From positions 1 to 35,284 of IMG/VR virus record IMGVR_UViG_3300037116_000046: a DNA stretch of 35,284 bases. One strand, written 5' to 3'. Origin of the DNA: a virus. This document shows positions 1 through 35,284 of the stretch, piece after piece. Within the stretch, counting starts at the first letter, position 1. Every line of letters starts with the position of its first letter. Made by a program: the position numbers and the translations under genes. Under the pieces are notes generated by a model. It was not told where the DNA came from. It worked only from the letters and a program-made list of their open reading frames with translations, and did not search any database.

Positions 1-161
1 AAACCTTTTGGCATATATTTTCTTTCGTTATTTTGCTCGTGCCAGAGGCGTCTTTCCAACATCCCGATCGTGGATTCGGCGTCTTTTAGCAGCCCTTCAT
101 TATTGCACGCGACACATTGCATGTTCGCTTGCTGAGAGCAGTGGCAGGGGTATTGTTTCAT
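1..161 (-). CDS. Small cysteine-rich protein, cut by the window edge
   Basis: The frame opens at an ATG overlapping the stop of the upstream gene (ATGA) and is still open at base 1, so the C-terminus lies outside. About 53 residues are visible. The N-terminus carries C-H-C (residues 6-8) and C-V-A-C (residues 16-19), a likely small zinc-binding knuckle, followed by a charged helical stretch with several Glu, Asn and Arg. It is the last visible gene of a leftward chain of tiny genes. I do not recognise a family. The stop-start coupling and cysteine spacing support it as real. Confidence 0.6.
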   Translation of the reverse strand, partial: MKQYPCHCSQQANMQCVACNNEGLLKDAESTIGMLERRLWHEQNNERKYMPKG

Positions 162-433
162 GGCTTCAATTCTTCCTCGATTATTTTACAAAACTGATCC
201 TGTTTATTCGTCCAGTAGTCGATATTGTCTTGGATAGCCTTCATTGCGTTCTCAACGTCTGAATAGACGGATGAGATAGCGCGAGTCTCAGGATTCGCGC
301 CACCCTCATCGACTTCGTAGGCATACAGGGTGCCGTCCTGAAATCGCTTATGCGCGATAATCTTGCCTTCGATTAGACACGTATTTATAACCCAAACACC
401 TTCGCCAATTGGAAATGGGTGATCCTTAGTCAT
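158..433 (-). CDS. Small hypothetical protein, 91 aa
   Basis: The start ATG shares a base with the stop of the gene before it (TAATG) and its stop overlaps the next start (ATGA). The N-terminal half looks like a small beta-rich domain (GEGVWVINT, then IAHKRFQDGTLYAYEVDEGG) and the C-terminal half is a helix with Asp, Glu and Lys. No catalytic motif is visible and no family is recognised. It is probably an accessory early phage protein translated by coupling. Confidence 0.6.
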   Translation of the reverse strand: MTKDHPFPIGEGVWVINTCLIEGKIIAHKRFQDGTLYAYEVDEGGANPETRAISSVYSDVENAMKAIQDNIDYWTNKQDQFCKIIEEELKP

Positions 434-597
434 TATTCAGCCTTTTCGGAGTTGATTTCCGCGATAAGCTGTTGGCAGGCAGTGCGGAGCAACCCTAGCT
501 CTTTGTGTGGGACATCATCAAGATAGTTCAGCCCCGCTGCAACCCGTTCGAGGTGCAATGCAACATTTTTCAAGGCCTGCTGAGTCTGTGAGGTCAT
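433..597 (-). CDS. Small helical protein, 54 aa
   Basis: This 54-residue frame starts with MTSQTQQALKNVALHLERV and looks fully alpha-helical. It starts 3 bases after the upstream stop and ends with TAA overlapping the next ATG, so it fits exactly between two coupled genes. No family is recognised. The case rests on tight packing and plausible amino-acid composition. Confidence 0.5.
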   Translation of the reverse strand: MTSQTQQALKNVALHLERVAAGLNYLDDVPHKELGLLRTACQQLIAEINSEKAE

Positions 598-600
598 AAG

Positions 601-801
601 TTAACCGATGGTTGCAACGAGGTTTCCAGACCGAAGCGATTTCATCAATGCCCGACGGTCAAATGATGCGTAGGCCGAGAAAGCTTGCGTATCTGGTATG
701 ATCTCTCCCCACACGATACGGAATGGCAATTGAGCCTTCAAAGCTCGCAATTGCGCTTCCTGTTCAGCCGTAAAAATGTCTGCTCTCCGGTCTTTATTCA
801 T
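601..801 (-). CDS. Small hypothetical protein, 66 aa
   Basis: I chose the internal ATG at 801 because it forms a 4-base ATGA overlap with the stop of the upstream gene; a longer version would overlap that gene by about 60 bases. The protein begins MNKDRRADIFTAEQEAQLRA, a basic then helical segment, followed by a short beta-like stretch (FRIVWGEIIPDT). No recognised domain. Confidence 0.55.
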   Translation of the reverse strand: MNKDRRADIFTAEQEAQLRALKAQLPFRIVWGEIIPDTQAFSAYASFDRRALMKSLRSGNLVATIG

Positions 802-1052
802 AACACAAATCCGCAAAGTTCTTCCGTCGAATAATGGGTTGCGCCGATTGAATCCCGACACAAAAACACCGGCTCGGACAATTCCAGACCGTCACAGTAT
901 CGGCTTACGCCACACAGTTTGATAATCTCGCCGTTTGACCGCTTGTGCGCGGTCTTATAAAACTTGGCTTTGCCCGCGATCTCTGCCCAGCTTGGCGCAA
1001 AGTGCGGCACATCATCCCAAGGGAAGGTGATCATTTTCACTGCGATTGTCAT
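798..1052 (-). CDS. Small hypothetical protein, 84 aa
   Basis: First gene of a coupled group of five reading leftward. The start is preceded by an A-rich stretch, AACGAAATAGAAT, which is at best a weak ribosome binding site. The sequence mixes beta-like segments (MTIAVKMITFPWDD, ELSEPVFLCRD) with two separate cysteines and no clear motif. It ends in TGA overlapping the next ATG. Function unknown. Confidence 0.55.
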   Translation of the reverse strand: MTIAVKMITFPWDDVPHFAPSWAEIAGKAKFYKTAHKRSNGEIIKLCGVSRYCDGLELSEPVFLCRDSIGATHYSTEELCGFVL

Positions 1053-1134
1053 ATTCTATTTCGTTATTTTGCCCGGCGGCTAATTCCGCTCACTGTCGAA
1101 ACCTTAGCAGACCTTTATCATTTGTAAACGATTA

Positions 1135-1362
1135 TTAAATAGTAGGACAGATAACCTGTTGACTGGCAGGTGAATTCTCTTGTGTCAATACTGTATCTTG
1201 TTGACTCTTTACACGCGCGTTTTTCCGAGGCTTTTTGTCCTTGCTCCCTTTTTTCCTCCCACCAAATTCTTTGCCGATCCGCCGCGCGTTTTCAGCCCAC
1301 TCCACCGGATTTCGGTTGCGGCGCGCGCGGTCCAGATGCTCTCTGAGTGTGATTTCTGCCAT
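1135..1362 (-). CDS. Small basic protein, 75 aa
   Basis: The N-terminal half is helical (MAEITLREHLDRARRNRNP, then WAENARRIGKEFGG). It is followed by a lysine/arginine-rich tract (GRKKGSKDKKPRKNARVK) and a polar tail. The charge pattern suggests a nucleic-acid-binding accessory protein, but no family is recognised. A perfect TATAAT lies 8 bases upstream of the ATG with no room for a Shine-Dalgarno, so the transcript may be leaderless. Two or three GTTGAC/GTCAATAC motifs fall inside the coding region. Composition resembles the 47-aa basic protein at 1835-1978. Confidence 0.6.
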   Translation of the reverse strand: MAEITLREHLDRARRNRNPVEWAENARRIGKEFGGRKKGSKDKKPRKNARVKSQQDTVLTQENSPASQQVICPTI

Positions 1363-1370
1363 GCGTGCAG

Positions 1371-1396
1371 ATTATACGTGCGTCCAAGGTTGTCAA
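1371..1396 (-). promoter_or_regulatory. Promoter candidate with TATAAT close to the start codon
   Basis: On the minus strand a perfect TTGACA (1391-1396) is followed after only 14 bases by a perfect TATAAT (1371-1376). Then 8 bases lead to the ATG at 1362. The -10 position predicts a transcript starting at or next to the start codon. The 14-base spacing is shorter than the usual 16-18 for sigma-70 promoters, so the TTGACA may be an operator-like site rather than a true -35. Confidence 0.5.
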
Positions 1397-1492
1397 CGTT
1401 TATCTTTCACACATGCCAGTTTTCCGTTTTCTGCCTCCCGCCGAGACTTTGACCAAACCGGCAACATTTGCCCAGTAAGGACGAACGCCGTT

Positions 1493-1558
1493 TTACTTTA
1501 ACGTTACAATTTCGCTTTTAAGGTGCCTCTGTCGTCCGGGAATTCGTCCTTTCCTCAT
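1493..1558 (-). CDS. Possible 21-aa basic peptide
   Basis: A 21-codon frame starting MRKGRIPGRQRHLKSEIV overlaps the stop of the 52-aa frame upstream by one base (TGATG) and ends in TAA. It is very basic. Support is only the tight coupling; it could be a chance frame. Confidence 0.25.
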   Translation of the reverse strand: MRKGRIPGRQRHLKSEIVTLK

Positions 1559-1716
1559 CAAGAGCCCTCTTTCGCCTCAAAACGCCGAATAACCAGCTTC
1601 CAGCTAATCCACGGCCCAAACCATCCCGTGGTCACAAATACCAGTTTTCGACCGGCATAGCAAAAATCCGGCAGGAATTGAAATAACCAATTGTGATATG
1701 GGAATTCACATATCAC
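1558..1716 (-). CDS. Small Trp-rich protein, 52 aa, GTG start
   Basis: The frame opens at GTG 1716 directly after an in-frame stop, so no longer version exists. It reads VICEFPYHNWLFQFLPDF, then a hydrophobic aromatic middle (YAGRKLVFVTTGWFGPWISW) and a basic tail ending RRFEAKEGS. The middle could be a membrane-associated segment or a small beta domain. The start codon lies in one arm of the dyad at 1693-1716. No family is recognised; strongly protein-like composition is the main support. Confidence 0.45.
   Translation of the reverse strand: MICEFPYHNWLFQFLPDFCYAGRKLVFVTTGWFGPWISWKLVIRRFEAKEGS
1693..1716. promoter_or_regulatory. Near-perfect 24-bp palindrome
   Basis: The arms GTGATATG and CATATCAC flank GGAATTCA, so 22 of 24 positions are self-complementary, including a central GAATTC. 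On the minus strand the palindrome begins at the GTG start of the 52-aa frame. It could be an operator or an mRNA hairpin covering the start codon. It has no T-tract, so it is not a terminator. Confidence 0.55.
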
Positions 1717-1727
1717 CGGCCTGACTT

Positions 1728-1756
1728 AGAAAATGCTAAACTGAGAAAATGCTAAA
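1728..1756. repeat. Tandem pair of 16-bp repeats
   Basis: GAAAATGCTAAA occurs twice with a 16-base period, immediately upstream (in minus-strand sense) of the 24-bp palindrome and the 52-aa frame. The placement suggests a protein-binding site in the promoter of that unit. Confidence 0.5.
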
Positions 1757-1801
1757 ATTCCCACGGCGCGCCAGATGCTTCCAGGACGCAATCTGTACGG
1801 C

Positions 1802-1827
1802 AAAAATCCGGCGGTATCTGCCGCCGG
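1802..1827 (-). terminator. Rho-independent terminator
   Basis: Read on the minus strand, a perfect stem CCGGCGG / CCGCCGG with a 6-base loop is followed by ATTTTTG. It begins 8 bases after the TAA of the 47-aa basic protein (1835-1978), exactly where the 3138-to-1835 transcription unit should end. Confidence 0.85.
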
Positions 1828-1834
1828 TCAGTGA

Positions 1835-1978
1835 TTATTCAGCCTTTGGCTTAGGTTTGGCCAGGAATTCCCGCCTTGCCGCCTTGATCCGCTCTGTCCG
1901 CTTCGCTAGTTCTTCAGCAGAGAATCGTTTCGGGACGCCTTTGGCCCGGCGTCCAAGGGATTGTGCGGCGCGGTTCAT
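1835..1978 (-). CDS. Small basic protein, 47 aa
   Basis: I chose ATG 1978 because it makes an ATGA overlap with the upstream cysteine protein. The sequence begins MNRAAQSLGRRAKGVPKRFS and continues as a Lys/Arg/Ala-rich helix ending KPKPKAE. It is likely nucleic-acid binding by charge, with no recognised family. It is the last gene before the terminator at 1802-1827. Confidence 0.6.
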   Translation of the reverse strand: MNRAAQSLGRRAKGVPKRFSAEELAKRTERIKAARREFLAKPKPKAE

Positions 1979-2184
1979 ACTATCACCTTGGATTTCTGTT
2001 TCCGCTTGTGCGCCAGCGAACAAAGGATTATTGCCGCATGGCGTCTTGCTTCAAGAGGCTCGGCGCCATCGTTGAAAACTTTCATGGACGGATGGCCCGC
2101 AAACTCAGCAAGGCATTCGTCACACAGCATTGTGTCCGCAGGCTTTTTACCCGCGCACGGGCAATGGGAATCTTGGAAGCTCAT
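1975..2184 (-). CDS. Small zinc-ribbon-like protein, 69 aa
   Basis: A GGAG Shine-Dalgarno sits 9 bases before ATG 2184. Cysteines are arranged as C-P-C (residues 8-10) and C-D-E-C (residues 21-24), typical of a small zinc ribbon, followed by a helical and basic C-terminus (AHKRKQKSKVIV). It is likely an accessory protein binding DNA or a protein partner. No specific family is recognised. Confidence 0.65.
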   Translation of the reverse strand: MSFQDSHCPCAGKKPADTMLCDECLAEFAGHPSMKVFNDGAEPLEARRHAAIILCSLAHKRKQKSKVIV

Positions 2185-2187
2185 AGG

Positions 2188-2724
2188 TTATCTCCATTGG
2201 ATTTGCCCGACGCTGATAACGTCAGTGCGGGTATGTCTCTTGAACCACTTGCGGCATATAGATTCCGCAGCGGTCTTGTTTTTGGCAGGGTTGTAGTTGC
2301 ATAAGTGAATTTTATTTCTCTGTAAAATAAGCTTTCCGAAGCAGCCGCATAAAGCGTGACTTCGATGTTTTCACGGCGTGGGTGGTAAATAATCCAGATT
2401 GTCGGCCTCTGTTGTAATCGCGCTTGTAACGAAATAAGCCAAACCGGAAAGAGCCATCTCTGATGGAGGCTCAGACATACTTTCGGCCCGGACCGCATAT
2501 TTCGGGGCTTCCCGCCGAATGACATCTGATGCAATCCCTTGAGCAGTCATCAGGCCGTCTTTGCGGGCATCGTTTTGCAAAGCGATAAGGTCTTTCACAG
2601 TAATTTGGCCACCTCTGCCAAGCTTTTTCTCAATATACCAATCTAAGGCAAATTTCATATTTTTAGAAGTGTGGTTAGTTTTGAAATGGCACGTTCAGCA
2701 TTCCTCGCCGCCGGCGCGGTTCAT
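2188..2724 (-). pseudogene. 179-codon frame interrupted by two in-frame TGA codons
   Basis: From an ATG at 2724 that overlaps the upstream stop (ATGA), one frame runs to a TAA at 2188-2190, six bases before the next start codon. It is broken only by TGA at 2695-2697 and TGA at 2371-2373. The first part reads MNRAGGEEC-stop-TCHFKTNH, placing the first TGA inside a C-x-x-C-like motif. The part after the second TGA is protein-like and cysteine-rich (ALCGC, HLCNYNP, SICRKWF). Either the gene has taken two nonsense mutations, the TGAs are read through, or only the middle (2371-2658) is expressed. Many neighbouring genes clearly stop at TGA, so general recoding is unlikely. Confidence 0.45.
2371..2658 (-). 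CDS. Hypothetical protein, 95 aa (middle of the interrupted frame)
   Basis: The uninterrupted middle section from ATG 2658 encodes MKFALDWYIEKKLGRGGQI, then a helical domain (VKDLIALQNDARKDGLMT) and an acidic tail ending LPPTP. It lacks a Shine-Dalgarno and is 62 bases from the upstream gene, unlike its tightly coupled neighbours, which is why the longer interrupted frame deserves attention. No family is recognised. Confidence 0.55.
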   Translation of the reverse strand: MKFALDWYIEKKLGRGGQITVKDLIALQNDARKDGLMTAQGIASDVIRREAPKYAVRAESMSEPPSEMALSGLAYFVTSAITTEADNLDYLPPTP

Positions 2725-2927
2725 TCTGTACTCACAAAAGCCGATTGCGTTACGAAGTCTGGATCGCCAGATTCGCTATGCGCCTCACAATGACTTTGTG
2801 CCTCATCCTCGGAGTCGAAATAAGCTCTCGAATTGCCGTCGCTCGTTATGCTGCCGCCATCGTCCAGATATTGACTCTTATATCCTGCCACCGTCTCCAC
2901 CTCTCTCCAGCAAAAGAATTTGTTCAT
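2721..2927 (-). CDS. Small hypothetical protein, 68 aa
   Basis: I chose ATG 2927 because AAAGGA lies just upstream and the longer version would overlap the preceding gene. The protein begins MNKFFCWREVETVAGYKSQ and has an acidic, Ser-rich C-terminus. The shape suggests a small beta domain (YFDSEDEAQSHCEAH). Function unknown. Confidence 0.6.
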   Translation of the reverse strand: MNKFFCWREVETVAGYKSQYLDDGGSITSDGNSRAYFDSEDEAQSHCEAHSESGDPDFVTQSAFVSTE

Positions 2928-2934
2928 ATTTCCT

Positions 2935-3138
2935 TTAATCGAGCGTTTCTGGCATTTCAGACTCAACTAGGCATCTCGCAGAATTGCAGTTCGGGCACTC
3001 GATCCATTCGGCTTTTTCGCCGCGCAATGTCCCTGTTATTGTTGAGACCATGTCCCCCGCATCAATCGTTTCCGCGCAACTGCATCGGCCAAAATCCTCT
3101 GCCTCTTGTTCCGTTACTTTGTGATAATTCATATTCAT
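2935..3138 (-). CDS. Small zinc-ribbon protein, 67 aa
   Basis: First gene of the leftward unit. Cysteines are spaced C-S-C (residues 19-21), then C-P-N-C (residues 48-51) and a further C at 56, fitting a zinc ribbon. The sequence before the ATG is AACGAAAGAAATATG, a purine-rich region that may serve as ribosome binding site. No specific family is recognised. It diverges from the rightward gene at 3323. Confidence 0.6.
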   Translation of the reverse strand: MNMNYHKVTEQEAEDFGRCSCAETIDAGDMVSTITGTLRGEKAEWIECPNCNSARCLVESEMPETLD

Positions 3139-3322
3139 ATTTCTTTCGTTTTACGGCGGGCTTTATTGCCTTACCTGTTACGAATTTACCATAACAGCTT
3201 ATGAACGCAACACCTATTAAATAGTTTGACACGTAACCCGCTCAACGTCAACCAAACATTCTCGGCGTCAATACTAACAGTCTGACCTTGACTGCCGAGT
3301 GTGCGTAACTTAGGGTCTTCCC
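3139..3322. promoter_or_regulatory. Divergent intergenic region with four TTGAC sites and a promoter for 3323
   Basis: TTGAC or its complement occurs at 3226, 3247, 3267 and 3288. The last is well placed as a -35: TTGACT (3288-3293), 17 bases, TAGGGT (3311-3316), then only 6 bases to the ATG at 3323. The -10 match is partial, keeping the first two T/A and the final T. The other copies may be regulator sites or leftward promoters. Confidence 0.5.
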
Positions 3323-3673
3323 ATGTCCGATTCTGCTGACGCGACCTCGGCCAGCGACACTGACGCGGCCCTAATTGATGACCCACGCCTAGCTTTTCGC
3401 TGGGAATCATACCAGGCCAAAGACCGTCAAGTCGTTCACCTACAACGTATTCTGATGTTCCACGCCAACCAGCTAACGACTGATCCTAGGGATGCGTCGG
3501 TCCTTGCGTGCGCCTGGGAGCGGCTCGAAAACCGGCTGAACCGGATGCGCATGAAGCCAGAACCGAAACCAGTGGACGTGAGTCAGGATGACAAACGAGG
3601 GCGCGCTCACACCCTAGCCCTGGCCTCGGACGAAGCAGACCCAAGTCCTGTGATCCTGCCGAAAGTGGGGTGA
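3323..3673 (+). CDS. Hypothetical protein, 116 aa
   Basis: The N-terminus is acidic and low complexity (MSDSADATSASDTDAAL). It is followed by a helical, Arg-rich centre (KDRQVVHLQRILMFHANQL, then WERLENRLNRMRMK) and a disordered tail. No known domain is visible. Start choice follows the promoter geometry: the -10-like box ends 6 bases upstream, leaving no Shine-Dalgarno. It stands alone between two TTGAC-rich regions and could be an early regulatory protein, but that is inference only. Confidence 0.5.
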   Translation: MSDSADATSASDTDAALIDDPRLAFRWESYQAKDRQVVHLQRILMFHANQLTTDPRDASVLACAWERLENRLNRMRMKPEPKPVDVSQDDKRGRAHTLALASDEADPSPVILPKVG

Positions 3674-3999
3674 TTGTGGCCTCCGGCCTACTACCTGTAG
3701 TGTCCCAGTCTCCATGCTGAGTATTGACAGGCCACAAGCGTGTAAGCCGTTGACTGAGAGCAGTTGAGTGTCAACACTAGTGAATACAATAGATATAGTA
3801 CGCAGCTCGACCAACGATTAAGCTTGACACGTTGATCGATCCTCCCCGACAGTGAATGAAGAACCCCTCAGAGACCAAGCCTCAAGCATTCTTTTTCCTG
3901 GCCTGGGGGTCTCCACACCCCCACCCGGCAGGGGGAACCAGTGACCAGCGTTGACAGTCGGGACTCCCGTACATGCTGACACTCAAATTCTGGAAAGTT

Positions 4000-4146
4000 T
4001 TACCTCCACCATTGGAATTGTCCGAGAGTTTTTCGTTTCAAGCGTTTGGCTTTGAGTTGGGCCGCCTGACAAGCTGCGCCGTGTAGCCACTGGCCTTTAA
4101 AAGAAAGGTCGGACAGAATTTTGGGTTTATGTGGTCCAATTGTCAT
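4000..4146 (-). CDS. Possible small basic protein, 48 aa
   Basis: From ATG 4146 the frame reads MTIGPHKPKILSDLSFKGQ and ends in a basic, Trp-rich tail (KRLKRKTLGQFQWWR). It is the only frame in this stretch with a matching promoter: TTGACC, 18 bases, TATATT, then 9 bases to the ATG. No family is recognised, and the short length keeps confidence moderate. Confidence 0.4.
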   Translation of the reverse strand: MTIGPHKPKILSDLSFKGQWLHGAACQAAQLKAKRLKRKTLGQFQWWR

Positions 4147-4155
4147 AGTGAAAAT

Positions 4156-4185
4156 AATATACCTGAGAGGTGTTGGGACGGTCAA
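4156..4185 (-). promoter_or_regulatory. Promoter candidate for the 48-aa frame
   Basis: On the minus strand TTGACC (4180-4185) is followed by an 18-base spacer and TATATT (4156-4161). The -10 ends 9 bases before ATG 4146, predicting a transcript with almost no leader. Confidence 0.5.
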
Positions 4186-4272
4186 GGGGATAGGGAGAGG
4201 AGCCGTGGGGGTGTTGAACTCAGTGTGACTCCCACCTATTTCGAGACTGGATTTTGGGAAAACCCTTCAACC

Positions 4273-4289
4273 GTCAAGGAATCCTTGAC
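4273..4289. promoter_or_regulatory. 17-bp palindrome built from two TTGAC sites
   Basis: GTCAAGG and CCTTGAC flank AAT, giving perfect 7-base arms. This places two copies of the TTGAC motif head to head, as expected for a dimeric repressor operator. Confidence 0.55.
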
Positions 4290-4338
4290 TTTTGCCGCGG
4301 CTTGTCGGCTGGAATTCCTCCGAGATCGGCATTTGTGC

Positions 4339-4366
4339 TATAACACGAGCGATAGCGAGTGTTATA
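4339..4366. repeat. 8-bp inverted repeat beside the microsatellite
   Basis: TATAACAC and GTGTTATA form perfect arms around a 12-base centre that itself repeats AGCGA. The right arm ends at the first base of the hexamer array. Confidence 0.5.
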
Positions 4367-4412
4367 TCTGCATCTGCATCTGCATCTGCATCTGCATCTG
4401 CATCTGCATCTG
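4366..4412. repeat. Hexanucleotide microsatellite (ATCTGC)7
   Basis: Seven perfect tandem ATCTGC units followed by ATCTG. It lies in non-coding DNA. On the minus strand it would read as repeated Asp-Ala and on the plus strand as Cys-Ile, but neither frame looks like a gene. The array is likely to vary in length by slippage. Confidence 0.9.
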
Positions 4413-4438
4413 ATAGGCTGACAAAATCCACTTTGCAT

Positions 4439-4504
4439 ACAGTCAGCAATGTCAATGACAGTCAGCAATAATGTCAAAGAAAGTCATTGACAGTTTACGG
4501 TCAA
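4439..4504. repeat. Direct repeats with clustered GTCAA/TTGAC sites
   Basis: ACAGTCAGCAAT occurs at 4439-4450 and 4458-4469 (19-base period), each followed by GTCAA. Further TTGAC/GTCAA copies at 4487 and 4500 bring four sites within about 55 bases, directly upstream of the replication-type operon. Confidence 0.6.
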
Positions 4505-4523
4505 CCTGTCAGTGTTTTATTTA

Positions 4524-4772
4524 ATGACGCAAGATTTTAGTGAAAAATGGAATCGTTTTCCAACATCATTCAAGGTGCCAAAAGGGTATCGAAGGAGGTT
4601 CGTGTTCAAAAGTCGAAAGTTTAAATACGAGATTCGAGCTGGTGGATTTGGTAGGTTTATCGAAACTCGCACGGTGGGGGTCGTTAGTAATGAAACGGAG
4701 CAAAGCCGGTGCCTGGACTGGATTATGGAATCTATGATGTTGATTCGTGTGGAATGCGGGGCGGAGAAGTGA
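4524..4772 (+). CDS. Small basic protein, 82 aa
   Basis: Starts at ATG 4524 (a GTG at 4512 is an alternative). The sequence is Arg/Lys/Phe-rich (KVPKGYRRRFVFKSRKFKY) with an amphipathic end. It could be a nucleic-acid-binding protein by charge; no family is recognised. Its TGA overlaps the GTG start of the next gene (GTGA), so it probably heads the replication operon. No clear Shine-Dalgarno is present. Confidence 0.5.
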   Translation: MTQDFSEKWNRFPTSFKVPKGYRRRFVFKSRKFKYEIRAGGFGRFIETRTVGVVSNETEQSRCLDWIMESMMLIRVECGAEK

Positions 4773-5497
4773 GTCAAACAGATCAGTTCGCAATGGTGTA
4801 CGAGTCAATACTGGATTCGTCGATTGCCGACGATTACGAGGTTCGGCATTTTTTTGAGGATATGCTCAAGCTGGCGGATTGGCGAACTGGGATTGTTGAC
4901 AGGACACCGGAAGCCATACACAGGAGAATAAATTTGCCTTTGGAAAAAGTGAAGGAACTGTTGAATCGGCTGGAACAGCCCGATACTAAGGACAGATCGG
5001 GGAACGAGGAAGGACGCCGGATAATCAGGTTGGACGAACATCGGTCTTGGGGATGGACGATAGTCAATTACCAGTGTTACCGGGCAACACGGTCAGCGGA
5101 GGAGCGAAGGGAGTACAACCGCACAAAGCAGGCGGAGTGCAGGGCCAGGAAGAAAGAGGAGAACGGGAAGAACGACGTAACGCCCGAGGCATTACCAAAC
5201 GTTACAAAGCGTTACACGTTCACGCCGCCGACGCTGGAGGAGGTCAAACTGTTGATGGATAAGAGCGGCTTGCCGGACATCGAGGCTGTAAAATTTATCG
5301 ATCATCACGCTTCAAAAGGGTGGAAGATTGGGAGAACCCAAACGCCGATGCGAAGCGTGTCTCACGCCGTTGGGACTTGGAAAACCAACTACGAAACATT
5401 TAGAGAGCACACAGATAACAAATCTCCGGCCAAATCAGGCGCGCAAAAATCCATAGATCGCGACATCGCGGATTTGGACAAAATCATCAAGGGATAA
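4769..5497 (+). CDS. Probable phage replication initiator / replisome organiser
   Basis: This 242-aa protein looks like two domains. Residues 10-105 form a helical, winged-helix-like domain with the pattern SSIADDYEVRHFFEDMLKLAD, then a helix-turn-helix-like stretch (TPEAIHRRINLPLEKVKELL) and the conserved-looking GRRIIRLDEHRSWGW. A basic linker (residues 112-132, RREYNRTKQAECRARKK) leads to residues 152-206, resembling the C-terminal domain of DnaT or lambda-O-like proteins (EEVKLLMD, SKGWKIGRT, AVGTWKTN). Such proteins bind the origin and recruit helicase. The GTG start makes a GTGA overlap with the upstream gene; ATG 4793 is an alternative. Assignment is by motif resemblance. Confidence 0.6.
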   Translation: MSQTDQFAMVYESILDSSIADDYEVRHFFEDMLKLADWRTGIVDRTPEAIHRRINLPLEKVKELLNRLEQPDTKDRSGNEEGRRIIRLDEHRSWGWTIVNYQCYRATRSAEERREYNRTKQAECRARKKEENGKNDVTPEALPNVTKRYTFTPPTLEEVKLLMDKSGLPDIEAVKFIDHHASKGWKIGRTQTPMRSVSHAVGTWKTNYETFREHTDNKSPAKSGAQKSIDRDIADLDKIIKG

Positions 5498-5498
5498 A

Positions 5499-5957
5499 AT
5501 GAAAATCGTTTACGAATGCAAACTATGCCGCCAAACGTCCGTCGCCGAAACGGAGGATGGGGATAACTGTCCCCCGGATTGGATTGAGCGGTTGAAAAAA
5601 CTACAGGCCTGCAATCCGTGTTCAGACCTGCGATCACGGTTCAGGACGGCGGAACGGCAGATTTACGACGCCTGCACAAAACTGGTTCGGATGAAGTTGA
5701 TGAGGGTTTCCGAAGAGGACAGGCAACTCATTCGTAAGAAGGTCGATCAAGCTTTGAGACATTGCACGCTGAGGTATGCGCAAGCGATGGCTGTTTACAG
5801 GAAGCTTCCAAAATACGTTTGGGACGAAGATTTTGTATTTCAGTTGATGGAAAAACCCGATGATGCGACGGGTATTCTTAGACGCTACCGAGCGATGTTG
5901 AAATCCAATTTTCAGCCCGTTCAGACTGAATACCAATCCCCGACAGCAGACCCATGA
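5499..5957 (+). CDS. Hypothetical zinc-binding helical protein, 152 aa
   Basis: A good Shine-Dalgarno (AAGGGA) precedes ATG 5499, which follows the upstream stop almost directly. C-K-L-C at residues 7-10 and C-N-P-C at residues 38-41 form a likely zinc-binding N-terminus. The rest is helical and basic (RLIRKKVDQALRHC-like). Position after the initiator suggests a role in replication, for example in helicase loading, but no specific family is recognised. Confidence 0.55.
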   Translation: MKIVYECKLCRQTSVAETEDGDNCPPDWIERLKKLQACNPCSDLRSRFRTAERQIYDACTKLVRMKLMRVSEEDRQLIRKKVDQALRHCTLRYAQAMAVYRKLPKYVWDEDFVFQLMEKPDDATGILRRYRAMLKSNFQPVQTEYQSPTADP

Positions 5958-5964
5958 AAAATTT

Positions 5965-6513
5965 ATGAGTCGTTCGCGCTACCCAAAATTAAGGGGGAAA
6001 GGTAAATGCAGAGGTTGTGGAAGCGATGTCCCTAAAGGCAGGATGACATGGTGTTCGTCCAAATGCTTTGAGGAACACGATCCCGTTACCGCAAGGTTCA
6101 GGGTTTATCAACGGGATAAGGGGGTTTGTTGTCAATGTGGATTTAACTCAGAAAAGGAGAAAAAGAGAATTCATTGGATGAGGCATTGGGGGCCAGTAAT
6201 GCCAGAACTCCACGTTTGGGAAAAAAGGTTTCATCGAAAAACGGGATTCGACAGGGTGAGATACGCGCGCGCTGTTGCTGTTCGGATTCGACATCAAAAG
6301 CGATGGCTCCAAGCCGCCGCCATGCGAGTCGCAAAATATGTTGCGATGGGATTTCCAACGATACTTCAGAGTATGTCTTGGTGGCACGCAGACCATATTG
6401 TTCCCCATTCAGAGGGCGGCACTCACGCTTTGGAAAATATGAGGACGCTTTGCATACCGTGCCACAAAGCACGGACTAAGAAATGGCACAAAGAAAGGAA
6501 AATGGCGGCATGA
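5965..6513 (+). CDS. HNH endonuclease with zinc-binding motifs
   Basis: The 182-aa protein has an N-terminal zinc ribbon (C-x2-C at 15-18, C at 30 and 34). A second Cys pair (55-58) and C-I-P-C (163-166) frame an HNH nuclease core with HADHIVPHSEGG (141-152), LENMRTLC and a terminal H-K. This is the usual beta-beta-alpha-metal layout: the second His of ADH activates water, and N158 and H167 fill the other HNH positions. The roughly 80-residue insertion between the Cys pair and the core is rich in basic residues. It could act as a homing nuclease or in recombination. No intron or intein association is visible. Confidence 0.8.
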   Translation: MSRSRYPKLRGKGKCRGCGSDVPKGRMTWCSSKCFEEHDPVTARFRVYQRDKGVCCQCGFNSEKEKKRIHWMRHWGPVMPELHVWEKRFHRKTGFDRVRYARAVAVRIRHQKRWLQAAAMRVAKYVAMGFPTILQSMSWWHADHIVPHSEGGTHALENMRTLCIPCHKARTKKWHKERKMAA

Positions 6514-6713
6514 CCACCATCGAGGTAAAATGTTGCCGGTGCCAGAATCTGATCATGCTGACCGCTGATTTTCCCAATAGAATTGACATTCTCGCGCTCA
6601 GTCGAATGCTGGTCTGCAATGGGTGTGTCGCTTCTATCCGTAGCCTCGCCAAGAAACACGGTTCCACCCGCCCTCCCGCCGAGAGAACATACCGTAAACC
6701 CTGCGCTGATTGA
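6510..6713 (+). CDS. Small zinc-ribbon protein, 67 aa
   Basis: ATG 6510 overlaps the HNH stop (ATGA), so I use it rather than the longer frame. C-C-R-C at residues 9-12 and C-N-G-C at 38-41 form a zinc ribbon, followed by a basic tail. It probably works with the neighbouring nuclease or replication proteins; no family is recognised. Confidence 0.6.
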   Translation: MTTIEVKCCRCQNLIMLTADFPNRIDILALSRMLVCNGCVASIRSLAKKHGSTRPPAERTYRKPCAD

Positions 6714-6732
6714 GGAAAGGAAAAATAAAAAT

Positions 6733-6927
6733 ATGAGCGACAATACCGAAGTGAGAGTGATGAAACGCAATGCCCACGGATGGAGCCAGATTCACCGTGG
6801 AATTGTTGTGTCTCAAAATGATTCGTTCTTGAAATTGTACAATGAGGATGATCCTTACGATGCGTCGCCACTAACAGCCGAATGGTTTGCGCGCGACTCC
6901 GAAATGATTCGGTGCGAGCCATTATGA
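6733..6927 (+). CDS. Small hypothetical protein, 64 aa
   Basis: Starts MSDNTEVRVMKRNAHGW after a purine-rich stretch (AGGAAAGGAAAAAT). It looks like a small beta-sheet domain with an acidic loop (YNEDDPYDASP). It ends in TGA overlapping the next ATG. No family is recognised. Confidence 0.55.
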   Translation: MSDNTEVRVMKRNAHGWSQIHRGIVVSQNDSFLKLYNEDDPYDASPLTAEWFARDSEMIRCEPL

Positions 6928-7172
6928 CAATCTCCGAGCCAAGAAAAGAGCCGGTGCCGCCGAGAAAACGGCCAGCGCCTAATCGTGGGGTGGCTCTTCG
7001 CAGCCGGGTAAACACTGCCGTCCTGAAACTTCAAGTCGGATGGATGATTGAAATCACAGATCCCCAAGGCAGGGTTGCGACCAATGCCCTTCGAGCCGCG
7101 CAATGCCACGGCGTGGAAATAACCACCCACAAAACCGTGGAAGGAACGTTGAAAATTTTCAGACTGTCGTAA
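6924..7172 (+). CDS. Small basic protein, 82 aa
   Basis: Overlaps the upstream stop (ATGA). A Pro/Arg-rich disordered N-terminus (EPRKEPVPPRKRPAPNR) precedes a compact domain (LQVGWMIEITDP ... TTHKTVEGTLKIFRLS). Possibly nucleic-acid binding; function unknown. Confidence 0.55.
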   Translation: MTISEPRKEPVPPRKRPAPNRGVALRSRVNTAVLKLQVGWMIEITDPQGRVATNALRAAQCHGVEITTHKTVEGTLKIFRLS

Positions 7173-7178
7173 ATAATT

Positions 7179-8174
7179 ATGAATACAAAAAAACAATGGT
7201 CGTGCCCCGATTGCGGGCACATGAACGACGAAAAACAGACCGAGTGCAAGTGTGGAACATTGAAAGGTGACGCCGCACTTTTCGACATTTCGCTGACTCC
7301 ACTCGATGAGTTGGAAAATAAGCTGGCGACAATCGGAGCGCAGGAAGTGAAGGCCGTAGCCGTCGTGCCGCCAACTCCGCTGGAGCCGGTGATCGAAACC
7401 CGGCCAGTGCCAAAGTCCGCTGAGCCAGTGGACTTGATCGCCACGAATCCACAGGAAATGCGCCACGCGCAGCACGCGCTAATCGACTGGGTTGTAGCCA
7501 AGCTGGAAGTTGTCAAAGGGGAAATTGAGTCTGCCAAAGGGGAGTCTTCTGAGTTGGCGGAAGCCTTGGCCCATGCCAAGGCCCAGAATTGGAAAACGTC
7601 AACAATTGGAAAGCATCACGATCTCGCCATCAAGCGAATCGGATTTGCGCAATCCAGGCTGGCGTATTACACAAAAATAATGACGGCGTTGCAGGCCGGG
7701 TATTACATCGTTCCGCCGATGGACATGGAACTGTTCGCCATTCGCACCGACAAAGAAAAGCCCGCACGGAGGTGCAGGCTGCTCTCATTTCCGGGACAAG
7801 GAAATTTTGAGATGGAATGCCAAACTCTGCCGATGGGGGTTGGTGATTATAAAAACCCACACCCAAAAGTTGAGGCGGTGGGGGAAACGCTTACGGATGA
7901 CAAAGGCAATAGAAAACGATCATACGCCGCAACGGACTGGGACGCCATAGACTTTCCTGTCAACATGATTAAGCCAAAGATCATGGAAGCAACCGACCGG
8001 GCGATGGCGCTTAAGGTGTTCGACGAGATGGGGGTTCTTCCACAGGATTACCGGCGAAATCCAGACCCGGTGATTTTGGGCCGAATCTATCAACCCAAAA
8101 AGAATTCATCGTACCTGAATCCGGTCGCCATCACGTTTATGATCGCGTGGCACCTCAACACCAAAGACCTGTGA
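7179..8174 (+). CDS. Hypothetical protein with N-terminal zinc knuckle, 331 aa
   Basis: Residues 7-26 (WSCPDCGHMNDEKQ, then ECKCG) resemble a RanBP2-type zinc finger except that the last pair is C-x-C rather than C-x2-C. A Pro-rich linker leads to a long helical middle (about residues 95-170) and a C-terminal domain with aromatic and Pro residues, including RRCRLLSFPGQGNF and a terminal AITFMIAWHL. No enzymatic motif is recognised. Last gene of the rightward early block, ending in a convergent gap. Confidence 0.55.
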   Translation: MNTKKQWSCPDCGHMNDEKQTECKCGTLKGDAALFDISLTPLDELENKLATIGAQEVKAVAVVPPTPLEPVIETRPVPKSAEPVDLIATNPQEMRHAQHALIDWVVAKLEVVKGEIESAKGESSELAEALAHAKAQNWKTSTIGKHHDLAIKRIGFAQSRLAYYTKIMTALQAGYYIVPPMDMELFAIRTDKEKPARRCRLLSFPGQGNFEMECQTLPMGVGDYKNPHPKVEAVGETLTDDKGNRKRSYAATDWDAIDFPVNMIKPKIMEATDRAMALKVFDEMGVLPQDYRRNPDPVILGRIYQPKKNSSYLNPVAITFMIAWHLNTKDL

Positions 8175-8226
8175 ACGCAAACACAAAACATGACTTGCAG
8201 GAGTTTTTGTTAGTGGCATAGTTTCT

Positions 8227-8298
8227 CCGTTCGGAAAAACGGCTGTTCCTTCAGACCTCCCGGCATTGGCTGTGATTTTATCACTCGACTCTGCCGGG
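8227..8298. terminator. Convergent gap with hairpins, possible bidirectional terminator
   Basis: The 173-base gap between convergent genes holds two inverted repeats: CCGTT/AACGG (8227-8242, 6-base loop) and CCCGGCA/TGCCGGG (8259-8298, long loop). Neither has a strong T-tract, so termination is inferred mostly from position. No gene is seen in the gap. Confidence 0.35.
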
Positions 8299-8347
8299 CT
8301 GTTGGTTCCAACTCAGCCACGAAAGCTGCAGCGAGTACGGGCGTTAT

Positions 8348-8647
8348 TTAAGCCGTGATTGGAGGAGCCTTCGCAGCCTGCACAGCCGCACCGTGAGCCT
8401 CGAATGCCCCTTTGGTGAATAGAGAGCAGCTATCAGACAATAGTTTTGCCCCGGTGTACACACCGGCCATGTACTGAGCCCACATGACTGTCCGAGCGTC
8501 CGCATCGGAGTACTCTTCAGGAAAATTTGCCTGTGCTTGAGCCTCGAAGGAAACCCTCACAAGTTCGCTCAAGGATTGTTGCGCTGGCGCGGCTGTTCCG
8601 ATTTCGGTCGGTGCTCCTGATATTGATTTGCGTTTGATTCTGCTCAT
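8348..8647 (-). CDS. Hypothetical protein, 99 aa
   Basis: ATG 8647 overlaps the GroES-like gene stop (ATGA). The N-terminus is basic (MSRIKRKSISG), followed by a helical domain with many Ala and acidic residues (EEYSDADARTVMWAQYMAGV, then CSLFTKGAFEAHGAAVQAA). The C-terminal half could be a soluble helical bundle. No family is recognised. It is translationally coupled to the co-chaperonin. Confidence 0.55.
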   Translation of the reverse strand: MSRIKRKSISGAPTEIGTAAPAQQSLSELVRVSFEAQAQANFPEEYSDADARTVMWAQYMAGVYTGAKLLSDSCSLFTKGAFEAHGAAVQAAKAPPITA

Positions 8648-9096
8648 AATGTTTGTGGATTCCACGTTAATTCCAAGAAGCGACTGTCAACAATGCAACG
8701 GCCAGCGCCTCCCTGGTCGTCCAAATACTTCGGAGAATGCCATGATGCTTTACCTGGGTCCTGGGCTTGCACCCAATGGCGCGAAACGACGCATTCCCCC
8801 GGTTCAACTTGGGGAGCAATCCACCGACGTTTCTTGCGCTCCTTCACCCACTCGCCCAGACCCACAGCCAAAACCTTATACATCACGCTGCCATGCTGGT
8901 AAGTGTCCGGCAGAACGAATCGGCCAGACGCGGTGATATTCTCCTCAATGCGCAAGAGCAAAACCCGACATCCAAGAAGCCTGCCTTTGAACGGCGGGTA
9001 TTGGGTAGGAGCGCGGTCGAGGTGCGGCATGTGCGCCTCTCGGTCGAAACCGGGAGCGATATGCCGAAGCTCTGGAAATGGGGTTACGGCGTCCAT
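8644..9096 (-). CDS. GroES-like co-chaperonin (Cpn10)
   Basis: Residues about 38-142 of 150 follow the GroES pattern: GRLLGCRVLLLRIEEN, a flexible loop equivalent (ITASGRFVLP), then VMYKVLAVGLGEW, a PQVEPGECVVSRHW core and a closing segment CIVDSRFLEL. The 37-residue N-terminal extension is unusual for GroES (about 95 aa). By analogy with T4 gp31 and other phage co-chaperonins it may bind host GroEL to help fold a phage protein, often the capsid. It overlaps the regulator gene upstream by 13 bases and is coupled to the next gene, so the three form one short leftward operon. Confidence 0.7.
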   Translation of the reverse strand: MDAVTPFPELRHIAPGFDREAHMPHLDRAPTQYPPFKGRLLGCRVLLLRIEENITASGRFVLPDTYQHGSVMYKVLAVGLGEWVKERKKRRWIAPQVEPGECVVSRHWVQAQDPGKASWHSPKYLDDQGGAGRCIVDSRFLELTWNPQTL

Positions 9097-9269
9097 CTTC
9101 TAAAAATTCCTTGCAGAACGTGAGGTTCTATTTTTTCAGCGTCATCCAGCCCTCTGCAAAGGCAAGCATTGATCAGTTTCTCCAATGAAATTCCACGAGC
9201 TGCGGCCAGCTTTTTAGCCCGCTTGTGCTGGTCGTCGTAAATGTGAACAACCTTTGTCGGTCTTGCCAT
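9084..9269 (-). CDS. Ribbon-helix-helix-type regulator, 61 aa
   Basis: From ATG 9269 the protein begins MARPTKVVHIYDDQHKRAKK, then LAAARGISLEKLINACLCRG. A short basic beta strand followed by two helices is the RHH DNA-binding fold, used by repressors such as Arc and CopG. The C-terminal about 20 residues are extra. It is first in the leftward operon with the GroES-like gene, and its -10 box sits 7 bases before the ATG, predicting a leaderless mRNA, as known for lambda cI from PRM. It is likely to regulate this divergent promoter. Confidence 0.65.
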   Translation of the reverse strand: MARPTKVVHIYDDQHKRAKKLAAARGISLEKLINACLCRGLDDAEKIEPHVLQGIFRRWTP

Positions 9270-9276
9270 TCGCGTA

Positions 9277-9305
9277 ACAATAGACAAAGTGAAAAAGAAT
9301 GTCAA
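9277..9305 (-). promoter_or_regulatory. Sigma-70-type promoter for the regulator operon
   Basis: TTGACA (9300-9305), a 17-base spacer and TATTGT (9277-9282), then 7 bases to the ATG. This is the clearest promoter in the window and predicts transcription starting at or within a base or two of the start codon. Confidence 0.75.
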
Positions 9306-9312
9306 CTTTTTC

Positions 9313-9340
9313 TTGCAATCCGATTCAGGCTCGGTATTGT
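9313..9340 (+). promoter_or_regulatory. Promoter for the rightward glycan cassette
   Basis: TTGCAA (9313-9318), a 16-base spacer and TATTGT (9335-9340). Seven bases (CGGGGGA) then lead to ATG 9348. The -10 hexamer and distance are identical to the divergent promoter. The GGGGGA could serve as a Shine-Dalgarno only if transcription started upstream. Confidence 0.6.
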
Positions 9341-9347
9341 CGGGGGA

Positions 9348-9563
9348 ATGGACGCAGCAACTTTGGATCTTGAACTCGGAACTCTGGTGCGCCGGGCCAT
9401 CAACAGCGGGCTTGAGCCGGTGATTGTCAGTGGACTCCTTGTCCAAAATATGTTTGAGGTCGCCAATCACATCCGAATTCGTAGCGAGCAGATGGTTATC
9501 CGGGAAGCTCTTGGGACTGCTAATCCGAAGGGCAATTCTAAACCAGGACTGCAAGGAAATTGA
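9348..9563 (+). CDS. Small hypothetical protein, 71 aa
   Basis: Starts MDAATLDLELGTLVRRAIN and is mostly helical (PVIVSGLLVQNMFEVANHIRI), with a Gly/Asn/Lys-rich tail. The start is fixed by the promoter geometry above; longer frames would extend into the promoter. It could be the partner of the divergent RHH regulator, but no family is recognised. Confidence 0.55.
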   Translation: MDAATLDLELGTLVRRAINSGLEPVIVSGLLVQNMFEVANHIRIRSEQMVIREALGTANPKGNSKPGLQGN

Positions 9564-9565
9564 GT

Positions 9566-10249
9566 ATGCCGCAATATAGGTTGAAATCAAGAAATAGACC
9601 TTTGCCTGGAGGTGTACCATTTTTGGACCCACGCACCCGGTACGAAGCCAAGCCTCACACCAGCTTCGATCAGACCTGCCGGGAGGTTCTGTCGTCACGT
9701 CAAGGCAATCCATCGTTCTGCAAACGATACAATCTATCTACGGACATCAACGTGATCGAACTCGAAGTCGATACCTACCTTGCAAAAGTGGCGCACGATC
9801 ACAATTGGACTGACTACTTCATCACCGCCGACGCGAACATCGCTCCGCCCATTCCGTCAGACCCCGGCATAAAAAAAAATATGGGCGTGCGTGCCGCTCT
9901 TGTGGGCATTAAGACCCTGGCTGAAATGGTGGGGTCAGAGGGGCCGGTGGAAAAGCCTTCGGCGGAAAACCGGGCTGCAATATGCGTCGTTTGTCCGAAG
10001 CACGAAAAAGGAACTTGGGAAAGCCTGTTCACAATCCCCGCCGCAAGAGCCGCTAGAAAGATCATCGGCATTGTCCACGGGGCCAGCCTCACGACTTCCA
10101 ACGACGAAAATTTGCGCGTGTGTGGCGCCTGCGGTTGCCCGTGCCTTGCCAAAGTGTGGGCGAGGATTGAGCATATCCAAAAGCACATGGACGATGAAAC
10201 CAAAGCTGCGTTGGCTCCCGGTTGCTGGATCGTCGCTGAATCCAAATGA
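9566..10249 (+). CDS. Hypothetical metal-binding protein, 227 aa
   Basis: ATG 9566 follows an AAGGAA Shine-Dalgarno; a TTG at 9560 overlapping the previous stop is the alternative. The C-terminal half has C140-V-V-C143-P-K-H and a dense cluster C186-G-A-C189-G-C191-P-C193, which looks like zinc- or iron-sulphur-binding cysteines. The N-terminal half includes an RYNLSTDINVIELEVD segment. It leads directly into the glycosyltransferase genes through an ATGA overlap and may act with them. Family not recognised. Confidence 0.6.
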   Translation: MPQYRLKSRNRPLPGGVPFLDPRTRYEAKPHTSFDQTCREVLSSRQGNPSFCKRYNLSTDINVIELEVDTYLAKVAHDHNWTDYFITADANIAPPIPSDPGIKKNMGVRAALVGIKTLAEMVGSEGPVEKPSAENRAAICVVCPKHEKGTWESLFTIPAARAARKIIGIVHGASLTTSNDENLRVCGACGCPCLAKVWARIEHIQKHMDDETKAALAPGCWIVAESK

Positions 10250-11007
10250 GATCATGCTGGTTAATGAGCCCACAACCGGAGAACGTCCTGCGTGTGGTGG
10301 TCGCCTACATCTGCGTCACGGATGGAAACTTAACCGATGCGTACTCGCCTCGTTTTGTTAGGACGTACCAAGAGAACCCATCGGGCTATCCACACGATTT
10401 GTACATAATTTGCAATGGAGGCCCACTTCCGCCACGTAAAAAATCCTTCTTCGATGCACTGGATTGTGAGTTTTTCGAGAGGCCGAATGATGAAGGAAAG
10501 GACTTGAGCGGGTACCAGGATTTGGCTGAACGTCTCGTGATTAAAAACGAGGCTGACTTTCTCGTCTGCTTTGGCGAGTCAATCTATTTTCATCGGACTG
10601 GCTGGCTTGAACGTCTCGTGGCCGCACGACTGGCGCACGGTCCGGGCATGTATGGGTGCTTCTCAAGCCACATGGTCAGGGCGCATCTGAACACGACGGG
10701 GTTTGGGATTGATCCAAAGCTGATCACCAAATATCCGAAGGTCAGGACGAATGCTGAACGATACAATTGTGAGCACGGCCAGAATTGCATGTGGAAACGG
10801 CTTGTGGCCGGAAAAAATACGGCGGCGCTGGTGACGTTCCAAGGCGTGTACTTTCAAGGCGAATGGCGACGAGGGGACGGAATAATGCACCGAGATAAAC
10901 AAGAGAATTGCTTGGCCTGGTGCAATCATACCAGTAAATTTGAACAAGGCGACCCGCCAACGCGTCAGCTTTGGAGCAGTCAGAGCGATAGCCCATACAG
11001 GATATGA
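10246..11007 (+). CDS. Glycosyltransferase-like protein (GT-A type), 253 aa
   Basis: The start overlaps the upstream stop (ATGA); ATG 10264 is an alternative. The N-terminal strand-rich part (VVVAYICVTDGN, HDLYIICNGG) is typical of the nucleotide-sugar-binding domain. It is followed by DFLVCFGESIYFHRTGWLERL, where an Asp/Glu pair may play the DxD role, and a C-terminal section with GYFSS-like and FQGEWRRGDG motifs. It is the first of four neighbouring glycosyltransferase-like genes. Donor and acceptor cannot be predicted. Confidence 0.55.
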   Translation: MRSCWLMSPQPENVLRVVVAYICVTDGNLTDAYSPRFVRTYQENPSGYPHDLYIICNGGPLPPRKKSFFDALDCEFFERPNDEGKDLSGYQDLAERLVIKNEADFLVCFGESIYFHRTGWLERLVAARLAHGPGMYGCFSSHMVRAHLNTTGFGIDPKLITKYPKVRTNAERYNCEHGQNCMWKRLVAGKNTAALVTFQGVYFQGEWRRGDGIMHRDKQENCLAWCNHTSKFEQGDPPTRQLWSSQSDSPYRI

Positions 11008-11720
11008 GCCTCGAAGTTGCACCGCCCAAGATTGCTGTCTGGTACCACTGCCGTTTGGTTGGCGGAAAGAATGTGGACAGCGGCGCGTCAATTGACCCAG
11101 CCTGGGGTCTTGCTCTGTTTAATGAGCAAATAACAACTTTGGGCCAAAGCGGCTTGCTGAGATCGGCCAGAGAAACTTTTATTTGCGTGAATGGAGACGC
11201 CGAATTGGCTTGGAACTATGACAGGCTTTTGCCCCGCTACTTCAAGGGAGTGGTTAACCTTGTTGACAACGGCAAGGATGCGAAGAGTCTTCTGTCCACA
11301 GTGTCAAAACTTCAAAACTGGTTGCCAGGCCATGAAGACTGGCTGATCCTGTTTTTCCATTCCAAGGGAGCCACTCACCCCAACGATCCGTTCATGGACA
11401 GGTGGCGCGGGTGTATGACCACCAATCTGATCGCCCACTGGCGGCAATGTGTCATGGACTTGAACAGCGGCAATTACGACGCGGTTGGAGTCCACTGGAC
11501 GCACAACTCACCACAAGACCAGAACGCGCGCGACTGGGGTGCCAACTCTTACTTTGCTGGCTGTTTTTGGTGGGCGACAGCGCATTATCTTCTGACGCTG
11601 CCGAAAGTGCCGGAGAAGCCGCACAACAGACATCAATGGTTCAAGCCGGAATTGCTGCTTGGCTGCGGAAAGCCGAGGATTCTGGATTACCACGAAGGGA
11701 GCGTTATGGTTCATGTATGA
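11004..11720 (+). CDS. Glycosyltransferase-like protein, 238 aa
   Basis: Carries the motif LFFHSKGATHP (about residues 116-126) and, later, YDAVGVHW (159-165) and YFAGCFWWATAHYLLTLP (183-200). H-S/T-K-G followed by an F-x-G-x-F-W-W block is characteristic of a group of capsular/rhamnan-type glycosyltransferase-related proteins. It is coupled by ATGA to genes on both sides, so it is co-translated with the other sugar genes. Substrate unknown. Confidence 0.6.
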   Translation: MSLEVAPPKIAVWYHCRLVGGKNVDSGASIDPAWGLALFNEQITTLGQSGLLRSARETFICVNGDAELAWNYDRLLPRYFKGVVNLVDNGKDAKSLLSTVSKLQNWLPGHEDWLILFFHSKGATHPNDPFMDRWRGCMTTNLIAHWRQCVMDLNSGNYDAVGVHWTHNSPQDQNARDWGANSYFAGCFWWATAHYLLTLPKVPEKPHNRHQWFKPELLLGCGKPRILDYHEGSVMVHV

Positions 11721-12073
11721 AAGCGATATTAAAACCACTCAAAAGAAGATACTACGGCACCATTGTTGAAATAGTTGACGGTCCTTATGCTGGTCACGAA
11801 ATAACAGTGTGGATTTCAGTTGGTGATTGCGACCTACAACCCAGCAAGAGGGAGCTTGATTTTGCTGGTATAACTCAGGATCAATGGAACACCAATCCTC
11901 AAGTCGGAACTTGGCCGATGGAGACGCCAGATTATTGTGACGGAAAACCCGGTCAGGCGTTAATGGCGCGAGATCAATTAGGCATTTGCGACACTCATTT
12001 TGAGGGCAGAATTGCTTACGAAGCGGCCCTTGGACTGATTGAAGTGTTGAAAGGAATAAAGTCAGAACCATGA
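11717..12073 (+). CDS. Hypothetical protein, 118 aa
   Basis: Short gene between two glycosyltransferase-like genes, ATGA-linked to both. The N-terminus is basic and beta-rich (RYYGTIVEIVDGPYAGHEITVW), with a KOW-like turn. The rest is acidic and aromatic with QWNTNPQVGTWPMETP. No family is recognised; it may be an accessory factor. Confidence 0.55.
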   Translation: MKAILKPLKRRYYGTIVEIVDGPYAGHEITVWISVGDCDLQPSKRELDFAGITQDQWNTNPQVGTWPMETPDYCDGKPGQALMARDQLGICDTHFEGRIAYEAALGLIEVLKGIKSEP

Positions 12074-13032
12074 ACACCGTCCTATTCGTAAATCACAGTC
12101 AAGAAAACTGCGGGGTTCACAGCTACGGCAAGCGCGTCGCGCAAATCTTCAAAGGGTCGAGAAAATGGAATGTGGTTTATGCGGAACCGGGAAGCCCCTC
12201 CGTTTTAGCAATGTTGGTGATGGCTCTCAAGCCAGCGTTTGTCATTTACAATTATCTAGCTCAGACAATGGCGTGGTTGGATCATCCGACAATTAGGCTG
12301 TTGAGAAATGAAGGTGTCAAACAAGGTTTGATCGTTCACAACATCGGACAAGCGGAGATTTTTGATTTTTACCTGCATCAGAATCCTGGCCATCCGCAGG
12401 ACGCGACGAACTTCCCGTTGTTCAGGCCGCTGTTTGATTATAAGAAAAAATGGGGCAGTCCAGATACTCCAGATGCGTACAAGGTGCCCGAAAAACAACC
12501 GCCTCTCTGTATTGGCACATTCGGATTCGCTCTCCCGGAGAAAAACTACCCTGAAATTTGCAGGCTGGTGAACGATCAATTTGACGAGGCGGAAATCAGG
12601 ATGCACCTGACGGCGGCGCACTTCAGGCCCGATCAGGGGTGGCTGGAACAAATCAAGGCCGATTGCGACAAGGCTATTACCAAGCCCGGCATGAGGCTCT
12701 ACATCACAACCGACTTCCGAGACGATGAGGCGATTTTGGACTTTCTGGACGGGAACGATTTAAACGTGTTCCTGTACCAATATTTCCCGCATTACAACGG
12801 ACTGAGTTCTGTGATTGATTACGCGCTGTCGGTTCGGAAACCAATTGCGGTTTGCAAGAGTGGGTTGTTCTCGCACATCAACAACGCGGTGCCGTCGATT
12901 TGCGTTGAGGACAGGCCGTTGCCGGAAATAATGCAGGGCGGATTCGAGCCGGTGAGAGGGTTTGCTGAGGAATGGAGCCATCCGAATTTCATCCGGCATC
13001 TGGAAGGAGTGTTGGATTCGTTGACAACGTGA
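12070..13032 (+). CDS. GT-B type glycosyltransferase, 320 aa
   Basis: Two Rossmann-like halves are visible. The N-terminal one (TVLFVNHSQENCGVHSYGKR, residues 3-22) has the acceptor-side G-V-H-S-Y pattern of GT4-type enzymes. The C-terminal one starts near residue 148 (IGTFGFALPEKNYPEI), with a donor-binding block NVFLYQYFPHYNGLSSVID near 232-250 and the expected A-L-S-x-x-K-P-I-A. Length is at the short end for GT4. It likely transfers a sugar from a nucleotide donor to a host surface glycan or a phage component. ATGA-coupled upstream; the next gene is the interrupted HNH gene. Confidence 0.7.
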   Translation: MNTVLFVNHSQENCGVHSYGKRVAQIFKGSRKWNVVYAEPGSPSVLAMLVMALKPAFVIYNYLAQTMAWLDHPTIRLLRNEGVKQGLIVHNIGQAEIFDFYLHQNPGHPQDATNFPLFRPLFDYKKKWGSPDTPDAYKVPEKQPPLCIGTFGFALPEKNYPEICRLVNDQFDEAEIRMHLTAAHFRPDQGWLEQIKADCDKAITKPGMRLYITTDFRDDEAILDFLDGNDLNVFLYQYFPHYNGLSSVIDYALSVRKPIAVCKSGLFSHINNAVPSICVEDRPLPEIMQGGFEPVRGFAEEWSHPNFIRHLEGVLDSLTT

Positions 13033-13134
13033 GTACGGTGTCGGATGCACTCACGGTGTCGAAATTCGAAATGTGATGATTACAAGTATTACGGAGCGCG
13101 TGGAATCACTGTCTGCGAAAGGTGGTTCAATTTT

Positions 13135-13156
13135 GGGTAGTGGGCTACTTTGAAAA
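13135..13156 (+). repeat. Left terminal inverted repeat
   Basis: GGGTAGTGGG then C, then TACTTTGAAAA. It pairs with the right TIR with one mismatch, and the start codon of the methyltransferase begins at its last base. Confidence 0.85.
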
Positions 13157-13689
13157 TGAAATTTGAGCGAAAATGGGCTATGCCAAGTCGAGACACATTC
13201 TCCATTAATCCGATTGGAGAATTTGTTAAGCGTTACATGACAAACAGCAGGGTAAGCGTTGATCCTTTCGCCCGAAACTGCAATTGGGCACGGTTTACCA
13301 ACGACCTGAACGCTGAAACATTGGCGCAAAGCCACTTAGACGCAGAAATATTTCTGCGCGATTTAAAGTTTGCGGACGGGCAAGGGATTGTTGACCTTTT
13401 ACTTTTCGACCCTCCTTATTCACCGCGTCAAATCAGCGAATGCTACAAATCCGTTGGGCAGGAAGTAGGAATTAAAGGAACCCAAAATGCCGCGCTCTAT
13501 AAACGTTGCCGCGATGCGGCAATTCCGATCCTGGCTGAGAATGCGGTTGTCCTAACTTTTGGATGGAACAGCACCGGGATGGGTAAAAAACGTGGGTTTG
13601 AAATTATCGAAATTCTTCTTGTTTGTCACGGTGCCGGGCACAACGACACGATTTGTTTAGCCGAGAGAAAGTGTGCCACTTTGCCATGA
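13156..13689 (+). CDS. Lone N6-adenine-type DNA methyltransferase, 177 aa
   Basis: Residues 85-88 are DPPY, the catalytic motif IV of amino-methyltransferases, in the context LLLFDPPYSPRQI. A likely SAM-binding motif I lies at 36-41 (DPFARN), followed by TNDLN. The C-terminal part has VVLTFGWNSTGMG. The protein is small (about 177 aa) and lacks a separate target recognition domain, so its sequence specificity cannot be seen. It has no restriction partner. It starts inside the left TIR and is the sole gene of the element; a TTG 6 bases earlier is an alternative start. Function could be protecting the element or altering gene expression; the site it modifies is unknown. Confidence 0.75.
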   Translation: MKFERKWAMPSRDTFSINPIGEFVKRYMTNSRVSVDPFARNCNWARFTNDLNAETLAQSHLDAEIFLRDLKFADGQGIVDLLLFDPPYSPRQISECYKSVGQEVGIKGTQNAALYKRCRDAAIPILAENAVVLTFGWNSTGMGKKRGFEIIEILLVCHGAGHNDTICLAERKCATLP

Positions 13690-13731
13690 ACGGACTTAGC
13701 CGCGCAATCCCTCCGTTCGGTAGTGGGCTAA
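13688..13731 (+). other. Structured non-coding segment after the methyltransferase, with internal TIR copy
   Basis: GAACGGA (13688-13694) pairs with TCCGTTC (13712-13718), and TTAGCC (13696-13701) pairs with GGCTAA (13726-13731), giving a pseudoknot-like arrangement. The segment GGTAGTGGGCTA at 13719-13730 repeats 12 bases of the TIR. It could be a protein-binding subterminal repeat or an RNA structure. Confidence 0.5.
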
Positions 13732-13819
13732 TGCCAGCGCGTTGCTGTCGGCTGGTCTGTGTTTGCGTTTTTGCATGGTTCCAGTTTCACGCGGTCAAAT
13801 CTTTTTTTTTGCCAATGAT

Positions 13820-13841
13820 TTTTCAAAGTAACCCACTACCC
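13820..13841 (-). repeat. Right terminal inverted repeat
   Basis: Reverse complement reads GGGTAGTGGGTTACTTTGAA and onward, matching the left TIR over 22 bases with one mismatch. It is directly followed by AATTTT. Confidence 0.85.
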
Positions 13842-14002
13842 AATTTTGAATTGTTCGTGCAGGACATGATGCCGACATTTAGGCTGGGACTTACTTTGGA
13901 TAGAAAAGAAAACAGCGGTAATTACGAACCGGGAAATTGCCGGTGGATTACTCAGGCAGAGCAGATTAAAAATCAGCGACCTTGGGGAAGCGTTACGAGA
14001 AT

Positions 14003-14611
14003 ATGACTTTCATCGTTCTAATGTGTTTTTCTAGGATACGCCATACAGCTCTCCTAAAGGAGAATTTTCAATATGCTCTGAGGGAATTTACTGGTACGAT
14101 TCGGTTGATTCCTGTGTGTGACAAAATAGATCAGGTGCTTTGTTGGGCTGATTGCAGTTTTGCACAGCCGATTTTGTGTATTAACAAGAGAGGATGGTTT
14201 CAAGGTCACTCTCTTTTGAACGCTGCTCTTGACCAATTATTTCCAGTTGAGAATCCCATGCAGACGTGGTGTTCGACTTGGACTGATGATGACGCCTACG
14301 AGCCGAGATTCTTTCAGGACTTGGCAGAGCGGATTCAGAAGGCAAATAACCCTCAAGTGGCAGTCGTGTCGATGCGGCGTTGGATGCACCGATCAACTCC
14401 GGTCGATCATCTGGCCGCGACTCCCGCGCACATGCGAGTTTGCTCGGTCGGGTTGGAGCAGATTTACGTCCGGGCCGACATCGCGCAGCATTACCGGTAC
14501 GGAAACAGCGGGATTGCGGACGGGTTCATGGTGGAGCAGCTTTACCGCGAGTGCGGGAAAGGGTTTGCTTTCTTTCCAGAACTGGTCACTAATTGGAATC
14601 GTTTCGTATGA
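14003..14611 (+). CDS. Glycosyltransferase-like protein (GT-A), 202 aa
   Basis: ATG 14003 overlaps the stop of the split HNH gene (ATGA). A D-D-D motif at residues 95-97, in the context TWCSTWTDDDAYEPRFFQDLAERI, is the metal/nucleotide-binding DxD expected in GT-A enzymes. It is followed by VAVVSMRRW and CSVGLEQIYVRADIAQHYR. The N-terminal strand-turn pattern (FIVLMCFSRIRH) is typical of the Rossmann-like half. Part of the glycan cassette. Donor and acceptor unknown. Confidence 0.65.
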   Translation: MTFIVLMCFSRIRHTALLKENFQYALREFTGTIRLIPVCDKIDQVLCWADCSFAQPILCINKRGWFQGHSLLNAALDQLFPVENPMQTWCSTWTDDDAYEPRFFQDLAERIQKANNPQVAVVSMRRWMHRSTPVDHLAATPAHMRVCSVGLEQIYVRADIAQHYRYGNSGIADGFMVEQLYRECGKGFAFFPELVTNWNRFV

Positions 14612-15180
14612 GTGACTACAGAAGCCAGTTCGGCGAAGATAAATGGATCGTGGAAAACCTTCCCCACATCCCAATAGGCACCTTCTGCGAGGTCGGCGCG
14701 TATGACGGAGTTGAATCCAGCAACACCCTTTATTTCGAGCAGCAAGGCGCGTGGGGAGTCGTCATCGAGGCCGACAACGAGATGGCCGGGAAGTGTTTTA
14801 AAAACAGAAGGGTGCCGACGTACTGCTGCGCCATTGGCAAGCAGACCGGGACGGAACTGTTTTACGTGAACGCTAGCGCGCGCGGCAATTCAGGATTGGA
14901 TCGCCCAGGCATACCGGAGAACGTCGCGGTTTATACGCTGTACGAGGTGTTGAAACTGGCCGGGTTGTGGCGAGATTTGGATTTGCTGAGCATCGACACA
15001 GAAGGAACGGAACTTGACGTAATCGCCGGCATTGGCCCGATTCGACCCAAGATCATCATTGCGGAGTTTTGGACGCAGCCAAACCCGCCGGTGCCGAACA
15101 CGATCAAGGATGGGATTGAACCTCTCGGGTACAAAGAGGTTCACCGGACAGAGGCGAATTTGATTTTTGTAAAAAAATGA
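14608..15180 (+). CDS. FkbM-family methyltransferase, 190 aa
   Basis: The SAM-binding motif is FCEVGAYDGVESSNT (about residues 26-40), with a second acidic post-motif, VVIEADNEMA (51-60). The family core LLSIDTEGTELDVI (126-139) is clear. FkbM enzymes O-methylate sugars or other small acceptors, so this protein probably decorates the glycan built by the neighbouring transferases. Length is within the usual range for single-domain FkbM proteins. The start overlaps the upstream stop (ATGA), so it is translated with the glycosyltransferase. Confidence 0.85.
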   Translation: MSDYRSQFGEDKWIVENLPHIPIGTFCEVGAYDGVESSNTLYFEQQGAWGVVIEADNEMAGKCFKNRRVPTYCCAIGKQTGTELFYVNASARGNSGLDRPGIPENVAVYTLYEVLKLAGLWRDLDLLSIDTEGTELDVIAGIGPIRPKIIIAEFWTQPNPPVPNTIKDGIEPLGYKEVHRTEANLIFVKK

Positions 15181-15431
15181 GTATTGCCGATCAATCAGCT
15201 AACGAACGATTGGAGAAGGCAAGAGACGATTTTTATGCTGCGCTTCAAACGGAGTGCAAGCCGGGCAATTGGCATTGCGCGGCCCTGGTTGTTACTGGCC
15301 CGAATGGTGTATGCCTCGATCTTAGAGTAATTGGAAAAGGTCACGAGGACATAAAAGAGACGTTGATTAAAATGCTCAATGAGCATCAGCCAAACTTCAC
15401 AATGGCGAATCTGATTGTTAAGAAGGTATGA
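15177..15431 (+). CDS. Hypothetical protein, 84 aa
   Basis: ATGA overlap with FkbM. Begins MSIADQSANERLEKARDDFY, helical, then a beta-rich region (WHCAALVVTGPNGVCLDLRVIG) and another helix (KETLIKMLNEHQP). It has an alpha-beta layout but no recognised family. Confidence 0.5.
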   Translation: MSIADQSANERLEKARDDFYAALQTECKPGNWHCAALVVTGPNGVCLDLRVIGKGHEDIKETLIKMLNEHQPNFTMANLIVKKV

Positions 15432-15646
15432 AGCGCGAGACGCGAATGATTCATGTTCTGATGAGCCTCTTGGACGTAACGGATCATAGCGTTTATTGCG
15501 GTGATGAAAAAGAACGGAAACGACTCAACATTTCCCCATGTCCTCGCTGCGCTTGGGACAAACTAAAAAATGGAATTGACACCAAAAAGTCTCGATCCGA
15601 TTTGAAGAAGTTATTGGAATCAGCCGGCAGAAAGTTCACTGATTGA
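15428..15646 (+). CDS. Small zinc-ribbon-like protein, 72 aa
   Basis: Overlaps the previous stop (ATGA). One cysteine at about residue 24 and C-P-R-C at about 38-41 suggest a metal-binding site, followed by a basic helix (KLKNGIDTKKSRSDLKKLLE). Function unknown. Confidence 0.5.
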   Translation: MKRETRMIHVLMSLLDVTDHSVYCGDEKERKRLNISPCPRCAWDKLKNGIDTKKSRSDLKKLLESAGRKFTD

Positions 15647-15650
15647 AAAT

Positions 15651-15935
15651 ATGAGAACGATCTCCATTACAGTTGATCTGCTAGAAGCGATGCGATTGCT
15701 TGACTGGGCTTTTAGAGGAGTGTCGCTTGATGCTGATATTCGCATGGTGGCAATGGAGGGAATCATAAAAATTCCAAAGGATCAATTTGAAGCAAGCACT
15801 TCAATGATTGCTGCTTATCCAGGAATGAGGGCTTTAGCAATATCTCTCAATAGGGCCATTCAGGATTCGACCATTGACGAGAGAAAAGAGATTATTCGTG
15901 AAATTCCAAAACGGTTTGGCTCAACTAAACATTAA
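15651..15935 (+). CDS. Hypothetical helical protein, 94 aa
   Basis: Starts 4 bases after the previous stop, without a clear Shine-Dalgarno. The protein (MRTISITVDLLEAMRLLDWA, then FEASTSMIAAYPGMRALAISL) is mostly helical. It overlaps the 3' end of the terminase gene on the opposite strand by 15 bases. No family is recognised. Confidence 0.5.
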   Translation: MRTISITVDLLEAMRLLDWAFRGVSLDADIRMVAMEGIIKIPKDQFEASTSMIAAYPGMRALAISLNRAIQDSTIDERKEIIREIPKRFGSTKH

Positions 15936-17759
15936 CTCTCCATCCTCGTGAAAGGATTTGGCTTGATCGCGCAACTTTACTTTCCACAGTTGGTCTTCTT
16001 CCTCTGCATCCGGGGCGTTCATTCGTCGGATGGCAAAACCTCGCATTTTGGCACCGCAAATTCCAGTCACCAGAGCGTCAAATCTGTCTGGTGAATAACC
16101 GGCCTTTTCCTTGAAGTCAGCCTTGGTTTCAATCTGAATTTTGTTTCCACCAACACGTTTATATTCCCGTTGGCATCCCTCTTTCATGGTTTCCTCGTCC
16201 AGTCCACGGAACTGTTCCGACTCGATGATGAGCCTCACCGAGTACCACAATTCCGTGACAAAGTTGAAATAGTAGTCACGGCAAGAGGTCTGGATTTCAG
16301 CCGAAACGGTGCCTTCCGATGGCTTCCCGCCAAAGTCGATTGCGACGGGCTTGGTGCTCCAAAGCTGCGTCATTTTCTGCACGAGCGACGTTCTCATGCC
16401 CGGTTCGTAAAAGAAGTTGTGAGGTGGAATCCCTCGTTCCTCGCACGTTTTTTTGGACCATACAACGATTTGATCCTCGGCTCCCTTTACGTCGCTGCCT
16501 TCAATCGGCACAATCCACGTTTTGATCAAGGCGATGATTTGGCGTCCATCGTTGGTCGGTGGTACTTGGCTTATAATCCCATCAGCGGCCATCGCGCCGG
16601 GATGCGGCGGACGCCATGCCTCATACCCGAAATGCAATTCATGCGCCACGCAACGATCTCCACCATACCCGGCGTCCATGCAAATGATGCGCGTCTTGGT
16701 CGCACTGGCCCACATAGCCTCATCCAGAGCGTGGCCGTTGATGCACATTTGGCGGGTGATAACACGGCTGGCTCCCTGTCCGCGGGGCCACCGACCTTCG
16801 TTGAACATCTGGAAATGCCAATCCGTCTTCCCCCAAGTGCGGGCGTCCTTTTCCATCCGCTCAAGAGTCATCAAAAACGGGTAAGGAACAGGGTCATTTG
16901 GGCCAACGTCCATATTCGGACTGTCGGAACCTGGTAATTGGACGCAGATGCCATTATCAAAGCGTGTGCGCCATACTTTTGTTTTTCCCTCCTGGTCAAT
17001 GTTGCTGTCCCATCCTCCAAGGCTTGCGTGAGGTTCGCAGAGCTTGCCGTGAGCGTCCATGATGTCGGATGGGTTTCCGGCCCCGATAAATTTGCAGTCC
17101 GCCCCAGGTTCCATGAAATTAGCAGTGCCGTCCAAGGCCGACGCCGGCAAAGTTTGAAGTTCGTCGATGAACCAACGCTTGCGCTTGTTCTTGATGCCGA
17201 CGACATTCTCCATCGCGTTTTTGTCGCCTTGCCGAATGGCTATTCCGATAAATCCGCATCGAAAATCCCGACCCTCTGTAAATTCGTCGTGATGGCTGGT
17301 GACGATTCGGCGTCGTCCTTCAATAAGATAACCCGGAAGAAACACGCATCGGTTTTTGGCGGCGCGATGACGCATTTTCACCTCGCCAAAAATGCGGTTG
17401 TCCAATCCTTCCATTGTGGTTGAGGACAAAATCACCGTGGTATTTGAGGAGTGACAGTAATAATCCGTGAGCAAAATGACCGCCATACTGCCGGTCTTGG
17501 TGCTGTTTTTTGGCCCTGTAAGCCCCATCCATTCGTGAGCCAAATAATTTTCAAGAATCAGGTCAAACCAACGATGTTGAAGAAATTCTGGCCAGCAAAT
17601 CTCAATGAACTTTTTGTAATGGAAAAACAGGCCATTGCCACAAATGACCCCGTCGTTTCGTGCCCATGTTCCTCCCTTCTGAATGCATCTCCGTTCGCAT
17701 TCCAGCGGGTGCATGGTTGACGCCCAGTGGTAACGGTACTTCTCAATCATTTCCCTCAT
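15921..17759 (-). CDS. terL: Terminase large subunit (TerL), 612 aa
   Basis: A terminase ATPase-nuclease. Numbered from ATG 17759: Walker A-like GPKNSTKT (82-89), Walker B WFIDELQ (196-202) and a coupling motif KFIGAGNP (223-230). The C-terminal RNase-H-like nuclease has Asp362 in IICMDAGYGGD, FFYEPGM and SPDRFDA (Asp 558 and 561). These cut and pump phage DNA into proheads. The Walker A spacing (GPKNSTKT) is a divergent version of the usual form. A longer frame to 17834 is excluded because the divergent gene starts at 17801; the start has no Shine-Dalgarno. No small terminase is evident nearby, and the gene sits about 12 kb from the portal. Confidence 0.9.
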   Translation of the reverse strand: MREMIEKYRYHWASTMHPLECERRCIQKGGTWARNDGVICGNGLFFHYKKFIEICWPEFLQHRWFDLILENYLAHEWMGLTGPKNSTKTGSMAVILLTDYYCHSSNTTVILSSTTMEGLDNRIFGEVKMRHRAAKNRCVFLPGYLIEGRRRIVTSHHDEFTEGRDFRCGFIGIAIRQGDKNAMENVVGIKNKRKRWFIDELQTLPASALDGTANFMEPGADCKFIGAGNPSDIMDAHGKLCEPHASLGGWDSNIDQEGKTKVWRTRFDNGICVQLPGSDSPNMDVGPNDPVPYPFLMTLERMEKDARTWGKTDWHFQMFNEGRWPRGQGASRVITRQMCINGHALDEAMWASATKTRIICMDAGYGGDRCVAHELHFGYEAWRPPHPGAMAADGIISQVPPTNDGRQIIALIKTWIVPIEGSDVKGAEDQIVVWSKKTCEERGIPPHNFFYEPGMRTSLVQKMTQLWSTKPVAIDFGGKPSEGTVSAEIQTSCRDYYFNFVTELWYSVRLIIESEQFRGLDEETMKEGCQREYKRVGGNKIQIETKADFKEKAGYSPDRFDALVTGICGAKMRGFAIRRMNAPDAEEEDQLWKVKLRDQAKSFHEDGELMFS

Positions 17760-17764
17760 GTGTC

Positions 17765-17792
17765 TTGACTCTACGGGGCGGGGTCGTAAAGT
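17765..17792 (+). promoter_or_regulatory. Promoter candidate for the tail gene
   Basis: TTGACT (17765-17770), a 16-base spacer and TAAAGT (17787-17792). Eight bases later comes ATG 17801 with no Shine-Dalgarno, another near-leaderless arrangement. It lies in the 41-base gap between divergent start codons. Confidence 0.5.
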
Positions 17793-17800
17793 GCAATCAA

Positions 17801-20551
17801 ATGGCTGAGACCCCAATAATCTCCACAGGCTCATCGGATTTCAGTCAAGGTGTCGATTCCATCAAGACTCCGACGCAGGCTGGAGCCGACAACCCGAATG
17901 GTCTTACAGCCAATCAACTTGCATGGCTCATAAATGGCACCGTCCGGGACGGGTCAATCTCTCCTCGTGACCGCTGGGCGTACCGAGGCGTTACGGTGGG
18001 TGTTTCGTCTCTGCCGTATTTGCTCGGATCAATCTTCCAAGGCAAGACCCCGTACTATCCCGCCACTGGAAACCCGTACGAGATTCACGTCGTTGGCGGC
18101 CACATTCTCAAGGTTGACCCGACCGGCGTATTGCCTCCCATAGACCTGTCGGCGGTGTATGGACTGTCCTTTCCTGTGCCGTTAGCGGCCAAGTGTTACT
18201 TTGTTCAAGCGGGGGCGTATCTGGTCATCCAGTCAGGGGATTACAACCCACAAACCGGGAACGGAACGCTCCCCCTATTTTGGAACGGGTCGGTGTTGAT
18301 CCGGTCGAATGGGATCACTGGCGTTACTCAAGTGGGCCTTCCAATTTACAACAGTTACACTGTTGGAACTCAGTTTGCGTGGACTGTCCCTGCGGCTGTC
18401 TCGCCTCCATTTGGGCCGGGGGCTTCGGTGACGCTGACAACCACGTCACAATACGGCGGCAATGTCGGGGACAAGATCACAATTGCCTCGTCTCCAGTGG
18501 CGACCCCGTTCACGCCAAGCACGGTTATTGGGAATTTTGTTGTCCTGGGAATTTCGTTCAACGAGCTTGTGATTCAGACCGTTTCAAGCGGGTATGTCAA
18601 CACAACGTTGCACACCACAGACGGCCCATTTGTGATGACGCTGGAAATTCCCACAACGTCAGCAAGTCAGGCTGTAAACGTGCTGAACGCTTTAGCGGTG
18701 GAAACATCGACTGGAATTTCGGGCGGCAATGGCGTACCGCCAATTGGGGGAAGCGGGATTATATTTTTGTCCAACAATTACCTTTACCCGGGAAGTGTTG
18801 GCGACATCGTTGAAATCTTTTGGGGCGCCGGATTTCTTTCGCTCGGAACATTTCTGATTGAAGGTATTGCGCCGGGGGCGTTATCAATTCAAACTCAATC
18901 GACATCAGAACAGGGCCACACCGTCATGGGGGCGCTTAGGATTCTGCCGATAAACAATCCGTACACAAACGCGAATTATTTTCTCATCCCGCCAATCGGA
19001 CAGACGGCCTCGATCCCATTGGATAACCAGTACATCGGCAGTTTGGGAGACACGATTTCCATTCCCGGAGCAGGCACGTTTCTGGTTACGAACGTCGGTA
19101 ATTTTCTGGAAGAAGGCCCGTTGGTGATCAGGGCAATTACGCCCGCGAACGTCGGCACGGTATTTCCAACCACATTCACGCTTACCGTTACTGATGCGCC
19201 ATCCTCGACTGGACTGCTGATCAACCAACTGCCAGCAGCCACGGCGATGATCTATTACTCCGGAAGAATCTTCTTCGGTCAATCACTCCTCGGTCAAGCC
19301 GTGGTGAATTATGGAGACATTGTCGGCTCACTGTCTGGCACGGCCGCAAACAATTATTTGGATTCGGTTTTGTCCGTGACTCAAGCTCCACTCGTTTTTG
19401 GTGGAGGCGGATTCGCGCTTCCCATTTCTGGCCCCATTACGGGATTCGCGGTTCCTCAGATGATTAACGCCTCACTTGGGCAAGGGCTTTTAAATGCTGC
19501 AACTGCCAACGGTATATGCGCCATACAACTCCCGGCGAATCAGGCAGAATGGATTTCTCTTACAGCAGCCAATCCTCCTCAGATTTTCGTGGTGCAACAA
19601 TCCAACGGGTTCGCAAATGACTGGTGCGTGTCGTCGGTTAACGGCGACTTGTGGTTTCAATCGTATGCCGCCGATATTCGGTCGTTGCTCACCGCCGTGA
19701 GATATTTCCAACAATGGGGCAACGTGTCGCTGTCGTCTAACGAGGATCGAATTCTGGCCTTGGTAAACGCGGCGCTATTGTTCTTCTCCAGTTCCATTTA
19801 TTTCGATAATCGACTGCTCAACACCACTTACCCACAACAGACCCCGTATGGCGTGGTTCACCCGGCCTTGATACCCCTCGACTTGACTACGATCTCAACT
19901 TTGGAACAGCAAGACCCGCCAAATTGGGAAGCGAGTTGGGAAGGACTTCAAATCTTTCAACTCGACACAATTACGTTTGCAAACTCATCGCGCGCCTTTG
20001 CGACTGTTTTATCAACGACAAATCCCGGCGAAATTCAGACGTGGGAATTTGTTCAAAATCAGATTGGCGACATCTGGCCGACTGGACCTGTCCGAATTGG
20101 ATGGCAGGCGGAAACATGCTCGTTTACATGGGGAGACCTTTTTAAGCTCAAGGAACTGCTCGGCGGTGAATTGTGGATCGACGAAATTCAAGGCGTCTTG
20201 GACGTGGAGGTGGAATATAAGCCTGACGGTAGCTCGTGCTGGTTCCAGTGGGCCGCATTCTCGGTTTGCGCCGAGACAACGGCAAACACGACATACCCCC
20301 CCATAGTGCTGTCGCCGGGCACCAGGAAGCCGCTGGTGCTTCCAAAACCACCACAGGCTTGCTCTGGGGAGAACAGTCGGCCATCGAGTATTTTGTACGA
20401 GTGCCAGTTGCGGCTGACGTTTCTAGGGGAAGGACGGCTGCGCGGGCTTAAACTTCATGCACAAGTGGTTAAGCGGCCTATGTATCAAGGTTTGATCGCC
20501 ACGGTTGGAAGCTGGATTAAATCGGTTGGTCAGTTTATATTGGAAGGGTAA
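17801..20551 (+). CDS. Large beta-rich virion protein, tail nozzle/adaptor candidate, 916 aa
   Basis: The N-terminal segment ADNPNGLTANQLAWLINGTV and RDGSISPRDRWAYRG resembles the start of podovirus tail nozzle or stabilisation proteins (T7 gp12/P22 gp10 type). Repeated Ser/Thr/Gly-rich beta segments dominate residues 200-560. The C-terminal third includes NVSLSSNEDRILALVNAALL and a VHPALIPLDLTTISTL block. I assign it to the tail by length, beta content and the terminase neighbour, not by catalytic motif. ATG 17801 is chosen by promoter and because longer frames run into the terminase. Confidence 0.55.
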   Translation: MAETPIISTGSSDFSQGVDSIKTPTQAGADNPNGLTANQLAWLINGTVRDGSISPRDRWAYRGVTVGVSSLPYLLGSIFQGKTPYYPATGNPYEIHVVGGHILKVDPTGVLPPIDLSAVYGLSFPVPLAAKCYFVQAGAYLVIQSGDYNPQTGNGTLPLFWNGSVLIRSNGITGVTQVGLPIYNSYTVGTQFAWTVPAAVSPPFGPGASVTLTTTSQYGGNVGDKITIASSPVATPFTPSTVIGNFVVLGISFNELVIQTVSSGYVNTTLHTTDGPFVMTLEIPTTSASQAVNVLNALAVETSTGISGGNGVPPIGGSGIIFLSNNYLYPGSVGDIVEIFWGAGFLSLGTFLIEGIAPGALSIQTQSTSEQGHTVMGALRILPINNPYTNANYFLIPPIGQTASIPLDNQYIGSLGDTISIPGAGTFLVTNVGNFLEEGPLVIRAITPANVGTVFPTTFTLTVTDAPSSTGLLINQLPAATAMIYYSGRIFFGQSLLGQAVVNYGDIVGSLSGTAANNYLDSVLSVTQAPLVFGGGGFALPISGPITGFAVPQMINASLGQGLLNAATANGICAIQLPANQAEWISLTAANPPQIFVVQQSNGFANDWCVSSVNGDLWFQSYAADIRSLLTAVRYFQQWGNVSLSSNEDRILALVNAALLFFSSSIYFDNRLLNTTYPQQTPYGVVHPALIPLDLTTISTLEQQDPPNWEASWEGLQIFQLDTITFANSSRAFATVLSTTNPGEIQTWEFVQNQIGDIWPTGPVRIGWQAETCSFTWGDLFKLKELLGGELWIDEIQGVLDVEVEYKPDGSSCWFQWAAFSVCAETTANTTYPPIVLSPGTRKPLVLPKPPQACSGENSRPSSILYECQLRLTFLGEGRLRGLKLHAQVVKRPMYQGLIATVGSWIKSVGQFILEG

Positions 20552-20886
20552 TGAACTGCGCCATCGTCAACTGTCCACCCAGCCCGTCATTTCCGTTGCT
20601 CGGTTTCTCATCCGAGGCTCCCGACGTGCCGACGTTCACGGCTATGGGTTTCGGTCCCGGAGTACCGCCGCCCCTAAATTTCGACTTCGGCCTGACGGAA
20701 GGCTTTGCCGTCGCAACGTCAACTGTGTCGGATCAGGCTGCGTTGAGTGCCGCGCAGGCTCAGGCTACAGCCAACGCCATCGAGACGTGGATTGCTCCAG
20801 GAGAGTTGCCTCCACTCCAACAGGGCGATCCTGAATGGGCGTATGAGAACGATCAGGAGTTTATTGGCGTGCCTCCGATTTATTGA
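20551..20886 (+). CDS. Small Pro-rich virion-associated protein, 111 aa
   Basis: Starts in a TAATG overlap with the tail protein. A Pro/Gly/Phe-rich N-terminal half (PLLGFSSEAPDVPTF ... GFGPGVPPPLNFDFG) is followed by an Ala/Gln-rich helix (AALSAAQAQATANAIETW) and a terminal VPPIY. It is probably a small structural or chaperone-like protein for the tail gene. Not recognised by family. Confidence 0.55.
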   Translation: MNCAIVNCPPSPSFPLLGFSSEAPDVPTFTAMGFGPGVPPPLNFDFGLTEGFAVATSTVSDQAALSAAQAQATANAIETWIAPGELPPLQQGDPEWAYENDQEFIGVPPIY

Positions 20887-20895
20887 ATTTCCCCG

Positions 20896-21015
20896 ATGCT
20901 GGGTCTCTCCAATCCCACCGTGGAGGGCATGAAGCACGTCATGCCTCATTCTATGGGCGTAAGTGCGGGCGCTCGAAACGGGGGAACCGCACTATTTCTT
21001 TATCCGATTTATTGA
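20896..21015 (+). CDS. Small hypothetical protein, 39 aa
   Basis: ATG 20896 opens a 39-codon frame starting MLGLSNPTVEGMKHVMPHSM and ending FLYPIY, echoing the PPIY end of the preceding gene. It overlaps the end of the opposite-strand gene by 7 bases. Short length keeps confidence low; no Shine-Dalgarno is visible. Confidence 0.4.
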   Translation: MLGLSNPTVEGMKHVMPHSMGVSAGARNGGTALFLYPIY

Positions 21016-24000
21016 GGCTCCATATTGGGCTTCGATTGTCGGACTTTGGTTGCGATGGTGTTTCTCTCTTTGACTGCGTCCTGATACTGCTTGCGCTGGT
21101 CTGCCGTCAGTGACGCCTTAAACTTTTCCTCGTTGGCTTTGGTGCTTCCAGTGAACAGGTGCTTGGCCGACAAATTGTAATGCTTTGTGATGGCTGAATA
21201 CGGGATGCCTTTTTGTTCCGCCTTGAGAATTTCAGAACGAACAGCGGCCTCATCCGCATACCGAGCAGCCAGCGTAATGTCCCGGAACTTATCCTTATCG
21301 GGGTCGTAAATGAATTCCCCCGGTTCGCCGTAAACCTTATTTTTCTCCTTCCAAGTGTCGGCTAATTGCGAGACTCGCTGGACGGCGGAATCGCGATGCT
21401 CCGTGATGCCCAAAGAATTCATCATGGATTCGGACAATGATTGCTCACGGCCAGAGAACAGACCACGCGCTGAAATCGGAATGACGGTTTCGGCGGCGTC
21501 TTTGGCTTGCTGCGGTGCGGAGCGTTTTCTGCCGAAATAATCCCGCCCAGTGGCGACTTCCATTGCGGTGCGGCCGTAAACTGGATTGAGGCGGTTGCGA
21601 ACGAATTGAGACGGCTCGGTTGCGGCCTTGAGAATGTCGCCTTGAACAGTGCGGAGCGAGTAAGCCTTTCCTTTGTAAATGACGTTGAAAGCGTTGGCGG
21701 GTTCAAAGTGATATTCTCCGCTGGTCAATTTGTTCAAGATTCGGGACAGAACGTACAGCGCACCAGCACCAATTAAGAGAGCCTTTCCTTGCTCCCCGAT
21801 TTTGAACTTCCCATTTTCGACGTGCGGACGGCCTCCGTATTTGGTAAAAGCCTGTCCGACGAATCCAGCGCGAGCCTCTGTGAAGTCGGGTGACAATAAT
21901 GCCAGCCTGAGCGCATCCTGCATTGTTGCGCTGCGCCCCATCATGGCGTAATTCAGTTCACCAAAAGCGGCGTTCATTTGGTTGGCTGTCAGATGATGCA
22001 ATTCGTCCGGGGACAGATTCGGGAACAATGCCTTATTGCGCTCCAAGGCCATCAAGCCCGTTGTCATTTTTATTTTCGGGATGTAATCACCGAACAGCCA
22101 TTCCTTGTATTGATTGACGCGCTCTCCAATTCCAAACGGCAGATGTTTTGACAGAGAAGACCCGGCCAAACCTTCGTCGAAATGCTGGCGTCCAGTTGTG
22201 TCGCCGATGACCATGCCTCCGCGCACGAGTCCGCGCTGATCGGGATGGGTCAGGTCGATGTCGGCCATTCTACCGATGCGCGTTTGCAGCCGTTGATGTT
22301 CCGCCGCGTGAATACCGATTTGGACTTGGTGAAAACCAGACAGATCGAGCATGGTCTGTTTGACTGTGCTTCCAAGATTCAGCATTGCACGGCCAAGTGG
22401 ATGTTGTCGGATGCGAGATGATTCAAAGAGAGCCTTCACCTGGGGGAGCGCGTCCGGGTGAATCAGAACTGAGCCTTGCACCATGATCGGTTTGCCTTCC
22501 GCATCCTCGGCAACCCATTTCCATTTACGCAAGGCCGGATGATCGAACGCCCGATAATCAGCGACGTTCTTCGGTTTGATTGTCGGCTTGATGAGTAACG
22601 CGCCTTCTGTGGCTGGCCCACCTATTTTATTTGCCGCACCGCCAACGGCAACCCACGGTTCACCGCTGGGCGTTTTCATCTGCATCATGCCTTTTACCAA
22701 CTGGCGGTCAGCAATGGCCTTATTCAACGCCAGATCGTATGCAGCAACACGCTTCACGAAATCTTTTTGAGGTTTGTACCCGGCAGCTTCGGCCTCGTGG
22801 TCGTATTCAAAAATGCGCTGCTTTGCGAGGGCGGGTTGTCCGGTGAAAATGCCGGAGCGCAATTCGGCCAAGATGCCATCCTTCCAAGAGGTGTCCTTCT
22901 CGTAATACCGATGAATGTAATTTTCAATGCCGTCCTCAAGGATGCCCGCTTCCTGTGCGTCCTTCAACCGTGCCTCGAAATAGTTCTGGATGTTCCGCGC
23001 AATGTTGATTTCCTCCGGGGACAGTTTAAGGGCGCGCTCGTATCCGGGTTTATATCGGTCTTTCGTAGCGGCAAGACCCGCGCGCAGCTTGGTTTCATCG
23101 CCGCCGTTGTCCACCCAATTTGAGATTGCCTCTCGCGTCAGGGCGTCTGGCAGGGCTTTTGTGGCGTTCTTAACGAAACGTCGGGCGTTCAACGCGGATT
23201 CAGATAAGGCAAGGTGCCGGTCGCCAATCAGGCCAGAGAACTTGGAGAAGTGCGGGTATCCTTCCAGCTTCGTTTTGAGATAAGTACCGACAGCGCGAAG
23301 ACCTTGGAGCGTGTCCGCAATACCGTCTTTGATTGGCGCGAGTGACGCTCCAATATCAAAAGCCTTTTTGACATTTGGTTTTGGGCTTTGTTCCGCAAGG
23401 GTTTTCAGTGAATCGCCAAGCAACGCAAGATTGGCGGGAGAAATCTCGCCGGGGTCTGCCGGTGCTTTACCGCCCATACTCACAATCGGCGGTGCATCTT
23501 CCGGTGGCGGCGAAACCCCTTTGGATTTCAAGAAAGCATCCCTCGCCTTGACCTTTTGAGCTGGGGAGAGTTTCGATGCGTCGATGTCGTCGAGGGACTC
23601 GAATTGCTGTTTTGGAGCCTTCCCCGCCCCCGCTGTCTCTGGCGCGGGCTTGGCCTCTGGACTGGCAACCGGCGGCGTTTCTTGAACAGGCGGCGCAACA
23701 CCCGGCGGCGCGGGCTGAGTTTCATTTGGCGCAACAATCGGGTCAGGATTTACTCCCTCAGAAACTTTTGCGGCTTCGGCCACCGGCGGGATGCTTGTTC
23801 CGCCCGGTTCGGGTTCAGGCTGGACAATTTTGTCGGCTGCTGGCACGATTGGCTCTGGCCCTTTTTCAACTTTCGTATTTTCTGGCTCATTTGATTTTGC
23901 TCCTTGTTCTATGTGGGTTGTGGCGAATTCCGCCGTTGATTTGGGCAGTATCTTCGCCGTTTGTTCTAAAGTTTTATGGACTTCTGGTGGTATTCCAGCT

Positions 24001-24539
24001 TTATCGGCAATTACCGCGCCTTTCTTGGAAAATAACGCCTCATGCCCCGCCAAGGCAGCAAACCCAAGGTTAGCGACCATGCCGGTCAAATGCTCCGCAA
24101 CCGTCTTGGCGTCACGCTGGTCTTTGGGGAGTTTGGCCAGTTCGCCCGCCTCGTCTGCCGCTTGCTTCGCCGAAAGCCCCGCAAAGCCGCCTGCCAACGC
24201 TCTGGCGGTGATTGGAGCGGCCTTTGCCAAGATTCCACCTCCCGCCAGCAATCCAAGGCTCAGAGGGCTTGTGGCGCTCTCGTAGGCGTGTTGTAGGCCG
24301 AGGCCGACGCCCGTGATGGCTCTGCCGACCTTGCCCATGCCCTTGAGGTCATCCGGGTTGATGTCCGGTGCGAGTTTGACCAGAGGCTTGTTGGCGAACT
24401 GCCACGCTTTTGATGCGAAGGACTGCGTGTCGGGATGGGTGTTCGATACGGACGGATGCGGAGCCTCAACCAACGGGTCGGAATTAACAACCGGGTCTTG
24501 GTTTTCTGAAACTAACGGGTCTGGATTGGTGACTGGCAT
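21009..24539 (-). CDS. Large internal virion / DNA-ejection protein candidate, 1176 aa
   Basis: The N-terminal 85 residues are Pro/Asp-rich, followed by a Gly/Ala-rich hydrophobic stretch (about 93-120, LGLLAGGGILAKAAP and ARALAGGFAGL). A long Pro/Glu-rich low-complexity linker covers roughly residues 215-330. The C-terminal two-thirds is helical and basic, with another hydrophobic stretch (ALLIGAGALYVLSRIL) near residue 940. This layout (very long, helical, hydrophobic patches, in the structural block) fits podovirus internal core proteins that are ejected into the host. No lysozyme or protease motif is visible. Confidence 0.55.
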   Translation of the reverse strand: MPVTNPDPLVSENQDPVVNSDPLVEAPHPSVSNTHPDTQSFASKAWQFANKPLVKLAPDINPDDLKGMGKVGRAITGVGLGLQHAYESATSPLSLGLLAGGGILAKAAPITARALAGGFAGLSAKQAADEAGELAKLPKDQRDAKTVAEHLTGMVANLGFAALAGHEALFSKKGAVIADKAGIPPEVHKTLEQTAKILPKSTAEFATTHIEQGAKSNEPENTKVEKGPEPIVPAADKIVQPEPEPGGTSIPPVAEAAKVSEGVNPDPIVAPNETQPAPPGVAPPVQETPPVASPEAKPAPETAGAGKAPKQQFESLDDIDASKLSPAQKVKARDAFLKSKGVSPPPEDAPPIVSMGGKAPADPGEISPANLALLGDSLKTLAEQSPKPNVKKAFDIGASLAPIKDGIADTLQGLRAVGTYLKTKLEGYPHFSKFSGLIGDRHLALSESALNARRFVKNATKALPDALTREAISNWVDNGGDETKLRAGLAATKDRYKPGYERALKLSPEEINIARNIQNYFEARLKDAQEAGILEDGIENYIHRYYEKDTSWKDGILAELRSGIFTGQPALAKQRIFEYDHEAEAAGYKPQKDFVKRVAAYDLALNKAIADRQLVKGMMQMKTPSGEPWVAVGGAANKIGGPATEGALLIKPTIKPKNVADYRAFDHPALRKWKWVAEDAEGKPIMVQGSVLIHPDALPQVKALFESSRIRQHPLGRAMLNLGSTVKQTMLDLSGFHQVQIGIHAAEHQRLQTRIGRMADIDLTHPDQRGLVRGGMVIGDTTGRQHFDEGLAGSSLSKHLPFGIGERVNQYKEWLFGDYIPKIKMTTGLMALERNKALFPNLSPDELHHLTANQMNAAFGELNYAMMGRSATMQDALRLALLSPDFTEARAGFVGQAFTKYGGRPHVENGKFKIGEQGKALLIGAGALYVLSRILNKLTSGEYHFEPANAFNVIYKGKAYSLRTVQGDILKAATEPSQFVRNRLNPVYGRTAMEVATGRDYFGRKRSAPQQAKDAAETVIPISARGLFSGREQSLSESMMNSLGITEHRDSAVQRVSQLADTWKEKNKVYGEPGEFIYDPDKDKFRDITLAARYADEAAVRSEILKAEQKGIPYSAITKHYNLSAKHLFTGSTKANEEKFKASLTADQRKQYQDAVKERNTIATKVRQSKPNMEPQ

Positions 24540-24542
24540 TGG

Positions 24543-25979
24543 TCATTTTGGAGACGCCTTGGCCGTCTGTAAAGCCTGCCAGTAAAGTTCCGTGGAGTCC
24601 CTATCAGTCAACCCTTCAAGTCTGGCGTCTGGATGCGATTTCAATCCTGAACGCAACTGATTTGTGGGACTCGTTTTAAATACAGAAGAACCGATTTGCT
24701 CGCCCTTCAATCCGAGCTTGTCAGCCAAGGCAGCGTCAAAAGCGTTCAAAGCAGCCTGATGTTGGCGTGGCGTCAGGTTCTTCATGGCCGCGTCGAAATC
24801 AGATTTCGAGAATTTGGCGGGAGTCGAGGGCTGTTTGGGCGCTGCCGGTGACTCTGCAAAAGAATCGTCGGGAGATTCAGCCGGAGGCCCTCCTTTCCAT
24901 CTCATGTTTCCGCCTTCGTCCATGTATTGCGTGTGTGCGGGGATTGCCTCGTACTCGGGCGTTCCGTATGACACTTTGGCTGGGCCTTTGGGCGAGGTTG
25001 GCCCTGGCGTTGGCTGGACGGGTTCAGGAGTTGGACTGGCACCACGTTTTTCGCTCAGGTACTTTTGGACTTCGGTTGCGGCGGTATTGTACGCTTTTTC
25101 AAGTTTTGTCTCGTCTGCTCCTCCTTTTGGATTCACGTAAGCTGACCATGCTGTTTTCTTTTCATTCAACAATTCGTTCAACTGAGGGTCAACTTTTGAC
25201 GCTCCTTGGCCGGTTACTTCCGTCCAGTCTTTTCCGCGCTTGTAATACTTTACCCCATCCACGGAAGTCACATTCGGACCCGCCTCTCCGTCGTCTTGAG
25301 GGTGGTTCAAATCGAATTGCCGTTTCTTCTCTGTCAAGTCCGCCGCGCGTTGGGACAATTCGCCAGTTTGATACGGGCTTAGAGTGGGTCTGAGAACTCC
25401 CGGAATATGACGGCCTCCAAACGAACCCGGAGGTGCCAACCAAGGCGACGGCGCTGCGGCCGCTGGCGCGGGCGCAACGGGAGCAGGTTGCGGAGGCGCT
25501 GGCGCTGCCGGTGGTGCTTGGAGGCTCATGGCCGGTGGTGTGAGCGATGCCGATTGAGGCATTGCGGGAGCGGCAGGCTGCGCAATGGCGGGTGTGCCGG
25601 TTCCGGTCGGATCGTCAGGTTTAAATGTTGGCGCGGGAGATAAAGCCTTATACATCGAAGCCATTCCCGGAGTGAACTCACCGACCTCAGCGCCATACTG
25701 CATCAATAAAGCCTGTTTCTTCTGTGAAGCCTGCGGGTCTGTATCAGGAATGGACTGCAATCCAGAGGTGTACTTTTGAAGTGCGACCATCTTCCGAGCG
25801 GCGGCTTGGTTCAGCGCCTGAAACTTCTGCCGTTCAACTTCGCTCTTATCGGAGTCTTGAGCCTGGTCAAATTGAGTTTTCTGCTCCTCGTCACGAGAGC
25901 GGCGCGAGGATTGAATCGCCTGATTGATGCGTTGGGCGGGATCGAATTGAAGCCAAGGAGGCAAAGAGTAGTCGGCCAT
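24543..25979 (-). CDS. Pro/Ala-rich structural protein, 478 aa
   Basis: Residues about 118-195 are almost entirely Pro and Ala (repeated PAP, APAP, PPQP), a flexible spacer. It separates a helical, Gln-rich N-terminal part (FDQAQDSDKSEVERQKFQA) from a charged C-terminal part with PRQHQAALNAFDAALADKLG. It sits 3 bases upstream of the 1176-aa gene and is linked by TAATG to its upstream neighbour. Probably another internal or tail-associated virion protein. No family recognised. Confidence 0.5.
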   Translation of the reverse strand: MADYSLPPWLQFDPAQRINQAIQSSRRSRDEEQKTQFDQAQDSDKSEVERQKFQALNQAAARKMVALQKYTSGLQSIPDTDPQASQKKQALLMQYGAEVGEFTPGMASMYKALSPAPTFKPDDPTGTGTPAIAQPAAPAMPQSASLTPPAMSLQAPPAAPAPPQPAPVAPAPAAAAPSPWLAPPGSFGGRHIPGVLRPTLSPYQTGELSQRAADLTEKKRQFDLNHPQDDGEAGPNVTSVDGVKYYKRGKDWTEVTGQGASKVDPQLNELLNEKKTAWSAYVNPKGGADETKLEKAYNTAATEVQKYLSEKRGASPTPEPVQPTPGPTSPKGPAKVSYGTPEYEAIPAHTQYMDEGGNMRWKGGPPAESPDDSFAESPAAPKQPSTPAKFSKSDFDAAMKNLTPRQHQAALNAFDAALADKLGLKGEQIGSSVFKTSPTNQLRSGLKSHPDARLEGLTDRDSTELYWQALQTAKASPK

Positions 25980-26194
25980 TATTTTCTCCGTTTCTTTTTG
26001 GAGCGCGCAATCATTTTGTCCGCCGCAAGAAAGGCCAGACCAATTAAATGATCTAAGGCTATATGCCAGTGTGGATTGTCGCTACTCGAAGGCTCGGATG
26101 AAAACTCGCCCAAAGGAGGTAATTGCACGTTCTTTGCGATCATTAACCCATACAGGGCTTGGCTCGCGAGAAAATTTCGGTCGCTTATTGTCAT
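25979..26194 (-). CDS. Small hypothetical protein, 71 aa
   Basis: Overlaps the glycosyltransferase stop (ATGA) and ends TAATG into the Pro-rich gene. A hydrophobic stretch (HIALDHLIGLAFLAADKMIA, about residues 44-63) is followed by a very basic tail (RSKKKRRK), suggesting membrane association. A holin-like role is imaginable but not supported by more than this. Confidence 0.5.
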   Translation of the reverse strand: MTISDRNFLASQALYGLMIAKNVQLPPLGEFSSEPSSSDNPHWHIALDHLIGLAFLAADKMIARSKKKRRK

Positions 26195-26952
26195 GGTTTT
26201 CTTTCCTCAAAATATCGCGTCATAATTTCGCGAGTTCCTCTGGCGTTTTCCGAGTTTTGATACGCGGCGTTGATGCGGTCGCGGTGTTCTCCGATGGCAT
26301 AAGACCCGGCATAAAGATGCTCGAACCGGCGCAGCATTCCGTCGTCAAACTTATTCCCGCCGATGGCGTGATACAGCATCGCGCACGAATCGTAAAAATA
26401 GGGTTCTGGTGGTTTGCCTCTAAACGTCACAACTGGCGCGAACGGGTCAAACGGGCAGAACTTTGGAAGAGCCGGACGATAGGTAAGTTCTATCGCCCGG
26501 CGTAACTTCACAGGGTCAGGCACCACAAAGAAAGCTGTGTGCAATCGCGATACCGTCACCGCTTTGGCAATGGGGCAGATAAATTCAGGAATGAACTCGC
26601 CAGCGATCAACCCTTCCGTTTCAAAATCCTCGCAGTTCTCGAAAAACACCACGTCGGAATCGACGACGGCGAAACCACGACCCTGTGATCTGACCGGGTG
26701 ATCTGAATAGACTAATTCCTTTATAATTCGGTCATTGGTTTGTGGATTTTCAGGATAAGGAAAATTAAATTCAAAACCGTTATCGCCGCAAATCTCGGCA
26801 ACGTTCAGTCCGATTGATTTCACTGTGCCCTCATAGTAAACGCAAACTCTAACATTCGGAAACCCAACCCGAATCGTTTTAAGCGTGAGCAAAGCCCCGG
26901 CCTTGTTTTCCTCAGAATCGCAATAAATCGGGATGTGAACAGATTCGATCAT
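26191..26952 (-). CDS. GT-A glycosyltransferase-like protein with DSD motif, 253 aa
   Basis: ATG 26952 is chosen by its ATGA overlap with the upstream gene. DSD at residues 98-100, in FAVVDSDVVFFEN, is a textbook DxD metal-binding motif of GT-A enzymes. The N-terminus (VHIPIYCDSEENKAGALLTL) resembles the nucleotide-binding loop, and the C-terminal half has SCAMLYHAIGG and YAIGEHRDR. It is embedded in the virion gene block, away from the main glycan cassette. A virion-decorating activity is plausible. Acceptor unknown. Confidence 0.65.
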   Translation of the reverse strand: MIESVHIPIYCDSEENKAGALLTLKTIRVGFPNVRVCVYYEGTVKSIGLNVAEICGDNGFEFNFPYPENPQTNDRIIKELVYSDHPVRSQGRGFAVVDSDVVFFENCEDFETEGLIAGEFIPEFICPIAKAVTVSRLHTAFFVVPDPVKLRRAIELTYRPALPKFCPFDPFAPVVTFRGKPPEPYFYDSCAMLYHAIGGNKFDDGMLRRFEHLYAGSYAIGEHRDRINAAYQNSENARGTREIMTRYFEERKP

Positions 26953-27086
26953 GGGTCGTCTTCTATCCATTTTTCAAACGTGTCGTTTCTTTCTGCTCCG
27001 CAACGTTTGCAGATTTCACAAGTCAATCCGCCGCATCCAATTAACCACCAGTTGTGTCCAAAAACTTTGCAGATAATTTTCTTCAT
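26949..27086 (-). CDS. DUF1660-like small zinc protein, 45 aa
   Basis: Starts MKKIICKVFGHNWWLIGCGG, then C-E-I-C-K-R-C-G near residues 24-30. The MKK-I-C-K-x-F-G-H-x-W start and a closing C-x-R-C-G is the pattern of DUF1660 prophage proteins. It overlaps both neighbours by 4 bases (ATGA) and so is clearly part of the operon. Function unknown in the family. Confidence 0.7.
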   Translation of the reverse strand: MKKIICKVFGHNWWLIGCGGLTCEICKRCGAERNDTFEKWIEDDP

Positions 27087-27535
27087 ATCGGCCTCCCTTC
27101 CGCGTCGTGATGTTCATGCCAGCTATTCTCCCGAAGACCCAACGAAATCCTGCGCAAATCCGGGAACGGCAACCGGCAAAGGTGTTCCAAAATCGCCATG
27201 ATTATTTCATGCCCTGAACTGCGTAGCGTGTCCGCGACCTGACCCTTCCACGCCGCCTCTGTTTCCCACACGATGCTGTCCGAGTACACCCGATGGATGT
27301 TTTTGACAATGGGATAAAGCCAAAGGTTCGAGTGATAAAACGGATTGGAGTAAACGTCAGCGGCCAATCCAAAACAGTCCAGAACATGCAATTTGTAATC
27401 CTTGATCTCCGGGTTGTCTCGATCAATGAGATCGTCCACGGCATGAACAAGCGTGCCGTAAGCGTCCACAAATTCCAATGCGCCGGGGATGGGTTTCAAA
27501 TGTTTCTCGATTTCTTTTTGCAAGCAAATGTCCAT
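27083..27535 (-). CDS. Hypothetical protein, 150 aa
   Basis: ATG 27535 overlaps the upstream stop (TGATG). The sequence begins MDICLQKEIEKHLKPIPGAL, helical, with VDAYGTLVHAVDDLIDRDNP and His-rich pieces (FYHSN, WHEHHDAEG at the C-terminus). No catalytic motif is recognised. It lies between structural genes, so a virion or assembly role is possible. Confidence 0.5.
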   Translation of the reverse strand: MDICLQKEIEKHLKPIPGALEFVDAYGTLVHAVDDLIDRDNPEIKDYKLHVLDCFGLAADVYSNPFYHSNLWLYPIVKNIHRVYSDSIVWETEAAWKGQVADTLRSSGHEIIMAILEHLCRLPFPDLRRISLGLRENSWHEHHDAEGRPI

Positions 27536-27843
27536 CAGTCGCAACCTCCACTGCCGCCCCCACCTCCCGCCGCTCCCATTAAAGAACCAGCGCTTATTCC
27601 AGCCTTCATGGACGGTTGCTGCAACCAATAAGGCTGCATGTAATTTGGATTTGACACTTGCGCGGACGGCCCTGCGCCCGGCTGCTGTGCGGCCACGCCT
27701 CCTTGGGCTACGGCTGGGTTTGCTGCGCTGGTGCCCGTTCCTCCTGCGGGCATTCCAAGCATCGCCGCATAATTGGCAAAGCCTGGGTCTGGCGTGACTG
27801 TTGGTGGATTAACCATAGGCTGTCCTTCAAATTCGTCGTCCAT
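27535..27843 (-). CDS. Low-complexity Gly/Ala/Pro-rich protein, 102 aa
   Basis: MDDEFEGQPMVNPPTVTPDP followed by Gly/Ala/Gln-rich sequence and a C-terminal AAGGGGGSGGCD. The composition is like a flexible virion linker. Four bases (TTTT) separate the upstream stop from the ATG, the same spacing as at 28507. No domain recognised. Confidence 0.5.
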   Translation of the reverse strand: MDDEFEGQPMVNPPTVTPDPGFANYAAMLGMPAGGTGTSAANPAVAQGGVAAQQPGAGPSAQVSNPNYMQPYWLQQPSMKAGISAGSLMGAAGGGGGSGGCD

Positions 27844-27847
27844 AAAA

Positions 27848-28507
27848 TCAAATCATGCTCATTATTGAGGAAAATAATCCTGATGCGGTCGGGTTTGGAG
27901 CGGCCTGCGCAGTCTGCGCAGCCTGCGCAGCGTCCTGTTGCTGTGCGGGCGTCACGAAGCTGGCAGCGGGATTGTATGCAGCGCCGGTTGGAGTCATTCC
28001 AAACAGCGTATCGAAATTGCTCATGCCGGTTTGTTGCTGACCAAGTGAGGTTAACCCCAAGGCTTGCAGATAAGCCGCATTCGTGTTTGGACTTCCAGGA
28101 GCCTCGCCTGTCGCCACACCGCGCTCTGCCGATTGCTGCGCCAGAAGATTTTGCACGTCTTGAGGAACCTGGCCGGATAACTCCTGCTGAGTGTTTCCGG
28201 TCGCCGTCTGCAACATCCCTTGATAATCCGGCAGGTTCATGTCAAACGGTAACGCTGCGCCACTCGCCGAAATGCTGTCCGCCCCCATCGTCAAATTGGC
28301 GATGTTTCCAAGGTTTTGACGGTTGCCACTGACCGACTGAGCCGCGCTGGAAATCGGGTTTGCCACACCCGGCACTTGACCGTACAACTCACCAAGAACG
28401 CCCCCAGTGCCGGACATGCTCGTAAGCGTGGGGTTTGACCCGCCGCTCAAGGAACCGGGGATTGTTCCCGGTAAAACTGTTCCTGTTCCTACGCTGTTAG
28501 ATGGCAT
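27848..28507 (-). CDS. Gly/Ser/Gln-rich structural protein, 219 aa
   Basis: Starts MPSNSVGTGTVLPGTIPG at ATG 28507, four bases after the upstream TGA. Low-complexity regions (GGSNPTLTSMSG, QQTGMSNFDTLF, QQDAAQAAQTAQAA) surround a middle with DMNLPDYQGMLQTATGNTQ and LLAQQSAERG. It is likely a virion structural or ejection protein based on location. No family recognised. Confidence 0.5.
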   Translation of the reverse strand: MPSNSVGTGTVLPGTIPGSLSGGSNPTLTSMSGTGGVLGELYGQVPGVANPISSAAQSVSGNRQNLGNIANLTMGADSISASGAALPFDMNLPDYQGMLQTATGNTQQELSGQVPQDVQNLLAQQSAERGVATGEAPGSPNTNAAYLQALGLTSLGQQQTGMSNFDTLFGMTPTGAAYNPAASFVTPAQQQDAAQAAQTAQAAPNPTASGLFSSIMSMI

Positions 28508-28511
28508 AAAA

Positions 28512-29636
28512 TCATTTCGGTGATAAGCCCACTCGCTCCCAACCATAACGTCCGAATGGCGAGAATTGAACCGACACGCGATTTTTTCCCTCGCGATGAG
28601 TTACCTGGCCTATGAGCATTTTAATCGCCATATCGTGATATGCCTTGGCCTGTGCCTTGGAATCCGCATCGTCCATTCTGCTCATGCGAACGGCTTGCGC
28701 GGCCAGCGTAATCGCCTCCTTGCTCTGGATAAGGCAATAATCCGGCGCGGATTGAACCGGCACCAAATCCAGCTTTGCCAGTGCCGTGACCATGACAAAT
28801 TCCTTGCGAGGATACGGACATCCGCATTGCTCCGGTTGCTGGTTGACTACGACAGGACGAAAACCCGGACAACAATTGCCAGGGAGGTTGTGGAGGTAAT
28901 AGCGACGATACCAACCCGTCGTCTCGGTCGGTTCCATCACAGACAGGATTTCCGACGTTCCCCAAATAGGGTCGCTCTGCCAAATCTGGACTTCACCTTG
29001 CGTCTGGTCTTTTTGAATGCCAGTCAAGAATGAATATTCGTTGACAGACATCGCGTATGGAACCGCGAGCGTGACGAATTCTCCTTGAACGGTTCTACCG
29101 TTGTCCTGAGAGGTGATGACGTTTCCATTCTGGTCAAGCCCTTGAAGGAGCACACGCGGAATTGCGCCCGTCAGTGGATTTGGCGCTGCGTCTGCCGAGT
29201 TGACCGAAAAAATCTGAATCTGTTGGGGAGGGTTGCAAATATCAACAAAGGTGGGAGCGTAATTTCGGGTGTAACCGCGTCGGTTCCATTCCCGCCCGCA
29301 TCGGCTCCAGCGGTCGTTTTTTGGCATTCGACCATCTCCGAATTCGAGGTACTCTTGAAATTGGTTGGACAGAGGAATTGGCCGTTGGCAGCCGTCGATG
29401 GCGAGCAGGCCAGCCACGCCGCGCGGGGTTGTTATGTACGGGTTTTCTTTGGATGCGAGGAATGCCATTTCAGCCCACCCGCCAATCCACCCTTCTTCAG
29501 AAGTTCTCGGATCAAACAGCAAACGCTCCATCGCGGCGTTGATGTAACTGAACGCGCGAGGATCCCCCGGACACAAACCAAGCGACTCCAGAAAGCTCGT
29601 ATCAGTCACAAGGTCATGCGCTCTCAAGCGTTGCAT
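28512..29636 (-). CDS. Virion structural protein candidate, 374 aa
   Basis: First gene of the leftward structural block; its start is preceded by AAAGAAAAGAA. N-terminal FSYINAAMERLLFDPR, then WAEMAFLASKENPYITTPRG and IDGCQRPIPLSNQFQEYLEFG look like a head-tail-joining or tail-tubular type protein. The central part is beta-rich (VQGEFVTLAVPYAMSVNEY, VEVQIW-like) and the last 90 residues are helical. Cys clusters GNCCPGF and CGCPYPRK may be structural. Assignment is tentative, from context and general shape. Confidence 0.5.
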   Translation of the reverse strand: MQRLRAHDLVTDTSFLESLGLCPGDPRAFSYINAAMERLLFDPRTSEEGWIGGWAEMAFLASKENPYITTPRGVAGLLAIDGCQRPIPLSNQFQEYLEFGDGRMPKNDRWSRCGREWNRRGYTRNYAPTFVDICNPPQQIQIFSVNSADAAPNPLTGAIPRVLLQGLDQNGNVITSQDNGRTVQGEFVTLAVPYAMSVNEYSFLTGIQKDQTQGEVQIWQSDPIWGTSEILSVMEPTETTGWYRRYYLHNLPGNCCPGFRPVVVNQQPEQCGCPYPRKEFVMVTALAKLDLVPVQSAPDYCLIQSKEAITLAAQAVRMSRMDDADSKAQAKAYHDMAIKMLIGQVTHREGKNRVSVQFSPFGRYGWERVGLSPK

Positions 29637-29638
29637 TT

Positions 29639-29677
29639 CTTTTCTTTACACCGTTTACCGATGGGTGTAAAGGAAAG
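29639..29677. promoter_or_regulatory. Inverted repeat in the portal gene 5' region
   Basis: CTTTACACC (29644-29652) and GGTGTAAAG (29664-29672) are perfect 9-base arms. With one G-T pair they extend outward to CTTTT.../...GAAAG. The right arm includes AAAGGAAAG, the Shine-Dalgarno for ATG 29682, so an RNA hairpin could hide it. The left arm gives AAAGAAAAG on the other strand, next to the divergent start at 29636. Confidence 0.6.
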
Positions 29678-29681
29678 GTTG

Positions 29682-32009
29682 ATGGATTTCACAGACGCGC
29701 GCGCTCTCGATATGGTGGCCGGGGATTTGGTCTGGTCAGATTTTCAGCGGGCGTACAACCGCGGTCGCATTAATGGACTCCTCAACGGCGACCCGCCATT
29801 CAACCGTCAGGAAAAGGAAAGCGCGAAGGTTGTAACCAACCTGAACGATTTGGTCGGAACCTCACTGGCCCATGATGGCCGGGCGCAGATGAACAATGGC
29901 CTTCTTCAACAGGGCCAGTACGCAACCTGCCGCACCGATTGGCCTTCCGTCGAAACCCGGGACAAAATAAGCTCCATCGTCGAAAAGAAATTTAATCATC
30001 CCCTCTTGGACTCAACGGATTATTTCGAGTGCATTCGGGCCGAAGCGGGCCAACTCATCGCGCACGGCATGGGCACGTCCGTTTGGGAAAACCCGGATTA
30101 CATGATCCCGACTGAGATTGGTATGGCTGATTTGCTGTGTCCGACCAACACTCGGATTGGGTTCAAAAACCTTCCGTTTATATTCTTGCGCCGGTCATTT
30201 ACCGGAATGGAGTTTGCGGAGTTGTACCGGAAGGACAAAGTTGACCCTGGCTGGAATCGGGACATGATCAAGGACTGCCTGAAATGGGTCAGCAAGCAGA
30301 TGACAACCGGGCTGGATTCTCAGACCACCGCATTTTACCGGCCAGAACAATGGGAAGAAGAAAACAAGCAGGACGCGGGATGGTATGCGCCTGACCGTTG
30401 CCCCACTATTGACGTGTTCGACATTTACGGCTACCGGGAAGCGCATGGAAAATACCCGGCTGGATGGGTGCGCCGGATCATGCTGGATCAATGGAGTGGA
30501 ACAGGCAATCCACCGGCCAAAGGCGGCACACCGGAACGGCGAACCGACGGCGTCTTGAAAAAGGTCAAAAAGGGAGATTTTCTCTACACGTCGGACGCAA
30601 ACCCGGTTTGTTCCACGTGGAACAATATCACCAGCGTCCAGTACGGCGACCTGTCGGCTGTGTTCCCGGCCATGCACAATTCCGTCCGGGGATTGGGCTG
30701 GATTGTTTATTCTCTTTGCCACATTCAAAACCGACTAAAAAGCCGGTTCTACGACTCTGTTTTTGAGCAACTTCTGCAATATTTTCAGGTGTCTTCAATG
30801 GACGATGTTGCCCGCGCAATGAAGGTCGAATTGGCTCAAATGGGGTTCATCGACGAGACGATCAAAATGGTCAAGGCTCAAGACCGTTGGACTCCCGATT
30901 ATCCATTCGTCGAAGGCGGTCTTGGCATGTTGCAGAATGACATCCAGAACAACAGCAAAGCCTGGACGCAGAACTCCACCGGTGGAAATGAGAAGACCGA
31001 AAAGACCAAGTTTCAATACATGGCGGAATTGCAGCGCATGAACGTGCTGGTGTCAGCAGCCATGAATCAGATGTATTTTTACCAGAAACAGCAAGATCGG
31101 GAAATGTTCCGCCGATTTTGCAGGCCGAATTCCCGTGATCCAATAGTGCGCCGGGCGCGTGAGCAGTGCATCCGGGAAGGCGTCGATGAAAAGTGGATAA
31201 ACAATCCAGACGCGTGGGACGTACAACACGAGCGCATGATGGGGCAAGGCAACCAGACTTTGGAAATGATGGTTTCCTCAGAATTGCTTCAAATGGTGCC
31301 TGGGATGGCTCCTGAGCAGCAGGTCAAGGCGAAACGAAATCACGTTAATGCGCTGACGCATAACCCGCAAATGGCGATCGAGTACTTCCCGGACAAGCAG
31401 GACGAAAACAATCTTGCCGGAATGCAAGCCAGGACGGATTTCAATACAATGCTGGGAGGCATCCCCGTTCCGCCAGTGCCAGCGCAGGTCAACCGCATCG
31501 AATACGCGGTGGAACTGTTGAAGCAATTGGGCCAGCGAGTTGAGACGCGCGAGAAGTCTGGGGGCATGGTCAAGCCCGATGAATTGCAGGGGTTGAAGCT
31601 GACTGCTAATTGTCTGGCTGAGAACATCCAAATTATCGAGCAGGACAAAACGATGGCTCCCGTTGCAAAAAAGATGTCCGAAGAATTGGGCAAAATCACG
31701 AATTTGATCAAGGCGTTTGAGCAGCGATTGCAAGCCGCTGCGAAGAAACAACAGGAGGCTCAGCAGCAGAACGGTGATGGTGGGGAGCAGATGGCTAAAG
31801 TAGCCGCGCCGATTATCATGGCGAAGACCAAAGCCAAGATCAAAGAGGCCGAAGCACAGCAAAAAATGCAGCATAAGGACGCCCAGTTCAAACAGCAATT
31901 GCACCACGAAGCCATCAAGACGCGGGCGGGTATCGCCAAAATGGATTTGGAAACCGCCGCCGGCATCAAGCGCAATCGGGTTCTTGACGAAGGCGAGGAT
32001 GAATCCTGA
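29682..32009 (+). CDS. Portal protein, 775 aa
   Basis: I start at ATG 29682 because AAGGAAAGG sits a few bases upstream; ATG 29661 (no Shine-Dalgarno) is an alternative. The N-terminal portion (DLVWSDFQRAYNRGRINGLL, then NLNDLVGTSL), the middle WEEENKQDAGWYAPDRCPTIDVFDIYGY and VFPAMHNSVRGLGWIVYSL, and a long Gln/Lys-rich helical C-terminus (MAKVAAPIIMAKTKAKIKE) match the large P22-like podovirus portal type in layout. It forms the dodecameric DNA gate in the capsid. Length is near P22 gp1 (725 aa). The position ahead of scaffold fits. Confidence 0.7.
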   Translation: MDFTDARALDMVAGDLVWSDFQRAYNRGRINGLLNGDPPFNRQEKESAKVVTNLNDLVGTSLAHDGRAQMNNGLLQQGQYATCRTDWPSVETRDKISSIVEKKFNHPLLDSTDYFECIRAEAGQLIAHGMGTSVWENPDYMIPTEIGMADLLCPTNTRIGFKNLPFIFLRRSFTGMEFAELYRKDKVDPGWNRDMIKDCLKWVSKQMTTGLDSQTTAFYRPEQWEEENKQDAGWYAPDRCPTIDVFDIYGYREAHGKYPAGWVRRIMLDQWSGTGNPPAKGGTPERRTDGVLKKVKKGDFLYTSDANPVCSTWNNITSVQYGDLSAVFPAMHNSVRGLGWIVYSLCHIQNRLKSRFYDSVFEQLLQYFQVSSMDDVARAMKVELAQMGFIDETIKMVKAQDRWTPDYPFVEGGLGMLQNDIQNNSKAWTQNSTGGNEKTEKTKFQYMAELQRMNVLVSAAMNQMYFYQKQQDREMFRRFCRPNSRDPIVRRAREQCIREGVDEKWINNPDAWDVQHERMMGQGNQTLEMMVSSELLQMVPGMAPEQQVKAKRNHVNALTHNPQMAIEYFPDKQDENNLAGMQARTDFNTMLGGIPVPPVPAQVNRIEYAVELLKQLGQRVETREKSGGMVKPDELQGLKLTANCLAENIQIIEQDKTMAPVAKKMSEELGKITNLIKAFEQRLQAAAKKQQEAQQQNGDGGEQMAKVAAPIIMAKTKAKIKEAEAQQKMQHKDAQFKQQLHHEAIKTRAGIAKMDLETAAGIKRNRVLDEGEDES

Positions 32010-32061
32010 GGGCGGCATAACCGAAGACGGTCTTGATTGCACCGATGAAGACGACGATTAA
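31999..32061 (+). CDS. Possible 20-aa acidic peptide
   Basis: MNPEGGITEDGLDCTDEDDD starts in the last codons of the portal gene behind GAAGGCGAGG and ends at TAA. It overlaps the next gene by 17 bases. Weak support. Confidence 0.25.
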   Translation: MNPEGGITEDGLDCTDEDDD

Positions 32062-32251
32062 ATGCGTGTGCGGGGCCAGCTTGGAAGTGGCGGGAAGAAC
32101 CGAAGAAGACCGGACAATTGTTGCCGCTGCCAACGATTGGCACCTGACGCCGAGAGGACTGGCGTTTTGCCCGGCCTGTAACTTTGCCAGAAATCGAGTT
32201 GCGCAAATAACCAGTGATCTCGCTCGAAGAAATGTCGCTCATGCCAGTTGA
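32045..32251 (+). CDS. Small zinc-ribbon protein, 68 aa
   Basis: From ATG 32045 the protein has C-V-C-G (residues 7-10) and C-P-A-C (47-50), a two-pair zinc ribbon, separated by a helical middle (EEDRTIVAAANDWHL). No Shine-Dalgarno is obvious; TTG 32033 is an alternative start. It overlaps the next gene by about 20 bases. Function unknown. Confidence 0.55.
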   Translation: MKTTIKCVCGASLEVAGRTEEDRTIVAAANDWHLTPRGLAFCPACNFARNRVAQITSDLARRNVAHAS

Positions 32252-33542
32252 TCTATCCAAAAAGAAGGTGCTCGTAGTCGATGGCGGATTTTTTATCTGC
32301 GCCGCGCAACGCCTCGCTCGCGATTTCGGAACCGTTTACTACTGCGATCCGGCGTGGGAAACCGCTCAAACCAAATACGATCACGCTCTGACTGGAGTTG
32401 GACTGGACGGCATCGAGCGCGTCAAGGAAGTTTGGGACGTGATTGATGACGTGGATTTAGTTGTGTTCCCGGACGTTCTTCGGTCCGGGATGCAACTGCA
32501 CATTGAGAAAATGGGCATTCCGGTCTGGGGCGCTCGCCGGGCTGACAAGCTCGAAATCAACAAGCTGTTTTTCAAGCAGTTGCAAGAACGTCTCGGCATG
32601 AACTTCGCCGAATACGACGTGGTTGACAGCCTGGATGCGCTTCGGGATTACTGCAAAGACCCAAAAAACGATGGCCGATGGATAAAGGCCACACCACAAT
32701 TTCGAGGGGACAAGGAGACTTTTGAAAACGTCAGTTACGAGGAAAGTAAGGAGCATCTTGCGGACATGGAGTTGCGACTGGGGGCTATCGGTTCACTGTT
32801 GAGATTCCTAGCGGAGAAACCAATCAAGGCGAAGTTGGAAGGCGGGTTGGACACCTATTCGGTGGACGGGATGCACCCGAAAGTGGCAGTGCAAGGGTAC
32901 GAAAAAAAGGACATGGGTTATTTCGCCACTGTCCAAAACTGGGAGGACATCCCGGACGAAATCAAATCCGTCTGTGAGCCATTGTGGCCGGAATTGAAAA
33001 AGCGTCGGTGCCGTCAGATGGTTTCCACCGAAGTCAAAATTACGGATGCCGGGGATTCGATTCTCCTTGAGCCGACTGTTCGATTTCCTTCGCCCGCCGG
33101 TGAGGAGCAAATGGAACTTTATGGCAACTTCTCTGCAATCATCTGGGAAGGCGCTCACGGGAATCTAATTGAGCCTGAAATCACCGCTCAGTTCGCGTGT
33201 GAGGCCATGATCGAGCACAACGGGAAGGATACAAATTACCGTAGCCTTAAAGTTCCAAAGGAGATCGAGCGATGGGTAAAACTGTATCAGGCGACAGGCG
33301 TTAAAGACAGGATTGCTATTGCGCCAGGGCAATCATGCATCGGGGCCGTGGTTGGAATTGGGAACACGCCAAAAGAAGCCTTGGAACACCTCAAGGACAA
33401 TGCCGATGCGCTCAAGGATCAGCCTGTCAAAATTCACGTCTCGGAGTTGGCGCATTTGCTGGAGGAAATCGAGGAAGCTCAAGCGCAGGGTGTCCACTTC
33501 ACGGACAAACCCATGCCAGAACCCGCTGAGGTGTTGGCGTGA
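32232..33542 (+). CDS. ATP-grasp family enzyme, PurD (GARS)-like, 436 aa
   Basis: The N-terminal VLVVDGGFFICAAQRLAR is a pre-ATP-grasp fold start. Then come VDLVVFPDVLRSGMQLHIEK and IPVWGARRADKLEINKLFFK, which parallel the G-P-x-x-x-A-x-L-E-x-S/D-K block of PurD. The metal-binding block ILLEPTVRFPSPAGEEQ (277-293) parallels PurD's E-x-N-x-R-F-G-D-P-E-x-Q. Such enzymes join a carboxylate to an amine using ATP. A phage role between portal and scaffold is unexpected; purine synthesis, peptide or small-molecule modification are all possible. The start is uncertain (GTG 32214, ATG 32232, ATG 32241). Confidence 0.65.
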   Translation: MSLMPVDLSKKKVLVVDGGFFICAAQRLARDFGTVYYCDPAWETAQTKYDHALTGVGLDGIERVKEVWDVIDDVDLVVFPDVLRSGMQLHIEKMGIPVWGARRADKLEINKLFFKQLQERLGMNFAEYDVVDSLDALRDYCKDPKNDGRWIKATPQFRGDKETFENVSYEESKEHLADMELRLGAIGSLLRFLAEKPIKAKLEGGLDTYSVDGMHPKVAVQGYEKKDMGYFATVQNWEDIPDEIKSVCEPLWPELKKRRCRQMVSTEVKITDAGDSILLEPTVRFPSPAGEEQMELYGNFSAIIWEGAHGNLIEPEITAQFACEAMIEHNGKDTNYRSLKVPKEIERWVKLYQATGVKDRIAIAPGQSCIGAVVGIGNTPKEALEHLKDNADALKDQPVKIHVSELAHLLEEIEEAQAQGVHFTDKPMPEPAEVLA

Positions 33543-33760
33543 GAGAACCACTCGTCACTCTGCGCGGCACAGTTCCCGGCTTTCTGGTTGACGGCCAGCC
33601 GCTTGACCCGTCGCACCCTTGTCATCCCGGAATGAAATCGGGCATTTTGTTCAAAGCCGCCCGGTCGATGCTTGGCAAGGGCCGTGGCGTGAAAAAGAAA
33701 ACTGGCGGTGTCCACACAAAGACTGTTACCGTCAAGAATGCTGGCATGACCAAGAAATGA
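33539..33760 (+). CDS. Small basic protein, 73 aa
   Basis: GTG 33539 overlaps the upstream stop (GTGA). Begins VREPLVTLRGTVPGFLVDGQ and ends with a Lys/Thr/Gly-rich tail (KKKTGGVHTKTVTVKNAGM). It could be a small capsid-associated or DNA-contacting protein. No family recognised. Confidence 0.5.
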   Translation: MREPLVTLRGTVPGFLVDGQPLDPSHPCHPGMKSGILFKAARSMLGKGRGVKKKTGGVHTKTVTVKNAGMTKK

Positions 33761-34077
33761 AATCCAAACCGACCATAACCGTTTTTTCAAGCCCAAAGCA
33801 GGTGTTCCAATCTGACCCCAACCTGGTTTCGCTGCATCAAAAGATGGTGGATTCGGACATCTGCGAGGCCAGCCTTGAAACCGCTTTGACCGACTTGGTT
33901 TACGAATTGTCCGATAAAGTGAACGATTCCAATTCCGCAATGGGCGCAGGATTCCAGCTTCGCGGCGCTGTTAAATTCCTGAAACGATTTAAGGAACTCG
34001 CGGAATTGACCAAACCCGCCCCGCCATTGGAAGACCCCGGCGAATTGCGCCCGCAAGAAGATAAACGGAGACCATAA
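33757..34077 (+). CDS. Hypothetical helical protein, 106 aa
   Basis: ATGA overlap with the previous gene. The protein (MKSKPTITVFSSPKQVFQSD, then HQKMVDSDICEASLETALTD and FQLRGAVKFLKRFKELAEL) is mainly helical with a Pro-rich end. Its position before the scaffold gene suggests an assembly role. Family not recognised. Confidence 0.5.
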   Translation: MKSKPTITVFSSPKQVFQSDPNLVSLHQKMVDSDICEASLETALTDLVYELSDKVNDSNSAMGAGFQLRGAVKFLKRFKELAELTKPAPPLEDPGELRPQEDKRRP

Positions 34078-34079
34078 TT

Positions 34080-35284
34080 ATGAGTGACGCGACCATGACA
34101 GCTCCACCTACCGCGGCGGCCGCCGCAGAACCAGCAACCACGCCGGGGCCGAAAGAGTTTTCACCAAGTTCCGGTGGCCGAAGCCATGCCTCCCTTCGAG
34201 ACGCGCTGGAAGCCCATGCCACGCCTGACCCAAACCGCCAACGAAAGCCTGAGCCGGTGTCGCAAGCCGCACTCCCGACTCCACCAAAGAAAGAGGACAA
34301 GCCAGTTGAGGCCAAAGTCGAGGATAAGCCCGAAGGGAAAAAGGCCGATGCGAAGGGTGATAAGTTGCCCGTTGGACGGCCCCCTACAACGAAAGCGCAG
34401 GAGACTTGGGCCAATCTCAAGGAACGCGCCAGGGTTTCGGAAGCGCGAGTCAAGGAATACGAAACTCAGCGTGTCCCGGAGCAGGAGCGAACCTCCATCA
34501 CGCAGCGCATGGAACAAATCCAGAAGCGCAACGATGAATTGGAAAACCATATCCGGTTCACCAATTACGAGCAATCGACGGAATTTAAGGCCAAGTACCA
34601 GGATCCTTACGAAAGCAGGCTTGCTGACGCCATTACGGAATTGTCTCAAATCCCGGTGACGGGTATCGATGGAAATGTGCGGGCCGCAACTCAGGATGAT
34701 CTTTTCGAGCTTATCAATCTTGACCCGGTGAAGCGTTTGGCCGTCGCCAAGGAGAAGTTTGGGGATTTGGCTCAGGAAGTGATTGACCATGCGAAGGATG
34801 TCCGAAACTTGCTCATCACGCGCAACAAGGCTTTGGACGAAGCCAAGGTCAAAGGCAAGGAGCGTGAAACTCAGCAATCGGAATTGATGACTCGCCAGAT
34901 GAAAGCCTTCGAGGGAAAGGTCAGGGAGTGGTACTACGCCGCCGAAGCCGAGTGGAACAAAGACCCCGACGCAAAGCTGTTTGACACCATCACGCGCGAG
35001 GACGGCAAGGAATTGACCCCGGAAGAAACCGAGCACAACAAACTTGTTGAGAAAGGGAAAGCCCTGTCCGCGTGGGTGTCGAAACACCCAAAAGACGCCA
35101 AGACCCCGGAGGAAGCGGCTGAGATCGTGCGGAAGCAATACGCCATCCTGAAGCGAGCAATCCATTTTGCGCCACTTCGTCGGCTGTACAAAGCGGTCGT
35201 AAAAGAGCGCGATGCCCTGAAAAAAGAAAATGACCAGTATCGAGGAACCACGCCAACTACGGCTGGCCGAATCACAAACGGACA
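34080..35284 (+). CDS. Probable scaffolding protein, cut by the window end
   Basis: ATG 34080 has GGAG 9 bases upstream. About 401 residues are visible and the frame is still open. The N-terminal 105 residues are Ala/Pro/Glu-rich and disordered (TAPPTAAAAAEPATTPGPKE). They are followed by long charged helices (QERTSITQRMEQIQKRNDEL, LAVAKEKFGDLAQEVIDHAK, KAFEGKVREWYYAAEAEWNK) with coiled-coil character. Highly charged helical proteins after the portal are typically scaffolds that guide capsid assembly; the major capsid gene should follow. No cleavage protease motif is visible. Confidence 0.6.
   Translation, partial: MSDATMTAPPTAAAAAEPATTPGPKEFSPSSGGRSHASLRDALEAHATPDPNRQRKPEPVSQAALPTPPKKEDKPVEAKVEDKPEGKKADAKGDKLPVGRPPTTKAQETWANLKERARVSEARVKEYETQRVPEQERTSITQRMEQIQKRNDELENHIRFTNYEQSTEFKAKYQDPYESRLADAITELSQIPVTGIDGNVRAATQDDLFELINLDPVKRLAVAKEKFGDLAQEVIDHAKDVRNLLITRNKALDEAKVKGKERETQQSELMTRQMKAFEGKVREWYYAAEAEWNKDPDAKLFDTITREDGKELTPEETEHNKLVEKGKALSAWVSKHPKDAKTPEEAAEIVRKQYAILKRAIHFAPLRRLYKAVVKERDALKKENDQYRGTTPTTAGRITNG

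Follow-up and report, generated by a model that had tools for sequence, protein, structure and literature searches.

The locus analyzed here raises the question of what kind of DNA splits a small HNH-like phage gene, and by what means it was moved there. The window, i.e., the whole stretch of DNA that was analyzed, corresponds to an IMG/VR virus record with a length of 35,284 bp, the gene content of which, outside this locus, could mostly not be assigned. Our answer, which we consider highly probable, is a mobile insertion cassette, that is, a non-autonomous transposon that carries a passenger gene between IS1-like ends and that was moved in trans and inserted into the HNH-like gene. The limits of this 705-bp element (13136–13840, plus strand), which runs GGTAGTGGGCTACTTTGAAAA...TTTTCAAAGTAACCCACTACC, were set by comparison with the family sharing its ends. 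The terminal inverted repeats are approximately 21 bp long and differ from each other in one base: the left repeat, GGTAGTGGGCTACTTTGAAAA, occupies 13136–13156 on the plus strand, and the right repeat, at 13820–13840, reads GGTAGTGGGTTACTTTGAAAA on the minus strand. The target site duplication, CAATTTTG, is present on the left (13128–13135) and on the right (13841–13848). An earlier, sequence-only reading had given the repeat as AATTTT, which is a genuine inner core; the full duplication, however, is 8 bp rather than 6 bp long, a correction that leaves the joined gene unchanged. With the flanks included, the inverted pair is 31 nt long and 90% complementary (13126–13156 against 13820–13850), and the DNA fold of the element shows no more than the pairing of the inverted ends. 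The 31-nt pair, together with paired ends in dozens of contigs and the 8-bp duplications, argues that the ends are not a product of chance.

Excision of either 13135–13847 or 13136–13848 yields the same sequence, an open 82-codon ORF (13045–14006) that reads ...RWFNF/ELFVQD... at the junction (marked by the slash); the locus sequence without the element is ...TTCAATTTTGAATTG... across this point. The exact in-frame split of an 82-codon gene with the W-F-N-F-E-L-F-V-Q-D pattern, as originally described, was thus recovered. The 5' part of the HNH-like ORF (codons 1–30; 13045–13140, plus strand) enters the terminal repeat and ends at TAG 13138–13140, and the 3' part (13849–14006, plus strand) has no start codon of its own. 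The ATGA coupling of the right half to the next ORF, also noticed before, is present at 14003–14006 as an overlap of the joined ORF with the downstream ORF. The joined protein matches phrog_3377 (HNH endonuclease; 4.7e-32, residues 1–75) and gave no match in the Pfam search; 1,025 records of annotated phages contain homologues. All of the 80 best viral-contig homologues span the junction, most of them ungapped at this point and a few carrying a single additional residue, in agreement with the claim that both halves are still conserved. The search with the joined protein that had been suggested as a check therefore returned homologues that are full across the junction, but none at the same gene position without the insert. 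No same-locus empty site or excised allele was found among viral_contigs; the uninterrupted allele is unseen at this locus because neither neighboring protein (12070–13029 and 13982–14608) has relatives in viral_contigs. The split had also been called reversible, a term that is unsupported and should be dropped because nothing here shows precise loss. Such loss is possible in principle, and precise excision does not follow from an insertion of the IS1 type.

The mobility of the insert, which the sequence-only reading had asserted, is substantiated by a second phage, in which this cassette lies at a site unrelated to that in the window. The copy in IMGVR_UViG_3300002301_000107 (L002/L022) is 95.5% identical to that of the window over 555 bp; the identity starts exactly at element base 1 and stops just past the gene, and the flanks are dissimilar. 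This sharing of a cassette between unrelated sites is, at the level of sequence, the strongest evidence for the presumed transfer by transposition. It should be noted that the L002 copy is not flanked by an exact target duplication, 5 of the 8 bases being identical, and that the right ends of the two cassettes differ. In the window element, an internal remnant of the terminal repeat (GGTAGTGGGCTA, 13719–13730, plus strand) forms a partial internal end within the right ~150 bp (13690–13840), and comparison of these ~150 bp with other loci gave no match except for the terminal repeat. Because of the remnant and the unmatched stretch, the right end may have been taken from another mini-element. 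A search of annotated phages with the element DNA gave no match.

The same ends define a family. Scanning viral contigs for the end GGTAGTGGGYTACTTTG gave matches in 62 stretches, and scanning bacterial contigs for GGTAGTGGGCTACTTTGA gave at least 118 stretches, which, among the matches listed, were mostly in Acidobacteriota and Verrucomicrobiota MAGs. When ends were paired at distances of up to 8 kb, 80 pairs were obtained. An exact 8-bp duplication flanks 42 of these pairs, among which one locus is counted in duplicate, and any other exact flanking repeat of at least 3 bp was found in only two of the 80 pairs. The frequency of the exact 8-bp duplication indicates a transposon family that makes 8-bp target duplications; in phages, these targets are AT-rich. 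Between the ends, we detected a PAPS-reductase-like passenger (phrog_424; L033, L037, L184), a C5-cytosine methyltransferase (phrog_363; L034), an N-methyltransferase fragment (phrog_67; L191), a radical SAM protein (phrog_9298; L191), a phrog_12600 passenger (L171), and ORFs without assignment (L196, L020). The methyltransferases of the phage cassettes are of three types, and some elements with the same ends hold no passenger. Terminase genes near the cassettes of L034 and L171, and replication helicases in L033 and L002, indicate that the cassette-bearing records are phages.

The only long ORF of the window element (13150–13689, plus strand) encodes a phage-type adenine methyltransferase that matches phrog_11619 over nearly its full length (3.3e-33), the adenine specificity being taken from the annotation of its relatives. 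Its ATG, at 13156, is element base 21, and an in-frame TTG at 13150, within the terminal repeat, is an alternative start. In the methyltransferase alignment (n = 13), DPPYSPRQ and FGWNS are conserved, and the DPPY motif is intact. No Pfam model matches this protein, and the search of solved structures returned a single weak match (2fhp, E = 0.007). More distant relatives (L003–L017) are found without these ends; therefore, the methyltransferase family extends beyond the form found in cassettes. In the closest end-less relative, L003 (2970–3010), TTTTGTGAAATG precedes the start codon and resembles the end at its inner edge (CTTTGAAAATG); this likeness could possibly represent microhomology for capture, or chance.

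No transposase gene was found within the element or anywhere in the window record, which may be incomplete. Some sister elements, i.e., elements that share these ends, code for a DDE transposase of approximately 280 aa, both in viral (L035, L043, L044, L174, L188) and in bacterial sequences (L052, L106, and others). The sister-element transposase matches Pfam DDE_Tnp_IS1 above the gathering score, and its best NCBIfam match is IS1, at 52.9 and 53.5 bits compared to an equivalog cut-off of 100, which is why we use the name IS1-like. Relatives of this transposase on Acidiphilium, Mesorhizobium, and Hoeflea plasmids are annotated as IS1 family transposases; these plasmid elements have GGTAGTG... 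ends, 8-bp duplications, and adjoining regulator or RES/Xre genes. IS1 itself makes target duplications of 8 or 9 bp, and a cat gene placed between IS1 ends was reported to be able to transpose (PMC12428005).

Other explanations of the insert have to be weighed against these data. One of them is that the element moves on its own, with either the methyltransferase itself or a cryptic ORF as the mobility factor, as in ultra-small phage elements without a recognized transposase. The methyltransferase is indeed the sole long ORF, is conserved, and was found twice between the same ends; however, these ends also hold many unrelated passengers or none, a DDE transposase is encoded in the sister copies, and most relatives of the methyltransferase occur without the ends, which makes self-mobility very unlikely. 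An insert of the intron or intein kind, which would be spliced out at the RNA or protein level and leave the HNH gene working, is more improbable still, even though the two HNH halves join exactly in frame and such inserts are common in phage genes. An intein is ruled out by the immediate TAG in the host frame, terminal repeats with an 8-bp duplication at dozens of unrelated sites are the marks of a transposon, and nothing would be shifted out if both duplications were kept. We give just as little credence to an assembly artefact, in which two metagenome sequences were joined: the record is metagenomic, but the ends are exact, both junctions carry the identical 8-bp duplication, and the same cassette is present in another sample, with homology from base 1. 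The self-mobile methyltransferase, the intron or intein, and the assembly chimera were all rejected, on account of the varied passengers, the TAG, and the exact junctions.

A separate issue is what the insertion cost. Nearly all homologues of the HNH-like protein possess an N-terminal stretch, ...TPxYxxW..., that is missing from the ORF in the window, the frame of which is closed upstream by a TGA at 13030. Because the homologues continue upstream with this stretch and the frame is closed, the gene is likely to be 5'-short; judging from these sequence features, it was probably shortened before, and independently of, the insertion, and the activity of its product is doubtful. It is thus quite conceivable, although with less than even probability, that the ORF was already a truncated relic, such that the insertion hit non-functional DNA and no gene was lost. 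Conversely, no stop interrupts the 82 codons, the match to relatives extends to residue 74–82, and at least one relative (L203) likewise has only a short frame upstream. The relic reading is compatible with the insertion-cassette explanation and lowers only the claimed cost. The view of the HNH gene as itself selfish was not confirmed: PHROGs assigns it to HNH endonucleases, Pfam gives nothing, and the usual N-terminus is absent.

The ends of the element bear on expression of the passenger, for which we found no convincing ribosome-binding site in the element and no promoter or terminator signal exceeding that of shuffled sequence. In the phage cassettes, the passenger ATG is element base 19 or 21 (...CTACTTTGAATG or ...CTACTTTGAAAATG). 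An ATG at base 19 or 21 that opens at least 90 codons was found at 12 of 83 distinct viral ends. Random positions in these contigs, at 0.00288 per position, would give an expected 0.48, an excess that is somewhat flattered because the two positions were picked after seeing the cassettes and 3 of the 12 passengers are interrelated. At bacterial ends, the numbers were 2 of 133 and 0.86 expected. Translation arriving from upstream meets a stop within the end in two of the three frames (TAG at bases 3–5, TGA at bases 16–18), these stops lie close to the passenger ATG, and most phage cassettes have the same direction as the neighboring genes. With less confidence, we infer from this arrangement that the passenger would be expressed by read-in, possibly via termination-reinitiation.

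Under the insertion-cassette explanation, an IS1-family transposase would be supplied in trans, from a sister element resident either in the host or in a different phage. It would recognize GGTAGTGGGCTACTTTG at both ends and move the cassette into a new target of 8 bp, after which the passenger would be expressed by read-in from the operon entered. In the window phage, the cost would be the HNH-like reading frame ended by the insertion, and the likely gain would be a methyltransferase able to protect phage DNA or to alter regulation.

Mobile insertion cassettes (MICs) and transporter ISs (PMC3129680) share with the window element a passenger between IS-type inverted ends, the absence of a transposase inside, and, presumably, the capacity to be moved by the transposase of a related intact IS. 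The intact IS with the same ends and a cognate transposase by which MICs are recognized is present in other records, although not in that of the window, and complete sister elements with extra passengers exist in this family as well. The window family differs from MICs in its IS1-like ends, phage residence, phage accessory passengers, and the start codon abutting the end. With the IS1 family, it shares the IS1-type DDE transposase of the sister elements, GGT... ends, and the 8-bp duplication; conversely, the sister elements have a single ORF of ~280 aa instead of the IS1 insA/insB frameshift, and the window element does not encode a transposase. The phage elements that come nearest in behavior are MPME1 and MPME2 of mycobacteriophages (PMC3029335), which are also very small, have inverted ends, and split phage genes. 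According to their description, however, they are 439 bp long, with an extra unexplained 6 bp at one end, between the left end and the target (PMC3029335), whereas the window element has an 8-bp duplication and a methyltransferase instead. The Tn3-derived miniatures TIME and TIME-COMP (PMC4133298, PMC13367494) are likewise non-autonomous, mobilize genes between their ends, and have mosaic ends, but these ends are of Tn3 type, and the context is plasmid or resistance, not phage. In the papers searched, we found no description of phage-resident IS1-like cassettes with exchangeable accessory genes and an edge start codon; the ends may be in ISfinder.

The usual explanation for the gain of single accessory genes by phages at scattered sites is recombination, either illegitimate or relaxed homologous. 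Phage-type genes enclosed by precise transposon ends point to a specific, testable route of acquisition, and the same ends with varied phage accessory genes look like a way for single genes to hop between phage genomes. The sequence-only reading recognized the precise insertion and the mobility, but missed the main content of the locus, i.e., the methyltransferase cassette, the IS1-like ends, and the missing transposase. More broadly, we tentatively propose that phages share transposition-based single-gene cassettes, in which IS1-like ends double as a translation entry, so that unrelated accessory genes could be picked up, moved in trans, and expressed on landing. If true, this single-gene cassette system would parallel integron cassettes, with transposons in the place of integrons, and would give phages a concrete way of acquiring morons. 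The ATG-at-edge design predicts the mode of expression of a promoterless passenger after landing, and further cassettes of this kind can be sought simply by the sequence of the end. Members are frequent enough, both in environmental phages and in genomes of Acidobacteriota and Verrucomicrobiota, for the family to be studied.

The family also extends to both larger and smaller members. The larger ones, mostly bacterial (L043:1673-4851, L084:829-2556, L077:1427-3743, L155:2515-4718, L111:2389-5921, and L280:767-3400), have SocA/Panacea antitoxin-like, Fic, NYN, ClpP-like, and RES/Xre genes enclosed by their ends. At the other extreme are bare end-to-end palindromes of 32–38 bp in six bacterial MAG loci (L054:5781-5817, L067:4469-4506, L069:3299-3330, L075:2868-2904, L105:2123-2157, and L144:1652-1689), each consisting of two terminal repeats only, with an exact 8-bp duplication; these are either the smallest transposed units of the family or scars after interior deletion. 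Several small copies in the L020, L028, L039, and L192 records keep 20–33 residues of the transposase N-terminus and, for this reason, appear to derive from complete elements via internal deletion. Two phage records, IMGVR_UViG_3300047576_000022 (L020) and IMGVR_UViG_3300037150_000037 (L039, L191), hold 11 and 7 end copies, respectively, and several of these copies are mini-elements with remnants of the transposase start.
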